A stretch of 64,000 nucleotides of DNA, taken from Chryseobacterium fluminis (GTDB lineage: Bacteria > Bacteroidota > Bacteroidia > Flavobacteriales > Weeksellaceae). Of this stretch, positions 1 through 64,000 are shown piece after piece (the first letter of the stretch is position 1; each line of letters starts with the position of its first letter). A program made the translations under genes and the position numbers. The stretch covers positions 4,650,001 to 4,714,000 of the forward strand of contig NZ_CP111121.1 of assembly GCF_026314945.1 (NCBI RefSeq). Reading direction: 5' to 3'. The notes below the pieces were generated by a model, which searched no databases, had not been told where the DNA came from, and was given only the letters and a program-made list of their open reading frames with translations.

Positions 1-93
1 TTTAAGCGCTCTAGCCAGGATGCTTTCTTGGTAAGCGAATTTTAAATATTGATTATCAAAACATTACAGCCATTAAGCAGATTGTGTGAATTA

Positions 94-124
94 TTGTTTA
101 TGTTAAATAAATTTTATATCTTTG
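94..124 (+). promoter_or_regulatory. rpsA promoter (Bacteroidota type)
   Basis: A TTG (-33 element, 94-96) is followed after 20 bases by TATCTTTG (117-124), an exact match to the flavobacterial -7 consensus TAnnTTTG. Transcription would start just downstream and give a leader of about 115 bases before the rpsA start. A small CCAC-tttt-GTGG hairpin (128-139) lies near the predicted 5' end. Promoter assignment is by consensus only. Confidence 0.65.
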
Positions 125-245
125 CACCCACTTTTGTGGCGAAAGGTTTGACAAGTAAAATACTTATAATTAATTACTTCCGTATTTTTTAAATCCACAT
201 TTATTCAGACCGTTAAAAAAGAAGGAATACAAATTTTATTAGAAA

Positions 246-2036
246 ATGTCAAAAGAGACAAATTCAGCAGAGGTTATTTTAAACCAAAACGTAGCACCGG
301 AACAATTTGACTGGGATTCTTTTGAATCAGGTCTTGATGCAGATGCGAGAAAAGAAAAAAGCGATTTAGAAGAAATCTACAACGGATCTCTTAACAGCCT
401 GAACGACAATGACGTTCTAGTGGGTAGAGTAGTGAGATTAACGGATAAAGAAGCTATCGTAGACATCAACTTCAAATCAGAAGGTGTTATCTCTCTTAAC
501 GAATTCCGTTACAACCAGGGCCTAAGTGTAGGTGACGAGGTAGAAGTAATGGTTGACAGAAGAGAAGACAAAACCGGACAGTTACAGTTATCTCACAGAA
601 AAGCAAGAACGCTTAAAGCTTGGGATAAAGTAAACGAACTTCACGAAACTGGAGAAATCGTTAACGGTTTTGTTAAATCAAGAACCAAAGGAGGTATGAT
701 CGTTGACGTACACGGAATCGAAGCATTCTTACCTGGTTCTCAAATTGATGTGAAGCCAATTAAAGATTACGATCAGTTCGTAGGTAAAACAATGGAGTTC
801 AAAGTTGTGAAAATCAACCCTGAGTTCAAAAACGTAGTTGTATCTCACAAAGCATTGATCGAAGCAGATATCGAAGGTCAGAAAAAAGAAATCATCGCTC
901 AGCTTGAAAAAGGACAGGTTCTTGAAGGTACGGTTAAGAATATTACTTCTTACGGTGTATTCATTGACTTAGGAGGAGTAGATGGATTGATTCACATTAC
1001 AGACCTTTCTTGGTCTAGAGTGAACCACCCATCTGAAATTCTTGAGGACGGACAGACTGTGAAAGTGGTTATCCTTGACTTCGATGATGAGAAAACAAGA
1101 ATCCAGTTAGGTATGAAGCAATTAGAAGCTCACCCTTGGGATGCTCTTTCTGCTGACATGAAAGTTGGAGATAAAGTAAAAGGAAAAGTAGTAGTTCTTG
1201 CTGACTATGGTGCATTCGTAGAAATCGCTCCAGGTGTAGAAGGATTAATCCACGTTTCTGAAATGTCTTGGTCTACTCACTTAAGATCTGCAGGTGATTT
1301 TGTGAAAGTAGGAGATGAAGTGGAAGCTGAAGTATTAACTTTAGATAGAGAAGACAGAAAAATCTCTCTTGGTATCAAGCAGTTAAGCAAAGATCCATGG
1401 GAAAACATCGAAACTAAGTATCCTGTAGGATCTAAGCATGTAGGAACGGTAAGAAACTTCACTAATTTTGGTGTATTCGTAGAGTTAGAAGAAGGTATCG
1501 ACGGTTTGATCTACATCTCTGATCTTTCTTGGACTAAGAAAATCAAACACCCTTCTGAGTTCTGTGCAGTAGGTGATAAATTAGATGTTGTAGTTCTTGA
1601 ATTAGACATCCAGGCTAGAAGATTATCTCTAGGTCACAAGCAATTGACTGACAACCCTTGGGATGCATTCGAAACTAAATATGCTGAAGGAACTATCCAT
1701 GCTGGTAAAGCAGTAGAAGTACACGATAAAGGTGCTTCTGTACAGTTCGAAGATGCTGAAGTTGAAGCTTTCTGCCCTTCAAGATTATTAGAGAAAGAAG
1801 ATGGATCTAAAATCAAAAAAGGTGAAGAAGCCCAGTTTAAAGTAATCGAATTCAACAAAGAATTCAAAAGAGTAGTAGTTTCTCACACAGGGATCTTCAG
1901 AGACGAAGAGAAGAAAAATGTGAAAGACTCTTCTTCCAGAAACGTATCTTCTTCTTCAAACAACGAAGAAAGATCAACTCTTGGAGATATCGATGCTCTA
2001 GCAGAATTAAAAAGAAAAATGGAAGAAGGGAGATAA
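246..2036 (+). CDS. rpsA: 30S ribosomal protein S1
   Basis: RNA-binding protein of the small ribosomal subunit that helps load mRNA. The 596-residue product has about six consecutive S1 (OB-fold) repeats, starting near residues 54, 135, 223, 308, 395 and 482. Repeats 3 to 5 show the typical pattern G-V-F-V/I-x-L...GLIH-x-SD/EMSW. The N-terminal acidic extension and the length fit Bacteroidota S1. It stands alone with its own promoter and long leader, and a strong terminator follows. Codon use is that of a highly expressed gene. Assignment is secure; whether the leader mediates autoregulation is unknown. Confidence 0.97.
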   Translation: MSKETNSAEVILNQNVAPEQFDWDSFESGLDADARKEKSDLEEIYNGSLNSLNDNDVLVGRVVRLTDKEAIVDINFKSEGVISLNEFRYNQGLSVGDEVEVMVDRREDKTGQLQLSHRKARTLKAWDKVNELHETGEIVNGFVKSRTKGGMIVDVHGIEAFLPGSQIDVKPIKDYDQFVGKTMEFKVVKINPEFKNVVVSHKALIEADIEGQKKEIIAQLEKGQVLEGTVKNITSYGVFIDLGGVDGLIHITDLSWSRVNHPSEILEDGQTVKVVILDFDDEKTRIQLGMKQLEAHPWDALSADMKVGDKVKGKVVVLADYGAFVEIAPGVEGLIHVSEMSWSTHLRSAGDFVKVGDEVEAEVLTLDREDRKISLGIKQLSKDPWENIETKYPVGSKHVGTVRNFTNFGVFVELEEGIDGLIYISDLSWTKKIKHPSEFCAVGDKLDVVVLELDIQARRLSLGHKQLTDNPWDAFETKYAEGTIHAGKAVEVHDKGASVQFEDAEVEAFCPSRLLEKEDGSKIKKGEEAQFKVIEFNKEFKRVVVSHTGIFRDEEKKNVKDSSSRNVSSSSNNEERSTLGDIDALAELKRKMEEGR

Positions 2037-2059
2037 TCCTTATCACCATTTGTAAATAG

Positions 2060-2090
2060 GGAGCCGTTCGTAGAGCGGCTCCTTTTTTTT
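2060..2090 (+). terminator. rpsA intrinsic terminator
   Basis: A 7-bp GC-rich stem (GGAGCCG 2060-2066 with CGGCTCC 2076-2082) is followed by eight T residues. It lies 24 bases after the rpsA stop codon. Confidence 0.85.
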
Positions 2091-2225
2091 GCTCATACAT
2101 TATTATAGCCTGTAATACAGGGCTCTCTGAAATAATATAAATTATCTGTAAAAAGAAAACCGGAGCCAAATTACTGCCCCGGTTAAGTATTGATATTCTC
2201 CCTTTCAGGATATAGTATTGCGAAA

Positions 2226-3779
2226 TTAATATACAGATATTTTCTTTTTGATGACACCTTCTTTAGTCTGTACTAAAACAACAACCACAGACTGTTTAAA
2301 AGCTCCTGCCTCAATGGAAATATGGGTGTCAGAGGTAGAAATCTGATGCAATATCCGTCCGTCTGTTCTATATATTTCAACACGTTTCTGTCCCGGTATG
2401 GTGTTTATTTTTATCGTTTTCTCAAGAGAATTATACGTTATATTACCATTTGCAGCCGGCTTGCTTCGAACTGTACCAAGAACTGCAGATGAGCTGTTAA
2501 TAACATTATAGGTATTAAACCAGTTATTTCCAAGATATTCAGGTAGCGAAGCCAGACCAAAAAGCATGGTGGAGAAATCGATAGCCTGTATATAAGATGA
2601 TCTCAGGGAAGTACTATTCTGACGGTATCTCCAGAGTACTTTTTTAGAGGGATCAGAAACTAAGCTGTAAACAGCAGGGCCCGTACCGTCATTATATAAA
2701 CTCAGTAAATCAGCTTTACTTTGAGGGTTTACAGGAATAAAACCTGCTACAATATGAGGAGAGACGATTCTTTGTGGATTGTTCTCTACGGCATCGGCAG
2801 AATACCCTCCTCCTGGAATATCTCCCGCTCCCATGCCCCATTCATAAGCGCTGAATCCTATATTTTCGCTGTACAGTTTATCACTCTTTCTGGTACTGTC
2901 AAAATAATCCATATAGGCTGTATTGTTTTTATAGTAGTTACATAGGTAATAGCTGAACTGGGGAATAAAGCTGGATAGCCAGTATTGTCCGTCTGAAAGT
3001 GTAACATGTCCCCAATAATTGACATGAGGTACCGGTGCGGAAACAGGGTTAGCAAAATAAGTATTCCAAAAGGTCTGGGATGCGGCATAATTAGGATGAG
3101 AAGCAGGTGCATTTTTTGCAAGCCACGAAACCAGTATATATTCATTAAATGGACTGGTAGGCGCACTTCCGTTTCCATTCTGATCCAGAATCATATAAAT
3201 ATTATTTTGTCCGATAGCTTTGGTGTAGTCCATGGCGTTCAGAATGGTGTTAGCCTTGGCTACAATGGACGGATTGGAGGCAAAATAGTTTTTACAGAAA
3301 ATAATTCCCATAGCAAAAATGGCGTTGTCTATGGTACTGTATTCACTGGACCATGCCTGATCACCTGTATTGTAGTCAAAATACCGGTAGAACAATCCTG
3401 CTGAATTTGTCTTTCCGGCATTTTTAAAATTAATAAATGTCTGGAGGGTCGTGTTAACCTGATCGGCAGCATTCGTCTCCCAATGGGCCTGGTCTCCGGT
3501 TTTCTGATACATGGCATCTGCTATGCAGAGCGAAATTAATCCTATTCCGTTCGCTACAATAGCAGCGGGTTTATCGCCTACACCATTCAGGGCCAACGCA
3601 TCAAGATAGATCCCGTTGGGCTTTCGGATGTCTTTATACAAACGGTAAGAATTCTGAAACAGAGCGGTGATCGTAGGGTTTTCAGTAGTTTGCGCCTTCA
3701 CTGATAAACTAAGTGTTCCGATGCAGTAAAGGATTAGAAATAAAAGCTTATTTCCGGATTTTAAGCATGTTGTTTTCAT
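2226..3779 (-). CDS. Secreted glycoamylase-like (GH144-type) protein with T9SS sorting domain
   Basis: The 517-residue product has a signal peptide (residues 1-29, cut after VKA) and an alpha-helical toroid-like region. Around residues 130-160 lies a YRYFDYNTGDQAW...STIDNA block, and around 314-347 an EWGMGAGD...SPHIVAGFIPV block. Both resemble the glycoamylase-like family (Pfam glycoamylase-like, related to GH144 endo-beta-1,2-glucanases). Residues from about 445 to the end form a small beta domain ending KKKISVY, like a T9SS type A sorting domain, so the protein is probably exported to the surface or medium. Substrate cannot be read from the sequence. A -7 box (TACATTTG on the minus strand, 3861-3868) lies about 80 bases upstream. 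The gene is divergent from the first M36 protease. Confidence 0.7.
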   Translation of the reverse strand: MKTTCLKSGNKLLFLILYCIGTLSLSVKAQTTENPTITALFQNSYRLYKDIRKPNGIYLDALALNGVGDKPAAIVANGIGLISLCIADAMYQKTGDQAHWETNAADQVNTTLQTFINFKNAGKTNSAGLFYRYFDYNTGDQAWSSEYSTIDNAIFAMGIIFCKNYFASNPSIVAKANTILNAMDYTKAIGQNNIYMILDQNGNGSAPTSPFNEYILVSWLAKNAPASHPNYAASQTFWNTYFANPVSAPVPHVNYWGHVTLSDGQYWLSSFIPQFSYYLCNYYKNNTAYMDYFDSTRKSDKLYSENIGFSAYEWGMGAGDIPGGGYSADAVENNPQRIVSPHIVAGFIPVNPQSKADLLSLYNDGTGPAVYSLVSDPSKKVLWRYRQNSTSLRSSYIQAIDFSTMLFGLASLPEYLGNNWFNTYNVINSSSAVLGTVRSKPAANGNITYNSLEKTIKINTIPGQKRVEIYRTDGRILHQISTSDTHISIEAGAFKQSVVVVLVQTKEGVIKKKISVY

Positions 3780-4081
3780 AATTGTGTGGTATTTGTAAAT
3801 TAAATTTAAAATATTTTAAATTTTGAAAAGAAAAACTGGGAATCATTTTTCTTGACAATACAAATGTAAGTATTTTGAAAATAAATGAAATTTTCAGGAG
3901 GCCCTGATTAAAGGTTAAAATACTATGAATATGAATAAACGATTTAAATTTGTCGTTTAGCAATTATTAATTCAGTATATTTTTATAAATTATTAAAAAT
4001 AAATTAAAATATTGTGTTATTTTGCAAAATATATATTATACGATTATTAATAATTGTAGTTTAGCAACTTTATTGGTTTAT
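3780..4081. other. Divergent intergenic region between glycoamylase-like gene and M36 protease
   Basis: This very AT-rich 302-base gap has no coding signal. It holds candidate -7 boxes on both strands: TACATTTG on minus (3861-3868) for the glycoamylase-like gene and TAAATTTG on plus (3945-3952) for the protease. No operator or repeat was recognised. Confidence 0.4.
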
Positions 4082-6691
4082 ATGAAAAAAATAATTCTAC
4101 CACTTTCAATTGCGGTCTTCGCAGTTTTACCATTAAATTTATTTTCTCAGGATAATCATACATTAATTAAGGAGTATATTTCTCAAAATAAAATTAAAGA
4201 ATATAAAAAATCAGACCTTACCGATTTTATTATTGATAATGTAGATCCCTCAAAATCTTTGGATGGTGATATCGTAAAATTTCGGCAGGTTTACAAAGGG
4301 TTTCCTGTATATCATGCTGCTGGGACTGCTCTGATCAAAGATAAGAAAGTGACTTACTTTTCTGAGAATTTCGTGAAAAATTACCAGGAAGCAGGTCCGG
4401 ATCATGCGGGATTATCCAGAAGTGATGCGCTCCAGAAAATAGCAGAAGCGCTCGGAAATACAGAGATTTCCGATTTTACCATTCTGAACTTTCTTGAAAA
4501 ATCTGTAAATGACAATAAATCAGCAAAGCAAAGACTCGTTTATCATTATGATATTAATGATCAATTGCGTCTGGCTTATGAATATATTTTAAGAGAACCC
4601 AAATCTGCCAACTACTGGAATATGATTGTAGATGCTGGTGATGGGAAGATTCTTGAAAAAACCAATCTGACATCGTCATGTGATTTTACTGCCGATGCTT
4701 ACTCTTCGGATCTCACTCATTATCGTGATACAGAAATGCATCAGTTGATAGGACCTGACAGTAAAGCTCATCAAAATTTTGTATTGTTTTCCCCTGACAA
4801 TGCATCTTATAATGTATTTCCGCTGCCCCTTGAAGCAGCGACATTTGGATCAAGATCCATGATTTCAAACCCATGGCTTCTCAGTGCATCACCTGAAGGA
4901 TGGCATTCTGACGGAACGACGCATTATACCAATACCAGAGGAAATAATGTATATGCTTATGAAGATACGGCCAATACCAATAATCCCGGTTTATCCCCGG
5001 ATGGTGGAACTGCCAGAAACTTTAATTTTCCCTTCAGCATCAATGCAAACGCAGCCTTCAACCAAAATGCATCGATTACCAACCTGTTTTATTTAAATAA
5101 TAGGATCCACGATGTGTTCTATCAGTTTGGGTTTACAGAATCGGCAAGAAACTTCCAGTGGAATAATTTTGGAAAAGGAGGACTGGATGACGACGGTGTT
5201 TTTGCAGAAGCTCAGGATGGGGGAGGAACCAATAATGCTAACTTCTCTTCTCCGCCAGATTATTATAACCCAACCATGCAGATGTATATGTGGTCCACGG
5301 TTAACAGGCTGTTCTTTTATAATGCTCCGGGTACAGCAGTAACACGCACTCCCGGTGCGGGAATCGCTCAGTACGGTATGGCCTTGAATGCAACGGGAGT
5401 AACCGGAAATATACAGCTGTCTTCCGTTTTAGACGGATGTACTGCTTTGCCAGCCGGGTCACTTACCGGAAAAATAGGTTTAGTTGAAAGGGGAACGTGC
5501 TCTTTTGTCGTAAAGACAAAGAATCTGCAGGATGCAGGGGCTGCAGCTGCGGTTATTTATAATAATGCTGCTAACGGATCTTCAATTGGAGGAATGGCCG
5601 GAGTGGACGCAACGGTTACCATCCCTTCACTACTGATTACCTACGGAGAAGGAAATTTTATCAAAAGCCAGCTTTCTGCAGGTACAACAGTAAATGTTAC
5701 CCTGAAAAATGACCCTGCGACGAGTGTAACTCCCGATGGAAGCTTTGATAATGGTATTGTCACGCACGAATACGGACACGGAATTTCTAACCGCTTGACC
5801 GGAACCGGCTATGGATGTTTAAGTACGTCCGCAGATAAAGAGCAGATGGGTGAAGGGTGGTCAGATTTCTTTGCACTCATGCTAACCAATAAACCAGGCG
5901 ATAATGCTTCTGTCGCCAGGGGGATGGGAACGTATGCTGCCGGGCAGGCAATAACAGGTGGCGGGATAAGGCCTGCAAAATATTCTCCTGATTTTGCCGT
6001 CAATAGTTTTACTTACGGCGATACCAACGGGATGGAGTACAATAACGGATCTGCTATTGTTCCGGATGTACATTCCATCGGCTTTGTATGGGCTACCATG
6101 TTGTGGGACCTGCACTGGAAGTACGTGGAAAAATATGGATATTCTTCTGATGTGACTGCTAATGCAGCAAGCGGGAGCTCCAGAGTTTTACAGCTAGTCA
6201 CGGACGCTTTGAAACTTCAGGTCTGCAACCCCACATTTATAGACGGCAGAAATGCCATTATTGCTGCCGACCAGGCGACAACTGGCGGAGCAGACCGATG
6301 TATGATCTGGAATACGTTTGCCAGAAGAGGATTGGGAGTAAATGCTTCGGCAGGCGTTAAAACCAATATTAATGACCAGGTCGAAAGTTTCAGTGTTCCG
6401 GATGATTGTGCTGTACTTTCTGCAAATGAAGTAAAATCTGTAAAAAACCGTCTCTCCATCTATCCAAATCCTGCTAAAAATGAGTTCTTCATTCATTTTC
6501 CGGATAAAACCATGGGGAAAGTAAGTGTTGAAATTTACGATATGTCAGGAAAATTGGTTTCATCCGAAGATAAAATTTCTCCGGATGCTACAAAGGCGAT
6601 TTCAACAGACAAATTGGTCAACGGAACGTATATGGTGAAAGTAAAGGGACTTGCTTTTGATGCAGACTCCAAAATTATTGTAAAAAAATAA
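4082..6691 (+). CDS. Secreted M36 (fungalysin-type) zinc metallopeptidase with PA domain and T9SS sorting domain
   Basis: Extracellular endopeptidase made as a zymogen. I start at 4082 (MKKIILPLSIAVF...) because it gives a clean signal peptide; an in-frame ATG at 4022 would add 20 unlikely residues. The order is signal peptide, FTP-type propeptide (about 25-200), catalytic domain, an inserted protease-associated domain (about 443-520), the zinc motif HEYGH at 562-566 with the downstream glutamate motif EQMGEGWSD, and a T9SS type A sorting domain from about residue 800 (IYPNPAKNEF...KIIVKK). Length is 869 residues. A paralogue follows immediately. Family assignment is firm; substrate range is unknown. 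Confidence 0.93.
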   Translation: MKKIILPLSIAVFAVLPLNLFSQDNHTLIKEYISQNKIKEYKKSDLTDFIIDNVDPSKSLDGDIVKFRQVYKGFPVYHAAGTALIKDKKVTYFSENFVKNYQEAGPDHAGLSRSDALQKIAEALGNTEISDFTILNFLEKSVNDNKSAKQRLVYHYDINDQLRLAYEYILREPKSANYWNMIVDAGDGKILEKTNLTSSCDFTADAYSSDLTHYRDTEMHQLIGPDSKAHQNFVLFSPDNASYNVFPLPLEAATFGSRSMISNPWLLSASPEGWHSDGTTHYTNTRGNNVYAYEDTANTNNPGLSPDGGTARNFNFPFSINANAAFNQNASITNLFYLNNRIHDVFYQFGFTESARNFQWNNFGKGGLDDDGVFAEAQDGGGTNNANFSSPPDYYNPTMQMYMWSTVNRLFFYNAPGTAVTRTPGAGIAQYGMALNATGVTGNIQLSSVLDGCTALPAGSLTGKIGLVERGTCSFVVKTKNLQDAGAAAAVIYNNAANGSSIGGMAGVDATVTIPSLLITYGEGNFIKSQLSAGTTVNVTLKNDPATSVTPDGSFDNGIVTHEYGHGISNRLTGTGYGCLSTSADKEQMGEGWSDFFALMLTNKPGDNASVARGMGTYAAGQAITGGGIRPAKYSPDFAVNSFTYGDTNGMEYNNGSAIVPDVHSIGFVWATMLWDLHWKYVEKYGYSSDVTANAASGSSRVLQLVTDALKLQVCNPTFIDGRNAIIAADQATTGGADRCMIWNTFARRGLGVNASAGVKTNINDQVESFSVPDDCAVLSANEVKSVKNRLSIYPNPAKNEFFIHFPDKTMGKVSVEIYDMSGKLVSSEDKISPDATKAISTDKLVNGTYMVKVKGLAFDADSKIIVKK

Positions 6692-6748
6692 TAATCAAAA
6701 ATTAAAATAATTAGAAATATATATAGTAATAAATTTAAATTATATAAT

Positions 6749-6773
6749 CGCTTCATATGAAGTGGTTTTTTTA
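6749..6773 (+). terminator. Terminator after first M36 protease
   Basis: The palindrome CTTCATATGAAG (6751-6762) with flanking pairs is followed by a run of seven T residues. It separates the two protease genes, so they probably have separate transcripts. Confidence 0.6.
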
Positions 6774-6842
6774 TTGAATTTTTAACTAAATGCATTTTTT
6801 AGTTTTATTATTTGTAATTTTATTTATACAAAACATGAAAAA

Positions 6843-9434
6843 ATGAAATTACCGATTCTGATGTCCGCATTTGCAGTTTTATCCTGTTCGGCGGTACTGT
6901 CGCAGGAAAATGAGCAACTCATTAAAGATTATATTTCTCGGAATAAAATACGAGAATATAAAAAACCAGACCTTATTAATTTTATTGTTGATAATATTGA
7001 TTATTCCAAGTCCTTACATGGAGATATTATTAAATTTCAGCAGACTTATAATGATATTCCTGTATATAATTCCGTAGGCACAGCCTTAATCAGAGATCAT
7101 AAAATAGTTTATTACTCCGATAATTTTATAAAGGATTACACGACTTCTGTCTCAAAGACTGTCGGAATTACGAAAAAAGAAGCCCTTCAAAAAATTGCTT
7201 CTGATTTAGGAAAGTCTGAAATCGCCGACCTTCCCATTATTTCACTGTTTCAGAAGTCTTCAGACCGAATGCAGCGTGCAATAGAGCGACTTGTTTATAC
7301 AAATGATAAAAATAATAAACTCAGACTGGCTTATGAATATTTTATGAAAGTTCCACAATCTCCGGATTCCTGGAATTATCTGATCGACGCCCATACGGGT
7401 GAAATTATTAATAAGGTAAATCTGAATTTGTCCTGTAATTTTAAAGAGGGCGCCTATTCACACGACCATTCTGGTAAATTATTATTGCCGCAAAAAGAAT
7501 TTTATCACCAGGATAATAACAGGATAAATCTTACTCCTCCCAGTATTGATAATGCTTCTTACAATGTATTTGCACTGCCTCTGGAAGCGCCCACTTTCGG
7601 AACAAGATCTATTGTGAATAATCCCTGGATCGTAGCTTCATCCCCTGAAGGATGGCATTCTGACGGTGTAAATCATTATACAATTACCCGGGGAAATAAC
7701 GTATATGCTTACGAGGATAAGGATAATAATGAAAGTACTTACGGTATATCTCCTGATGGAGGAGCAGCAAGAAATTTTGATTTTCCATATGATGCCAATG
7801 CCCTAACATATCATAACCTTTCTGCCTCTACTACCAATTTGTTTTATATAAATAATAAAATCCATGATATCTTTTATCAATTCGGGTTTACTGAATCTGC
7901 GAGAAATTTTCAGCGTAATAACTTTGGAAAAGGGGGATTAGGTAATGATGAGGTCCTTGCTCAGTCCCAGGATGGCGGCGGATTTAACAATGCCAATTTT
8001 GCAACCTATCCGGATAATTACAATGGTATTATGCAAATGTATCTGTGGGTAAAATCTAATCGTGCAATATGGTATCATGCTCCTTCAGATGCTGTTTCAA
8101 GAATACCTAATTGGGCACCTGCCTTCTTCGGTCCGCTACCTAGTGATATTGAACTTACAAGAGAGGTAAAACTGGCAAGCATTATCGATGGTTGTACTGC
8201 TTTACCGGCAGGTGAGCTTACGGGTAAAATAGGATTGATCGAAAGTGGCTCATGCAATTCAGTAGTTAAGGTTAAAAATGCTCAGGCAGCAGGTGCTGAT
8301 GCTGTTTTAGTATATAATGACGCGGCAACCGGTAACACAATAGGAGCGATGTTCGGCACTGATAATACCATTGCCATACCCTCATTATCCATATCCAATG
8401 ATGAAGGTGAGTTTATAAAAGGAAAGCTTTCCGCCAATATTCCGGTAAGTCTTACCATCAGGGCTGATACAAAATATGACGGAAGCTTTGATAATGGTAT
8501 CGTCACGCACGAATACGGGCACGGCATTTCAAACAGGCTGACAGGCGACGGTTATTCCTGCCTGAATCCATCAGAGGATTATGAGCAGATGGGAGAAGGC
8601 TGGTCGGACTTCTTTGCGCTGATGTTAACGAATAAACCGGGAGATAATGCTTCTGTTGCGAGAGGATTGGGAACTTATGCATTAGGGCAGCAGCCAAATG
8701 ACCCGGGAATACGTAATGCTAAATATTCTCCTGATTTTGCCGTTAATAGTTTTACGTACGGTAATACCAACGGGATGGAATTTAATGCCGGATCGGTTAG
8801 TTTTCCTAATATGCATTCTATCGGTTCTGTATGGGCTACCATGCTATGGGATCTTCATTGGAAGTACGTGGAAAAATATGGATATTCTTCTGATGTGACC
8901 GCTAATGCAGCAAATGGGAGCGCCAGAGTTTTACAGCTGGTTACGGACGCTTTGAAACTTCAGGCCTGCAACCCGACTTTTATAGACGGCAGAAATGCCA
9001 TTATTGCTGCCGACCAGTCCACTACCGGAGGAGCAGACCGATGTATGATCTGGAATACATTTGCGAGAAGAGGATTAGGAGTAAATGCTTCAGCAGGCGC
9101 TAAAAACAATATTAATGACCAGGTTGAAAGCTTTGATATTCCGGCTGATTGTGCTGTACTTTCCGCAGATGAAGTGAAAACAGTGAAAAGTACAATCTCC
9201 ATGTATCCGAATCCTGCTAAAAATGAGTTCTTTATTAGTTTTCCGGATAAAACCCTGGGGAAAGTAAGTGTCGAAATCTACGATATGTCCGGAAGATTGG
9301 TCTCTTCGGAAGATAAAATTTCTCCGGATGCTAAAAAGGCGATCTCTACGGATAAATTGGGTAACGGAACATATATGGTGAAAGTAAAGGGACTTGCTTT
9401 TGATGCAGCTTCTACAATTATTGTAAAGAAATAA
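6843..9434 (+). CDS. Second secreted M36 metallopeptidase with PA and T9SS sorting domains
   Basis: Tandem paralogue of the preceding protease, 863 residues. The start at 6843 is the only workable one, because the ATG at 6835 runs into a stop after two codons. It has a short signal peptide (MKLPILMSAFAVLSCSAVLSQ), an FTP-type propeptide, a PA domain (about 440-515), HEYGH at 556-560, EQMGEGWSD, and a sorting domain with MYPNPAKNEF. Compared with its neighbour, the propeptide and PA regions differ clearly, while the catalytic C-terminal half and the sorting domain are nearly the same even at DNA level. That suggests duplication followed by partial gene conversion. Confidence 0.92.
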   Translation: MKLPILMSAFAVLSCSAVLSQENEQLIKDYISRNKIREYKKPDLINFIVDNIDYSKSLHGDIIKFQQTYNDIPVYNSVGTALIRDHKIVYYSDNFIKDYTTSVSKTVGITKKEALQKIASDLGKSEIADLPIISLFQKSSDRMQRAIERLVYTNDKNNKLRLAYEYFMKVPQSPDSWNYLIDAHTGEIINKVNLNLSCNFKEGAYSHDHSGKLLLPQKEFYHQDNNRINLTPPSIDNASYNVFALPLEAPTFGTRSIVNNPWIVASSPEGWHSDGVNHYTITRGNNVYAYEDKDNNESTYGISPDGGAARNFDFPYDANALTYHNLSASTTNLFYINNKIHDIFYQFGFTESARNFQRNNFGKGGLGNDEVLAQSQDGGGFNNANFATYPDNYNGIMQMYLWVKSNRAIWYHAPSDAVSRIPNWAPAFFGPLPSDIELTREVKLASIIDGCTALPAGELTGKIGLIESGSCNSVVKVKNAQAAGADAVLVYNDAATGNTIGAMFGTDNTIAIPSLSISNDEGEFIKGKLSANIPVSLTIRADTKYDGSFDNGIVTHEYGHGISNRLTGDGYSCLNPSEDYEQMGEGWSDFFALMLTNKPGDNASVARGLGTYALGQQPNDPGIRNAKYSPDFAVNSFTYGNTNGMEFNAGSVSFPNMHSIGSVWATMLWDLHWKYVEKYGYSSDVTANAANGSARVLQLVTDALKLQACNPTFIDGRNAIIAADQSTTGGADRCMIWNTFARRGLGVNASAGAKNNINDQVESFDIPADCAVLSADEVKTVKSTISMYPNPAKNEFFISFPDKTLGKVSVEIYDMSGRLVSSEDKISPDAKKAISTDKLGNGTYMVKVKGLAFDAASTIIVKK

Positions 9435-9455
9435 TAAAATATTATTATACCGAAC

Positions 9456-9488
9456 AGAATTAGCGCGGGCTCTGCCCGCGCCAATTCT
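9456..9488. repeat. GC-rich palindromic (REP-like) element, also possible terminator
   Basis: A near-perfect palindrome: AGAATT, A, GCGCGGGC, loop TCT, GCCCGCGC, C, AATTCT. Its GC-rich core stands out sharply from the AT-rich surroundings. It lies 22 bases after the second protease stop and could terminate that transcript, but it lacks a clear T tract. I believe it is a dispersed flavobacterial palindrome, which one window cannot confirm. Confidence 0.6.
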
Positions 9489-9535
9489 ATTTATCTATCA
9501 CACCCATGCTGGTCAATATTTTAATGAATATATTG

Positions 9536-9543
9536 TACCTTTG
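9536..9543 (+). promoter_or_regulatory. -7 box of the DMT exporter gene
   Basis: TACCTTTG matches TAnnTTTG and lies 17 bases before the ATG at 9561. No good -33 TTG is visible at the usual distance. Confidence 0.45.
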
Positions 9544-9560
9544 CGGGCTGAAAAATAATT

Positions 9561-10541
9561 ATGAAGAAGAAAAATATACTAAAAGGAGTTTTATTTGTAG
9601 GAATCGGTGCGAGCATCTACGGGATGTTGGCCACCTTTGTGAAGTTGGCCTACCAGGATGGTTATACGACCTCAGAAGTGACCACGTCGCAATTTGTACT
9701 GGGATTGGCAGGTCTTCTGATTCTGAATTTCATACAGACGGTTACCTCAAAGCAAAAACTGTCATCACCAACTGCAAAAGAAGTGAAAACACTGCTCATT
9801 GCCGGAACATCTTTAGGCTGTACCAGCTTATTTTATTACATTGCTGTTCAGTATATTAATGTTTCAATAGCAATTGTTCTTTTAATGCAGTCGGTATGGT
9901 TTAGCGTCGTTGTAGAAAGTTTTATCACCAAAAAATTACCGAATGCCAGAAAAGTAATTTCTGTCGTTATCGTTTTAATCGGAACTGTGCTGGCAACAAA
10001 TCTTGTTAATGAAAGTATCGAAATAGACTGGCATGGGATCTTTTGGGGTTTAATGGCGGCGGCATCATATACCCTCACGATGTTTACTTCCAATACGCTG
10101 GCGACCCATCTGCCTGTTTTCAGGAAAAGTATCATTATGCTATGCGGGGGGTCAATTGTCGTATTTGCATTTTTATTTTTTGCACAGATCGGGCCTTTGT
10201 ATTCTGACGGACTAAAATCACTGTATCTGAATTTTACAGAAAACACACAGCATATTCATGCCTTTAATTATTCCATTCTTTGGAAATACGGGTTGATTTT
10301 ATCATTATTCGGAACCATTATTCCGCCCATTTTATTCAATGTAGGTTTTCCTAATGCGGGTCTGGGATTAGGAAGTATCGTTTCATCGCTGGAGCTGCCG
10401 GTTTCGGTAACCATGGCTTTTGTTTTATTAGGTGAGAAGGTTATTCTAATACAATGGGCAGGCATTGCTCTCATCCTTTTTGCCATTGTCTTAATGAATC
10501 TGCCCTCCAAAAAAGAATATGTATCAGCAGAAGTATCATAA
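9561..10541 (+). CDS. EamA/DMT-family inner-membrane transporter
   Basis: The 326-residue, very hydrophobic protein has about ten predicted membrane helices arranged as two EamA-like halves (about 10-145 and 165-315). The glycine-rich helix near the N-terminus (FVGIGASIYGMLATFVKLAYQDG) and the conserved C-terminal LGEKVILIQWAGIALILFA are typical of the drug/metabolite transporter superfamily. Members export amino acids, nucleotides or other small metabolites; the substrate cannot be inferred here. It is a single gene with its own promoter, and a terminator-like hairpin follows. Confidence 0.85.
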   Translation: MKKKNILKGVLFVGIGASIYGMLATFVKLAYQDGYTTSEVTTSQFVLGLAGLLILNFIQTVTSKQKLSSPTAKEVKTLLIAGTSLGCTSLFYYIAVQYINVSIAIVLLMQSVWFSVVVESFITKKLPNARKVISVVIVLIGTVLATNLVNESIEIDWHGIFWGLMAAASYTLTMFTSNTLATHLPVFRKSIIMLCGGSIVVFAFLFFAQIGPLYSDGLKSLYLNFTENTQHIHAFNYSILWKYGLILSLFGTIIPPILFNVGFPNAGLGLGSIVSSLELPVSVTMAFVLLGEKVILIQWAGIALILFAIVLMNLPSKKEYVSAEVS

Positions 10542-10572
10542 AATATATCATTAAATTAAAAATAATAATGAA

Positions 10573-10602
10573 TAGCCGTTTCTTTTGGAACGGTTTTTTT
10601 AA
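10573..10602 (+). terminator. Terminator after DMT exporter
   Basis: CCGTT...AACGG forms a short stem around TCTTTTGG and is followed by a T-rich run, just upstream of the alpha/beta hydrolase start. Confidence 0.55.
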
Positions 10603-10625
10603 TTTTAATATATAAAATAAATTTC

Positions 10626-11621
10626 ATGAAATATTTTAACAATGCAGTTGCGGTTTTAATGCTGTCAACTGTTCCCAACCTGATGTTTTCACAGGCAAAA
10701 CCTTTAGATGCGGAGCTTACCAATTATGAGTATCCTTACGACGTCCATTTTCTGAATTTTAAATCTCAGAATAATGATCTTAAAATGGCATATATGGATG
10801 TACAGCCGAAAAAGCCGAACGGAAAAGCCATCATGCTTCTTCATGGTAAAAACTTTAACGGAGCCTACTGGGAGAGAACAGCGAAAGACTTGTCTGATAA
10901 AGGATTCAGGGTGATCATTCCCGATCAGATCGGATTTGGAAAATCTTCAAAACCCCAGTCTTATCAGTTTTCCTTTTCTCAGCTGGCAGACAACACTAAA
11001 AATATTTTGGATGATTTGAAAATCGATAAATTAATCGTTCTGGGTCACTCAATGGGAGGTATGGTGGCTACGAGATTTACATTACTGTATCCCGAAAAGG
11101 TTGAGAAATTAATTCTGGAAAATCCTATAGGACTGGAAGACTATAAAACTTTCGCAGCATACCAGACCATTGACCAGGCCTATCAATCTGAACTAAAAAA
11201 CACCTCGGAATCCTATAAAAATTACCAGTTAAAATTTTATTATGACAATAAATGGAAAGCGGAGTACCAGCCATGGCTGGACTTAATTGCGGGTTGGACC
11301 TTACATCCTGATTACCCAAAAGTGGCCTGGGATGCTGCTTTAACATCTGACATGATCTACAATCAGCCGGTTTGTTATGAATTTAAAAATATTAAAGCTC
11401 CGACCTTATTGATCATCGGGACCAGAGACCGGACTGCCATCGGAAAAGAAAGGGCTCCCAAAGAATTACAGCCGAAAATGGGACAGTATCAGGAGTTGGG
11501 AAAGAAAACACAGCAGCAGATTGCGGGCTCCAGATTAGTTGAAATTGAAAATACGGGGCATCTTCCGCACATCGAAGTCTATAATAAATTCTGGAATGCG
11601 TTGTACGAGTTTATAAAGTAA
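10626..11621 (+). CDS. Secreted or periplasmic alpha/beta-hydrolase
   Basis: The 331-residue hydrolase has an N-terminal signal peptide (MKYFNNAVAVLMLSTVPNLMFSQ). The oxyanion region LLHGKNFNG is near residue 76, the nucleophile elbow is GHSMGGM (Ser142), an acid in the IIGTRDRTAIG segment follows, and a late His lies in ENTGHLPHIEVY. The fold matches epoxide-hydrolase or haloperoxidase-like alpha/beta hydrolases. The substrate is unknown; no neighbour suggests a pathway. It is transcribed convergently with rplS. Confidence 0.85.
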   Translation: MKYFNNAVAVLMLSTVPNLMFSQAKPLDAELTNYEYPYDVHFLNFKSQNNDLKMAYMDVQPKKPNGKAIMLLHGKNFNGAYWERTAKDLSDKGFRVIIPDQIGFGKSSKPQSYQFSFSQLADNTKNILDDLKIDKLIVLGHSMGGMVATRFTLLYPEKVEKLILENPIGLEDYKTFAAYQTIDQAYQSELKNTSESYKNYQLKFYYDNKWKAEYQPWLDLIAGWTLHPDYPKVAWDAALTSDMIYNQPVCYEFKNIKAPTLLIIGTRDRTAIGKERAPKELQPKMGQYQELGKKTQQQIAGSRLVEIENTGHLPHIEVYNKFWNALYEFIK

Positions 11622-11704
11622 CTGATGATGGAAGTTAAATGTTGAGAGGCCGTATATTATATGATGTAATTTCTGCTTTGAAGGAGTCTCGACAATTTTT
11701 AACG

Positions 11705-11815
11705 GTGTCAGTTTAAGGGCGCGCCCTTTTCCCAGTTCCGATTGCAGTGAAAATCCTTTTTGAAAAAAAGATGGCAACGGAAAGCGGGAAACAGCTCCAA
11801 ATACAAGTAAGCTTT
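11705..11815. repeat. Hairpin-rich intergenic segment with GGGCGCGCCC core, candidate dispersed element
   Basis: The self-complementary AAGGGCGCGCCCTT (11715-11728) is followed by a segment with the look of a folded non-coding element. It has no open frame. I suspect a Chryseobacterium-type dispersed repeat from its unusual GC-rich core, but no second copy exists in this window. Confidence 0.3.
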
Positions 11816-11821
11816 TAAAAT

Positions 11822-11855
11822 AAAAAGAGACCGCTAAAAATAGCAGTCTCTTTTT
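11822..11855. terminator. Bidirectional terminator between hydrolase and rplS
   Basis: AAAAAGAGAC (11822-11831) pairs with GTCTCTTTTT (11846-11855) around an inner GCT/AGC stem. The A and T tracts on both sides allow termination in both directions; it lies 20 bases beyond the rplS stop codon. Confidence 0.8.
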
Positions 11856-11874
11856 GTATGTATTGTTGTCTGAA

Positions 11875-12231
11875 TTATTTCTTCTTGTAAGCAGCGTCCT
11901 TAATTCTCGCTTTTTTACCTCTAAGATCTCTGAAGTAATAGATTCTTGATCTTCTAACTCTACCTCTTCTGTCAACTTCGATTTTCTGAAGAGCCGGCAT
12001 GTTGATAGGAAATACTCTTTCTACACCTACATCACCAGACATTTTTCTGATAGTGAAAGTTTTTGTAGAACCTGTACCTCTTAACTGGATAACGGTTCCT
12101 TTGAAGAACTGAGTTCTTGTTTTTTGTCCTTCTTTAATTTCGTAATACACCGTGATGGTATCACCAGCTTTGAATTCAGGGAATTCTTTTTTTGTAATGT
12201 ACTTGTCTTGTACGTACTTTAATAAATCCAT
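11875..12231 (-). CDS. rplS: 50S ribosomal protein L19
   Basis: Structural protein at the interface of the ribosomal subunits. The 118-residue product has the bacterial L19 signatures GDTITVYYEIKEGQKTRTQFFKG and FTIRKMSGDVGVERVFP, and the C-terminal RRGRVRRSRIYYFRDLRGKKARIK. Length is normal. It is transcribed alone from a recognisable promoter (-7 at 12300-12307) with a leader of about 60 bases. Confidence 0.98.
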   Translation of the reverse strand: MDLLKYVQDKYITKKEFPEFKAGDTITVYYEIKEGQKTRTQFFKGTVIQLRGTGSTKTFTIRKMSGDVGVERVFPINMPALQKIEVDRRGRVRRSRIYYFRDLRGKKARIKDAAYKKK

Positions 12232-12299
12232 TATTAATAAATAAAATGTTTAGGCTAAGCAACTTACACGGACTTCGTCAGAGGTTGAATAACAGGTTG

Positions 12300-12331
12300 C
12301 AAATATATGAAATAGTTTTCAAATATTCCAA
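12300..12331 (-). promoter_or_regulatory. rplS promoter
   Basis: On the minus strand TTG (12331-12329) is separated by 21 bases from TATATTTG (12307-12300), both exact matches to the Bacteroidota promoter pattern. Confidence 0.6.
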
Positions 12332-12519
12332 ACATATACTGTACTAAAAATAATAATTTTTTATCCGGTTTTAACCTTAAAACTTAACGCTTCCTTTACG
12401 TTGGCATCAGCTGCAGTTTATATCAGAAAGTTACTTTTGCCCGGTAATTAAAAGCAATCAAACAGTGCTTTTAGAAGGTTCATCATACAATTTTAAATAC
12501 CACTTAAACTGTACTATTC

Positions 12520-15261
12520 ATGAAACATGTATTATTTTTTTTATGTTTTGCCGTCCAGATGGCATTGGGGCAGACTCTGTTTCCCTATCTGCAGAATCCG
12601 ACGCCAAGCTCCATGATCGTCAACTGGAAAACCTCTTCAAATAACGAGACAACGGTCACTTACGGAACAACACCCGGTAATCTGAATGTTACCGTGACGG
12701 GAACGACCAATATTTTTTCAGATACGGGATACAATAATAATTATTATTACCATACCGCTAAAATTACCAATTTACAGCCCAACACAAAATATTATTATAA
12801 AATAAAAACAGGTACAGGTGAATCTGCAGTGTATAATTTTAGGACACTTCCGTTACCCGGACAGCCGGTGACGGCAGATGGAAAAATCCGTTTTCTGATT
12901 ATGGGCGACAATCAGATCAAGGCAGAGCCGAGATACGATACTTTAACCCTGAATGCCTACAAAAAACTGAAGGAAAAATTCGGACCTGCTTCTGATCCTT
13001 CTGATAATATAGCACTGACTTTCATGGTGGGAGACCAGGTGGATGTGGGAACATTGGATCATTACGAAAATGTGCATTTTAAAAAGAACATTAAACTGTC
13101 ACCCTATCTTCCGATACAGACAACGGTAGGAAATCATGAAACCTATGGAAGCTTGGGAATGAATTCTTATTATGCCCATTTCTATATTGATGAAATTAAA
13201 TATAAAAACATCTCTTCCGGAAATGAAAACTATTATGCGCAGCAGGCGGGGAATGTTCTGTTTGTAAGTTTAAGTTCGGAACACACAGGCTCTGCACAGC
13301 AGACCTGGCTTCAGCAGGTTTTAAATGAAGCCAATAATGATGCTACCGTAGACTGGATTATTTCTCTAAGCCACAGGCCGTATCAGGCAGAACAATATGT
13401 AGGTGATATTTCTACTTGGGTAAGAAACAATGCAGTTCCTCTTTTAACAGGCTCAGATAAGTATCTGATGCATGTGGGGGCACACCACCATTTGTATCAC
13501 AGGGGACAGTTGAAAAACTCTCCCAACTATCAGATCATTTCCGGTGGAGTAGCATGGGATCAGTACTGGGGAATGTCGAATGAGCAGGATTTTGATGACG
13601 TTCAGAAAACATTGACGGACTGGACCTACCAGATCGTGGAAGTAGATGTAGCCACCGGAAAAGTAGATGTGGAATGTTACTCGATAGGAGGGGTTTATAC
13701 TAAAAAAAATAATGAACTGATCGATAGTTTCCACAGGTACAAAAATCAGCCAAAACCTGCAAAACCATCCATTACCAACACTTTTTCAGCACCCGTTACG
13801 CTGCCGCTAACATTAAACGGAAGTTCTTTTTCCTCAACCAACGGCGAGCTGTTAAATACAACCCAGTTCCTGATCAGTAAGGCTTCCGATTTTTCAGTTA
13901 TCGAAAAGGAACTTTATCGGGATTATGAAAACTGGTTCGGGAAAGACGGAAACGGAAATCCGGACAAGACCAAAAATTTAAATGCAGGAATTGATATTAC
14001 AAAAGCTGTGATTGCTTCAAATTCAATAACCAACGGAGTTTATTATGTAAAAGTTCGTTACAGGGACAGAAATCTGGAATGGAGCGACTGGAGTGATGCC
14101 AAACAGTTTGATGTAACGGGGAGTATAGTATCAAATCCTGTATTTAACTTAAGTAAAACTGAATACAGTCAGAATGAACCTATCATAGCCACATTTACTG
14201 ATGGTCCCGGAAATCAGCAGGATTGGATAGGAATTTATAAAAAAGGCCAGAACCCGGCTTCTGTAACTTCCCAGACTTTCCTCTATACCAATGCCCAGAC
14301 ATCCGGCACCGTAACTTTTCCAAACGGAATAGCCAATAAAGGACAGTATTTTGCAGGATTTTTTGCCAATAACGGATATACGGAAATTACCGCCAGAAAG
14401 AATTTTTATGTAGGACCGAAAGTCGTACTGAACACATCGGCGGATACGTATCCGGTGGGCGGCACAGTTGCGGTGAATTTCAGTAACGGACCCAATCTGG
14501 CCAAAGACTGGATCGGAATTTATAAAATGGGACAGGTACCCGGACCTACCCCTTCCGTTAAGTGGGACTATGTATCCGCTGCTGCCGGAACACTGAATTT
14601 TACAGGTCTTCCCAAAGGATATTATTATGCTCAGTACTTTTTGGAGGATGGGTATACTGCCGTGGGAGAAAAAGTATTTTTTAAAGTAGGAGATATTGTC
14701 ACGGAACTCTGGATTAATAAACCTGTTTACGCATTAGGGGAAAATATTAGCGCATCCTGGACCGATTCACCGGGAATTATTAAGGACTGGCTGGGAATTT
14801 ACCCTCAGAATATTCAGATTCCTGATGATAATTTTATTTCTTATACCTATTTTGATGGGATTGCACAGGGAACAAAAGCCATCACGGGTTCTGCAGTTCC
14901 CACGACGCCCGGAAATTATTATATGGTTATGTTTACCAACGATTCCTATACCGAGGTTTCAAACCGCGTCCAGTTTCAGGTACAGGGACAGACTTTGGGT
15001 ACAGAGGAAGTGAAAAATACTGCCGAAAAAAATGTGATTTTATATCCGAATCCCACAAAACCCGGGCAGCCGACTTTCATTAAAAGTGATTATCCGATTG
15101 AAAAAATTGAACTGCTTTCTGCCAACGGTGATCTTTTGTATAAATCTGAAAATGTTCAAAATCAAAGATTCTCCCTGGTTAATGAAAATCTTCCTAAAGG
15201 AGTCTATTTTGTCAAAGTGCATGCTAGAAAATTATTTACCTTAAAATTGATTATCCACTAA
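12520..15261 (+). CDS. Large secreted metallophosphoesterase with three DWIGIY-type repeats and T9SS sorting domain
   Basis: The 913-residue protein starts with a signal peptide (MKHVLFFLCFAVQMALGQ). Residues about 20-115 form a fibronectin-like N-terminal domain of the purple acid phosphatase type. The calcineurin-like phosphoesterase domain follows (about 125-330), with the metal-binding blocks MGDNQ, GDQVDVG, GNHETYG, SLSHRP and GAHHHLYHRG. After a linker domain come three modules of about 93 residues, each carrying a DWIGIY/DWLGIY motif (near 568, 663 and 756). The C-terminus is a T9SS type A sorting domain (LYPNPTKPGQ...LKLIIH). A probable phosphatase acting outside the cell; its substrate is unknown. 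A -7 box TACTTTTG sits at 12432-12439. Confidence 0.85.
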   Translation: MKHVLFFLCFAVQMALGQTLFPYLQNPTPSSMIVNWKTSSNNETTVTYGTTPGNLNVTVTGTTNIFSDTGYNNNYYYHTAKITNLQPNTKYYYKIKTGTGESAVYNFRTLPLPGQPVTADGKIRFLIMGDNQIKAEPRYDTLTLNAYKKLKEKFGPASDPSDNIALTFMVGDQVDVGTLDHYENVHFKKNIKLSPYLPIQTTVGNHETYGSLGMNSYYAHFYIDEIKYKNISSGNENYYAQQAGNVLFVSLSSEHTGSAQQTWLQQVLNEANNDATVDWIISLSHRPYQAEQYVGDISTWVRNNAVPLLTGSDKYLMHVGAHHHLYHRGQLKNSPNYQIISGGVAWDQYWGMSNEQDFDDVQKTLTDWTYQIVEVDVATGKVDVECYSIGGVYTKKNNELIDSFHRYKNQPKPAKPSITNTFSAPVTLPLTLNGSSFSSTNGELLNTTQFLISKASDFSVIEKELYRDYENWFGKDGNGNPDKTKNLNAGIDITKAVIASNSITNGVYYVKVRYRDRNLEWSDWSDAKQFDVTGSIVSNPVFNLSKTEYSQNEPIIATFTDGPGNQQDWIGIYKKGQNPASVTSQTFLYTNAQTSGTVTFPNGIANKGQYFAGFFANNGYTEITARKNFYVGPKVVLNTSADTYPVGGTVAVNFSNGPNLAKDWIGIYKMGQVPGPTPSVKWDYVSAAAGTLNFTGLPKGYYYAQYFLEDGYTAVGEKVFFKVGDIVTELWINKPVYALGENISASWTDSPGIIKDWLGIYPQNIQIPDDNFISYTYFDGIAQGTKAITGSAVPTTPGNYYMVMFTNDSYTEVSNRVQFQVQGQTLGTEEVKNTAEKNVILYPNPTKPGQPTFIKSDYPIEKIELLSANGDLLYKSENVQNQRFSLVNENLPKGVYFVKVHARKLFTLKLIIH

Positions 15262-15343
15262 TAAAAAAGTCTGTATAAACGTATCAAAAATAGGAATGGT
15301 TCAGTCGATAACACTTTAACCGAGTCGAAACCAATATTTTCAT

Positions 15344-15378
15344 AAAAAGCGGAAAAAACTTAATTTTTTCCGCTTTTT
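15344..15378. terminator. Bidirectional terminator between phosphoesterase and DoxX-like gene
   Basis: A perfect 15-bp stem (AAAAAGCGGAAAAAA with TTTTTTCCGCTTTTT) around a five-base loop serves the convergent genes on either side. Confidence 0.85.
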
Positions 15379-15381
15379 ATG

Positions 15382-15759
15382 TTATTCATCTGTTGACTTT
15401 ATAGCCCATGCGACAAGAGGTGCCTGCATAAAAAGTCTTGCAAATCTCGCATCATCCGTATTAAGACCAAAGGAGTCGCGCCTGTTTTTATATTGTGCTA
15501 TATTTCCCGGAAGAACGGCTGCAAAAAAGCCGGCTACGATTCTGCCCATCGTTTTCCTGTACTTTTTCGGTGTCACAATTACTGCCGTACCCAATGCGAT
15601 TTCGGCAAATCCTGAATAGACCACTGTATCATCCTTTGTCAGCGGAACCCATTCCGGAACCTGAGCCTGAAACTCTTTCCTTGCAAAAGTTAAGTGACCG
15701 ATTCCTGCCGTAATAAGAAATGCCCCAAGAGCAATTCTTGAAATTTCTTTCGTTTCCAT
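15382..15759 (-). CDS. DoxX-like small membrane protein
   Basis: The 125-residue protein has about four hydrophobic segments. The N-terminal pattern RIALGAFLITAGIGHLTF followed by EWVPLTKD and YSGFAEIALGTAVI is typical of the DoxX-like family of membrane proteins. Relatives occur in redox or stress settings, but no function can be assigned. It ends at a shared terminator with the phosphoesterase and stands alone on its strand. Confidence 0.75.
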   Translation of the reverse strand: METKEISRIALGAFLITAGIGHLTFARKEFQAQVPEWVPLTKDDTVVYSGFAEIALGTAVIVTPKKYRKTMGRIVAGFFAAVLPGNIAQYKNRRDSFGLNTDDARFARLFMQAPLVAWAIKSTDE

Positions 15760-15779
15760 AATTTTAATATTTGTGATGG

Positions 15780-16128
15780 TGTTGTAATCATGAAACCAAA
15801 ATCAGACCATGACGACAGAAATATTTTTTAATCTCACTGAATGTATTAAGATAACAGAGCTTTAAAATATATTTTAATCAATTTAATGGTCTCCTGTGAT
15901 CCATTAGAGAAGAGATCCTGCAGGATTCTGCAGATCACCTGGATATCTGAACTTAGTTTTAATTTATAGACATTTATGAAAGGGTCACGTATTTTGAAAT
16001 TTGTGATATTATTGTTTTGCAGCTGATCAGCAATCATAGAAGATCATAAATATATTCAAAAAATAGCTGAAGATCTTATCATATGAGAAAAATTATTAAA
16101 TTTAGGCCAACAGAAAATCTAAGAGTTC
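15780..16128. other. Intergenic region upstream of scoA with doubtful 63-codon ORF
   Basis: This 349-base gap lies between the DoxX-like gene and scoA. An open frame of 63 codons on the minus strand (16037-15846) reads like soluble protein (DLFSNGSQETIKLIKIYF near its end), but no promoter, start context or family was recognised. It may be a gene remnant or chance. The rest is AT-rich and should contain the scoA promoter, which I cannot pin down. Confidence 0.3.
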
Positions 16129-16830
16129 ATGATAGATAAAAGAGTAAAAAATGCAAAGGAAGCCATTGAAGGAGTAAGTGACGGAATGACATTGATGTTG
16201 GGTGGATTTGGTCTTTGTGGAATTCCCGAAAATTCAATTAATGCATTGGTAGAAAGTAATGTGAAGGATCTTACCTGTATTTCGAATAATGCAGGAGTTG
16301 ACGATTTCGGGTTGGGATTATTGCTTCATAAGAGACAGATCAGAAAAATGATTTCCTCATATGTAGGTGAAAATGCTGAGTTCGAAAGACAGATGCTTTC
16401 CGGCGAATTGGAAGTTGAGCTTACTCCACAGGGAACATTAGCGGAAAAATGCAGGGCAGCACAGGCGGGAATTCCTGCTTTTTACACACCTGCAGGTTTT
16501 GGAACCGAAGTGGCAGAAGGAAAAGAGGTGAAAGATTTCAAAGGAAAACCTCACATCCTGGAGCATGCCTATGAAGCAGATTTCTCCATTGTAAAAGCAT
16601 GGAAAGGAGACCACGCAGGAAATCTGGTTTTCAAAGGATCAGCAAGGAACTTTAACCATCCGATGGCCGGTGCAGGTAAAATTACTATTGCTGAAGTGGA
16701 AGAATTGGTGGAACCGGGAGAGTTGGATCCGAATCAGATTCATATTCCGGGAATTATGATTCAGCGAATTTTCCAGGGCGAAAAGTTTGAAAAAAGAATA
16801 GAGCAGCGAACTGTAAGAAAAAGAGACTGA
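16129..16830 (+). CDS. scoA: Succinyl-CoA:3-ketoacid CoA-transferase subunit A
   Basis: Alpha subunit of a family I CoA transferase that moves CoA from succinyl-CoA to acetoacetate (or a similar pair) in ketone-body and short-chain acid use. The 233-residue product carries the CoA-binding signature [11 protein letters not shown] at 25-35, the conserved [18 protein letters not shown], and [20 protein letters not shown]. It needs the beta subunit, which lies 2 kb downstream on the same strand (18854) beyond an ABC exporter on the opposite strand. A strong palindromic terminator follows scoA, so the two subunits seem to be transcribed separately. Confidence 0.93.
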
Positions 16831-16845
16831 TTTTTACTTTCTCAT

Positions 16846-16886
16846 AAAATAAACCCCGGACAATTTAATTGTCCGGGGTTTATTTT
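16846..16886. terminator. Bidirectional terminator between scoA and ABC exporter
   Basis: A long near-perfect palindrome with core AAACCCCGGACAATT / AATTGTCCGGGGTTT is flanked by A and T tracts. It lies between the convergent scoA and ABC exporter genes. Confidence 0.88.
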
Positions 16887-16928
16887 TAAGATGGTATCTA
16901 AACATTCTGATGCAGCATAACTTTGACC

Positions 16929-18731
16929 TTAAATCAGTGTTTCCGCAATTTTTCTTTCTCCAATCTGCTGTCTCCACATGGCGTAATACAATCCTTTCTC
17001 TTCGATCAACTGCAAATGAGAACCTGTTTCTACAATTTGTCCGCGCTCCAGAACATAAATTCTGTCGGCATGCATAATGGTGCTTAATCTGTGGGCGATA
17101 AGAACGGTGATTTGTTCCTTCTCCTTAGAAATCTCTTTTATTGTTGCTGTAATTTCTTCTTCGGTAATGCTGTCTAATGCAGAGGTAGCTTCATCAAAAA
17201 TAAGAAGATGGGGTTTTCTCAACAGCGCTCTTGCAATGGCAATTCTCTGTTTTTCACCACCACTTAATTTCAGTCCGCCTTCACCGATCACGGTCTCTAT
17301 TCCGTTCTCAGCACGTTCCAGAAGACCTGTACAGCTTGATTTTTTTAAAGCTAACTGTAAATCCTCTTCTGTTGCCGAAGGATTTACAAACAAAAGATTT
17401 TCTTTGATGGTCCCTGCGAAAAGCTGTGTATCCTGGGTTACAAATCCGATCTGATTTCTCAATTCATCGAAATCAAACTCTTTACCATTGATATTATTAT
17501 AAAAAATAGCGCCCTCCTGAGGTCTGTACAAACCGACAAGCAGCTTAACCAATGTACTTTTACCGGAACCACTCGGACCGACAAAAGCAATTGTTTCGCC
17601 ATTTTTTACTTTAAAAGAAATAGAACTGAGTGCCTTATAATGAGCGGTCTGATGCTGAAATGAGATGTCCTGAAATTCCAGTTCCTCAATAGCACCGATA
17701 CTTTTCGGATTTTCCGGTTTAGGCTCTACTTCTTTTTTCATCACCCGGTCGAAGTTAAATAGAGAGGCCTGTGCTTCACGGTAGGAAATAATGATATTCC
17801 CTATTTCCTGCATCGGCCCGAAAATGAAAAATCCGTAAAACATCAGTGATAAATACTGTCCCGGGGTCACTATATTCTTAAAAATGAGCAGCAGTAATGT
17901 GAATGTAATGGTCTGTTGTAAAAAGTTAACCAGCGTTCCCTGCACAAAGCTCAGAGAACGGATACTCTTTACTTTTCTCAATTCCAGATTCAGAATTTTA
18001 TACGTATTGTTATTCAGACGTTCCACTTCCTGGTTGGTAAGTCCGAGACTTTTGACAATCTCAATGTTCCGGAGGCTCTCTGTAGTGCTTCCTGCCAGAT
18101 CAGTCGTCTCTTTTACAATATTTTTCTGAATGGTTTTTATTCTTTTGCTCAGCAAATTGGTGATTACAGCGATAAGTATAATACCTATCACATAAACAGG
18201 CATGATAGACCAATGCAGACGAATGGCATAAACCGAAACAAAAATGATGCTCACCAGAATCCCAAAAAATATATTAATGAAATTATTGATAAACTTCACC
18301 GAGTCTTCACGAACTTTGGTTAAAATTGAAAGTGTTTCCCCACTTCTCTGATCTTCAAATTCCTGAAAAGGCAGTCTCATAGAATGCTGAAGACCGTCTG
18401 TGAAAATTTTCGCCCCGAATTTCTGGATAATCACACTCACCACGTAATCCTGAAATGCCTTCGCAATCCGGCTCACCATTGCAGTTCCTACCAATAAGCC
18501 TAAAAAATAGAAAACACCGTGATAGAGATCGGTTCCATACAGATATTCATTCATGTTTCTCGGAAGCAGTTTTTCCTTATCGAAAAAGTTAGGATGAGTA
18601 ACCAATCTGTCTAAAATATTCCCTGTAATGGCCGGAGCAAACAGAGAAAATACCTGATTGACAGAAGCTAATAGAAGAGAGATAAAAATCAGCCACTTAT
18701 AAGGTTTTAAATAGGATAATAAAATTTTCAT
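16929..18731 (-). CDS. ABC exporter, fused membrane and ATPase domains
   Basis: A half-transporter of 600 residues that should work as a dimer. The N-terminal half (to about residue 310) is a type IV ABC membrane domain with about six helices. The nucleotide-binding domain shows Walker A GPSGSGKST (about 385-393), signature LSGGEKQR (about 490), Walker B LLIFDEATSALD and the switch His in LIAHRLST. This fits the MsbA/MDR-like lipid or drug exporter group; the cargo cannot be told. It is inserted antisense between the two CoA-transferase subunit genes and starts about 120 bases from scoB, divergent from it. Confidence 0.9.
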   Translation of the reverse strand: MKILLSYLKPYKWLIFISLLLASVNQVFSLFAPAITGNILDRLVTHPNFFDKEKLLPRNMNEYLYGTDLYHGVFYFLGLLVGTAMVSRIAKAFQDYVVSVIIQKFGAKIFTDGLQHSMRLPFQEFEDQRSGETLSILTKVREDSVKFINNFINIFFGILVSIIFVSVYAIRLHWSIMPVYVIGIILIAVITNLLSKRIKTIQKNIVKETTDLAGSTTESLRNIEIVKSLGLTNQEVERLNNNTYKILNLELRKVKSIRSLSFVQGTLVNFLQQTITFTLLLLIFKNIVTPGQYLSLMFYGFFIFGPMQEIGNIIISYREAQASLFNFDRVMKKEVEPKPENPKSIGAIEELEFQDISFQHQTAHYKALSSISFKVKNGETIAFVGPSGSGKSTLVKLLVGLYRPQEGAIFYNNINGKEFDFDELRNQIGFVTQDTQLFAGTIKENLLFVNPSATEEDLQLALKKSSCTGLLERAENGIETVIGEGGLKLSGGEKQRIAIARALLRKPHLLIFDEATSALDSITEEEITATIKEISKEKEQITVLIAHRLSTIMHADRIYVLERGQIVETGSHLQLIEEKGLYYAMWRQQIGERKIAETLI

Positions 18732-18853
18732 TGGTAAAATTAAAAGTCCACAAATCTACGATAAATAGAGAAGCAAAATTTTATCACACGATAAGAAAGA
18801 AAATATTTCGTAATTCTGAAAAAATGGCTAATTTGGCGGGATAAGATTAAGCT

Positions 18854-19507
18854 ATGCTAACTAAAGAACAAATTGCACAGAGAATTTCCAGAGAAGTTAA
18901 AGACGGATATTATGTAAATTTAGGAATCGGAATTCCCACATTGGTGGCAAACTACGTTCCGGACAATCTTTCAGTGGAATTTCAGAGTGAAAACGGAGTC
19001 TTGGGGATGGGGCCGTTTCCTTTTGAAGGAGAGGAAGATGCGGATATCATCAATGCAGGAAAACAGACCATTACCTTATTGCAGGGAGGTTCATTCTTTG
19101 ATTCTGCTTTTAGTTTCGGAATGATCAGAAGTCAGAAAGTGGATCTGACGATTCTGGGGGCTATGGAAGTTTCGGAAAACGGAGATATTGCCAACTGGAA
19201 GATTCCCGGTAAAATGGTAAAAGGAATGGGAGGTGCCATGGATCTGGTAGCTTCTGCAGAAAATATCATTGTTGCAATGATGCATGTCAACAAGGCGGGG
19301 GAAAGCAAAATTCTTAAAAAATGCTCACTTCCTTTAACGGGAGTGAATTGTGTGAAAAGGGTCGTTACCGAACTTGCGGTTTTAGAGGTTACTCCCAAAG
19401 GTTTCAGACTCATGGAAAGAGCCCCTGGAGTTTCAGTGGAACATATCATACAGTCTACGGAAGCAGACCTGATCATTGAAGGTGAAATTCCTGAAATGCA
19501 GTTTTAA
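18854..19507 (+). CDS. scoB: Succinyl-CoA:3-ketoacid CoA-transferase subunit B
   Basis: Beta subunit of the CoA transferase, 217 residues. It contains the catalytic glutamate in SENGVLGMGP (Glu46), which forms the acyl-CoA/enzyme thioester, and the GIGIPTLVANYVP and GGAMDLV blocks of the family. The partner scoA lies upstream beyond the ABC exporter. An intrinsic terminator follows directly. Confidence 0.94.
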   Translation: MLTKEQIAQRISREVKDGYYVNLGIGIPTLVANYVPDNLSVEFQSENGVLGMGPFPFEGEEDADIINAGKQTITLLQGGSFFDSAFSFGMIRSQKVDLTILGAMEVSENGDIANWKIPGKMVKGMGGAMDLVASAENIIVAMMHVNKAGESKILKKCSLPLTGVNCVKRVVTELAVLEVTPKGFRLMERAPGVSVEHIIQSTEADLIIEGEIPEMQF

Positions 19508-19514
19508 AAAACCA

Positions 19515-19546
19515 AAACCTTGTCACTGACAAGGTTTATTTTTTTA
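19515..19546 (+). terminator. scoB terminator
   Basis: A 10-bp stem, AAACCTTGTC with GACAAGGTTT around ACT, is followed by a T-rich tail eight bases after the scoB stop. Confidence 0.85.
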
Positions 19547-19561
19547 ATACGATGAAGATGA

Positions 19562-19825
19562 TCACAAAATTCCGATGAGTTTATCCTCAGAAATCGGCCT
19601 GCAGTCCTTTTTTGTAATGATCTTAACCCTGAATTCTATATCCTTCGTATATTTTTTACAGCTTTCATCAATAAAATCGGAAGGTGATTTTTTAAAGTCA
19701 GAGATATACCTTTCGGCTTCCTCTTCTTTTGTAGGAATTATTAAACAGTAATAAAGACTTTTAGTGTAATTACTGGAATCGGTGATGAACTTTTTCTTGC
19801 ATTTTAATGCTTCGTTGAATGTCAT
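19562..19825 (-). CDS. Hypothetical protein, 87 residues
   Basis: Not recognised. The small, charged, lysine-rich product has no signal peptide or membrane segment, and three Cys residues (CKKKF, SCKKY, KDCRP). A good -7 box on the minus strand (TACTTTTG, 19850-19843) lies 17 bases upstream of the ATG, and the frame ends close to the scoB terminator. Both support a real gene. No function is offered. Confidence 0.6.
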   Translation of the reverse strand: MTFNEALKCKKKFITDSSNYTKSLYYCLIIPTKEEEAERYISDFKKSPSDFIDESCKKYTKDIEFRVKIITKKDCRPISEDKLIGIL

Positions 19826-19842
19826 ATATCTATTAGTTTATG

Positions 19843-19850
19843 CAAAAGTA
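19843..19850 (-). promoter_or_regulatory. -7 box of the 87-residue hypothetical gene
   Basis: TACTTTTG on the minus strand matches TAnnTTTG. Its distance of 17 bases to the ATG implies a leader of about ten bases. Confidence 0.45.
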
Positions 19851-20641
19851 AGTAATAAACCAGAATAAACTTACGGGAAACAGTAATTTTTGTCATTGGT
19901 TTTGTGGTTGTTAACTTATAAATGATAAAAAGATTTTATTCAGAAATTATTTGATGATTTACATTTATATAAATCATTATTCTCTTAAAATGATTAATTG
20001 ATTGAATAGTATTCAATAATAAGTGAAATATTAATATGTTAAAGTTTATTAAACACTTGCGACACAGTACTTTTTTAAGACTTTTTTAACAGCCTTTTAA
20101 AATATCTTCCTGATCAATAGCTCAGTTTGAATATTTACAGACAGAGCCTGATCCTGTATTATAATATGCATCAAAACTTTTTAAGAATACCTGTCATTCA
20201 CAGGGGCAATACTCTTAAGCTTAAACATCACAGCTCTGTATCAGACATCAGACATTATAATTTTACAAATTTTGTCCTTAAAATGATCTGTAACACTCAT
20301 TTTATCTCTTCCGATACTTAGGATCAAAGTATCTTTACAGTCCGGATGTTAGCTCAAATAAACCGAGAGTTCTTGGCTTGTGGGAGAGCCGTGTCGGATT
20401 TTTGACAGCAGTATTGGCGGTTGACGGTTTTTAGAGTATACGGATCCATTCTTGCTCTATCTTTAGGGGTAGATGGAACGATCAGACGTTTGATTTATGC
20501 CGGTACGGATTTATAATTCGGCTGCAATAAAAGAGTTTTTCCTTGTCTGAGACTATAATTTCCACGTTTTACTTTTAATAAATCAATAATGACTCAGGTT
20601 TTCAGAAAATAATTATATTAGCTAAAACCTAATCAGCCCCA
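19851..20641. other. Unexplained 0.8-kb non-coding region
   Basis: This is the longest gap in the window. The left part is plain AT-rich DNA. The part from about 20330 to 20540 is clearly less AT-rich and contains short stems such as GGCT...AGCC (near 20375-20390). No frame there is long or protein-like; a 64-codon frame at 20127-20321 looks like chance. I could not match any tRNA, tmRNA, RNase P or riboswitch pattern. It could be an eroded gene or a structured RNA. Confidence 0.35.
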
Positions 20642-22897
20642 ATGATACGACTCTTTTTACTGTTTTTTTCAATGGTTTCAACAGCAGCTTTTGCTCAGAA
20701 AATACTGAATTTGATTCCATATCCCCAAAAAGTTCAGATGAATGATGGAAATTATATGATTTTCGGCACCCTCATACTCAATGATAATTTACCTAAAGAA
20801 GAAACGGAATATTTTAAAAAGAAGATGGGTTCTGATCTTAAATTTCAGAATTCCGGGAAATCCGGCGCCCGGTTGGTATACACCCAGCTTCCCAAGGCTG
20901 GTGCTTCTGATCATCTTAAAGAGTTTTATTCTCTGAAAATTACATCTGAACAGATTTTAGTACAGTCTTATACGAAGCAGGGTTATTTTTTAGCTCTTCA
21001 GACACTGATCCAGTTGGTCCGCCAATATAAAGACAGCGGGAAAATTCCTGCAGTGACCATCGAAGACCAGCCCGAATTTGCCTGGCGGGGAATGCATCTG
21101 GATGTCTGCCGTCACTTCTTTACCGTGGAAGAAGTAAAAAAGTATATCGATTATTTAGCAATGTATAAACTGAATACTTTTCATTGGCATTTAACAGACG
21201 ATCAGGGCTGGAGAATTGAAATTAAAAAATATCCTAAGCTTATCCAGGCAGGTGCGAAACGTAAAGAATCAATGACCGGAGCCTACGTGGACAATACTTT
21301 TGACGGAAAGCCGTATGGCCCTTATTTTTATACGCAGGATCAGATCAGAGACGTCGTAAAATACGCTGCGGGAAGACATATCACCGTGGTTCCGGAAATA
21401 GAAATGCCGGGGCATGCGCTGGCCGCATTAGCAGCTTATCCTGATCTTGCCTGCACCGCAGGTCCTTTTGAGCCTGCAACGAAATGGGGCGTTTTTGATG
21501 ATGTTTTTTGTCCGAAAGAAGAGACGTTCAGATTTTTGCAAGATGTTCTGGATGAGGTTATTGGTTTGTTTCCTTCTCAATATATTCATATCGGGGGAGA
21601 TGAGTGTCCGAAAACACGATGGAAAGAATGTGCTCATTGTCAGGAACTGATTAAAAAAAATAATTTAAAGGACGAACACGGATTGCAAAGCTATTTCATT
21701 CATCGAATTGAAAAATATGTAAACAGCAAAGGAAGAAAGATAATAGGCTGGGACGAAATTTTAGAGGGCGGCTTAGCGCCTAATGCTGCTGTCATGAGCT
21801 GGACGGGAATTAAAGGCGGCATAGAGGCTGCCAAATCAGGTCATTTTGCCGTAATGACGCCGGGGGCTTACTGTTATTTTGACCACTATCAGGGAGATCC
21901 TCAGACTGAACCCAATGCTTTCGGCGGATTTACCCCTTTGGATAAAGTATATTCTTATCATCCCATTCCTGAAGAATTAAATAAGGATCAATCAAAATAT
22001 ATTATGGGTGTTCAGGCAAATTTATGGACAGAATACATTCTGGATTTTAAACAGGTCGAGTATATGATTTTTCCAAGATTAATGGCCCTTTCCGAAGTAG
22101 CCTGGGGAACCGCAGATCCTACTCATTATAAAAAATTTGAAGGCCGTGTGATCAGCCACTTCAAAATATTGGATGAAATGGGGATAAATTATGCAAAAAG
22201 TATTTACAATGTGACCGGAAAGGTAATGTCACTAAATAACGGGATTTCTTATGAATTATCTACCTCGCAGAATCCAACGGGAATCCGTTATACCTTAGAC
22301 GGAACCGTTCCCACAGCAAATTCCAAAAGGTACCAGAAAGTAATTCCGGTTTCAAAATCTACAACGGTAAAATCAGCCTATTTTGAGGGAGATGAACTAA
22401 AAAGTGCTATCTCTTCTCAGGAATTTACGATTTCAAAAACTACAGGAAAAAAAATTATATTAGAACATCAGCCGAGTGAGAATTATTCTTTCGGGGGAGC
22501 ATTTACATTAGTTGACGGAATTATAGGAAATGGAAAACAATTGGGAAAGACATGGCTGGGGTTTCAGGGTAAAGATGTGGTAGCGACAATCGATTTAGGA
22601 CAGACAACCCAGTTTAATGAGATCTATTTTAATACGCTGGAAAATAAAGGGAGCTGGATTCATTTGGCAAAATCTGCACATATTTTTGTTTCCGACGACC
22701 ACAAAAATTTTAAATTGGTCAAAGAAATCGGAACAGAGGAAATAAAAAAAGCAGAAGGAAAAATTAAGCTCCATGTAGGAAATCAAAATTCAAAGTATAT
22801 AAAAGTCAGGATCGAAAATGCAGGCATTATCCCGGCAGGAAATCCGGGGGCCGGCTCGAAAGCGTGGCTTTTTGTGGATGAAATCGGAGCAAATTAA
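20642..22897 (+). CDS. Secreted beta-N-acetylhexosaminidase (GH20)
   Basis: Exo-enzyme that removes terminal beta-linked GlcNAc or GalNAc from glycans. The 751-residue product has a signal peptide (cut after AFA, residue 18), a GH20b-like N-terminal domain, and a GH20 TIM barrel. The catalytic pair Asp320-Glu321 lies in HIGGDECPK, with the substrate-binding blocks WHLTDDQGWRIEIKKYP and EIEMPGH. A chitobiase-type C-terminal domain and a discoidin-like domain (about 610-750) follow. The next gene is a glycosylasparaginase 29 bases downstream, so both probably share an operon for N-glycan breakdown. Confidence 0.93.
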   Translation: MIRLFLLFFSMVSTAAFAQKILNLIPYPQKVQMNDGNYMIFGTLILNDNLPKEETEYFKKKMGSDLKFQNSGKSGARLVYTQLPKAGASDHLKEFYSLKITSEQILVQSYTKQGYFLALQTLIQLVRQYKDSGKIPAVTIEDQPEFAWRGMHLDVCRHFFTVEEVKKYIDYLAMYKLNTFHWHLTDDQGWRIEIKKYPKLIQAGAKRKESMTGAYVDNTFDGKPYGPYFYTQDQIRDVVKYAAGRHITVVPEIEMPGHALAALAAYPDLACTAGPFEPATKWGVFDDVFCPKEETFRFLQDVLDEVIGLFPSQYIHIGGDECPKTRWKECAHCQELIKKNNLKDEHGLQSYFIHRIEKYVNSKGRKIIGWDEILEGGLAPNAAVMSWTGIKGGIEAAKSGHFAVMTPGAYCYFDHYQGDPQTEPNAFGGFTPLDKVYSYHPIPEELNKDQSKYIMGVQANLWTEYILDFKQVEYMIFPRLMALSEVAWGTADPTHYKKFEGRVISHFKILDEMGINYAKSIYNVTGKVMSLNNGISYELSTSQNPTGIRYTLDGTVPTANSKRYQKVIPVSKSTTVKSAYFEGDELKSAISSQEFTISKTTGKKIILEHQPSENYSFGGAFTLVDGIIGNGKQLGKTWLGFQGKDVVATIDLGQTTQFNEIYFNTLENKGSWIHLAKSAHIFVSDDHKNFKLVKEIGTEEIKKAEGKIKLHVGNQNSKYIKVRIENAGIIPAGNPGAGSKAWLFVDEIGAN

Positions 22898-22926
22898 CTT
22901 TTAATCAAAACTTAAACTTACAACAC

Positions 22927-23925
22927 ATGTCATCACGCAGAAAATTTCTTAAAAATACCGCTTTAGCATCATCCGCATTATTATTGAACCCGCTGGATCT
23001 GATGATGGCTAACGGCTTACCTCAGAATGACACAAAAATAGTCAACAAACCCATTGTACTGTCAACATGGAATTTTGGTCTGAAAGCTAATGAAGAAGCC
23101 TGGACTGTTCTCGGAAAAGGAGGAAGGGCTTTAGACGCTGTAGAAAAAGGCGTACGTCTGGTGGAAAATGACCCGGAAGAAAGAAGTGTGGGCTACGGCG
23201 GACGTCCTGACAGGGATGGAAGAGTAACGTTAGACGCCTGTATTATGGATGAAAATTATAATATCGGATCTGTTGCCGCTCTTGAGAATATTAAAAACCC
23301 GATTTCTGTGGCCAGAGCCGTCATGGAGAAAACGCCACATGTGATGCTGGTTGGCGACGGAGCTTTACAGTTCGCCGTTTCCCAAGGCTTTAAAAAAGAA
23401 AATATCCTTACGCCGGAATCTGAAAAAGAATGGAAAGAATGGCTGAAAGACAGTAAATATCAACCGATTGTCAATATCGAAAACCATGATACCATCGGAA
23501 TGATTGCTCTGGATGCCCAGGGAAATCTTTCCGGAGCATGTACTACCAGCGGAATGGCTTTTAAAATGCATGGCCGGGTGGGGGATTCTCCGATCATCGG
23601 AGCCGGTTTGTTTGTCGATAACGAAGTCGGCGCAGCTACCGCAACAGGTCATGGTGAAGAAGTCATCAGAACCGTGGGAACCCATCTGGTCGTCGAACTA
23701 ATGCGACAGGGAAGAAAGCCACAACAGGCATGTAAAGAAGCAGTGGAAAGAATCGTGCAGATTACCAGGAAAAGAAATAAAAACCTGAAAGATATTCAGG
23801 TTGGCTTTATCGCGATCAATAAAAAGGGGGAATATGGTTCGTACTGCATTCAGGACGGATTTAATTTCGCGGTGTATGATCAGAAAGGAAACCGTCTGGA
23901 AAAACCTGAATTTGCGTTAAGATAA
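22927..23925 (+). CDS. N4-(beta-N-acetylglucosaminyl)-L-asparaginase (glycosylasparaginase)
   Basis: Ntn hydrolase that cuts the GlcNAc-Asn bond left after N-glycan trimming. The 332-residue precursor has a signal sequence with two arginines (MSSRRKFLKNTALASS), suggesting export, possibly by Tat. Autocleavage should occur before Thr189 in ENHDTIGMIALD, which makes Thr189 the catalytic nucleophile, as in the flavobacterial enzyme. RVGDSPIIGAGLF and ATGHGEE are the other family blocks. It follows the GH20 gene and precedes cutC and the beta-mannosidase. Confidence 0.93.
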   Translation: MSSRRKFLKNTALASSALLLNPLDLMMANGLPQNDTKIVNKPIVLSTWNFGLKANEEAWTVLGKGGRALDAVEKGVRLVENDPEERSVGYGGRPDRDGRVTLDACIMDENYNIGSVAALENIKNPISVARAVMEKTPHVMLVGDGALQFAVSQGFKKENILTPESEKEWKEWLKDSKYQPIVNIENHDTIGMIALDAQGNLSGACTTSGMAFKMHGRVGDSPIIGAGLFVDNEVGAATATGHGEEVIRTVGTHLVVELMRQGRKPQQACKEAVERIVQITRKRNKNLKDIQVGFIAINKKGEYGSYCIQDGFNFAVYDQKGNRLEKPEFALR

Positions 23926-23983
23926 TTCTGGATTTTTATCCGATGTGTTAAATCCTGACGAATCCGTTTGGATCATCAATAGG

Positions 23984-24036
23984 AACGGGCTTCAGCCCGT
24001 TTTTAAAAATATGAACGTTCAATTGGCTTCAGCCAA
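23984..24036. repeat. Double-hairpin REP-like element in the cutC leader
   Basis: Two small hairpins lie side by side: AACGGGC-ttca-GCCCGTT (23984-24001) and TTGGC-ttca-GCCAA (24023-24036), with a GAACGTTC palindrome between them. The element is perfect in the first array copy. In the other three copies the first hairpin has lost one or more pairs, while the start codon context is kept. Probably a dispersed flavobacterial palindrome caught inside the array. Confidence 0.65.
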
Positions 24037-24051
24037 AACCTATAAATCAAT

Positions 24052-24243
24052 ATGTCAAAAATAGAAATAGCCTGCTTCAATCCTGAGTCCGCCATCATCG
24101 CTTCTGAAAACGGGGCCGACAGAATAGAACTCTGTGACGGGTTAAGCGAAGGCGGAACAACCCCGGATTTGGAAACTACAAAACTCAGCCTCATCATAGA
24201 GTCATCAATAGGAACGGGCCTTAGCCCTTTTTCAAAAATATAA
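24052..24243 (+). pseudogene. Truncated cutC copy 1
   Basis: A 63-codon frame. Residues 1 to about 43 match CutC (SKIEIACFNPESAIIASENG onward), then a junction-derived tail (LSLIIESSIGTG...) leads to a stop. It lacks nearly all of the TIM barrel, so the peptide cannot be an enzyme. The start context equals that of the intact gene, so it may still be translated. Confidence 0.8.
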
Positions 24244-24280
24244 ACGTTCAATTGGCTTCAGCCAAAACCTATAAATCAAT

Positions 24281-24472
24281 ATGTCAAAAATAGAAATAGC
24301 CTGCTTCAATCCTGAGTCCGCCATCATCGCTTCTGAAAACGGGGCCGACAGAATAGAACTCTGTGACGGGTTAAGCGAAGGCGGAACTACGCCAGACTTT
24401 GAAACTGCAAAACTCAGCCTCATCATAGAGTCATCAATAGGAACGGGCTTCAGCCTGTTTTCAAAAATATAA
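24281..24472 (+). pseudogene. Truncated cutC copy 2
   Basis: Same structure as copy 1, with small differences (Asp-Phe for Asp-Leu near residue 40 and Ala for Thr near 43). It ends in the same junction-derived tail. Confidence 0.8.
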
Positions 24473-24509
24473 ACATTCAATCGGCTTCAGCCACAACCTA
24501 TAAATCAAT

Positions 24510-24701
24510 ATGTCAAAAATAGAAATAGCCTGCTTCAATCCTGAGTCCGCCGTCATCGCTTCTGAAAACGGGGCCGACAGAATAGAACTCTGTGACGGGT
24601 TAAGCGAAGGCGGAACTACGCCAGACTTTGAAACTGCAAAACTCAGCCTCATCATAGAGTCATCAATAGGAACGGGCTTCAGCCCTTTTTCAAAAATATA
24701 A
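24510..24701 (+). pseudogene. Truncated cutC copy 3
   Basis: Same structure; it differs from copy 2 by Val for Ile at residue 15 and a few silent or tail changes. Copies 2 and 3 share changes absent from copy 1, suggesting the array grew stepwise. Confidence 0.8.
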
Positions 24702-24738
24702 ACATTCAATCGGCTTCAGCCACAACCTATAAATCAAT

Positions 24739-25401
24739 ATGTCAAAAATAGAAATAGCCTGCTTCAATCCTGAGTCCGCCATCATCGCTTCTGAAAACGG
24801 GGCCGACAGAATAGAACTCTGTGACGGGTTAAGCGAAGGCGGAACTACGCCAGACTTTGAAACTACAAAACAGCTTAGAGAAAAAATAAATATCCCGATC
24901 TTCGTAATGATCCGTCCTCGCGGTGGTGATTTTACCTACTCTGACGAAGAATTCGAACAGATGAAATCTGCAATGGCTAACCTGAAAACCTTACAGGTAG
25001 ACGGTTTTGTTTTTGGGATTTTAAATGAAAATGATGAGGTGAATATCAAACAGAACACAGAGCTTGTGGAGTTGGCAAAACCTTATCCCTGTACGTTTCA
25101 CCGTGCCTTCGACAGGGCAAGAGATTTAGAAAAGTCTTTGGAAAAAGTGATTCAGTGTGGTTTTAAAACCATCCTCACCTCAGGTCAGAAACCAAATGTT
25201 TCGGAGGGTAAAGAAAACCTTAAAAAGCTGGTTGAGCTATCCGGAGGAAGAATTGAAATCCTTGTCGGCGGAGGGCTGCGCTCTGCCAATATTGAAGAAC
25301 TCAGGGATTATACCAAAGCAGAATACTTTCATTCATCCGCCATTACGGATAACGGCAATTTTTCAAATCCCAATGAAATTGCGGCTTTGAAAAATAAATA
25401 A
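24739..25401 (+). CDS. cutC: CutC family protein, intact copy
   Basis: A TIM-barrel protein of 220 residues. Family signatures include EIACFNPESAIIASENGADRIELC, SEGGTTPDFETTKQL, VMIRPRGGDF and LVGGGLRSANIEEL. CutC was named for copper tolerance in E. coli, but its biochemical role is uncertain. In this window it lies between a glycosylasparaginase and a beta-mannosidase, which hints at a link with glycan use rather than copper (inference). It is the last unit of the 229-bp array, so its leader is the fourth copy of the duplicated region. Length is slightly short but complete. Confidence 0.9.
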   Translation: MSKIEIACFNPESAIIASENGADRIELCDGLSEGGTTPDFETTKQLREKINIPIFVMIRPRGGDFTYSDEEFEQMKSAMANLKTLQVDGFVFGILNENDEVNIKQNTELVELAKPYPCTFHRAFDRARDLEKSLEKVIQCGFKTILTSGQKPNVSEGKENLKKLVELSGGRIEILVGGGLRSANIEELRDYTKAEYFHSSAITDNGNFSNPNEIAALKNK

Positions 25402-25575
25402 TACTGTGTCCGCTTCGTCAATCAATTTCAATTGATTCCCCTTTGCTTCTTATAATCTAACATCAGACAAAAAAACTTTGCAATAAAAAAAAGAAACAGA
25501 TATATGTAACAGTAAATTGTAAATTTGAGAAATAAATAATCTAAACACAAAGCTTTAATAATACTCAAGCTAATA

Positions 25576-25966
25576 ATGAAAATAACACAAATGACAGAAA
25601 ATGATTCATCCTATAAAATTATAGGAGCAGCTTTAGAAGTACACCGGAATTTAGGAGTAGGCTTATTGGAAAGCGGTATGAAATAGCTCTGGCCTATGAA
25701 CTTAAGAATCTTTATCTTGATATTCGGCAACAAATTTCATTACCCCTTAAATATAAAGATAAAACCATTAAAAATGCATATAAACTGGATTTAGTGGTCG
25801 AAAATAAAGTGATCGTAGAGATAAAATCTACCTTAGAATTACATCCGGTCTTTTATTCACAGCTATTAACCTATTTAAAACTAACCAATCTGAAGCTGAA
25901 CTTCATATTAATTTTAATACCTCACTTATAAAACACCGAATACATCGAATTGTAAATAAACTATAA
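25576..25966 (+). pseudogene. GxxExxY family protein, broken by two frameshifts
   Basis: The first frame encodes MKITQMTENDSSYKIIGAAL and continues EVHRNLGVGLLES, a clear GxxExxY-family start, then stops after GMK. The next frame continues RYEIALAYELKN...YKLDLVVENKVIVEIKS...LLTYLKLTNLKL, and a third frame ends INFNTSLIKHRIHRIVNKL. Two missing bases (near 25672 and near 25905) would restore about 130 residues, the usual length. The final stop overlaps the mannosidase ATG (TAATG). The function of the family is unknown. It could be a real pseudogene or two sequencing errors. Confidence 0.85.
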
Positions 25967-28455
25967 TGAACAAAACTCTGATTCTTATTTTCTTCTCTAT
26001 TCAGACAATCCTGATGGCTCAGTTTTCAGAGCGAAAATTATCCGTTGAAAAATGGCAATTCAAAAATTCAAAAGAAAACAGATGGCTTCCGGCAACTGTG
26101 CCCGGAACCGTTCATCTGGATCTGATGAATAACAAGATCATTCCGGATCCCTACAAAGATGAAAATGAGAAAAAAGTGCAGTGGGTCGAAAACGAAGACT
26201 GGGATTATCAGACCTCATTTACAATCTCAGCCACAGAGTTTAAAAATCAGAATATCGATCTGGTCTTTCACGGACTGGATACTTTTTCTGAAATTTATGT
26301 AAATGGTATCCTGTTGCAGTCGACCGATAATATGTTCAGAACATGGACCATTCCGGTGAAGAAAAACCTACATATCGGTGAAAATATCATACAAGTCAGG
26401 TTCAGATCTGCCATAAACATGGGAAAAGTACTGGCCGGAAAAGTTCCGTTTACAATGCCGGAGTCCCCGAGAAGTTTTGTAAGAAAAGCACAATATCAGT
26501 TCGGATGGGACTGGGGCCCGAGATTAGTAACATCGGGAATATGGAAAGAAGTACAATTGAAATTCTGGAATCAGGCAAAGCTGGAAAATCTTAAAATTGA
26601 ACAGAAAATCATTACCCGGCAAACAGCAGATTTATTGGTTCATGCAGAAATTCTTGCGGACAGAGATGGGAAATATTCGGTTTTGATTAATGGTAGCTCC
26701 CGGAATGTATCTTTAAAATCAGGGATAAATAAAATTTCACTTCCTTATCAGATTAAAAATCCAAAACTGTGGCAGCCCAATGGATGGGGCGAGCCAAACT
26801 TATATACCCTGAAGATTTCCCTGGAGAAAGATTCGAAAATGATAAGTGAGAAAGATGAAAGAATAGGATTGAGAACCGTTGAGCTCGTTCATGAAAAAGA
26901 TGCAAAAGGAAAATCGTTTTATTTTAAAATTAATGGAAATCCGATGTATGTGAGGGGAACCAACTGGATTCCTGCAGACAGCTTTTCGCCGAGAATTACG
27001 AAAGAAAAATACCATAAACTGATCAAAGATTCAAAAGATGCCCATATGAATATGATCCGGATCTGGGGCGGCGGAATTTATGAAGATGATGAATTTTATA
27101 AAGCCTGTGATGAAAACGGAATTTTAGTATGGCAGGATTTTATGTTTGCGGGAAGTTTTTATCCTGCCGATGAGCATTTTCTTAATAACATAGAAGAAGA
27201 AGTAAAAGATCAGGTCACCCGTCTCCAGAACCATCCTTGCCTTGCTCTGTGGTGCGGAAATAATGAAGTCGATGAAGCCATTGTCAACTGGGGATACCAA
27301 AAGCAGTTCAAATATTCAGAAAAAGATTCTTTACAGGTCTGGAAGGACTACAAAAAAGTCTTTCATGAAGTTATCCCGGATGCTATAAAAAAGTACGCGA
27401 CCGGAGACAGGACCATTTACTGGCCCAGTTCACCATCGATCGGTTGGGGGCATACTGAAAGTCTTACCGAAGGAGATTCTCATTATTGGGGAGTCTGGTG
27501 GGGAGAGCAGCCGTTTGAAATATATAATGAAAAAGTAGGGCGTTTCATGTCCGAATACGGATTTCAGGGAATGCCGACGCTGGAAACTACGAAATCTATG
27601 TTTTCGGGAACACCGCAACTCAATTTACGGAACGCCACGGTAAAAGCTCACGAAAAGCACGCCCGGGGTTGGGAAATCATCGATAATTACATGGAAAGGG
27701 ATTACAAAATTCCCCAAGATTTTGTGAAATACAATTATATTTCCCAGTTGCTGCAGGCGCGTGGAATGCAGATCGCCATTCAAGCGCACCGCCGCGCAAA
27801 ACCTTACAATATGGGGACTTTATATTGGCAGCTGAATGACTGCTGGCCTGTGGTTTCCTGGTCTTCAGTGGATTATCTGGGTAACTGGAAAGCCTTGCAT
27901 TACCAGTTGAAAAGGAGTTTTGCAAACCAGGTAGTTTTGGCAGAAGAGAAAGACGGGCTTTTAAACTTTTACTTGGTAAATGATGATTTGAAAAAAATAA
28001 ATGACGTCTATTTAGATTTTGACATCATCGGTTTAAATGGAGAAAAATTAGGTTCAGCAGGAACCGCAGATCATAAAACCGTTCATGAGAACAGCAGTGT
28101 CAGATTTGATTCATTCTCACTTGAAGAAATCATTGGAAATTCAGATAGAAATGAGATTTTTCTGAAGATCACTGTTAAAGATCAATATCAGAAGATCATT
28201 GCCCAGAGCACGCATTTTTTTGTAAAGCCAAAAGATTTAAAGCTGACAAAACCTGATCTTAAAATCAGAAAGATCTCATCAACAGAAATTGAAGTTTCTA
28301 CAGATGTCCTGGCAAAAGATGTTTACCTCATCGGAAATACCCATTTCAGTGATAATTTCTTTGACCTGCTTCCTAACACCTCAAAAAAAATTACCCTATC
28401 AAAACCCTTAGATAAAGTTGAAGTAATGAACCTTTGGGATGCGATGAATGAGTAA
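25966..28455 (+). CDS. Beta-mannosidase (GH2)
   Basis: Secreted exo-glycosidase that removes beta-linked mannose, as in the Man-beta-1,4-GlcNAc core of N-glycans. The 829-residue product has a signal peptide (MNKTLILIFFSIQTILMAQ), a sugar-binding jelly roll, an immunoglobulin-like domain and a TIM barrel. The acid/base Glu434 lies in WCGNNEVDEA and the nucleophile Glu530 in MSEYGFQGMP. MRGTNWIPAD-type and MIRIWGGGIYE blocks are typical of GH2 mannosidases. With GH20 and glycosylasparaginase nearby it forms a set able to take N-glycan cores apart. Confidence 0.92.
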   Translation: MNKTLILIFFSIQTILMAQFSERKLSVEKWQFKNSKENRWLPATVPGTVHLDLMNNKIIPDPYKDENEKKVQWVENEDWDYQTSFTISATEFKNQNIDLVFHGLDTFSEIYVNGILLQSTDNMFRTWTIPVKKNLHIGENIIQVRFRSAINMGKVLAGKVPFTMPESPRSFVRKAQYQFGWDWGPRLVTSGIWKEVQLKFWNQAKLENLKIEQKIITRQTADLLVHAEILADRDGKYSVLINGSSRNVSLKSGINKISLPYQIKNPKLWQPNGWGEPNLYTLKISLEKDSKMISEKDERIGLRTVELVHEKDAKGKSFYFKINGNPMYVRGTNWIPADSFSPRITKEKYHKLIKDSKDAHMNMIRIWGGGIYEDDEFYKACDENGILVWQDFMFAGSFYPADEHFLNNIEEEVKDQVTRLQNHPCLALWCGNNEVDEAIVNWGYQKQFKYSEKDSLQVWKDYKKVFHEVIPDAIKKYATGDRTIYWPSSPSIGWGHTESLTEGDSHYWGVWWGEQPFEIYNEKVGRFMSEYGFQGMPTLETTKSMFSGTPQLNLRNATVKAHEKHARGWEIIDNYMERDYKIPQDFVKYNYISQLLQARGMQIAIQAHRRAKPYNMGTLYWQLNDCWPVVSWSSVDYLGNWKALHYQLKRSFANQVVLAEEKDGLLNFYLVNDDLKKINDVYLDFDIIGLNGEKLGSAGTADHKTVHENSSVRFDSFSLEEIIGNSDRNEIFLKITVKDQYQKIIAQSTHFFVKPKDLKLTKPDLKIRKISSTEIEVSTDVLAKDVYLIGNTHFSDNFFDLLPNTSKKITLSKPLDKVEVMNLWDAMNE

Positions 28456-28567
28456 AGGGGTGATCATGCGGATACATTAATCCACGGGATTATTACTCGC
28501 GATAACCTCAACAAAATTTTGCAGTTCTCTGAAGAAAAATTTAATTTTACACTTTTAAAAATCTCCT

Positions 28568-31015
28568 TTGCAGTACGCTCAAATAATTTTACCGCTTAAT
28601 TTAAAAGGTTCTTTTACGTATAAAGTTCCTGAAGAATTATTATCTGAAATTCAGCCCGGAATGCGTGTTTTGGTTCCGTTTGGAGGGAAAAAGATTTATA
28701 CCGGAATTGTTTTTGAGCAGCATGACAACGCTCCCGAAAATTTTGTTGTAAAAGAGGTAATCAGCATTCTGGATGACAAGCCGATTGTTCCGCATGAGCA
28801 GCTTCAGTTCTGGAAGTGGCTTTCAGATTATTATTTGTGTGGTTTGGGTGAAATTTACCGTTTTGCATTTCCTTCTTCTTTAAAACTTGAAAGTGAGACC
28901 TACTTAAAGTTAAAACCCAATGTTACCATTAATTTCGAAAACCTGGATGTCAACGAAATGTATCTGGTGCAGGCTCTCGAAGTACGGCAGCTCATCAATT
29001 TAAGTGATATTGAGTCTTTTATTGCTAAAAAAGACATCATCAAAACGATAAACTCGCTGATAGATCTGCAGTATATCGAAATCGATGAAAAAATTGCTGA
29101 AAAATATAAAGCAAAAGAAGTGGCTTATGTTAAGATCAAAGAGGGTGTTTTAAATACTCAGAATCTTACAGAAATTCTGCTGAAATTAAATAGGTCCCGA
29201 AAACAGAAAGATCTTTTCCTTCATATTTTAGAAAAACAAACGGAACATCCGGACCAACACATTAAAAAGTCTGAACTGTTTGAGGACGGATATTTCGGAA
29301 GCTCGCATTTTAAATCCTTATCGGATAAAGATCTGGTGGAAGAATATTATATGCAGAAAGACAGGATCGAAAGCTACGAAGGGGAAATAGAAGAGATTGA
29401 AGAGCTTTCCGAAGCTCAGAAAACAGCAAAAATCGAAATCGATGAGGCCTTCGACGAAGGGAAAAATGTCCTTCTTCACGGGGTGACATCATCAGGAAAG
29501 ACCCATTTGTATTTAGATAAAATCGAAGAATGTATCCAGGAAGGTAAAAATGTTCTTTTTCTGCTGCCTGAAATTTCATTAACGAAACAGATCACTCAGA
29601 GACTCGAAAAGAAGTATGGCCGCCAGCTGGGATTTTATCATCAGAAACTCACCGATTTTGAGCGTGTAGAGGTTTGGCGGAGAATCAGTCAGAATGATAT
29701 TAAAATTCTTATCGGAACCCGGAATTCTCTCTTTCTGCCTTTTCAGAATTTAGGATTGATAATTGTGGATGAAGAGCATGATTCCGCGTACAGACCAAGA
29801 GAAGTTTCGCCTTATTTTAACGCTAAAGATGCTGCTTTGGTCCTGGCAGGTTTTTATAATGCAAGAGCTGTTTTAGGATCAGCAACACCATCTGTGGAAA
29901 GTTATTACAGCGCCCGGAAAGATAAAATGAAATATATTTTTCTTGAAGAGCGTTTTGGAAATGTTAATCTCCCTGAATATGAACTGATTAATTTTAAAGA
30001 AGCTCAGGATTCCAAAAAAGTTACGGGAAATTTCTCCTCACAGCTGATCGATGACATCAGGAAAACCCTGGAAGAAAAGAAACAGGTTATTGTACTGCAC
30101 AACCGCAGGGGCTATGCCAATGTGATCGAATGTGAAACCTGCGGTTATGTGAATTACTGTTCCAACTGTGATGTGGTAATGACCTACCATAAAGCCGCTA
30201 ATGAAATGAAATGTCATTACTGTGGCCAGAGAGCCTCAAAACCAAAGACCTGTCCGAAATGTTATTCTGAAAACCTGAACGAAAGAGGAGTAGGCGTAGA
30301 ACAGATCCATGAGGAAGTTTCCAGATTGTTTCCGGATCATGAAGTAGACAGGATGGATGTAGATTCTATGCGTAAGAAATTTGCCTATGAGAAACTGTAC
30401 GAAAAAATCGAAGATGGTGAAACGGATATTGTAGTAGGAACCCAGATGATTTCCAAAGGTCTGGATTTTGACCATATTGAACTGGTTACCATTCCTAAAG
30501 CAGATTCCTTATTGTATGTTCAGGATTTCAGAGCTGAGGAAAGAGCATATCAACTCATCACCCAGGTTTCCGGGAGAGCAGGAAGGGTTTCCGGAAAAGG
30601 GAAAATATTAATTCAGACCTTTAATCCCGATCACTCGGTGTTTCAGTTGATTAAAATGAATAATCCGGCTAAAATTTATAAATATATTTTAACGGAGCGC
30701 CAGAAGTTTCATTATCCGCCCTTTACGAAACTGATAATGATCGAGCTCAAGCACAGAAAGGAAGATAAAGTAAACCGTGCATCCCAGTTTCTGGGCTCGG
30801 TTTTAAGGAAATATCTTCCTGAAGACTGTGTCTTGGGTCCGGAAAAATCGCAGATCGCAAGACTGAATAATTTGTACCAGTTTCAGATTATGCTGAAGCT
30901 TCCGCGCGGTAAAAAGTATGAGGAATATAAGAAGCAGGTGTTGATAAGTCTAAAAGAATTTGAAGAAATTACTGCTTACCAGAGCGTTAAAAAGGACGTT
31001 TTTGTGGACTTTTAA
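28568..31015 (+). CDS. priA: Primosomal protein N' (replication restart helicase)
   Basis: 3'-5' DNA helicase that reloads the replisome at collapsed forks. The 815-residue product begins at a TTG codon (MQYAQIILPLNLKGSFTYKVP), the normal PriA start. It has the 3' DNA-binding domain, Walker A GVTSSGKT at 305-312, DEEH in IVDEEHDSAYR, the zinc-binding cysteine cluster (CETCGYVNYCSNC...CHYCG...CPKC), and helicase motif QVSGRAGR. All key residues are present. No operon partner is evident. Confidence 0.97.
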   Translation: MQYAQIILPLNLKGSFTYKVPEELLSEIQPGMRVLVPFGGKKIYTGIVFEQHDNAPENFVVKEVISILDDKPIVPHEQLQFWKWLSDYYLCGLGEIYRFAFPSSLKLESETYLKLKPNVTINFENLDVNEMYLVQALEVRQLINLSDIESFIAKKDIIKTINSLIDLQYIEIDEKIAEKYKAKEVAYVKIKEGVLNTQNLTEILLKLNRSRKQKDLFLHILEKQTEHPDQHIKKSELFEDGYFGSSHFKSLSDKDLVEEYYMQKDRIESYEGEIEEIEELSEAQKTAKIEIDEAFDEGKNVLLHGVTSSGKTHLYLDKIEECIQEGKNVLFLLPEISLTKQITQRLEKKYGRQLGFYHQKLTDFERVEVWRRISQNDIKILIGTRNSLFLPFQNLGLIIVDEEHDSAYRPREVSPYFNAKDAALVLAGFYNARAVLGSATPSVESYYSARKDKMKYIFLEERFGNVNLPEYELINFKEAQDSKKVTGNFSSQLIDDIRKTLEEKKQVIVLHNRRGYANVIECETCGYVNYCSNCDVVMTYHKAANEMKCHYCGQRASKPKTCPKCYSENLNERGVGVEQIHEEVSRLFPDHEVDRMDVDSMRKKFAYEKLYEKIEDGETDIVVGTQMISKGLDFDHIELVTIPKADSLLYVQDFRAEERAYQLITQVSGRAGRVSGKGKILIQTFNPDHSVFQLIKMNNPAKIYKYILTERQKFHYPPFTKLIMIELKHRKEDKVNRASQFLGSVLRKYLPEDCVLGPEKSQIARLNNLYQFQIMLKLPRGKKYEEYKKQVLISLKEFEEITAYQSVKKDVFVDF

Positions 31016-31054
31016 CAATTTTTAACAAACTTTATAGCCTTTTATAAGAGTGCA

Positions 31055-31088
31055 TTGGACCTACTTATAGCAATATTTTCTACTTTTG
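31055..31088 (+). promoter_or_regulatory. dacB promoter
   Basis: TTG (31055-31057) and TACTTTTG (31081-31088) are separated by 23 bases. This gives a leader of about 80 bases to the dacB ATG at 31177. Confidence 0.45.
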
Positions 31089-31176
31089 ACCGTTGATTAT
31101 ATGTTTGGATATTTAACTTTCAATTTAACCCATTGATTTTTAACTTATCCAAAGTATAAGAAAATGAAAAAATTAG

Positions 31177-32649
31177 ATGGTAAATTTCAGAAAATATATT
31201 TCCAGCGCAGCGGTATTGGCTTCAGGATTATTCCTTGCACAGTCTACCGTATCTACAGTTTTATATTCTCAGGCGTATGACAATCAAAGAAATTCTTTAA
31301 ACTTACCTTCTCCCATTACTTCAATGGCCGAGAAGACGGTTCTGTCTGCGAAAGAACTTGTAGATATCAATGTAAACACGATGATGAGCGACCCGGTACT
31401 GAAAAATGCAACCTGGGGGTTTGTCGTGTATGACCCTAAAACGAAGAAGGTCATTTCTTCGTATAACGAAAACACACCTTTGGTTCCGGCTTCTACCACC
31501 AAATTATTAACCACAGAAACGGCATTAAGCCTGCTGGGTGAAAATTATCGTTGGATGACTCAGCTGGAATACTCAGGTAGTATAGACGAGAACGGAATAC
31601 TGAATGGTAACCTATATATCGTAGGAAGCGGAGATCCCTCTTTGGGAACCAATAAAGCAGGAGCAGCTTCTTACAGAGATATCATTTCAGATTTCGTAAG
31701 CGGAATTTCCCGTGAGGGAATCAAAAAGGTAAATGGTGATATTATCATTCAGACAGCGCTTTTCAAAGGTAATATTTCAAGGCTTCCGGAAAATGTTGTT
31801 TGGTTGGAGAATAATAATTACTATTTACCGGCAGGGACCACCCGTGAGATTAATCCGGCGAACGAAAAGCTGATTGTAAAGAAAGGAAACAATTTCTCAG
31901 GAGATAAGAAATTTTTCTATGTTTCTCCTTATATGAACCAGATGGTGTATGCCGAAAAATATGACGGTCCCGGAACGCTGACGACAAAACTACCGGACGC
32001 GCCTGCTTTTCTAGCCAATTCTTTCAGAACAACTCTGATAAAAAGCGGAATATCGGTTACCGGAAAAGTAACCCCTAAAATGACAGACGCAAGCCCGGAA
32101 AACAGAAAATTGCTTTCAGCATATAAATCTCCGACTCTGGGTGATATCATATTTTATACCAACCAGCACAGTGACAATTCCCTGGCAGAAGCGTTACTGA
32201 AAACAGTAGGTTTCCAGACTCTGGGTGATCAGACTTCAGAGTCGGGAAGAAAAGTGGTGACTGAGCACCTGAAGAACGAAGGTTTTGATATGTTGGGATT
32301 AAATTATATCGATGGCAGCGGATTATCAAGAGCTAATAATGTAACACCGATCTCTCAGGTAAAATTTTTGACCTCCCTGATGGATGAAAAATATTACAAA
32401 TCATATTTTACTTCATTACCTGTTGGAGGACAGTCCGGAACACTGAAAAGAATGTTCATTGGAACAGGAAACGGACAGGTTTTTGCTAAAACAGGAACGT
32501 TGAATAAAGTAAAAACACTGGCGGGATATCTGAAAACAAATACAGGAAGAACTTTAGTATTTTCCTTAATGGTCAATAACTATGCAGGATCGGTAGATAT
32601 GGTAAAAAAAAGAATGGAAAAGATTCTTGAGCCGGCATTAGACCTTTAA
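31177..32649 (+). CDS. dacB: D-alanyl-D-alanine carboxypeptidase/endopeptidase, PBP4 type (S13)
   Basis: Periplasmic low-molecular-weight penicillin-binding protein that trims or cuts peptidoglycan cross-links. The 490-residue product has a signal peptide (MVNFRKYISSAAVLASGLFLAQ) and the three active-site motifs Ser106-x-x-Lys109 (STTK), Ser332-Asp-Asn334 (SDN) and Lys438-Thr-Gly (KTG). The long insert between the first two motifs is typical of PBP4/S13. An ATG 13 bases upstream (31164) is out of frame and gives only a 33-codon frame, so I keep 31177. Confidence 0.94.
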   Translation: MVNFRKYISSAAVLASGLFLAQSTVSTVLYSQAYDNQRNSLNLPSPITSMAEKTVLSAKELVDINVNTMMSDPVLKNATWGFVVYDPKTKKVISSYNENTPLVPASTTKLLTTETALSLLGENYRWMTQLEYSGSIDENGILNGNLYIVGSGDPSLGTNKAGAASYRDIISDFVSGISREGIKKVNGDIIIQTALFKGNISRLPENVVWLENNNYYLPAGTTREINPANEKLIVKKGNNFSGDKKFFYVSPYMNQMVYAEKYDGPGTLTTKLPDAPAFLANSFRTTLIKSGISVTGKVTPKMTDASPENRKLLSAYKSPTLGDIIFYTNQHSDNSLAEALLKTVGFQTLGDQTSESGRKVVTEHLKNEGFDMLGLNYIDGSGLSRANNVTPISQVKFLTSLMDEKYYKSYFTSLPVGGQSGTLKRMFIGTGNGQVFAKTGTLNKVKTLAGYLKTNTGRTLVFSLMVNNYAGSVDMVKKRMEKILEPALDL

Positions 32650-32670
32650 AAATTTTTATTTCAATATTAT

Positions 32671-32706
32671 AAAAACCTTTTAATCAATGATTAGAAGGTT
32701 TTTTTT
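32671..32706 (+). terminator. dacB terminator
   Basis: AAAACCTT and AAGGTTTT arms with an inner TAATC/GATTA stem are followed by a T run. The T run merges directly with the -7 box of the next gene. Confidence 0.8.
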
Positions 32707-32713
32707 ATCTTTG
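32706..32713 (+). promoter_or_regulatory. -7 box of the M1 aminopeptidase gene
   Basis: TATCTTTG matches TAnnTTTG, 16 bases before the ATG at 32730. It overlaps the last T of the dacB terminator. Confidence 0.5.
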
Positions 32714-32729
32714 ATTATAAATACTCATC

Positions 32730-34656
32730 ATGAAAAAAAATTATATTTTAATTTTAAGTACCCTTTTTATACATCAATTCCACAGTCAGGACCAGAATAT
32801 TGAAAAAAAAGGACTCATTACAAAGGAAATGAAATCTTTTGCCAAAAAGATGATCACCTATAATATTAATCCGAATACCCAGAACTATGACCTGCAGTAT
32901 CAGAAGAATGGAGGTGAGCCTCGACCCGGCAGTCTACCATATTTCAGGATCGGTAACTTCTCATTTTAAGCCTAATCAGGGCATGAGCAGCATTTATTTT
33001 GATCTTGCCAACACCTTAACGGTTTCCCAGGTCGAGTACCACGGAGCTTCAATGGTTTTTCAGCAGCTTCCGACAAAAGAACTCAAGATCGATTTTCAGT
33101 CTGCTCTTCCGGCAAACGTTCTTGATTCTTTGACGATCCATTACTCCGGAGCACCGGCACTGGATAATAATGCATTTTCTACCGGATCTCAGAACGGAAC
33201 AGCTATTCTTTCCACCCTTAATGAACCGTATGGTGCACAGGACTGGTTTCCCACCAAACAAAGCCTGAACGATAAAATCGACAGGTTTGATTTTAAAATT
33301 ACCACCCCTGCACAGTATAGCGTAGCTGCCAATGGAAAACTGATGTCGGAAACAGCACTGCCTAACGGACAGAAGCTGACGTTCTGGAGAACAATGTATC
33401 CTACCACAGCATATTTAATTGCGCTTTCGGTTACGAATTTTGTAAAACTTAATGATACAATGGGAAATCCTCCTTTTCCTTTTGTGAATTATGTGTATCC
33501 TACAACCGTTAATAATGCTTCAGTCATGGCAGATATCGACTGGACCAAGCAGATCATGAATACATTTGAGACCTATTTCGGTCCGTATCCTTTCCGAAAT
33601 GAAAAATATGGTCACATGGAGTTTCAGTATAACGGGGTCTGCATGGAACATCAGACGATGTCATCCATGAGTGGCTGGAGTAAGACCGTAATTGCCCATG
33701 AACTTGCGCATCAGTGGTTTGGTGACAAGGTAACCTGCGGCGCATGGAATGATATCTGGCTGAATGAGGGGTTTGCCACATTCGGGCAACATCTGGCTAA
33801 TGAAAAACTATTAATGACCAACACTGAATTCCTGAATTATTTACTGTCCGAAAAAAATTATATCACCAGTGCGCCAGGAGGAAGCACTTATGTGGCAGAT
33901 GCTCAGTTAGGAAATGTCGGAGCCATTTTCAGCGGCAGGTTATCGTACTCGAAAGGTGGATATATCGTCAGAATGATGAAGTGGATTTTGGGTGAAACGG
34001 CCTTTTACCAGGCCATCAAAGATTATCACTCAAGGCCCGGTTTAGCCTATAATTATGCCAGAACAGCCGATCTGAACGCTTCATTACTGCAGTCTACAGG
34101 CAAAGATTTTACTGAATTTTTTAATGACTGGGTGTATGGCGAAGGCTATCCTACTTATGACATAAGATGGCGGCAGGTGGGAAACCAGATTACCTTTAAA
34201 GCTTCTCAGACCCAGAGCAGCCCCAATGTAAGCTTTTTTGAAATGCCTTTACCGGTAAAAGTGAACGGAACCGGTGGTCAGGTAGCTTATTTTGCGTTAA
34301 ACAATACCACAAATAACCAGTATTTCACAGAAACAGTGCCTTTTACAGTAGCAAATGTTGAATTTAACTATGAATATCAGCTGCTGGAAAAAAACTCAAC
34401 GGTTACCCAGGACAACACGCTGTCTTCCACAGAATTCCACGCTGAAGAATTTGCTTTATATCCTAATCCTGCCAAAAATGAGCTGTATCTGAAAGGAATC
34501 GGCAGAACAGCAGAATTTACCATTCATTTTAGCGACGGTAAATTAGTGAGAAAAGAAACCTATAAGCCCGGAAAACCGATTGATATTTCAGAACTTATCC
34601 CGGGAACGTATATTTTCAGTATTAAAGACAAAAAAATTAAATTTTTAAAAAAATAA
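32730..34656 (+). pseudogene. Secreted M1 family aminopeptidase with T9SS sorting domain, frameshifted
   Basis: Zinc aminopeptidase of about 641 residues if one surplus base is removed. The first frame gives a signal peptide (MKKNYILILSTLFIHQFHSQ) and reaches NYDLQYQK at about 32906. There an extra A shifts the frame; the family sequence resumes at once as MEVSLDPAVYHISGSVTSHF in the next frame and stays open to 34656. The catalytic motif HELAHQWFGD (near residue 323) and the second zinc ligand in NEGFATF are intact, as is a sorting domain (LYPNPAKNELYL...KFLKK). I call it a pseudogene as read, but a sequencing error is just as likely. Confidence 0.85.
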
Positions 34657-34661
34657 ATGAG

Positions 34662-34692
34662 AACGGGCAACTTTTAGGTTGTCCGTTTTTTA
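34662..34692 (+). terminator. Terminator after M1 aminopeptidase
   Basis: AACGG-G-CAAC pairs with GTTG-T-CCGTT around a short loop, followed by a T run. Confidence 0.7.
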
Positions 34693-34788
34693 TGGGTACC
34701 GTAGAATTAGAGAGTGAAAATTCAGCAAAGAGTTGGAATAAAATAATTTCATAGTAGTCGGTTTGATGACTCTACTCATAATTAGATC

Positions 34789-35658
34789 TTAAAGTTTTTG
34801 TCTCTTAATAGCGCGGTTGGCCTTTCTTACGGCTTTTCCTACCTTAAAGCGGAACCATCTTTCTTTAAACACATTTCTCATCATATTATCAAAATGCCTG
34901 ATCAGCACAAGATTTTTAAAACCTCTCCATTTTTCAAGCCAGCTTGAGGGTAATGCTCTTACAGACACAGAGTAGCCCTCGGTTTCATATTGGATATAAT
35001 GCCACCAGCCGGATGGGATATAAAGCGTTTCCCCGGGTTTGATAACGGCTTCATACCCCTTCACATATTTCAGTCCCGGAAAGGCATCATAATCAGGTTC
35101 TTTAACATTGGTAATACTGTGAAAATTGTAAGGAAGTTTGTACAGTAAATCAGACTGTTCCCAGGGGAAAAGCCAGATTCTTTTAATCCCCTGGAATTGC
35201 GTGATAAAAACATGGGACATGTCTATATCTACATGATTTCGCGTTATAGAACCTTCGCCTCCGAAAAACATGAAGGGGAGCCATTTCAATATTTTTCCAT
35301 CGGTAACATCCCGGTAATGGATATCATTTTTGAGTTCAGGTTTAATACTTAATAAATTAAATAAAAACAGGCGGTGTTCGGTAGGGGATGAGGTGATTAA
35401 ATCCAGGTAATCTGCAAAGGTGCTCTGACCGATGGGCTTGCTGGCCACTCTGTCCAGCGACTCAATTTCACTTCCGTAAATATTGACTTTTTGTTCTCCT
35501 GCAATTACCTTAAAATAATCATAATTCCATTTTTTGAAGGCCGGGCTTTCAGGATCTGCAAAATCTTCTAAGATAATAGGTTTTGCAGGTTTCAGATAAG
35601 TCCTGAGAAATTCTTGTGATGATATATTTTTGATTTTCTGTACCGGTGATAAGATCAT
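34789..35658 (-). CDS. Cupin-like (JmjC-type) Fe(II)/2-oxoglutarate oxygenase family protein
   Basis: The 289-residue cytoplasmic protein has a cupin_8/JmjC-like fold. The metal ligands are likely His and Asp in NHVDIDMSH and a later His in SGWWHYIQYETEGYSVSVRALPS. The GIKRIWLFPWEQSDLLY and KPGETLYIPSGWWHY blocks are typical of JmjC-like hydroxylases. The substrate (protein side chain or other) is unknown. A -7 box TATATTTG lies on the minus strand (35684-35677), and a perfect 9-bp inverted repeat sits just upstream of it. Confidence 0.82.
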   Translation of the reverse strand: MILSPVQKIKNISSQEFLRTYLKPAKPIILEDFADPESPAFKKWNYDYFKVIAGEQKVNIYGSEIESLDRVASKPIGQSTFADYLDLITSSPTEHRLFLFNLLSIKPELKNDIHYRDVTDGKILKWLPFMFFGGEGSITRNHVDIDMSHVFITQFQGIKRIWLFPWEQSDLLYKLPYNFHSITNVKEPDYDAFPGLKYVKGYEAVIKPGETLYIPSGWWHYIQYETEGYSVSVRALPSSWLEKWRGFKNLVLIRHFDNMMRNVFKERWFRFKVGKAVRKANRAIKRQKL

Positions 35659-35676
35659 TCTTGTGATTTAAAGAAA

Positions 35677-35714
35677 CAAATATAGTGATTAGTCTACTTG
35701 GATTATAGACTAAT
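35677..35714 (-). promoter_or_regulatory. Cupin gene promoter with inverted-repeat operator
   Basis: TATATTTG (minus strand, 35684-35677) is preceded by a perfect inverted repeat: ATTAGTCTA (35688-35696), a nine-base spacer, TAGACTAAT (35706-35714). The position between the -7 and -33 regions fits an operator. The left arm plus two bases (ATTAGTCTACT) recurs in front of cysH. Confidence 0.55.
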
Positions 35715-35818
35715 TGTTGAAAAATTTAGCTAATATCCGAAAATACCAGAATAAAAATCAGAAAAGAGGATACTTTACGGCGATTTTACTAAATTAGCAC
35801 ATCAAAAATTTATCTACA

Positions 35819-37014
35819 ATGATCTCTAAAAAGTATCTTGAAAATTTACAGAACGAACTACACAATATCGATAACGACGGACTTTATAAAAGAGAAAGAA
35901 TCATCACTTCTCAGCAGAGTGCAGAAATAGAAGCAAACGGAAAAAAGCTTTTGAACTTCTGTGCCAATAATTATCTGGGATTATCAAACCAACCTGAAGT
36001 AATGAAAGCTTCCCAGGATATGATCGCATCTCACGGATACGGAATGTCTTCAGTACGTTTTATCTGCGGAACACAGGATATTCACAAGCAGCTGGAACAA
36101 AAAATTGCTGACTTTTTAGGATTAGAGGATACCATTCTTTACGCCGCCTGTTTCGATGCGAACGGAGGGGTTTTTGAACCTTTATTTACAGAAGAGGATG
36201 CGATTATATCCGATGAGCTGAACCACGCTTCGATCATCGATGGGGTCCGTCTGTGTAAAGCAGCAAGATACCGATACAAAAATAATAATATGGAAGATTT
36301 GGAAGCTCAGTTAATTGCTGCTTCAGAAAAAACCACCGTTTTAAAATTATTGTAACAGACGGTGTTTTCTCAATGGACGGTATTGTTGCAGACCTGAAAG
36401 GGGTTTGTGACCTGGCTGATAAATATGACGCTTTGGTAATGGTCGACGATTCCCATGCTACAGGTTTCATCGGAAAAACAGGTCGCGGAACACATGAAGC
36501 GAATGAAGTGATGGGTAGGGTAGACATTATTACTTCTACTCTCGGAAAAGCATTGGGAGGAGCATTGGGAGGATTTACTTCCGGTAAGAAAGAGATCATC
36601 GATATGCTGAGACAACGCTCAAGACCTTATTTATTTTCTAATTCTCTGGCTCCCGGAATTGTAGGGGCAGCTCTGAAAGTGCTGGATATGATTTCCGGGG
36701 ATACTTCTCTTCGGGATCAGGTAATGGAAAATGCTGAATACTTCAGAGCCGAAATGAAAGCTAAAGGTTTTGATATTCCTGATGGGGATGCGGCCATTGT
36801 TCCGGTAATGCTTTATGATGCACCTCTCGCTCAGAAAATGGCCGAGAAATTAATGGATGAAGGCATCTATGTTATCGGATTCTTCTATCCTGTTGTACCG
36901 AAAGGGAAAGCAAGAATCAGAGTTCAGCTTTCTGCAGCGCATACAAGAGAACATCTGGACAAAGCGATCGTTGCTTTTGAAAAAGTAGGAAAAGAATTAG
37001 GCGTTATTTCTTAA
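35819..37014 (+). pseudogene. kbl: Glycine C-acetyltransferase (2-amino-3-ketobutyrate CoA ligase), frameshifted
   Basis: PLP enzyme of threonine degradation that joins glycine and acetyl-CoA or runs in reverse. The first frame (35819-36355) reads the normal N-terminus through [14 protein letters not shown] and [23 protein letters not shown], then goes wrong after AASEK. With one more A in the run at 36327-36332 it would read [20 protein letters not shown] and continue into the second frame to 37014. That gives 398 residues, the normal length. The PLP lysine lies in STLGKALGG. The indel is in a homopolymer, so a sequencing error is the likeliest cause. No tdh gene is nearby. Confidence 0.88.
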
Positions 37015-37116
37015 TTTTTCAGCTCATTATAAATACAGATGCTTCTACAGATTCAGCATGGCAATTCTAATACGAACTGTTGTTTACGGATAACGGTATA
37101 TTAGTAATGTAGTCTC

Positions 37117-37140
37117 GCTGAGCCTGTCGAAGCATTTTTT
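37117..37140. repeat. Dispersed repeat GAGCCTGTCGAAGCATTTTT
   Basis: The segment GCTGAGCCTGTCGAAGCATT with a T tail occurs here, inverted and slightly diverged at 59857-59879, and in a related form at 42080-42107. It is an intergenic repeat of unknown role. Confidence 0.55.
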
Positions 37141-37199
37141 TCTATACATTGATATATTCTTTACAAAGAATTTTTATTTTTAAAGAATATATAAAAACT

Positions 37200-37207
37200 T
37201 ATCTTTG
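37200..37207 (+). promoter_or_regulatory. hemJ -7 box
   Basis: TATCTTTG lies 17 bases upstream of the ATG at 37225 and matches the TAnnTTTG consensus. Confidence 0.5.
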
Positions 37208-37224
37208 TCAATAATTTTTTCTGA

Positions 37225-37776
37225 ATGCTTTATACAATCATAAAAGCACTGCACATTATATTCATGGTAAGCTATTTTGCGGGGGTCTTTTATCTCGTGA
37301 GAATTTTTGTTTACTATAAAGACACCGACGAATTCGCGGAGGACAAAAAGAAAATTTTAAGAGAACAGTATACATTCATGGCCCGCAGGCTCTGGAATAT
37401 CATTACCGTTCCTGCCGGGATCATCATGGCCGTTTGTGGCCTAGTCATGATTTTCTTAAATACAGGATTAATGAAAATGCCCTGGTTTCACCTAAAATTA
37501 ACATTCCTGATCGGGTTGGCGGTATATCATTACTGGTGCTGGAAAAAAGTTTTACAGTTAAAAGAACTCAACGGCAATACCCTGGAAACCGCCAATATCA
37601 AGCTGAGACAGGCCAACGAAATCGCTACCTTTATCTTGTTTCTGGTCGTCTTCACGGTCATTTTAAAAACTCAGGTCATTGAATACTGGTGGCAATTAAT
37701 TACCGGATTTTTCGTTCTTGTATTTCTGATCATGATGACCGTAAAACTGGTTAATAAGAATAAGAAAAATAAATAA
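37225..37776 (+). CDS. hemJ: Protoporphyrinogen oxidase HemJ-like membrane protein
   Basis: The 183-residue integral membrane protein has about five helices. It matches the HemJ (UPF0093/CopD-like) family: KALHIIFMVSYFAGVFYLVRIFVYY near the N-terminus, MARRLWNIITVPAGIIM, and WFHLKLTFLIGLAVYHYWC. HemJ oxidises protoporphyrinogen IX in heme synthesis and probably binds heme through conserved His residues such as His10. It is followed by gldF after a short repeat-like gap. No heme biosynthesis genes adjoin it. Confidence 0.8.
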   Translation: MLYTIIKALHIIFMVSYFAGVFYLVRIFVYYKDTDEFAEDKKKILREQYTFMARRLWNIITVPAGIIMAVCGLVMIFLNTGLMKMPWFHLKLTFLIGLAVYHYWCWKKVLQLKELNGNTLETANIKLRQANEIATFILFLVVFTVILKTQVIEYWWQLITGFFVLVFLIMMTVKLVNKNKKNK

Positions 37777-37781
37777 AAGCT

Positions 37782-37852
37782 TTAGGCTGAAGGCTGTCAG
37801 CATTAAGCTTGGCCTGCCGCTTACAGCATATTGCTTACTGCAAATTTAAAAA
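37782..37852. repeat. Low-complexity AGCTTA/GGCTGAAGGCT-type intergenic repeat
   Basis: The short stretch before gldF is built from variants of the words AGCTT, GCTTAC and AGGCT. Such word-like repeats look like flavobacterial intergenic repeats, but only one is present here. It has no coding content. Confidence 0.35.
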
Positions 37853-37855
37853 ACT

Positions 37856-38584
37856 ATGATTGCAATTTTAAAAAAAGAACTCTGGAGCTATTTTGGGAAT
37901 TGGAGCGCGTGGATCATCATCGCAGCCTTCAGTCTGATCGCAACACTGTTTTTATTTTTTTTCGAAAATGATTCCAATATTTTTGACATCGGGCTGGCTT
38001 CTTTACAGAGCTATTTTGTTTTGGTGCCCTGGCTGCTGATGTTCATCATTCCTGCTCTTTCTATGAAAACTTTTGCGGAAGAACAGCAAACAGGAACATT
38101 AAACTGGTTGTTTTCCCAACCCTTAAAAATCTCGGACCTGGTTCTGGGTAAATTTTTATCCGTCTGGGTGGTCGGAGTTTTGTGTCTTATTCCCTCATTA
38201 ATTTATCTTTATACCGTTTATGTTTTGGGCGTTCCGGAAGGAAATATTGATCTTGGAATGACCTTCGGAAGCTATTTCGGATTAATTATTTTAATTGCAT
38301 CGTTCGCAGGAGTAGGAATTTTGGCTTCTTCACTTTCTCAAAACCAGATTATGGCTTACCTGCTGGGGGTTTTTATGTGTTTCATCATGTATTTCGGGAT
38401 CGAACAGCTGGCAAGCTATAAATTATTGGGTGGTGCTGATTTCATTTTGCAGAATCTTGGTTTTTACCAGCATTTCTTAGGTTTTACGAGAGGACTGATC
38501 GACTTCAGAGATGTTGCCTATTTTGTTTTAATCATCGGAGTTGCCTTAGTTTTGTCCAACCATTTTATCAATAAAAAGAAGTAG
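37856..38584 (+). CDS. gldF: Gliding motility ABC transporter permease GldF
   Basis: The 242-residue inner-membrane protein has about six helices. It starts MIAILKKELWSYFGNWSAWI and has the ABC-2 permease block KTFAEEQQTGTLNWLFSQPLK. GldF works with GldA (ATPase, not in this window) and GldG in an ABC system tied to gliding. It is followed by gldG after a three-base gap, clearly one operon. Length is normal for Flavobacteriia. Confidence 0.93.
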   Translation: MIAILKKELWSYFGNWSAWIIIAAFSLIATLFLFFFENDSNIFDIGLASLQSYFVLVPWLLMFIIPALSMKTFAEEQQTGTLNWLFSQPLKISDLVLGKFLSVWVVGVLCLIPSLIYLYTVYVLGVPEGNIDLGMTFGSYFGLIILIASFAGVGILASSLSQNQIMAYLLGVFMCFIMYFGIEQLASYKLLGGADFILQNLGFYQHFLGFTRGLIDFRDVAYFVLIIGVALVLSNHFINKKK

Positions 38585-38587
38585 AAT

Positions 38588-40258
38588 ATGAAGAAGATAT
38601 CCATAAAATCGCCATTCGGAATTTTACTGTTTGTTATTTTACCGTTGGTCGTTATTCTTGCTGTTTCTGGCATCAGATTAGACTTAACAAAAGAAAAAAG
38701 ATACACACTTTCCGATAATACGGTGAAGGTTTTGGAATCCATTAAAAAACCGGTAACCGTAGATGTTTATCTGGATGGAGATTTTCCTGCAAGTTTTAAG
38801 CAGCTGCAGAGCGAAACGAAATTTATGCTGGAAGAATTCAGAAAAATCAATCCGAAAATCGATTTCAAATTCATCGATCCCATCAAAAGTAAAATATCCC
38901 AGGATACGCTGATGGCCATGGGAATGCAGCCTTCCGTTCTTCCGGATGTGAAAGACGGAAAAGTTTCGCAGATTTATTTGTTTCCATATGCGGTGGTGAA
39001 ATACCGCGATAGAGGAGTATCCATTCCATTGGTTGTTCAGCAGACCGGAATCGACGCAGATCAGCAGTTAACGAAATCTATTGAAAATTTAGAATATAAC
39101 CTGGTTTCCAACATCAAAAATATTGCGGTTGATCAAAGAAAGAAAATCGGAATTCTGGTAAATCATGATGAGCTGAGTCCGGAAGAATTCCAGGGATTTA
39201 TGCATCTGGCTACAGAAAACTATGATGCAGGTCCTATTATTCCTAAAAATCAGACTGAACTGAGTATAGCAGATGTGCCGTTATTAAAGCAGATGAATGC
39301 GTTGGTCATTGCAAAACCGAGAAAAGCTTTTACAGATAATGAAAAAGTAATTCTTGATCAATACATTATGGGTGGAGGAAAAACACTCTGGATGATCGAT
39401 GCTGTAAATGCTGAAATGGATACACTGACCAGATCTAAAAAAGTGATGCCTTTCCCGGTAGACATTAATATGACTGACTTTTTCTTTAACTACGGCATCA
39501 GAATCAATCCTGCACTGGTGAAAGATGTGAAAAAATTTGCTTTATTGAGACTGGTGACCGGGGAAGTGGGCGGTAACCCGCAATATACAAGCCTTCCGTG
39601 GCCTTATTTCCCTTTAGGCATTGCTGAAAAAAATGATCCGATTACAAAAAATATCAATCCTGTTAAATTTGAATTCCCGACTTCCATCGATACCTTAGGC
39701 GGGAGAAAAAACATAAAGACCAGGGTTCTCTTTGAATCGAGTGAAAGAACATTGCTGAAGCAGGTTCCGAACTATGTTGATCTTAAGGAAATCGCGAGTG
39801 TCGACAGTCTTGGCCAGATGGAAAAACCAAGCACACCGAAAATCTATGCCGTTGCTTTGGAAGGAAAGTTTAATTCTGCCTATGCGTCAAGAATTGAAAG
39901 AAAATCATACCCGGGTTTTAAAGGCACAAGCCCTGAAAATAAAATGATCGTCATCGCAGACGGAGATGTAGGAAGAAATAAAGTAATCAAAGGCGAACCT
40001 TTACCTTTAGGGGTAGATATGCTGACCAACGAACAATTCGGAAACGAGCAGTTTCTAAGAAATGCTCTCGACTATCTCCTGGATGACAGCAACCTGATGG
40101 AACTTCGAAACAGAAATATTGAAGAACGTCTTCTCGACCGACAGAGAATTACGGAAGAGAAAAATAACTGGCAATGGTTTAATTTGCTGTTTCCTTTAGC
40201 GATTATCGGTATTTTGGGCGGTTTGTTCTTCTGGTTAAGAAAGAAGAAATTTGGATAA
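38588..40258 (+). CDS. gldG: Gliding motility ABC transporter component GldG
   Basis: The 556-residue protein has an N-terminal membrane helix (FGILLFVILPLVVILAVSG), a large periplasmic domain of the GldG/DUF4350-like fold, and a C-terminal helix (WFNLLFPLAIIGILGGLFFWL) with a basic tail. The conserved RLDLTKEKRYTLSDNT start and IMGGGKTLWMIDAVN block are typical. It is partner of gldF in the same operon. A terminator shared with the toxin gene on the other strand follows. Confidence 0.94.
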   Translation: MKKISIKSPFGILLFVILPLVVILAVSGIRLDLTKEKRYTLSDNTVKVLESIKKPVTVDVYLDGDFPASFKQLQSETKFMLEEFRKINPKIDFKFIDPIKSKISQDTLMAMGMQPSVLPDVKDGKVSQIYLFPYAVVKYRDRGVSIPLVVQQTGIDADQQLTKSIENLEYNLVSNIKNIAVDQRKKIGILVNHDELSPEEFQGFMHLATENYDAGPIIPKNQTELSIADVPLLKQMNALVIAKPRKAFTDNEKVILDQYIMGGGKTLWMIDAVNAEMDTLTRSKKVMPFPVDINMTDFFFNYGIRINPALVKDVKKFALLRLVTGEVGGNPQYTSLPWPYFPLGIAEKNDPITKNINPVKFEFPTSIDTLGGRKNIKTRVLFESSERTLLKQVPNYVDLKEIASVDSLGQMEKPSTPKIYAVALEGKFNSAYASRIERKSYPGFKGTSPENKMIVIADGDVGRNKVIKGEPLPLGVDMLTNEQFGNEQFLRNALDYLLDDSNLMELRNRNIEERLLDRQRITEEKNNWQWFNLLFPLAIIGILGGLFFWLRKKKFG

Positions 40259-40261
40259 CAG

Positions 40262-40293
40262 AAAAAAAAGAGAAGTTTTGACTTCTCTTTTTT
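40262..40293. terminator. Bidirectional terminator shared by gldG and the toxin gene
   Basis: AAAAGAGAAGT pairs with ACTTCTCTTTT around TTTG, flanked by A and T tracts. Its right edge overlaps the stop codon of the toxin gene. Confidence 0.82.
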
Positions 40294-40609
40294 ATTGTCT
40301 TTCGTGAATTTTAATGGGATTTTGTCTCGTATCGAAAACATCACTAATTTCAATTCGTTCTTTTGCTTCATTGAACCAATAAATGATTTTATAATTTTTA
40401 TAAATCAGATATCTGAAATTTTCATTTCTTGAAAAAAGCAATTCTTCTTTTTGTCCTATTTCTTTCTGAAAATTAAGTGTATGTGTTTTTTCAACAATTC
40501 CAATAACTAAATTTTTTGCAATTCTGTGACTTGCTTTTAATTTATAATAGTCAAAAATATTTTTTAACTGGTCTTTTGCAAAATCTGTCCAAAATATCTT
40601 TATTGCCAT
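40292..40609 (-). CDS. RelE/ParE superfamily toxin
   Basis: The 105-residue protein has the ParE-like pattern: N-terminal IFWTDFAKDQLKNIFDYY helix pair and the C-terminal strands FRYLIYKNYKIIYWFNEAKERIEISDVFDTRQNP. ParE toxins block gyrase, and RelE ones cut mRNA; the sequence fits the ParE side but does not settle the target. It overlaps the upstream antitoxin gene by ten bases, so the pair is translationally coupled. Confidence 0.85.
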   Translation of the reverse strand: MAIKIFWTDFAKDQLKNIFDYYKLKASHRIAKNLVIGIVEKTHTLNFQKEIGQKEELLFSRNENFRYLIYKNYKIIYWFNEAKERIEISDVFDTRQNPIKIHERQ

Positions 40610-40836
40610 TGTTCTATTTCAGAGAGTAAATTATTAGAATCAGTAACTCTGTTATTTTTTGAATCATTTAAGGATTGATCAATTCGTTTATTGAGTTCTT
40701 CAACTGACAATGGTTTAGTATGATCTTCTTTCTCCAGCTTAGATAAAATATACTCTTCAATTTTATCAAAAAAACGCTCATCCTGCAGTTGAGCAAGATA
40801 GGTGATAAGGTTTAATTTTCTTGTTTGAATATCCAC
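40600..40836 (-). CDS. Antitoxin of the ParE-type toxin-antitoxin pair
   Basis: A small charged protein of 78 residues directly upstream of the toxin, overlapping it by ten bases. The helical N-terminal part (KLNLITYLAQLQDERFFDKIEEYILSKL) and the flexible acidic C-terminus match flavobacterial antitoxins paired with ParE toxins. A -7 box on the minus strand (TAATTTTG, 40862-40855) lies 18 bases before the ATG. Confidence 0.8.
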   Translation of the reverse strand: MDIQTRKLNLITYLAQLQDERFFDKIEEYILSKLEKEDHTKPLSVEELNKRIDQSLNDSKNNRVTDSNNLLSEIEQWQ

Positions 40837-40963
40837 GACCGATGTATTTTAAATCAAAATTACAAATTAATTTCTAATTGTTTCCCAAAGAGATAACAAA
40901 TTAAAAAACATGTTATGGCTAAAGTTAAAACAAAAAACGGGAACCTTAAAGTCTCCCTGTGTT

Positions 40964-41878
40964 TCAGTTAAACAACTTCCTGAATTCCCCCGGCGACTGA
41001 GTCGTTTTCTGCTTAAACAACTTGCTGAAAGACTGCGGATGCTCAAAGCCCAGTTCATACGCGATTTCACTTATAGAAAGACTTGTTGTACTCAAACGTT
41101 CTTTTGCGGTGTCAATAATTTTATTCTGGATATGCTGTTGGGTATTCTGTTGGGTGTGAATGCGGAGCAGACTGCTTAAATAATTGGGAGAAATATTCAT
41201 TTGTCCGGCGATGGTTTTCACAGAAGGAATTCCATTTTCGATGAGATAACCTTTTTCAAAATATCGGGAAAGAACTTCCTCGAATTTTACCAGCAATTCA
41301 TGGCTGGACTTTTTTCTAGTTAGAAACTGGCGCTCATAAAACCGTTCGGCATAAATAAGGAAGAGGTCCAGCTGAGCAACAATCAGTTCCTGTGTAAATT
41401 TATCGATGTTGGTCTGATATTCTTTTTCGATATTTTTAAATAAATCAACGATAATCTGCTCTTCCTTATCCGAAAGAAAAAGAGCCTCATTAATCTGGTA
41501 GCTAAAAAAATCGTACGATTTTATTTTCTTAATTAAAGAAGTTCCCCAAAGAAAATCCGGATGGATCAGCAATAAATATCCCGTAGGCTCTACTTCAACA
41601 TCGGGTTTCATCTCAAGACTTAAAAACTGGAGCGGAGAAACAAAACATAACACCCCGGAATCAAAATCATATTCCTGCTGTCCGTAGTTGAATTTCGCAT
41701 TCACATTCCTTTTCAAACCTATTGAGTAGAAATTCTGGACCCATTTCAGCTCGGTGTCGTTTGTAGGATAGTTGACCTTGCTGTAATCAATAAGGCTGAT
41801 CAAAGGATGTTCAGGATTCGGGAGATTACAGAAAGCATGAAATTCAGAAAGGGAATTAAAACGAAATGTCTTTTTCAT
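40964..41878 (-). CDS. AraC family transcriptional regulator
   Basis: DNA-binding regulator of 304 residues, taking the ATG at 41878 (MKKTFRFNSLSEFHAFCNLP); an ATG at 41914 would add 12 residues without family support. The N-terminal half is a cupin-like sensor domain. The C-terminal 100 residues hold two helix-turn-helix motifs (VKTIAGQMNISPNYLSSLLR and SISEIAYELGFEHPQSFSKLFKQKT). The divergence-free arrangement with the SDR gene upstream on the same strand suggests it may control that gene. The effector is unknown. Confidence 0.9.
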   Translation of the reverse strand: MKKTFRFNSLSEFHAFCNLPNPEHPLISLIDYSKVNYPTNDTELKWVQNFYSIGLKRNVNAKFNYGQQEYDFDSGVLCFVSPLQFLSLEMKPDVEVEPTGYLLLIHPDFLWGTSLIKKIKSYDFFSYQINEALFLSDKEEQIIVDLFKNIEKEYQTNIDKFTQELIVAQLDLFLIYAERFYERQFLTRKKSSHELLVKFEEVLSRYFEKGYLIENGIPSVKTIAGQMNISPNYLSSLLRIHTQQNTQQHIQNKIIDTAKERLSTTSLSISEIAYELGFEHPQSFSKLFKQKTTQSPGEFRKLFN

Positions 41879-42198
41879 AAGGACTAAGTTAAATTTTTTT
41901 TGTAAAAAGTACAATGTATTTAATTATAAGGGGACAGCTCCAATAGTCTTAGCCTGACACGATATAAATTTCGGGATATTATAACGTTTCGTATCAGTTT
42001 CTGTCATCCTGAGCAAGAAGCAGCCGAAGGATTGGTGATGATTAGAAATTCTTTTTAATAAAGTTGAATATAAAAAATAAAAAATCCTTCGACAGGCTCA
42101 GGATGACACATTGTAAACTTTGCGTGTAATTATAACGGGTCGTATTGGTTTCTGTCATCATGAGCGCGAAGAAGTCGAAGAATTTTTCGGTGGTGAAA
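41879..42198. repeat. Intergenic region with direct and inverted repeats
   Basis: This gap of about 320 bases holds two 56-base direct repeats, 41978-42033 and 42129-42184, both beginning ATTATAACG and containing TGTCATC-x-TGAGC and GAAG-x-ATT. Between them, at 42080-42107, is the reversed form with CCTTCGACAGGCTCAGGATG. First and middle units could fold together into a long hairpin. No coding sequence is seen. Confidence 0.7.
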
Positions 42199-43038
42199 TT
42201 AAATCACTGTAGAAAACGTCAGATCACTCCATTTTTCAGCATCTCCTGTGATTGTCTTAATTTTATTGTTCAGGAATTCATCTGTTCCGCTTCCCAATAG
42301 GAAATGTACCGGTGGATTCTGCTCTTCGCTCATGGCGATCAGGGCTTCTGCTCCTTTGCCGGGATCGTTGGGTTGGTTCCCGTTAATCTCATCGAGGTGA
42401 GCCTGCTCAGAATTCCTTGCCGCTTCATATTCAGGAATAGAATTTTCCGGTGTTCTCGCAGATTCTTTAGATAAGAAATCCGTTCTGAAATATCCGGGAT
42501 ACACCACGGTAGCTTTCACTCCGAAATCTTTAATTTCCTCTGCCAGGGCTTCCGTTAATCCTGCCACAGCAAATTTTGTGGAACAGTAAATTCCCCAACC
42601 CGGAAAATTACCTGCATAACCGCCGATCGAAGAAATATTGAAAATATGTCCTGATCTTTGCTCACGGAGATAAGGCATCGCATTTCGGATTACGTTCAGC
42701 GTTCCGAAAACATTGATATCAAAATTGGCCCGGGCTTCTTTATCTGAAAGCTCTTCCAGGGTTCCAATTTGTCCGTAGCCCGCATTATTGACCACCACAT
42801 CCAGCTGTCCGAAATGGCCGACTGTTTTGGCAATGGCTGATTTTACATTTTCATCATCCGTTAAACTTACTTCAAGCGGCAAAAAGATCTCCGATGCCTC
42901 TCCGATTTCGGAGATTAGCGCTTGTACGTTTCTGGTGGTAGCAGCCACGCGATAGTTCTTCTCCAGTAATTTTTTGATTAAGGCTAATCCCAGACCTTTT
43001 GAGGCTCCTGTTACAAACCATACTTTTGTTGTTTCCAT
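42199..43038 (-). CDS. Short-chain dehydrogenase/reductase
   Basis: NAD(P)-dependent oxidoreductase of about 279 residues, starting at 43038 (METTKVWFVTGASKGLGLAL); an upstream ATG at 43074 would add 12 residues. Rossmann signature TGASKGLG, the NNAGYG block, the catalytic Ser in NISSIGG and Tyr-x-x-x-Lys (YCSTK) are all present. This fits the classical SDR group acting on small carbonyls or alcohols; the substrate is unknown. It is upstream of the AraC gene on the same strand. Confidence 0.92.
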   Translation of the reverse strand: METTKVWFVTGASKGLGLALIKKLLEKNYRVAATTRNVQALISEIGEASEIFLPLEVSLTDDENVKSAIAKTVGHFGQLDVVVNNAGYGQIGTLEELSDKEARANFDINVFGTLNVIRNAMPYLREQRSGHIFNISSIGGYAGNFPGWGIYCSTKFAVAGLTEALAEEIKDFGVKATVVYPGYFRTDFLSKESARTPENSIPEYEAARNSEQAHLDEINGNQPNDPGKGAEALIAMSEEQNPPVHFLLGSGTDEFLNNKIKTITGDAEKWSDLTFSTVI

Positions 43039-43074
43039 TTTTAAATGTTTTATTGTTGTTAAATGATGGTACAA

Positions 43075-43294
43075 AGATGAGAAGTCAGGTAATTATAAAA
43101 GTAGCCCAATCAACGAATGATGTAACTGAATCGTGAATATGTAAATAAAAAGAAAAACCAGGAGGTTTCTCTACAGTTTGAATGTTGTTCTTTTAGTTTG
43201 GGATGAAGCAACAAACCTTAAAGGTTTAATAATAGATATCTGGATTTTAAATGCTGATGGCATTTAAAATGAAACCGAAAGTTTCTCAGTATGA
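43075..43294. other. Intergenic region with two palindromes
   Basis: This gap contains AAACCTTAAAGGTTT (43213-43227) and an 11-bp inverted repeat, ATTTTAAATGC / GCATTTAAAAT (43244-43254 and 43260-43270). The second could terminate the DUF2314 gene ending at 43295. Nothing coding is seen. Confidence 0.4.
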
Positions 43295-44116
43295 TTAATT
43301 TTCCAGAACAGGAATCAGATGCTCCCAATTGAGCTGCCTGGCAAAGTCCAAAGCTGTTTTTCCGTTATTGGTCTTTTGGTTTTTATCAGCTCCCGCCTTC
43401 AGAATAACTTCTACGGAACTTTGGTTGCCGGCAATCGTTTCTTTATGAAGTAACGTATAGCCATGATCATCGACATGAGTAAGCTCATCAGGATAATCTT
43501 TTAAAAACGTAATGAAATCTTCCCGCATATTTCTGCTCATCGGATGTTCTATAAGATTTTCTGGTTTTTCTTCTTGCTCGTGAACGACCTCAATATGATT
43601 AAAATCTCCAAAATCCAGTCCCCAATAAGAATCATGTTCTTTCCTTTCTGCATCAGTAGCCATATCGGCGCGCATCTTATGAATGGTAAATCCTCCGTAG
43701 GCCTTGGGAACAGGCTCTTTCGGAGAAGAAAATAATGAAGAGATACCTTTCTGTTTTTTTACGCTTGGAGTGATCGCAAAAAGCCAGTCGCTGATTTCAT
43801 TAAGAGGAATTTCAAAATAATCATCCGCCTTGATACTGGTAAGGTTATTGGGTTCATTCATGAGGTATCCTTTAACCGTATCTCCGTCAAAATCTATGTC
43901 ATTGATCCACATGTGTTCTACAATGTCATTGCCGGTTTCGGGGTCTTTTTCAGAAAAGGAGGCCTTTACACAGGCAAGGTTCAGTGCCGGAATGATTCTT
44001 CGGTATTCCCAGGAGACCTCTCTCCAGAAATATTTAAAGGTTTCCCGAGCTTTTCTGTAAGCTTCAATCATTTTGGGATCTGTTCCGTCTGTGAAGATGA
44101 AGGTGTTGTCTTCCAT
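43295..44116 (-). CDS. DUF2314 protein with C-terminal ankyrin repeats
   Basis: The 273-residue cytoplasmic protein has an N-terminal DUF2314/YegJ-like domain (about 1-115; ACVKASF...HMWINDIDFDGDTVKGYLMNEP) followed by a linker. The C-terminal part (about 210-273) has ankyrin-like repeats: HVDDHGYTLLHKETIAGNQSSVEVILKAGAD and NGKTALDFARQLNWEHLIPVL. Ankyrin repeats bind proteins; the DUF has no known activity. It is a single gene with no clear pathway. Confidence 0.8.
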   Translation of the reverse strand: MEDNTFIFTDGTDPKMIEAYRKARETFKYFWREVSWEYRRIIPALNLACVKASFSEKDPETGNDIVEHMWINDIDFDGDTVKGYLMNEPNNLTSIKADDYFEIPLNEISDWLFAITPSVKKQKGISSLFSSPKEPVPKAYGGFTIHKMRADMATDAERKEHDSYWGLDFGDFNHIEVVHEQEEKPENLIEHPMSRNMREDFITFLKDYPDELTHVDDHGYTLLHKETIAGNQSSVEVILKAGADKNQKTNNGKTALDFARQLNWEHLIPVLEN

Positions 44117-44266
44117 GAAATAATTTTTGTGATTTAAGTATTCAAAATATCAATGAGTATTTTACTGAAAGCATGATGAATACAAAGATGTTAATATTTT
44201 GATAGACCTAAAATACAAAAAATATTTAAACATAAGTTTAATTTTGTGAAAAACATACTCAGTTGA

Positions 44267-44695
44267 TCAGATGTCTTTTATAAAATCTTCATATTCATAA
44301 TAAAACCTTTCAAAGCCATCCATCTTCTCAACAAAGAATTCAAATATTTCCGACCATGTATTTTTATTAAAGATGGACACCCCATGTTTTTCAACCCAAA
44401 TCCTGGCGATTACTTTTCCGTTTTCCAGAGTAAAATATTCGTCCTTGTGGAAGTCTCCTGTAAAGTCTTTCAGAATATCTTCCAGAGACCAGATCTTCTC
44501 ATAATAAGCATTCCGGAAAACCTCATCTTTCATTTCGATATCTAAGGAAACTTCCGCCTTTTTATTGTCTGCATGAAACTTGAATGAAAAATCTTTCACT
44601 TTCGTATCATACAATAACCATTTTCTCGGAAAAGACTTTCCAAAAGCCGTCCAAAACTCCTTTTTTAACTGCTGTGCTTCTTGTTTACTGAACAT
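44267..44695 (-). CDS. DUF4268-type protein
   Basis: The 142-residue cytoplasmic protein is rich in aromatic and charged residues (KKEFWTAFGKSF near the start, YYEKIWSLEDILKDFTG in the middle, RFYYEYEDF near the end). This matches the DUF4268 family, found alone or fused to nucleases. Biochemical role is unknown. It is a lone gene with no signal peptide. Confidence 0.72.
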   Translation of the reverse strand: MFSKQEAQQLKKEFWTAFGKSFPRKWLLYDTKVKDFSFKFHADNKKAEVSLDIEMKDEVFRNAYYEKIWSLEDILKDFTGDFHKDEYFTLENGKVIARIWVEKHGVSIFNKNTWSEIFEFFVEKMDGFERFYYEYEDFIKDI

Positions 44696-44824
44696 AAAGC
44701 AAAAATAGGTATTTTGTTTGGAAGTCAGAATCCGGAGCAGAAAGCCGGTAGTGCGGTCTATACAGCTTCCAGTCCGGTCTTTCGGCCTATGAATCTAATA
44801 TTTACGCATTTCAAACTATTTTCT

Positions 44825-44832
44825 TATTTTTG
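44825..44832 (+). promoter_or_regulatory. -7 box of Rrf2 regulator, suggesting a leaderless mRNA
   Basis: TATTTTTG ends only five bases before the ATG at 44838. In Bacteroidota transcription starts a few bases after this box, so the mRNA would begin at or very near the start codon. Confidence 0.5.
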
Positions 44833-44837
44833 CTGTA

Positions 44838-45245
44838 ATGCTGTCTAAAAAATCTCAATATGCGTTTAAGGCCCTTTCATATCTTGTAGAAAAAAGAAAT
44901 GGAGGTCCTATTCTAATTTCCGAAATTGCGGAACACAAGAAAATTCCTTTAAAGTTTCTGGAAAATATTTTACTCGAACTCAAAAAAGCGGATATCCTTG
45001 ATAGTAAAAAAGGAAAAGGAGGGGGATATTTTTTTAAAGAAAATCCTGAAAACGTAAAACTTGCTAAAATTATCCGCCTGGTGAACGGGCCGATTGCACT
45101 CTTACCCTGCGTAAGTCTTAACTTTTATGAAAAATGTGACGACTGCAACGAAGATCACTGCAGCTTACACGATGTTCTGATTGAAGTCCGCGATGCGTCA
45201 CTTAAAATTCTGGAAGAAAAAACTTTAATGGATTTGATCGATTGA
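44838..45245 (+). CDS. Rrf2 family regulator, probably for sulfur assimilation
   Basis: Winged-helix regulator of 135 residues. The helix-turn-helix lies in the first 60 residues (ILISEIAEHKKIPLKFLENILLEL), and the wing in KKGKGGGYFF. Three clustered Cys (YEKCDDCNEDHC, about 95-110) could bind an iron-sulfur cluster as in IscR-type members. It stands directly in front of cysH-cysD-cysN, so control of that operon, like CymR in other bacteria, is the natural inference. Confidence 0.88.
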   Translation: MLSKKSQYAFKALSYLVEKRNGGPILISEIAEHKKIPLKFLENILLELKKADILDSKKGKGGGYFFKENPENVKLAKIIRLVNGPIALLPCVSLNFYEKCDDCNEDHCSLHDVLIEVRDASLKILEEKTLMDLID

Positions 45246-45267
45246 TCAGGTCCCTTTTTTTTGAATA

Positions 45268-45312
45268 ATTAGTCTACTCGTTTGGTAGGATAGTTATTTT
45301 ATCTGATATTTG
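45268..45312 (+). promoter_or_regulatory. cysH promoter with candidate Rrf2-family operator
   Basis: An imperfect inverted repeat, ATTAGTCTAC and GTAGGATAGT (45268-45277 and 45285-45294), covers a -33-like TTG (45282-45284). A -7-like GATATTTG (45305-45312) lies 20 bases further on. The arm ATTAGTCTACT is identical to one in front of the cupin gene. Binding by the neighbouring Rrf2 protein is inferred. Confidence 0.5.
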
Positions 45313-45334
45313 CAGTACTTCAAATGAATAAAAT

Positions 45335-46027
45335 ATGATTTCAAAAGAAGATGCAGAAATACTGAAACAGCTTTCAGCAGAGGGCGGATTGAAACTGATC
45401 TCGGCGAAGTTTCCGGAAGGAGCTGTTTTTTCAACATCGCTTGGCCAGGAAGACCAGGTGATTACCGATATGATTTTCAGAAACCAGCTTCCGGTCAAAG
45501 TCTTTACACTGGATACGGGCAGGCTTTTCTATGAACATTACGAATTGCTTTCTCAGAACAATTCAAGGTATAAAACCAAAATAGAGGTGTACGCCCCGGA
45601 ATCTTCAGATGTGGAAAAATATGTGAATGAAAAGGGGATTAATGCCTTTTACCATTCTGTTGAGAACCGGAAAGAGTGCTGTTTTATCCGGAAAGTAAAA
45701 CCCCTGAACCGTGCGTTGAACGGTGCCACAGTCTGGATCACAGGACTGCGGGCCGACCAGTCGGAAAACCGGGAAAATATGCCTGTCATCGAATGGGATG
45801 AATCCCGGAATCTGTACAAATACAATCCATTGATACACTGGAGCTACCAGAATGTTTTAGATTATCTGGAACAGCATCAGGTACAGGAACTGTCGCTGCA
45901 CAGAAAAGGATTTATCAGTGTCGGATGCCAGCCCTGCACGAGGGCCATTTCTGATGGTGAAAATCCACGGGCAGGACGATGGTGGTGGGAGAGTTCACAA
46001 AAAGAATGCGGTCTGCATACCCATTAA
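45335..46027 (+). CDS. cysH: Adenylyl-sulfate reductase (assimilatory), CysH family
   Basis: Reduces activated sulfate to sulfite. The 230-residue product has the PP-loop-like FSTSLGQEDQVITDM start, the catalytic C-terminal ECGLH, and two iron-sulfur cysteine pairs: KECCFIRK and VGCQPCTR. The CC...CxxC pattern marks the 4Fe-4S APS reductase type rather than the cluster-free PAPS type. This agrees with CysN lacking an APS kinase domain. First gene of a run with cysD, cysN and a TauE/SafE permease. Confidence 0.93.
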   Translation: MISKEDAEILKQLSAEGGLKLISAKFPEGAVFSTSLGQEDQVITDMIFRNQLPVKVFTLDTGRLFYEHYELLSQNNSRYKTKIEVYAPESSDVEKYVNEKGINAFYHSVENRKECCFIRKVKPLNRALNGATVWITGLRADQSENRENMPVIEWDESRNLYKYNPLIHWSYQNVLDYLEQHQVQELSLHRKGFISVGCQPCTRAISDGENPRAGRWWWESSQKECGLHTH

Positions 46028-46048
46028 TTTAAAATTTTAAGCAGTAAA

Positions 46049-46957
46049 ATGAATACCTATACATTAGACTATCTCGAGCAGTTGGAAGCAGAAAGTATCT
46101 ATATCATGAGAGAATTAGCGGCTCAGTTTGAGAAACCGGCATTGCTTTTCAGTGGTGGTAAAGATTCTATCACGCTGGTGCACCTGGCAAAAAAAGCTTT
46201 TGCTCCCATGAAGATTCCGTTTCCGCTGGTTCATATTGATACGGGACACAATTTTCCCGAAGCCTTACAATTCAGGGATGATCTGGCGGAAAATATCGGC
46301 GCAGAACTTATCGTAAGAAAAGTTGAAGATACCATAAAAGCTAAAAAATTAACCGAGCCCAAAGGCAAATTTGCCTCCAGAAACTGGCTGCAGACCCACA
46401 CTTTGCTGGATACTATTGAAGAGTTTCAGTTTGATGCCTGTATCGGAGGAGCGAGGAGAGATGAAGAAAAAGCAAGAGCAAAAGAACGGTTTTTTTCTGT
46501 ACGTGATGAGTTTGGACAGTGGGACCCGAAATTGCAGCGTCCGGAACTGTGGAATATCTACAACGGAAGAATCAATAAGGGGGAAAATGTAAGGATTTTC
46601 CCAATTTCCAACTGGACGGAACTCGATGTGTGGAACTATATTAAAAAAGAAAATATTCAGCTTCCTCCGATTTACTTTGCCCATGACCGGGAGGTTATAG
46701 AATATGACGGACAGCTGATTGCGGTGTCGGACTTTATTCAGATCGACGAACATGATGCTGTGATGAATAAAAGAGTGCGCTACAGAACAGTTGGCGACAT
46801 GACCTGTACCGCAGCCGTTGAAAGCTCAGCAGAAACATTGGAGGAGGTGATCAATGAAATTACGGCTTCCAGAATTTCCGAACGCGGCGAAACCCGGATT
46901 GATGATAAGGTCACGGAAGCCGCGATGGAAGACCGGAAAAAAGGAGGATATTTCTAG
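46049..46957 (+). CDS. cysD: Sulfate adenylyltransferase subunit 2
   Basis: Small catalytic subunit of ATP sulfurylase, which makes APS from sulfate and ATP. The 302-residue product has the PP-loop LLFSGGKDSITLVHLA (about 34-49), the HIDTGHNFPE block, and GGARRDEEKARAKER. It lies 21 bases after cysH and partners with CysN. Length and motifs are complete. Confidence 0.96.
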   Translation: MNTYTLDYLEQLEAESIYIMRELAAQFEKPALLFSGGKDSITLVHLAKKAFAPMKIPFPLVHIDTGHNFPEALQFRDDLAENIGAELIVRKVEDTIKAKKLTEPKGKFASRNWLQTHTLLDTIEEFQFDACIGGARRDEEKARAKERFFSVRDEFGQWDPKLQRPELWNIYNGRINKGENVRIFPISNWTELDVWNYIKKENIQLPPIYFAHDREVIEYDGQLIAVSDFIQIDEHDAVMNKRVRYRTVGDMTCTAAVESSAETLEEVINEITASRISERGETRIDDKVTEAAMEDRKKGGYF

Positions 46958-46964
46958 GATCACC

Positions 46965-47034
46965 TTAAAAAGCAACAGGCGATCAGCTATTTAAAGCTCA
47001 TAACTCATCATTCATAACTTATAACTAAATAAAC
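46965..47034. repeat. Spacer between cysD and cysN with CATAACT-type words
   Basis: The spacer is made of short related words such as CATAACT, CATCATTC and TATAACT, like other flavobacterial intergenic repeats. It separates two genes that elsewhere often abut, but no terminator or promoter is clear in it. Confidence 0.35.
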
Positions 47035-48276
47035 GTGGACATACTAAGATTTATCACCGCAGGAAGTGTAGACGACGGGAAAAGTACCCTGATCGGGAGG
47101 CTTCTGTATGACAGCAAAAATATATTGATCGACCAGCTTGAAGCGCTGGAAAAGCAGTCTAAAAATAAAAACGAAAACGGTGTTGACCTCGCGATCCTGA
47201 CAGACGGTCTGAGAGCGGAAAGAGAGCAGGGAATAACAATTGACGTTGCCTACCGGTATTTTTCCACCCTCAAAAGAAAGTTTATTATTGCAGACGCACC
47301 GGGGCATATTCAGTATACCCGGAATATGATTACGGGCGCTTCCAACTCACAGCTGATGGTGATCCTGATTGATGCAAGACAGGGCGTCATTGAACAGACA
47401 AGAAGACATTCCATCATCGCATCTTTACTGAAAATGAAAAATGTGGTGGTGGCAATTAATAAGATGGATCTCGTAGATTATTCCGAAGAGGTATATAATG
47501 ATATTAAAGCGCAGTATGAGTTGGTTGCTGAAAAATTAGGGCTGGAAAATGTAAGTTATTTCCCGATTTCAGCATTTCACGGGGATAATATCGTTGAAAA
47601 ATCTGATAGAATGAATTGGTATGATGGTACGCCACTTCTAGAGTTTCTTGAAAATGTAGAGATTTCTGCAGATAAGAACTTTGAAAGCCCCCGATTTCAG
47701 GTACAGTACGTCATTCGCCCGCAAACCGATGATCTTCATGATTACAGAGGATATGCAGGGGAGGTGATCTCCGGGGTTTATAAAAAAGGAGATGAGATTA
47801 CGGTGCTTCCTCAGAATATTCAGACCCGGATTTCAAAAATAGAGACAGGAGGAAAGGAAACGGACTTTGTTTTTGCCAATCAGCCTGCAGTCATTCACAT
47901 TGAAGATGATATTGATATCAGCCGGGGTGATTTTTTAGTGAAAACCGAAAGTCTTCCTAAAGTCGATAATGAAATAGAAGCGGTGATCTGCTGGCTCGAT
48001 AAAAAAGAATTAAGCGAAGGCAATAAGTATTTTATTCAGCATAAAAGCAGAATTGTAAAAGCGATTGTTAAAGAAATTGACTATAAAATTGATGTTAATA
48101 CCTTGGAAAAAACACCTGTTTCTGAAAGTATTAAGCTGAACGAAGTGGTAAAAGTCCGGCTGAAAACAGCTTCACCACTGGTATTTGACAGTTTTGAAGA
48201 GAGTAATGCAACGGGGAATGCTGTTTTGATCGACGAAACGAGTAATTCTACGGTAGGTGCCGTAATGATCTTATAA
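47035..48276 (+). CDS. cysN: Sulfate adenylyltransferase subunit 1 (GTPase)
   Basis: GTPase subunit that drives APS synthesis with CysD. The 413-residue product starts at a GTG codon (MDILRFITAGSVDDGKSTLIG), with P-loop GSVDDGKST, DAPGH (G3) and NKMD (G4). There is no C-terminal CysC domain, so no APS kinase activity, matching an APS-reducing pathway. The start is fixed by the family N-terminus, since no ATG lies nearby in frame. Confidence 0.95.
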   Translation: MDILRFITAGSVDDGKSTLIGRLLYDSKNILIDQLEALEKQSKNKNENGVDLAILTDGLRAEREQGITIDVAYRYFSTLKRKFIIADAPGHIQYTRNMITGASNSQLMVILIDARQGVIEQTRRHSIIASLLKMKNVVVAINKMDLVDYSEEVYNDIKAQYELVAEKLGLENVSYFPISAFHGDNIVEKSDRMNWYDGTPLLEFLENVEISADKNFESPRFQVQYVIRPQTDDLHDYRGYAGEVISGVYKKGDEITVLPQNIQTRISKIETGGKETDFVFANQPAVIHIEDDIDISRGDFLVKTESLPKVDNEIEAVICWLDKKELSEGNKYFIQHKSRIVKAIVKEIDYKIDVNTLEKTPVSESIKLNEVVKVRLKTASPLVFDSFEESNATGNAVLIDETSNSTVGAVMIL

Positions 48277-48277
48277 T

Positions 48278-49162
48278 ATGGTAATTTCAAGGAAGGTCCA
48301 GCTCAGGCTCAATGTACTTTTTATCACGTTAGCAGTAGTGCTGATCGTGGTTCTTTCGATGTATGAATTGGGGTACCTCGATGAATTACTGACTACTTTA
48401 GCAAAAGATCATTATATTTTTTACTGGATGATGCTGGTTGGGTTTTTGGCAGAAATGGTGGCCGGATCCATGGGAATGGGCTATGGGGTGATCTGTACAA
48501 CGACTCTTTTATTTCTGGGGATTCCTCCGCATGCGGTAAGTGCCAGCATCCATTCGGCAGAAAGTTTTACAACGGCAGCAGGAAGCATCAGTCATATAAA
48601 ACTGAAAAACGTAAGCAAAGGCTTAGTGAAAAAGCTAGCCATTCCTGCCATTATCGGAGCCGTCCTCGGCGCAGTTTCGCTTACCTATCTTGGTGAATAT
48701 TATTCTAAAATTACGAAGACCATTATTTCTTTTTACACCCTGTACCTGGGAATTCAGATTTTATCGAATGCTTTTAAGAAAAAACAGGATAAAAAACTGA
48801 AAAGAAAAACAAATTTAACAAGACTCGGTGTCATTGGCGGTTTTATCGATGCCTTTGCAGGAGGAGGTTGGGGACCGCTGGTCACAGGAACACTGATTAA
48901 AAACTCTTTTACCCCAAGGTTTGCGGTAGGAAGCTCTACAGTAGCTAAATTTATTTTAACCCTTACGGCAGCCATCACTTTTATTTTTACACTGGGAATC
49001 CAGCACTGGAATATTATCTTGGGTTTATTGATCGGAGGGATTGTTACTGCACCTTTTTCAGCGATGCTTACTGCAAAGCTTCCGGTGAAAAGCATGTTTG
49101 TCGTGATTGGGATTTTAGTGATTGTCATGAGCTCAATAACCATCTATAAATCTGTGTTCTAG
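48278..49162 (+). CDS. TauE/SafE family sulfite or sulfur-compound permease
   Basis: The 294-residue membrane protein has about eight helices and the duplicated TauE/SafE pattern: GFLAEMVAGSMGMGYGVICTT near residue 60 and GVIGGFIDAFAGGGWGPLVTG near 190. It begins one base after the cysN stop, so it is in the same operon. Its likely job is sulfate uptake or sulfite export for this pathway; direction is not shown by sequence. Confidence 0.9.
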   Translation: MVISRKVQLRLNVLFITLAVVLIVVLSMYELGYLDELLTTLAKDHYIFYWMMLVGFLAEMVAGSMGMGYGVICTTTLLFLGIPPHAVSASIHSAESFTTAAGSISHIKLKNVSKGLVKKLAIPAIIGAVLGAVSLTYLGEYYSKITKTIISFYTLYLGIQILSNAFKKKQDKKLKRKTNLTRLGVIGGFIDAFAGGGWGPLVTGTLIKNSFTPRFAVGSSTVAKFILTLTAAITFIFTLGIQHWNIILGLLIGGIVTAPFSAMLTAKLPVKSMFVVIGILVIVMSSITIYKSVF

Positions 49163-49223
49163 TATAGCTTCTTAAATGTGAAAAAATAACATCGGTAAAA
49201 TACTTTTGATTTTGAAAATATTC

Positions 49224-49231
49224 TACATTTG
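49224..49231 (+). promoter_or_regulatory. -7 box of the ABM monooxygenase gene
   Basis: TACATTTG matches TAnnTTTG and lies 18 bases before the ATG at 49250. A second match, TACTTTTG, is found at 49201-49208. Confidence 0.5.
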
Positions 49232-49249
49232 CACCATTAAAAAAAATAT

Positions 49250-49540
49250 ATGAAATTATATGTAGTTGCGCTTTTTAAGTTTAATGAAAACTATTTAATG
49301 GAAGCGGTGGAACTTTTTCAGACTCTGGTAAGAGAGACCCGGAAGGAAGAAGGCTGTCTGCAATACGATCTGATTGAAGATAAAGATAATAAAGGGACTT
49401 TCTTTATGACGGAATTATGGGAAAGTGAAGAACATCTGAACCGGCACAACGGACAGGATCATCTGCTGAATTTCAGAAGAGATGTTTCCAAAATGCTGGA
49501 AAGTTCTACCCAGGTCTATAAAGGATATAAAACATTGTAG
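49250..49540 (+). CDS. ABM-domain (antibiotic biosynthesis monooxygenase-like) protein
   Basis: A 96-residue single-domain ABM fold (LMEAVELFQTLVRETRKEEGCLQYDL, then FFMTELWESEEHLNRH). Relatives include quinol monooxygenase YgiN and, more distantly, heme-degrading IsdG/HmoB. The closer pattern is YgiN-like. Although the heme locus begins nearby, the gene faces it convergently and has its own promoter and terminator, so a heme role is unproven. Confidence 0.8.
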   Translation: MKLYVVALFKFNENYLMEAVELFQTLVRETRKEEGCLQYDLIEDKDNKGTFFMTELWESEEHLNRHNGQDHLLNFRRDVSKMLESSTQVYKGYKTL

Positions 49541-49619
49541 ATTTCACACCGAGACCTGATGTCGGAAAAAAGGAGCTTATCGCTTGAAATAACTTCCGTC
49601 TTCCGGTTTCATGAAAATT

Positions 49620-49648
49620 GAAAGGCTGTTCAGCAATCTGAACAGCCT
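49620..49648 (+). terminator. Terminator after ABM gene
   Basis: AAGGCTGTTCAG pairs with CTGAACAGCCTT around CAAT. The T tail is short. Confidence 0.65.
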
Positions 49649-49718
49649 TTCATTAGAAAAAATAGAAAGTATTAAAATTTAGAGGTTCATCATTTGCAAT
49701 ATTGCTGATGCAATTTTG

Positions 49719-51002
49719 TTATTTAATAATTAATTTTTTGGTTTCGGAGCTTCCTCCGAAATTGATTTTTACCAGATAATTTCCTGAAGAAAGCTGAGAT
49801 AAATTCAGATCCTGTTTATAGAATCCTGCCTGATTGGTCAGTTCTGCAGAATATACTTTTTTACCGGACAGATCGTATACTTCAACACTTCCTCTGTTTC
49901 CTGTTTTTTCTTTAACGTCGAATAAAACAGTTACCTGTTTGTCAGCTGTTGCAGGATTCGGGTAGATCCCGAAAGACGCTTTTTTCCCGGCAATATCGGT
50001 AATGCCCAGTGATGAGGTAATATTTTTATATTTAAAATACATATTTCCCGTAGAAGTACCTTCATTTGAAATGAAGTACATTCTGTAGTAATCCGAGCCT
50101 TGTTTTACATAATACACCACATCGGAGATAGGAGCGCCGCTCGTAGGCTTCCAGGAATGTCCGATGGTTGTAATATTACTTGAGAAACTGGTTGCCGCCG
50201 GCAGCGTTGAAGTGGCTGTTGCCTGTGTTTCAGGCTGCACTCTTGCTACGGTAATATTTGAATTCTGAATCACGCCGGCCATTCTGTACATCATGATATT
50301 GCCGTAAAAAGTCCAGTATCTTGTAAACATTAAATCCCAGCTCGCTTTTGCGGGCTCAAGGTTAGCCACTTTATCACCGGTCGTAAATGAAAAATAATTG
50401 AAGTAGGCATCATCAGCTCCGTTAGCGATCGTTTTGGTCTGTGTAGCTCCCCAGGCAGAAGTTGCAGTATCCCAGAGGGCATATTTAAAGGTGTATCCTC
50501 CGAAATAATCATCGATCATGAATTTGACATATTGTCCTGAGGTCAGATATTTTAAAACAAAGATTACTTTTCCTTCTATGTGATGCGTTCCGCCGTTATA
50601 CTCTCCCCATCCGTACGTTGCGGTTCCCTGTTCGAAAGCACCCTGCTGAAGAGAAGTGGTAATATCCGGATTGTACAAAGCCGCTCCGTAGGAAGAAACA
50701 TTATTGGTTGTAATGCTGTCCCAGTCTGAAGGTGTGGCAGACGCCTGATATACTTCAATATTCTGCGCATCATTAATTCTGGTTCCGAAGTTCATGGCAG
50801 AATTTCTGTAGAATGCAACATCCCAGGTATTGGCAGGCTGGGAAACAATACTGTTTGAGCTCAGGTCAAAAAACACGCGGTTCTGGTAAGCAGGTCCCAT
50901 AGTCAGGTTCACCGTACTATATCCGTTGGCATCTGTCTGAGCAAGCGCCTTCTGATGTACACCTAGTGCAAATAGCGAAGCAAAGAATAATTTTGTTTTC
51001 AT
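49719..51002 (-). CDS. T9SS-secreted HmuY-like (heme-binding) protein
   Basis: The 427-residue protein has a signal peptide (cut after ALA, residue 21). Two HmuY-type blocks, ANTWDVAFYRNSAMNFGTRIN (about 57) and KASWDLMFTRYWTFYGN (about 220), match the HmuY fold known from heme-binding proteins. A T9SS type A sorting domain (IYPNPATADKQ...TKKLIIK) forms the last 80 residues. Classic HmuY proteins are surface lipoproteins; this one has a T9SS tail instead. A Fur-box-like site and a good -7 box lie just upstream. Heme binding itself is inferred, not shown. Confidence 0.78.
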   Translation of the reverse strand: MKTKLFFASLFALGVHQKALAQTDANGYSTVNLTMGPAYQNRVFFDLSSNSIVSQPANTWDVAFYRNSAMNFGTRINDAQNIEVYQASATPSDWDSITTNNVSSYGAALYNPDITTSLQQGAFEQGTATYGWGEYNGGTHHIEGKVIFVLKYLTSGQYVKFMIDDYFGGYTFKYALWDTATSAWGATQTKTIANGADDAYFNYFSFTTGDKVANLEPAKASWDLMFTRYWTFYGNIMMYRMAGVIQNSNITVARVQPETQATATSTLPAATSFSSNITTIGHSWKPTSGAPISDVVYYVKQGSDYYRMYFISNEGTSTGNMYFKYKNITSSLGITDIAGKKASFGIYPNPATADKQVTVLFDVKEKTGNRGSVEVYDLSGKKVYSAELTNQAGFYKQDLNLSQLSSGNYLVKINFGGSSETKKLIIK

Positions 51003-51027
51003 AATATCTTCTGATATTTATATTGTT

Positions 51028-51094
51028 ATTTAGAATTGTTCTACAAAAGTATAATAATTATTTTTAATCATTCTAAATAAAAACATGATATTTG
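51028..51094. promoter_or_regulatory. Duplicated divergent Fur-box promoter, copy in front of T9SS HmuY-like gene
   Basis: Two Fur-box-like sites flank the region: ATTTAGAATTGTTCTACAA (51028-51046) and ATTTTTAATCATTCTAAAT (51060-51078). A minus-strand -7 box (TACTTTTG, 51051-51044) overlaps the first and drives the HmuY-like gene. On the plus strand a near -7 box (GATATTTG, 51087-51094) follows the second. Order and spacing copy the promoter at 52033-52097 almost base for base. Confidence 0.75.
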
Positions 51095-51139
51095 TCGCGT
51101 GTCATTTAAATCTTGTAACGGACCAATCGTCAGGCGCAT

Positions 51140-51176
51140 AAAAAAAGCTGATTAATCAATAGATTAGCCAGCTTTT
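51140..51176. terminator. Terminator after the adhesin-like gene
   Basis: AAAAGCTG (51143-51150) and CAGCTTTT (51169-51176) form a stem with inner AATC/GATT pairs. The T tract is good on the minus strand, where the secreted adhesin-like gene ends, and weaker on plus. Confidence 0.7.
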
Positions 51177-51204
51177 GAAAATGCAAATTGCAGTCTGATA
51201 AATT

Positions 51205-52020
51205 TTATTTTTTAATAAATTTTGATTTTACGGCAGTACCTTCAGCAGTTTCAATCAGAATAAAATAAACACCAGCATGTAAGGTACTGATGTCAAATTT
51301 ACGATCACTCAATTTGCCTTCAGCTACCTGTTGTCCTACAGCAGAATAAATCTGAATATTTCTGGGATCTTTTTTCGTGATAAACTGTAATGCAGTGTCA
51401 TCGGAATTAACAGCGAATTTAATTTCTTCTTTAGACTTAGCGGCATCGGAAATTCCTAAAACAGAGGTTGTATCGTATACAACGTTGTCAATCTGAATAG
51501 CCGTGTGCGCGATAGTCGGTGTAAATTTAAAAACAAGATACGAACCGGTAGATGCCGGAATGGGAACGCTGATATTCTGAACGGTTCCCGGACCTGTAAT
51601 TGTAACAGGACTTCCTACTGCCACGAAAGTCGACATATCTGCAGGGTTTGATGCTACTCCTACCTGAATGGTTGCCGGACTGGTATAAGGATCCACTGCG
51701 GTAGCAGCAAATGACAGGGTTTTATCTCCGGCCGGAGCAGCAATCTGCGGAGTCACCAGATAAGACGGGCTGGATGGGTTATTCCCGGCATAGGACTGAA
51801 TGTATTTGTTGTTAGAATTTGAATCTGCGGCCACAATCATTCTTGGGGGAACCGGCGGAAATGAGTTGGTAGGGGAAGCTACCACCGCAGACCATCCGTT
51901 CTGAGGAAAAGTAGTGTTTCCTGCCGTAAAGTTGTCGAAGTTTTCATTAATCGTTGCTACTTGTGCATTAGCTGTAACAGCCGTTAACATTAAAGTTCCT
52001 AAAAGTAGTTTTACATTCAT
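51205..52020 (-). CDS. T9SS-secreted protein with adhesin-like beta-sandwich, Fur-box controlled
   Basis: The 271-residue protein starts at 52020 (MNVKLLLGTLMLTAVTANAQ, a clear signal peptide); the frame is open further upstream only by chance. The mature part starts NENFDNFTAGNTTFPQNGW and continues with PSSPSYLVTPQIAA and VFKFTPTIAHTAIQIDNVVY. This looks like the cleaved-adhesin/choice-of-anchor J group found in gingipain hemagglutinin domains. A T9SS-type C-terminal domain (IQIYSAVGQQV...SKFIKK) ends the protein. It shares the divergent Fur-box promoter with the heme receptor, so a role in heme or hemoprotein capture is a reasonable inference. Confidence 0.75.
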   Translation of the reverse strand: MNVKLLLGTLMLTAVTANAQVATINENFDNFTAGNTTFPQNGWSAVVASPTNSFPPVPPRMIVAADSNSNNKYIQSYAGNNPSSPSYLVTPQIAAPAGDKTLSFAATAVDPYTSPATIQVGVASNPADMSTFVAVGSPVTITGPGTVQNISVPIPASTGSYLVFKFTPTIAHTAIQIDNVVYDTTSVLGISDAAKSKEEIKFAVNSDDTALQFITKKDPRNIQIYSAVGQQVAEGKLSDRKFDISTLHAGVYFILIETAEGTAVKSKFIKK

Positions 52021-52032
52021 GACGTTATTTTT

Positions 52033-52097
52033 ATTTAGAATTATTCTACAAAAATAAGTAATTATTTTTAATTGTTCTAAATAAAGTTCTATATTTG
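52033..52097. promoter_or_regulatory. Divergent Fur-box promoter of the heme locus
   Basis: Fur-like box 1 is ATTTAGAATTATTCTACAA (52033-52051) and box 2 ATTTTTAATTGTTCTAAAT (52064-52082). A minus-strand -7 box (TATTTTTG, 52056-52049) serves the adhesin-like gene. A plus-strand TTG (52073-52075) and TATATTTG (52090-52097) serve the TonB receptor, whose ATG is at 52115. The half-site TTTAGAAT/ATTCTAAA is the expected iron-box type in flavobacteria. Binding by Fur is inferred. Confidence 0.78.
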
Positions 52098-52114
52098 CGG
52101 AAAATTTTGTGTCT

Positions 52115-54247
52115 ATGAAGAAGAAAGTGCTTTCCATTCTATCATTATCCGTATTCTTCTGGATGAATGCACAGGAAAAAGATTCTCTTAATCAAAATAA
52201 AATAGAAGAAGTTGTTGTTATAGGGCAGTACCGCCAGCAATCCATTAATAAATCTATTTATAGAGTAGAGGTTATCGATGCACAGGAAATTAAAAACATG
52301 GCGGTCACCAATGCAGCAGAAGTTCTTAACCAAAATCTAAATATTTTAGTTCAGCCCAATTCAGGGACCGGAGATTCCAATGCCAATATTCTGGGACTTA
52401 GCGGTCAATATACAAAGATTCTGATCGATAATATCCCCGTTGTCAGTGACCAGGGAATGGGAAATCTGGTGGACCTTACCAAAATCAACGTTAACAATAT
52501 CGAAAGAATTGAGATCGTAAAAGGATCTATGGGTGTAGAGTATGGAAATAATGCGGTGGCAGGGGTTATCAATATTATCACCAAAAAAAACTATGCAAAA
52601 AAATTCAATGCCCAAATTTCTTTGCAGGAAGAAACCGTAGGTAAAAACTATGACTGGTTTAAGAAGGGAAACGGCAGACATGTCCAGTCCCTTAATCTAG
52701 GATACAGAATCAATGATCACTGGACGGTCACTGCTGATATCAACCATAACGACTTCCAGGGTTTCACAGGAAAATATAACGGGTATAAATATTTCAGCGA
52801 AGGGAATGACGGGAACAGGGGCTACGAATGGCTTCCCAAAGATCTGCTTATCACCAATGCTGCCATACGGTATGCCAAAGGAAAAACATCTTTATTTTAT
52901 AAAGTAAACTATCTTAATGAAGAGATTAACAGCTATAACCAGATCATCACCCCTGATTACAGCTCGGGAGATAAAACTTTCATAGCAAAAGACCGGGATT
53001 ATTTTACCAACAGGTGGCTCCACCAGTTTAATATTCAGACCCAGCTCGGAAGAATTAATTATACCGGGGATTTCTCTTACCAGACCCAGGAAAGAAAATA
53101 TCAGGATTATGACTATGACGTTCCGAACAGGCAGATCATGTCAAGAGATCCCGAACTTACTTTCTACGAGTCCAAAGTCCTTTATTCAAGAGGAATGTTC
53201 AGTAATTTTCTGGATAGTGAAAAAATCAATTTCCAGTTAGGGTACGAATTAGACCGAACGGCCGGTTATGCCAATGCCGTAACATTTGAGTCCAATAATA
53301 ACGGGAAAAGTATCGAAAGAACCATATTCAATTATGCCAATTTCCTTTCTGCGGAATGGAATGTCAATAAATGGTTATCCTTACGTCCCGGAGTAAGATT
53401 AGCATTGAGTGACAGGTTTGACTCTCAATATAACTATTCGGTAACAGCGAAATTCAATACCTCCGCGAAGTCAGATCTGCGGGCCGTATTCGGCTCTGCG
53501 AACCGATTTCCGACCTATGATGAATTATACACTTTTGTGGTAGACAACAACCATGATATCCGGGGAAATGAAAATCTGAAACCGGAAACCGGCTACTCGG
53601 CAGGATTATTCTGGGATTATAATACCATTTCTTCAGGAGCATGGAATTTTAACCTGAGCCTCTCGGGAATGTATTTAGATGTCAATGACCGAATTGAGAG
53701 TGTCATTGTAAACCAGCAACCCCTGAAATACACTTTTTTAAATGTAGATGATTATAAATCTATTTTATTTGGCGGAGGACTAAACGTGAGGAAAAATAAC
53801 TTTGCTCTTAATACCGGTGTTTCGGTGATGGGAATTTCCCAGGCATTGAATACAGGGCAGATTACTTCGTCCGATGATTATAATTTCTATCTTGAAGCTA
53901 ATCTGGGAGCGAACTATACATTGAATACTACGAAAACGCTTTTTGCACTGTATTATAAATATACCGGAAAAAGAAATCAATATACTCATATTCCGTCCGC
54001 AAGTCCGAGTACGGATCCGGGACAGTTTGTGTTAGGTGAAGTTCAGCCTTTCAATATGATGAATTTTACCGTTACCCAGCCCTTCTTTAACGATCATTTT
54101 GAGGTAAGCGTGGGGGTTAAAAATATTTTTGATGTTTCGACGATCAGAAATACAGCCCTTCCGGGCGGCGGGCATAATGCTGCTTCCGGAGATCAGAACC
54201 TGTTTTATGGCAGAAGCTATTTCGCCAGAGTGAACTATAATTTTTAA
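52115..54247 (+). CDS. TonB-dependent outer-membrane receptor, probably for heme
   Basis: The 710-residue receptor has a signal peptide (MKKKVLSILSLSVFFWMNAQ), a plug domain (about 30-155, IEEVVVIGQYRQQ to GVINIITKK) and a 22-strand barrel ending in VNYNF. The segment FGSANRFPTYDELYTF followed by NENLKPETGYS resembles the FRAP-NPNL region of heme receptors. I chose ATG 52115 over the GTG at 52109. It heads a run encoding an HmuY lipoprotein, an ABC importer and HemS, which makes heme the likely cargo. The promoter carries Fur-box-like sites. Confidence 0.88.
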   Translation: MKKKVLSILSLSVFFWMNAQEKDSLNQNKIEEVVVIGQYRQQSINKSIYRVEVIDAQEIKNMAVTNAAEVLNQNLNILVQPNSGTGDSNANILGLSGQYTKILIDNIPVVSDQGMGNLVDLTKINVNNIERIEIVKGSMGVEYGNNAVAGVINIITKKNYAKKFNAQISLQEETVGKNYDWFKKGNGRHVQSLNLGYRINDHWTVTADINHNDFQGFTGKYNGYKYFSEGNDGNRGYEWLPKDLLITNAAIRYAKGKTSLFYKVNYLNEEINSYNQIITPDYSSGDKTFIAKDRDYFTNRWLHQFNIQTQLGRINYTGDFSYQTQERKYQDYDYDVPNRQIMSRDPELTFYESKVLYSRGMFSNFLDSEKINFQLGYELDRTAGYANAVTFESNNNGKSIERTIFNYANFLSAEWNVNKWLSLRPGVRLALSDRFDSQYNYSVTAKFNTSAKSDLRAVFGSANRFPTYDELYTFVVDNNHDIRGNENLKPETGYSAGLFWDYNTISSGAWNFNLSLSGMYLDVNDRIESVIVNQQPLKYTFLNVDDYKSILFGGGLNVRKNNFALNTGVSVMGISQALNTGQITSSDDYNFYLEANLGANYTLNTTKTLFALYYKYTGKRNQYTHIPSASPSTDPGQFVLGEVQPFNMMNFTVTQPFFNDHFEVSVGVKNIFDVSTIRNTALPGGGHNAASGDQNLFYGRSYFARVNYNF

Positions 54248-54251
54248 ACGT

Positions 54252-55367
54252 ATGACAATGAAAAAAATATTATTTTATTTCTTGATAGGAACATCAGTGG
54301 TAACCCAATCCTGTATAAATGACAATGAAGATCCTGTAGCAGTTTTACCTTCTGACGGTATTATTGTGGATGCCAATGTAGGCGGGCCCACACAGCCTAA
54401 CCAGGTATGGTTTGATCTCAGTGATATTACCATTGCAGGAGGAAAAGAACAGCCCAGGCAGACCTTTACCAAAAGAACAGACTGGGATATGGGATTTTAT
54501 TCGGGAAGTTCATTCAAAGTGATTATTAACTCTTCCGTGATGATGGCAGCAGGAAAAATTCCCAATGTTACCAATATAGACCTGGTGAAAGAGGCGGATG
54601 TAACCGCACTGAAAAACCAGGTGCAGGTCGCTAATTTTAATCCTGCCAACATCGCCTATATCGATGACGTTAACGGAAACTTTCCTACAGCAACTACTGC
54701 GATAGCAGATATCAGCCCGGTAGATTCTGAAAATGCCGTTTACCTGGTGAATATGGGAAAAGATCTGTATACAGGTTCCGTTCCCGTAGGATCTATTGCT
54801 ACCGGAGGCGACAGCCGGGGATGGATGAAAGTGCAGGTAGTACGATCCGGAGACGGATATAAAATAAAATATGCAGAAGTAAATGCAACTTCTCATAAAG
54901 AATTAACCATTGCAAAAAATGCCGCATACAACTTTAATTTTGTAAGTCTGGTGAATCATAAAGAAGCACTGATCCAGCCGGAGAAAAAAAACTGGGATAT
55001 CGGTTTTACCGTATTTACGAATACGATTACCGGAGCAGGATCCTATGTTTACGGTGATTTTGTAACGACCAATATTGTAGGCGGAGCTGCCTCCTATGAA
55101 GTGAAAGTAGCGGCAAATGTTGCAGCACAGACGTATAAAGATTTTAAGAAATCGGATGTGGATGCTTCTAAATTTATTTATAATGATCAGCGTTCTATTG
55201 GCTCTAACTGGAGAAATCCTGTAGGCGTCAATGGTCTTGAAGTCTTCGGAGACCGTTTTTATGTTATAAAAGATCCTGAAGGAAATTATTTCAAACTGAA
55301 GTTCTCCAGAATTACCGATAAAGACGGGATCAGAGGTTTTCCTCAATTCGAATATAATCCTTTGTAA
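54252..55367 (+). CDS. HmuY family heme-binding lipoprotein
   Basis: A surface lipoprotein of 371 residues that would take heme from host proteins and hand it to the TonB receptor. The lipobox lies in TSVVTQSCIND (Cys near residue 21). Two HmuY-type blocks are visible: FTKRTDWDMGFYSGSSFKVIIN (about 75) and EKKNWDIGFTVFTNTITGAGSY (about 240). The gene begins four bases after the receptor stop. The start could be at 54252 or at the second Met two codons on. Confidence 0.87.
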   Translation: MTMKKILFYFLIGTSVVTQSCINDNEDPVAVLPSDGIIVDANVGGPTQPNQVWFDLSDITIAGGKEQPRQTFTKRTDWDMGFYSGSSFKVIINSSVMMAAGKIPNVTNIDLVKEADVTALKNQVQVANFNPANIAYIDDVNGNFPTATTAIADISPVDSENAVYLVNMGKDLYTGSVPVGSIATGGDSRGWMKVQVVRSGDGYKIKYAEVNATSHKELTIAKNAAYNFNFVSLVNHKEALIQPEKKNWDIGFTVFTNTITGAGSYVYGDFVTTNIVGGAASYEVKVAANVAAQTYKDFKKSDVDASKFIYNDQRSIGSNWRNPVGVNGLEVFGDRFYVIKDPEGNYFKLKFSRITDKDGIRGFPQFEYNPL

Positions 55368-55388
55368 AATAAATCAAATAAATAGTAT

Positions 55389-56267
55389 ATGAAAAAATTC
55401 ATTTTGGCAGCATCAGTGCTTGTGGCAGTATATTCATGTAAAAAAGAAACAGGCACAAAGCAGGGAAATGCTGCAGAAACCACTTCAGAAACACCAAAAT
55501 CTACCCATAAAATTGTAACGCTAAACGGTGGAATTACGGAAATCGTAGCTGCGTTAGGTCACGAAAAGGAAATCGTAGGAACAGACGTTACCAGTACATA
55601 TCCTGAATCTTTAAAAGCTACTGCCAAAGATTTGGGTCATATGAGATCGATGACGATCGAGCCCATCATGGCGGTAAAGCCGAGTTTAATTTTAGCTTCC
55701 GATAAAGATATTAATCCTGAATTAATGGGGAAAATCAAGTCTTCAGGAATCCAGGCAGAGGTTTTCAGGCAGGAATTTACCGTTGACGGAACCAAAAAGT
55801 TAATTGCCGATGTGGCAAAAGCCATAGGAAGTGCCGATTATCAGAAACTGAATGATAAAATAGATGCCGATTTAAAACAAGTGCAGCCTATCGCTAAAAA
55901 ACCAAAAGTACTGTTCATCTATGCAAGAGGAAACATGCTGATGGTCTCCGGGAAAAATACACCCATGGACGCATTGATTGGTCTTGCGGGCGGTCAGAAT
56001 GCGGTTGTGGATTTCGAAGATTTCAAGCCATTGACTCCTGAAGCGGTGGTAAAAGCAAATCCGGATGTACTGTTCTTCTTCTCAAGCGGATTGGAAGGTG
56101 CAGGCGGAAACGAAGGTGCTTTAAAAATGCCTGGTGTAGCGCAGACCAATGCGGGTAAAAACAAAAAGATTATCGCCATGGACGGAGGCCTGGTTTCAAG
56201 TTTTGGGCCACGATTAGGAGAAGCTGCTGTAGGATTAAACAAACTTTTAATTGAAAACACAAAGTAA
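55389..56267 (+). CDS. hmuT: Heme/hemin ABC transporter substrate-binding lipoprotein
   Basis: The 292-residue periplasmic binding protein has a lipoprotein signal (VLVAVYSCKKE) and the class III (BtuF/FecB-like) two-lobe fold: KIVTLNGGITEIVAALGHEKEIVGTD and VLFIYARGNMLMVSGKNTPMDALIGLAGGQNAV. The GNMLMVSG block is typical of HmuT-type heme binders. It is followed by the permease gene with a 17-base overlap. Confidence 0.88.
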   Translation: MKKFILAASVLVAVYSCKKETGTKQGNAAETTSETPKSTHKIVTLNGGITEIVAALGHEKEIVGTDVTSTYPESLKATAKDLGHMRSMTIEPIMAVKPSLILASDKDINPELMGKIKSSGIQAEVFRQEFTVDGTKKLIADVAKAIGSADYQKLNDKIDADLKQVQPIAKKPKVLFIYARGNMLMVSGKNTPMDALIGLAGGQNAVVDFEDFKPLTPEAVVKANPDVLFFFSSGLEGAGGNEGALKMPGVAQTNAGKNKKIIAMDGGLVSSFGPRLGEAAVGLNKLLIENTK

Positions 56268-57294
56268 ATTATACGGTTATATTACCATAAGTGCCATACT
56301 GCTTGTCATCATAGCAGTATGGTCTCTTAACACCGGGGTGTATGACTTCGGGGGGAAATCTGCGTTTGACGTTTTAGGAAAAGTAATACAGGGAGATAAA
56401 GGTTTGTCATTAAGTGATAAATATGTGGTCTGGGACGTAAGAGCAGCCAGGATTATCATGGCCATTCTTATCGGAAGCATGCTTGCCGTCTCGGGAACCG
56501 GATTGCAGGGATTGTTCAAAAATCCTCTGGCAACAGGTGATTTAATAGGGTTAACTTCGGGCGCTACATTACTTGCTGCTATTGCCATTGTTTTAGGAGG
56601 GCATTTTAAACAATACCTTCCTGAAGCCGTACAATTTTCACTGGTAGGGATCTCGGCATTCATTGGCTCTCTTTTATCGATGATGCTGGTGTACAGGATC
56701 TCGACAAGTGGTGGAAAGACAAATGTGGTCATGATGTTATTAAGCGGAGTAGCCATTACGGCCATCGGTTTTTCAATTACCGGTTTTCTGATTTACATTT
56801 CAAAAGACGACCAGCTGAGAGACCTTACTTTCTGGAATTTAGGAAGTTTAGCGGCTGCAACATGGACGAAGAATATCATCTTGGCTATTGTTTTAATTAT
56901 TTCTTACTTCATTTTACTGCCCAAAGGAAAAGCTTTGAATGCCATGATGCTGGGTGAAAAAGATGCTCAGCATTTAGGAATTAATGTAGAAAGGCTGAAG
57001 AAACAGATTATTATCATCACGGCACTAATGGTGGGAAGCTGCGTGGCATTTTCAGGAACCATTGGTTTTGTAGGTCTTATTGTACCGTACATTTTAAGGT
57101 TTCTGTTTAAATCGAATTATGTTTTTATCCTGCCGCTGTCAGCCGTTTTCGGAAGCATTCTGCTGCTGCTGGCCGATACCTTCAGCAGAAGCATTGTGGA
57201 ACCTTCGGAATTGCCAATCGGGATTCTGACCGCCTTGATGGGAGGGCCGATCTTTATTGCCATTTTAGTTAAATTCAAAAAATCACTGTCATGA
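56251..57294 (+). CDS. hmuU: FecCD-type permease of the heme importer
   Basis: The 347-residue inner-membrane permease has about ten helices. It begins at a TTG codon overlapping the end of hmuT by 17 bases, which suggests coupled translation. Family blocks include WDVRAARIIMAILIGSMLAVSGTGLQGLFKNPLATGDLIGL and the ATPase-coupling region GFVGLIVPYILR. It should form the channel with HmuV. The specificity for heme comes from context. Confidence 0.9.
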   Translation: MKTQSKLYGYITISAILLVIIAVWSLNTGVYDFGGKSAFDVLGKVIQGDKGLSLSDKYVVWDVRAARIIMAILIGSMLAVSGTGLQGLFKNPLATGDLIGLTSGATLLAAIAIVLGGHFKQYLPEAVQFSLVGISAFIGSLLSMMLVYRISTSGGKTNVVMMLLSGVAITAIGFSITGFLIYISKDDQLRDLTFWNLGSLAAATWTKNIILAIVLIISYFILLPKGKALNAMMLGEKDAQHLGINVERLKKQIIIITALMVGSCVAFSGTIGFVGLIVPYILRFLFKSNYVFILPLSAVFGSILLLLADTFSRSIVEPSELPIGILTALMGGPIFIAILVKFKKSLS

Positions 57295-58061
57295 TAAAGG
57301 CCCGCGGGATCAGCTATAAACATAAAGAATTCCATATTCTCGACACCGTGGATGTCTCTTTGGAATATGGTGAATTTTTAGCAATTGTAGGTCCTAACGG
57401 CGCCGGAAAATCCAGCCTGCTGAGTGTCCTGGCCAATGAGGTGAAATCAAAACAGAAAATAGAATTTAAGGATAAAGATCTGAAAGAATGGGATATAAGG
57501 GAACTGTCAAAACATAAGGCTAAGTTCTCCCAACACAACAGCAATGATATCACGCTTGAAGTTAAAGATGTAGTGATGATGGGGCGGTATCCGTATTTTG
57601 ACGCCCAGCCACGAGAAGAAGATTTTGATGCTGTTAACCACAGGATGCAGGAGACGGAAGTTTTACACCTTAAAGACAGGGAATACAACACTTTGTCGGG
57701 AGGCGAAAAACAGCGGGTACACCTTTCTAGAGTCATGGTACAGCTGGAGAATGATATCACCCGGAAACTGGTTTTTCTGGATGAACCGTTGAATAATCTG
57801 GATGTCAAACATCAGTATAAAGCACTTGAAATCATTAAGAAATTTACTGAGAATACAAACTCAGCACTGGTGGTCCTGCATGATCTCAATCTCGCGGCTC
57901 AGTTTGCAGATAAAATACTATTGATGAAATCAGGAAGGGTAGCCGCCTATGGAACACCGGAAGAGGTTTTCACAGCCGAAAATATCAGTGAAGCCTATAA
58001 TTTTCCTTGCACCATCTGCGATCACCCGATCACGAATAACCCTATGATCATTTTTGGATAA
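57291..58061 (+). CDS. hmuV: Heme ABC transporter ATP-binding protein
   Basis: The 256-residue ATPase has Walker A GPNGAGKSS (about 34-42), signature LSGGEKQR (about 136) and Walker B LVFLDEPLNNLD, followed by the switch His in VVLHDLN. It overlaps the permease stop by four bases (ATGA). It powers heme import across the inner membrane. Confidence 0.92.
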   Translation: MIKARGISYKHKEFHILDTVDVSLEYGEFLAIVGPNGAGKSSLLSVLANEVKSKQKIEFKDKDLKEWDIRELSKHKAKFSQHNSNDITLEVKDVVMMGRYPYFDAQPREEDFDAVNHRMQETEVLHLKDREYNTLSGGEKQRVHLSRVMVQLENDITRKLVFLDEPLNNLDVKHQYKALEIIKKFTENTNSALVVLHDLNLAAQFADKILLMKSGRVAAYGTPEEVFTAENISEAYNFPCTICDHPITNNPMIIFG

Positions 58062-58064
58062 AAT

Positions 58065-58715
58065 ATGGAAAAAAATGAACTGAAAATACTCGCTCAACAT
58101 CTGGCTAATCCTCAGGGCGAAAAAGGACTTGAAATTGGCGAGATGATGCATGCCACCAATATCGGGATGACGCTGGAAAGCATTAAAACACTGCTAATAG
58201 AAGATGATGAGCATATTTTAGAAATAGGTCACGGCAACGCCGGGCATGTAAAAAGTATTCTGAACAAAGCTCAGAATCTACACTATACCGGTATTGATAT
58301 TTCGGAAACCATGCATCATGAAGCGAAAAGATTAAATGAAAAATTTAAAGATCAGGCAGCTTTTGTTTTGTATGAAGGAACAAAATTACCTTTCAGAGAT
58401 AAGACGTTTGATAAAATATTCACTGTAAATACCGTTTATTTCTGGCAGCAGCCGGTTGAATATCTGAATGAAGTTTACAGGGTATTGAAAGATAACGGAA
58501 CTTTTGTGCTCACATTCGGGCAAAGAGATTTCATGGAAAAATTACCGTTTACCCAATTCGATTTTACATTGTACAATTCTGATGAAATGGAAGAAACGGT
58601 CTCTAAAAGTCATTTTAAAAGAATGAAAATTTCCGAAAAGGAAGAGGAAGTAAAAAGTAAAACAGGAAAAGACACCATAACAAGAAATTATACAGTTTTA
58701 ACCATAAAAAAATAA
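58065..58715 (+). CDS. Class I SAM-dependent methyltransferase in heme operon
   Basis: The 216-residue enzyme has the SAM-binding motif I ILEIGHGNAGHV (about 48-60), an acidic post-I loop (YTGIDISETM), and the motif around FDKIFTVNTVYFW. It resembles small Rossmann methyltransferases of the UbiE type. It lies three bases after hmuV and four bases before hemS, so it is part of the operon. A role in heme or porphyrin handling is possible, but no substrate can be assigned. Confidence 0.82.
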   Translation: MEKNELKILAQHLANPQGEKGLEIGEMMHATNIGMTLESIKTLLIEDDEHILEIGHGNAGHVKSILNKAQNLHYTGIDISETMHHEAKRLNEKFKDQAAFVLYEGTKLPFRDKTFDKIFTVNTVYFWQQPVEYLNEVYRVLKDNGTFVLTFGQRDFMEKLPFTQFDFTLYNSDEMEETVSKSHFKRMKISEKEEEVKSKTGKDTITRNYTVLTIKK

Positions 58716-58719
58716 AACA

Positions 58720-59748
58720 ATGAGCACATTAGTGAATGATCTGAAAGAGAAATGGGAAGCTCTGAAAGCTGAAAATCCGCATTTAAGAATTAGAAATGCA
58801 GCGGCACAACTTGCTGTAAGTGAGGCTGAATTATTAGCAACAAGCATTGGTGAAGGGGTAACCCTCCTAAAACCTGAATTTAAAGATATTCTGACAGAAG
58901 CTGAGCAATTGGGAAAAGTGATGGCTCTTACGCGCAATGAAGAATGCGTTCATGAAAGAAAAGGAACCTACCTGAACGGAGACTTCAGCAGCCCCCACGC
59001 ACAGCTTTTTGTAGGGGAAGACATCGATCTGAGAATTTTCCTTAATCACTGGAAATTTGCTTTCGGGGTAGTGGAAGGAGATAAAAAAAGCCTTCAGTTC
59101 TTCGGAAAAGACGGCCTGGCCTTACATAAGATTTACCTGACAAAAGACAGCAATGAGGCTGCTTTCGATGGTATTGTTGAGAAATTCAAAGCGGATGATC
59201 AAAATTCTGCGTTGCAATTAGAAAATATCGCTCCGAAAGCAGAAGAAAAAGCTGATGCTGATATTGATGTTGAAGGTTTCCAAAAATCCTGGACCGAATT
59301 AAAAGACACGCACGATTTCTTCATGATGACCAGAAAATTTGGGGTTTCAAGAACTCAGGCCTTAAGACTTGCGCCGGAAGGTTTTGCAAAGAAAATCGAC
59401 AGTTCAAAAGTCGTAAATGTTTTGGAAGATGCTTCTGAGAAACAACTTCCCATCATGATTTTCGTCGGAAACAGAGGGATTATCCAGATTCATACCGGAA
59501 ATGTGAAAAAGACAATGTGGCATCAGCAATGGTTTAATGTAATGGATCCTGACTTCAATCTGCACCTTGACGTAACGAAAATCGCTGAAGCGTGGATCGT
59601 AAAAAAACCAACTGAGGACGGTGAAGTTACAGCCATTGAAGTATTTAATAAAGAAGGGGATTTCATCGTTCAGTTCTTTGGAAAAAGAAAGCCGGGAATT
59701 CCTGAACTGCAGGAGTGGAAAGATCTTGTTTCAGATTTAGAAAAATAA
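58720..59748 (+). CDS. hemS: Hemin-degrading/trafficking factor HemS family
   Basis: The 342-residue cytoplasmic protein is made of two similar halves, as in HemS/ChuS/HmuS. Blocks include ALTRNEECVHERKGTY in the first half, DTHDFFMMTRKFGVSRTQALRL at the start of the second (with a candidate axial His), and the C-terminal FGKRKPGIPELQEW. It takes up imported heme and may release iron. It is the last gene of the heme import operon; an imperfect hairpin with a T run follows at about 59767-59806. Confidence 0.92.
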   Translation: MSTLVNDLKEKWEALKAENPHLRIRNAAAQLAVSEAELLATSIGEGVTLLKPEFKDILTEAEQLGKVMALTRNEECVHERKGTYLNGDFSSPHAQLFVGEDIDLRIFLNHWKFAFGVVEGDKKSLQFFGKDGLALHKIYLTKDSNEAAFDGIVEKFKADDQNSALQLENIAPKAEEKADADIDVEGFQKSWTELKDTHDFFMMTRKFGVSRTQALRLAPEGFAKKIDSSKVVNVLEDASEKQLPIMIFVGNRGIIQIHTGNVKKTMWHQQWFNVMDPDFNLHLDVTKIAEAWIVKKPTEDGEVTAIEVFNKEGDFIVQFFGKRKPGIPELQEWKDLVSDLEK

Positions 59749-60041
59749 ATAATTAGATGATTTTCAGAAAAGGCCGTTTTGTATTTTTCAAGGCGGCTTT
59801 TTTTATCAATCCTGAAATTTACATCATCGAAAAATCAGATATCAAATTTTTTTATTAAAAATGCTTCGGCAGGCTCGGTAGGACAATCGAGGATATCTTC
59901 TGAAATATTACAACACATCAGGAATTTAAAAGATCGTTTCCGGCTGAGGTTCTCAAAGCTTTACCGAATTTCCTCAGACCGTGCTGAATATTTTAATGGA
60001 GTAAATTTCCGACCTTTACGTTAAATAAAAACTATAAAAAA
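59749..60041. other. Intergenic region between hemS and chaN-like gene
   Basis: An imperfect terminator (AAGGCCG...CGGCTTTTTTT) at 59767-59806 is followed by an inverted copy of the CTTCGnCAGGCTC repeat at 59857-59879. No Fur-box-like site was found here, so the next gene may be regulated differently from the heme operon. Confidence 0.45.
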
Positions 60042-60914
60042 ATGAAAAATATTTTCATAGTCCTATTGCTTATAAGCTTCTGCCCATTAAATGCCCAAAA
60101 CTTCAAAGCCTACCAATTTTATGACCAAAAAGGAAAAGAAATAGACACAGATAAATTGGTCAGAAAACTGGCAGATTATGACGTGGTTTTCTTTGGTGAA
60201 AATCATAACAGCTCGATCAACCACTGGCTTCAGCTGAAAATTACAGAAGCCCTGCATCTTCAGAAAAACGGTCAGATCATTCTGGGTGCTGAAATGTTTG
60301 AAAGAGATAACCAGCCCCAGTTAAATCAATATCTGAATGGAAAATTTGATGCTAAAACCCTGAAAGATTCAGCGCGCTTATGGAACAATTATGCAACCGA
60401 CTATCAGCCGCTGGTGGATTTTGCCAAAATACAAAAGCTGAATTTTATCGCTACCAATGTTCCCAGAAGATATGCTTCCCGGACTGCAAAAGAAGGTTTT
60501 GAATCTTTGAACAATTTAACCGAAAAAGATAAGAGATACATGGCCCGGCTGCCGATAAAAGTCACCCTGGACACACCGGGATATCCTGAAATGAAAGCCA
60601 TGATGGGCGATCATGCAGACGGAACAAAAGTGATGAATTTTATTTCTGCCCAGGCCATAAAAGACGCGACAATGGCAGAATCTATTCTGAAAAACATCCA
60701 GCCCGGAAAAACGTTCATCCATTACAACGGAAACTATCACACCAAAGAGTTCGGAGGAATTTACTGGTATGTAAAACAGAAAAGTCCAAACCTGAAAATG
60801 GCTGTAATTTCTGTTTCTGAATCCGAAAATCCTGAACTGAACTTTCCGGAAAAAGACTATATCCCAACGGATTTCAATCTGATTATCCCGGCCGATATGA
60901 CGAAAACATATTAG
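60042..60914 (+). CDS. ChaN family heme-binding protein
   Basis: The 290-residue protein has a signal peptide (MKNIFIVLLLISFCPLNAQ) and the ChaN/Tiki-like fold: DYDVVFFGENHNSSINHWLQLKI, ILGAEMFERDNQPQLNQYL, and FIHYNGNYHTKEFGGIYWY. ChaN binds two hemes in Campylobacter, where it supports iron uptake. There is no lipobox, so it is probably soluble in the periplasm. Position next to the heme operon supports a heme role. Confidence 0.82.
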   Translation: MKNIFIVLLLISFCPLNAQNFKAYQFYDQKGKEIDTDKLVRKLADYDVVFFGENHNSSINHWLQLKITEALHLQKNGQIILGAEMFERDNQPQLNQYLNGKFDAKTLKDSARLWNNYATDYQPLVDFAKIQKLNFIATNVPRRYASRTAKEGFESLNNLTEKDKRYMARLPIKVTLDTPGYPEMKAMMGDHADGTKVMNFISAQAIKDATMAESILKNIQPGKTFIHYNGNYHTKEFGGIYWYVKQKSPNLKMAVISVSESENPELNFPEKDYIPTDFNLIIPADMTKTY

Positions 60915-60918
60915 ATAA

Positions 60919-61044
60919 AATGCCGCAGTGAAAACCGGTTGCCAGTGGCGGGAACTGTCGGTTAAGGACTTTTTCGAGGAAGAAGATGCCGCAGAATTAA
61001 GTGTACATCAGAAGAAAATCAAAAGATTTTTAAGAAGACTTTAG
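60919..61044 (+). pseudogene. Remnant of an IS5-type transposase
   Basis: A short frame encodes VKTGCQWRELSVKDFF followed by EEEDAAEL and a stop. KTGCQWRELP-V-type text is the N-terminal signature of IS5 family transposases. The remainder of the transposase is absent, so this is a degraded fragment. Confidence 0.6.
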
Positions 61045-61258
61045 TGTACTTCTTTTGCTTAAAGTATATACTTTAATTAGCTTAAGTGTTTAGAAATCTC
61101 CTGGATTTCCTTTGTGGTCTAGTACAGACAACCACACGAAGGGATTCGTGCGGTAGCGGTGATAATAGAAAAGTTTAACAGCTTTATTATAAAAAAACCA
61201 ATGGTTTTAACCGAAAACTATTGACATTAATTATATTTGTAAAAACATCCGTCAGGAA
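61045..61258. other. Spacer with hairpin and deformylase-like gene promoter
   Basis: A hairpin CCACACGAA-ggga-TTCGTGCGG (61132-61153) lies near the transposase remnant and could be part of the same element. A -7 box TATATTTG (61232-61239) lies 19 bases before the next ATG. Confidence 0.4.
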
Positions 61259-61888
61259 ATGAAAAAATTATACCTTCTTTTTATACTTTTCATAGGGGTA
61301 ATCAATGCTCAAAAGCTGACTCCCAATGAAATTGCCATCATCAGTCAGGGTGACATCAACACCGCACTACCGATTTATCAGACGACCGATCAAAACCAGC
61401 ATAAAACCTTACTGAATCTTTCCACAGACATTGATCCGTTAGACAGAAACACGGCAGTTTTAGTCAAAAGAATGAAAGAATCCCTCCTGTCCACCGATGG
61501 TGGAGTTGGTATAGCTGCTCCTCAGGTCGGTATCAACAGGAAAATCATCTGGGTTCAGCGTTTTGACAAACCGGGGGAACCTTTGGAATATTTTATTAAT
61601 CCGGTAATCGTCTGGAGATCGGAACTACAGAATCTTGGCCCTGAGGGAGATCTGTCGATTCCGGAATTCAGGGACCAGTTTTACAGAAGCAAAGTCATTC
61701 AGCTGGAATATGTGGATTTAAAAGGTCAGCAATATTCTGAGATCGTCGAAGGATTTACAGCAGTTATTTTCCAGCACGAAATCGACCACCTTTTCGGGAT
61801 CTTAATCTCCGATAAAAAAGAAAAAGAAAAAAAAGACTCTTATCAGAAAGTAGATGCTTTTAAGAAAAGTGATTCGATGACGAGGTGA
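61259..61888 (+). CDS. Exported peptide deformylase-like protein with altered metal ligand
   Basis: The 209-residue protein has a peptide deformylase fold behind a signal peptide (MKKLYLLFILFIGVINAQ). Motif 1 is GVGIAAPQVG (82-91) and motif 3 is QHEIDHLFG with His173, Glu174 and His177. Motif 2 reads EGDLSIP, so the usual metal-binding Cys is Asp131. True deformylases work in the cytoplasm on nascent chains, so this one cannot be the housekeeping enzyme. It may be an exported metallohydrolase with a different substrate, or inactive. Confidence 0.82.
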   Translation: MKKLYLLFILFIGVINAQKLTPNEIAIISQGDINTALPIYQTTDQNQHKTLLNLSTDIDPLDRNTAVLVKRMKESLLSTDGGVGIAAPQVGINRKIIWVQRFDKPGEPLEYFINPVIVWRSELQNLGPEGDLSIPEFRDQFYRSKVIQLEYVDLKGQQYSEIVEGFTAVIFQHEIDHLFGILISDKKEKEKKDSYQKVDAFKKSDSMTR

Positions 61889-61941
61889 TGAATATCTAAA
61901 ATAAAATTTCTTAAAAGACGGCAATTCTGTTTGATTTTACA

Positions 61942-61973
61942 AAAAAAAATCTGCTTCGGGATGAAGCAGATTG
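61942..61973. terminator. Terminator of the ohr operon (minus strand)
   Basis: AATCTGCTTC (61949-61958) pairs with GAAGCAGATT (61964-61973). On the minus strand the stem is followed by nine T residues, 25 bases after the ohr stop. Confidence 0.85.
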
Positions 61974-61997
61974 GGTATTTTACAGAAAAACTGAGTC

Positions 61998-62420
61998 TTA
62001 GTTATTGGTCACAGACAGCTTCACTTCAATATTATTTCTTGTTGCATTGGAATACGGGCAGACTTCATGTGCTTTTTCCGTCAGCGCCTGTGCCTCTTCT
62101 ATGGATACTCCGGGAATATTAACGTCCAGTTCCACAGCCAGTCCAAACCCTCCGTTGTCGATCTGGCCGATACCTACCTTTGCTGTCACGGTAGTTTCCC
62201 CGGTTTCTTTTTTCGATAGGCTGATCACCCGGTTTAATGCACTGTCGAAACAGGCTGAATATCCTGCCGCGAAAAGCATTTCAGGATTTGCAAAATCATC
62301 ATTGGCCCCACCAAGGGCTTTAGGCATTCTTACTTCCAGATCAAGAACTCCGTTTTCACTTTTTACTTTACCGTTTCTGCCTCCCTGTGCAGTTACCTGG
62401 GTTGTATATAATGTTTTCAT
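61998..62420 (-). CDS. ohr: Organic hydroperoxide resistance protein
   Basis: Thiol peroxidase of 140 residues that reduces organic hydroperoxides. The reactive Cys lies in FAAGYSACFDSALNRV and the resolving Cys in AHEVCPYSNATRNN. Length and sequence are standard for Ohr. Its start directly abuts the end of the MarR-type regulator gene, so both share a transcript. Confidence 0.95.
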   Translation of the reverse strand: MKTLYTTQVTAQGGRNGKVKSENGVLDLEVRMPKALGGANDDFANPEMLFAAGYSACFDSALNRVISLSKKETGETTVTAKVGIGQIDNGGFGLAVELDVNIPGVSIEEAQALTEKAHEVCPYSNATRNNIEVKLSVTNN

Positions 62421-62855
62421 TTATTTTTCTATTTTACTTAATATTTTTTGTACACTTTCTTTCAGTCCGATCCAGTCTTCCGGAGTGACATCTACTTTGC
62501 GGTGAATCTTCTCAGGAATTTCACAAGCTTTCTGCTGAAGCGCTTTCCCGGATTCTGTGATGAATACCTCAACGACTCTTTCATCTTCTTTTTTTCTTTT
62601 CCGCTGGATAAATCCTTTAGCTTCCAGTCTCTTTAAAAGAGGGGTCAGCGTACCACTGTCCAAATATAACTTTTCCCCGATATGGTTCACGGCAAGACCG
62701 TCATTTTCCCAAAGGACCATCAACACAAGATATTGGGGGTACGTAATGTCCAGTTCATCAAGGAACGGACGGTAAAGCCCCGTGATTTCCTTTGCAATCA
62801 CATAAAGAGGAAAACAAATCTGATTTTCCAGTTTTAAAGATTTAAATTTTTCCAT
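62421..62855 (-). CDS. ohrR: MarR family peroxide sensor, OhrR type
   Basis: Winged-helix repressor of 144 residues. The N-terminal Cys in LENQICFPLYV is the peroxide-sensing residue of OhrR, and a second Cys (QKACEIPEK, about 112) suggests the 2-Cys subtype. The DNA-binding region is LYLDSGTLTPLLKRLEAKGFIQRKRKKEDERVVEV. It sits between the nitroreductase gene (28-base gap) and ohr. It probably represses this operon from boxes upstream of the nitroreductase. Confidence 0.92.
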   Translation of the reverse strand: MEKFKSLKLENQICFPLYVIAKEITGLYRPFLDELDITYPQYLVLMVLWENDGLAVNHIGEKLYLDSGTLTPLLKRLEAKGFIQRKRKKEDERVVEVFITESGKALQQKACEIPEKIHRKVDVTPEDWIGLKESVQKILSKIEK

Positions 62856-62883
62856 AAGATTGAAAATGAAAGTTGATGAAATT

Positions 62884-63516
62884 TTATTTTTTAATGACGA
62901 ATTCCTCCATCGGAATGCGGACCTTTTTCATGGAAGCCATCCAGTCGTTGTCCTGATCTCTGTAGCCTAGATACAGCAAACTTACACTTTTTAAACCTAA
63001 TTCCTTTAAACCGAGAATTTCATCCACCACTTCATTGCTGAAACCTTCGGCAGGGGTACTGTCGATTTTCAGTTCTGCAGCCTGTGCCAGCGCAAGTCCT
63101 AATGCAATATAGGTCTGTCTTGCAGTGTGTGCAAAATGCTGTTCCGGCGTCTGGGCATCATACATTTCCTTGATTTTATCGGTATAGCTTCCGAAGCGGC
63201 CTCTTGGTAAGTCCCTTTCGTCTGTTGTATAATCGTATACCTTATCTATTTTTTCGTCAGAATAGCGGTCCCACGCTGCAAAAACCAATACGTGAGAACA
63301 ATCTCTCATTACTTCAGGATTTAATGCACCCTGAACCATTTTTTCTTTCAGTTCCTGGTTTTCCACTACAATAACGCGGAAAGGCTGAAGTCCTGATGAG
63401 GTAGGAGCAAGTCTGGCTGCTTCAAGAATTTTATTTAAATCCTGTTCCGAAACTTTTTTTGTGGGGTCATAAGCTTTTACGGCGTGTCTCCAGTTTAAAT
63501 TTTCTATTAACGACAT
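62884..63516 (-). CDS. NAD(P)H-dependent nitroreductase family oxidoreductase
   Basis: FMN enzyme of 210 residues. N-terminal RHAVKAYDPTKKVSEQDLNKILEAARLAPTSSGLQPFRVIVV is the classic nitroreductase FMN-binding start, and AALGLALAQAAELKIDSTPAEGF-type text follows. It is likely the first gene of the ohrR-ohr operon and may help with electrophile or quinone stress. The true substrate is unknown. Confidence 0.9.
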   Translation of the reverse strand: MSLIENLNWRHAVKAYDPTKKVSEQDLNKILEAARLAPTSSGLQPFRVIVVENQELKEKMVQGALNPEVMRDCSHVLVFAAWDRYSDEKIDKVYDYTTDERDLPRGRFGSYTDKIKEMYDAQTPEQHFAHTARQTYIALGLALAQAAELKIDSTPAEGFSNEVVDEILGLKELGLKSVSLLYLGYRDQDNDWMASMKKVRIPMEEFVIKK

Positions 63517-63570
63517 TCTGTTTTTATTTTAATGTTTAACAATTTATTACTAATGATGATGAGTATGATG

Positions 63571-63611
63571 CAAATTTATTGCCAAATTTAATTGTGTGCA
63601 ATTTAATTTTG
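63571..63611 (-). promoter_or_regulatory. Nitroreductase-ohrR-ohr promoter with two OhrR-like boxes
   Basis: On the minus strand a TTG (63601-63599) and TAAATTTG (63578-63571) are 20 bases apart. Two copies of an ACAATTnAATTGT-like box overlap them: CCAAATTTAATTGTG (63582-63596) and TGCAATTTAATTTTG (63597-63611), matching the OhrR consensus TACAATTTAATTGTA at 11 and 12 of 15 positions. A second -7 match lies at 63590-63583. Confidence 0.6.
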
Positions 63612-63696
63612 TTAAAATTATTATAAATCTCAATATTAGACTGATTTTCAATGTAATAATAAGTTTGGTATAAAATATTATATGTTAATTAATAAA

Positions 63697-63725
63697 AGAA
63701 CCTGCCATAACAAATGACAGGTTTA
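63697..63725 (-). terminator. lipB terminator
   Basis: AACCTGCCAT (63699-63708) and ATGACAGGTT (63714-63723) form a stem with one mismatch. On the minus strand it is followed by CTTTTATT, about 60 bases past the lipB stop. Confidence 0.65.
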
Positions 63726-63783
63726 TTTCTTTTTTTCAGTTAATCGCTTTCCGATTTACGACGAAATCTGCTACAATACTTAC

Positions 63784-64000
63784 TTATTTACTCACGAGTT
63801 CCGCTTCAAAAACATCCGCAAAATGTTTCCTGATTTTAGCCTTAATATCCTCCATTTCCTCAGGAGTCAGGTCTCTCTCCAGTTCTCTTTTTAATGAAGT
63901 CACCTGTTTATCTTTAATTCCACACGGAACAATATATTCAAAATAGCGCATATCGGTATTTACATTCAGCGCAAAACCGTGTAACGTCACCCAACGGGAA
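63784..64000 (-). CDS. lipB: Octanoyltransferase LipB, C-terminal part (cut by window edge)
   Basis: Transfers octanoate from acyl carrier protein to lipoyl domains. Only about the last 72 residues are in the window, reading SRWVTLHGFALNVNTDMRYF and then EYIVPCGI with the catalytic Cys in PCGI. The rest lies beyond 64000. The frame runs in from the edge without an internal start being needed. Confidence 0.9.
   Translation of the reverse strand, partial: SRWVTLHGFALNVNTDMRYFEYIVPCGIKDKQVTSLKRELERDLTPEEMEDIKAKIRKHFADVFEAELVSK

Follow-up and report, generated by a model that had tools for sequence, protein, structure and literature searches.

The locus examined here lies within a window of 64,000 nucleotides of the Chryseobacterium fluminis genome (contig NZ_CP111121.1, positions 4,650,001 to 4,714,000) and comprises the cutC gene, an upstream gene of the Asparaginase_2 family and, between the two, a tandem array. 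When analyzed by TRF, this array was recorded as a single repeat at 23973-24871 (period 229, 3.9 copies, 96% matches, 0% indels, score 1651); besides it, only one 12-bp repeat was listed in the whole window. The features of the locus are the following.

22927..23925, + strand: Asparaginase_2-family gene, directly upstream of the array, same strand as cutC
23973..24201, + strand: array unit 1, alone in having both palindromes perfect (TRF and unit comparison)
23975..24040, + strand: REP-like doublet of unit 1 (palindrome 1, 23984-24001; palindrome 2, 24023-24036)
24052..24243, + strand: truncated CutC frame 1, 63 aa (ORF)
24185..24201, + strand: junction tail of unit 1, 17 nt, recurring at 24414-24430 and 24643-24659
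24202..24430, + strand: array unit 2 (TRF and unit comparison)
24281..24472, + strand: truncated CutC frame 2, 63 aa, residues 3-40 matching PF03932
24431..24659, + strand: array unit 3 (TRF and unit comparison)
24510..24701, + strand: truncated CutC frame 3, 63 aa (ORF)
24660..24871, + strand: array unit 4, 212 shared bases, continuing into the whole cutC gene
24739..25401, + strand: full-length cutC, 220 aa (PF03932)

Both TRF and the sequence bore out the four 229-bp units reported in the initial annotation, which start at 23973, 24202, 24431 and 24660. Each of them includes, as first described, a pair of palindromes, an ATG and a stretch of cutC codons; the number of shared codons is 44 and not "about 42". 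The doublet of unit 1 recurs at +229, +458 and +687. The three upstream frames of 63 aa, and the passage of the last unit into the whole gene, were likewise recovered. The period equals 1 modulo 3, and each upstream frame terminates ahead of the next ATG. As unit 4 is complete, the number of units cannot shift the cutC frame.

Over 211 compared columns, the copies differ from each other at 4 to 13 positions, corresponding to a pairwise divergence of 1.9-6.2% (copies 1/2, 11 columns; 1/3, 13; 1/4, 11; 2/3, 8; 2/4, 6; 3/4, 4). Changes common to copies 2 and 3 had been taken as a sign of stepwise growth. One column (206) is indeed exclusively common to these two copies, but columns 45, 52 and 64 join copy 3 to copy 4 and column 27 joins copy 1 to copy 3. 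The groupings given by columns 27, 45 and 206 are mutually incompatible and require exchange between copies or repeated change; the copies are mosaic, and the conflicting groupings leave simple stepwise growth without support. In codons 36-40, five in succession, copy 1 departs from all the other copies at each third position, a pattern that resembles a short conversion tract. Furthermore, variable columns amount to 1/107 in the first coding bases versus 9/79 in the leader (Fisher p 0.002). This low variation of the coding bases may be due to conversion by the live gene, selection on the short frames being a less likely cause.

The cutC region in related genomes

The cutC loci of relatives were obtained from named records, 153 being found and 80 of them retained. 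In 38 of the 80 loci, a similar asparaginase C-terminal motif closely precedes cutC, and none of the 80 carries the 229-bp array. The initial annotation had proposed a search for the unit in other Chryseobacterium genomes: repeated CutC starts were present in one of the 173 genomes of the genus, that of the window, and absent from the other 172. A second genome with two CutC matches (G159) was rejected as a candidate, its matches belonging to one gene split between two frames, with no array.

Repeats of other kinds were observed around cutC. Arrays of 6-8-bp period, e.g. (TTAGAAA)n or the telomere-like (TAAACCC)n, are found near the cutC start in 11/80 loci; (TAAACCC)3 was present in 3 of 39 relatives searched, own genome included (at two other places). 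Downstream of cutC, arrays with a period of 148-272 bp occur in 9/80 loci, one of them being also listed at a double period of 405. The latter arrays hold ACGCAAAG or CTTTGCGT, which are the ends of another palindromic element. They are followed by a GxxExxY-like gene in 8/9 loci, the ninth locus ending within its array; in L131, this gene matches TIGR04256 and PF13366. The positions of these arrays within their loci are given below.

6-8-bp arrays, about 2890-3000: L070, L072, L073, L079, L080, L082, L088, L092, L099, L117, L120
Arrays after cutC, about 3650-4570: L075, L104, L118, L131, L133, L142, L144, L147, L148

In the window itself, a GxxExxY-like gene, apparently split between two frames, lies downstream of cutC at 25589-25931. 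Between 20642 and 28455, genes for a GH20 hexosaminidase, an asparaginase_2-family protein, CutC and a GH2 protein follow on one strand, which suggests a glycan-degradation cluster.

A REP-like doublet dispersed in the genus

The palindromes had been described as a cutC leader. When the leader of unit 1 was used as query in a DNA search of its own genome, 16 places were matched at E≤1e-3, namely the four units and 12 further places; both palindromes are covered at 10 of the latter and just the first at 2. The element is laid out, with variation, as ATCAATAGG, AACGGGCTTYAGCCCGTT, a spacer and TTGGCTTYAGCCAA. For its core GGCTTYAGCC, 66 occurrences were counted, the reversed pattern giving 24. 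Of the 173 genus genomes, 124 contain an exact 25-mer from the element (reversed control, 0), with a maximum of 25 exact copies in any of them. Given the 12 further places and the 124 genomes, the leader is not specific to cutC and has to be considered as a dispersed REP-like doublet.

Among the relatives' cutC loci, a doublet is situated ≤150 nt from the cutC start in 7/80, and two more have a single palindrome at this place. Such single doublets before cutC indicate either that the element occupied this site before the array was formed, or that it was inserted there more than once. Elsewhere in the own genome (C2:880293-881221), three doublets lie together and no tandem array was formed.

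In the available parts of the literature, REP, BIME and REPIN elements are associated with RAYT transposases (PMC2817692, PMC3116915), and REP elements usually exceed 100 copies per genome (PMC2817692). The doublet is similar to the REP elements so described in that its palindromes are short, paired and dispersed over the genome; it differs from them by its abundance, the 16 places in its own genome being far from the usual >100 copies (PMC2817692). In the portions of the papers at hand, including PMC6006769, PMC3733652 and PMC2817692, no description of the element in Chryseobacterium was recognised.

The doublet was also found inside arrays in other genomes, with periods of 233 (L150), 168 (L152), 198 (L153) and 138 (L154). 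These represent 4/9 REP regions that had been picked for close spacing, the remaining 5/9 having no array of doublets. A less selected set was then considered, composed of the first 40 REP loci in the list of 25-mer matches, in which places within about 2 kb were merged; those in the own genome, and one close to the end of a contig, were omitted. Arrays with a period of 60-600 bp were present in 2/40 REP loci versus 1/40 control loci. Both positive loci were already known beforehand, two of the 40 REP loci are shortened by contig ends, and the non-coding bases amount to 18,740 in the REP set versus 11,910 in the control set. An enrichment of arrays at the elements, and hence their promotion by the element, found no support in these numbers. 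A 167-bp array with 2.9 copies was observed at L103 (6169-6660); it has no REP-like doublet and repeats the apparent end of the downstream GH2-type gene. The doublet arrays in other genomes and this array without doublet indicate that such arrays arise repeatedly.

A Y1 transposase gene beside the doublet in relatives

In L153, the array adjoins a gene of 142 aa coding for a Y1 transposase (PF01797, 96.5 bits). Matches to this protein were obtained at E≤1e-20 in 121/173 genomes and at E<1e-40 in 81. The 30 best-scoring loci (L160-L189) were inspected for doublets within ≤140 nt before and ≤120 nt after the gene. A direct doublet was present upstream in 28/30, an inverted one downstream in 24/30 and both in 23/30, and in most of the 30 loci the doublets lie 85-102 nt before the gene and ≤120 nt after it. 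No doublet was found in 40 control loci (120,040 bases). The first palindrome of the doublet nearest to the gene is interrupted in L153, which was consequently counted as a miss.

The motif YIKNQEKHH of the L153 protein corresponds to the Y---Q--HH of TnpA-Y1 subclass 1.2, as given in the available text of PMC6006769. In that text, the members of this subclass generally lack typical terminal secondary structures. The transposase resembles the subclass as described there (PMC6006769) by its motif, its 142 aa, its occurrence in Bacteroidetes and its few copies per genome, and departs from it by the doublets that flank the gene. The NCBIfam model for IS200/IS605 was passed (62.1 bits for a cut-off of 55), and the score with REP_Tyr_transpos (RAYT) was below the cut-off (34.7 versus 80 bits). 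In relatives, though not in the own genome, the arrangement is similar to that of RAYT units as outlined in the accessible part of PMC2817692, i.e. two copies, inverted relative to each other, that enclose a transposase gene from the IS200/IS605 superfamily; at the protein level, unlike RAYT, the enzyme scores below the NCBIfam cut-off and does not belong to that family.

The 25-mer is present in 73/81 genomes with the transposase gene versus 51/92 without it, a comparison in which the flanking copies count themselves and relatedness is not corrected. After subtraction of 1, 2 or 3 flanking copies, p was 9e-5, 0.02 and 0.27, respectively, again uncorrected for relatedness. The numbers of doublets do not clearly follow the presence of the transposase, and, as this dependence fades once the flanking copies are removed, the transposase readings are rendered slightly less probable. 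On the basis of the flanking arrangement, the transposase may be the spreader of the doublets. The doublet and the small transposase look like an undescribed pairing.

In the own genome, the closest paralogue of the L153-type transposase is 32% identical and has a different repeat family beside it. The three Y1 genes of this genome (L061, L062, L063) showed no such doublet in the approximately 3.3 kb around each of them. One of these (L061, C2:4878514-4879242) is a second Y1 transposase in which YIKNQKEHH was read by eye; it adjoins another repeat family (AACCCGATAGGGTT...), with three copies upstream, one inverted copy downstream and one more elsewhere.

Origin and significance of the cutC array

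The unit, as read by eye, starts 2 nt before the conserved left end ATCAATAGG of the element. The junction 18-mer CTCAGCCTCATCATAGAG is restricted, within the own genome, to the three junctions of the array, and no other source of the 17-nt junction tail was found in this genome within 2 mismatches. The tail ends in TCATCATAGAG, which is two edits from TCATCAATAGG, the left end of the element; 0.35% of 20,000 random AT-rich 17-mers came equally close to this end, in a test devised once the tail had been seen. The tail fits a filler copied in template switching at the element.

We consider that the array is probably a near-neutral tandem duplication that arose at a dispersed palindromic element and began at its left end. 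A REP-like element with two palindromes separates cutC from the asparaginase-family gene. The segment from the left end of the element to cutC codon 44, with a short filler, would have been duplicated in tandem in this lineage, presumably by hairpin-provoked slippage or template switching in replication and then by unequal recombination. Afterwards, the copies would have exchanged sequence or changed in parallel, and translation of the short frames may occur as a by-product. The duplication would be near-neutral because the last unit always retains the complete cutC start region. In bacteria, VNTRs and partial-gene tandem duplications consist of head-to-tail copies with conflicting sequence changes. 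The cutC array shares both characters; what sets it apart is the presence of a REP-like doublet and of a gene start in its unit.

A one-ended transposase event would also be compatible with the exact left boundary. In this event, a Y1/HUH enzyme would have cut the left end of the element and used a surrogate right end inside cutC, the captured 229-bp piece being inserted alongside the original. The start of the unit 2 nt before a conserved end, the element-like sequence in the junction tail and the doublets flanking a transposase gene in relatives are in line with such an event. We nevertheless judge it unlikely, as the best match to that transposase in the own genome has 32% identity and the units in L150 and L152 reach about 30-50 bp further upstream than the element, so that the precision of the boundary is not general.

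It had also been proposed that the array alters cutC expression through stacked leaders or additional start sites upstream. The four near-identical start contexts on the cutC strand and the almost invariant first 107 coding bases speak for a regulatory array. On the other hand, the predicted hairpins, which reach -10.8 and -5.4 kcal/mol in unit 1, are both weaker in unit 4 (-6.8 and -3.6 kcal/mol), the unit preceding the real gene, and the other 172 genomes of the genus have no such array; the proposal gained no support and appears improbable. TAnnTTTG is a promoter motif, and none was found in 23901-24760. This is a weak point against regulation: the motif is likewise absent before the two upstream genes, and its absence at the array therefore says little.

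A contingency locus, in which a variable number of units would switch cutC on and off, is more improbable still. Several kinds of tandem repeats do flank cutC in the genus (6-8 bp, 11/80; 148-272 bp, 9/80), but a change in the number of units leaves the cutC frame unshifted.

Using a 63-aa frame as query in a protein search, we retrieved a protein (P0002, in a cluster of 7 members) that is also 63 aa long and 94% identical over its full length, junction tail included. Its letters match none of the three truncated frames of the window exactly. Although the array is based on one assembly, an artefact is very unlikely, since copies 1, 2 and 3 each carry private changes, the contig of the window is 5.06 Mb long (5,062,016 bases) and P0002, which the window does not encode and which comes from a contig of 322,325 bases, has the same truncation and tail. 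P0002 suggests that the array has persisted, leaving room for function. With full-length CutC as query, two matches of 99% and 97%, both on short contigs, were obtained among the best 120 of 359.

Taken by itself, the cutC array adds one modest case to the known partial-gene tandem duplications. It also calls for caution in annotation: at this locus, a palindromic leader should not be labelled a regulator, nor a short CutC-like frame a gene, unless evidence is at hand. A wider reading, which we hold to be a long shot, is that Chryseobacterium harbours an undescribed REP-like system. In such a system, a subclass 1.2 HUH transposase would move the doublets as single-stranded units, occasionally in a one-ended manner that captures gene starts, and the cutC array would be its fossil. 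What matters more than the array is that a genus-wide doublet regularly flanks a subclass 1.2 transposase, which makes of them a small element-transposase pair amenable to bench experiments.
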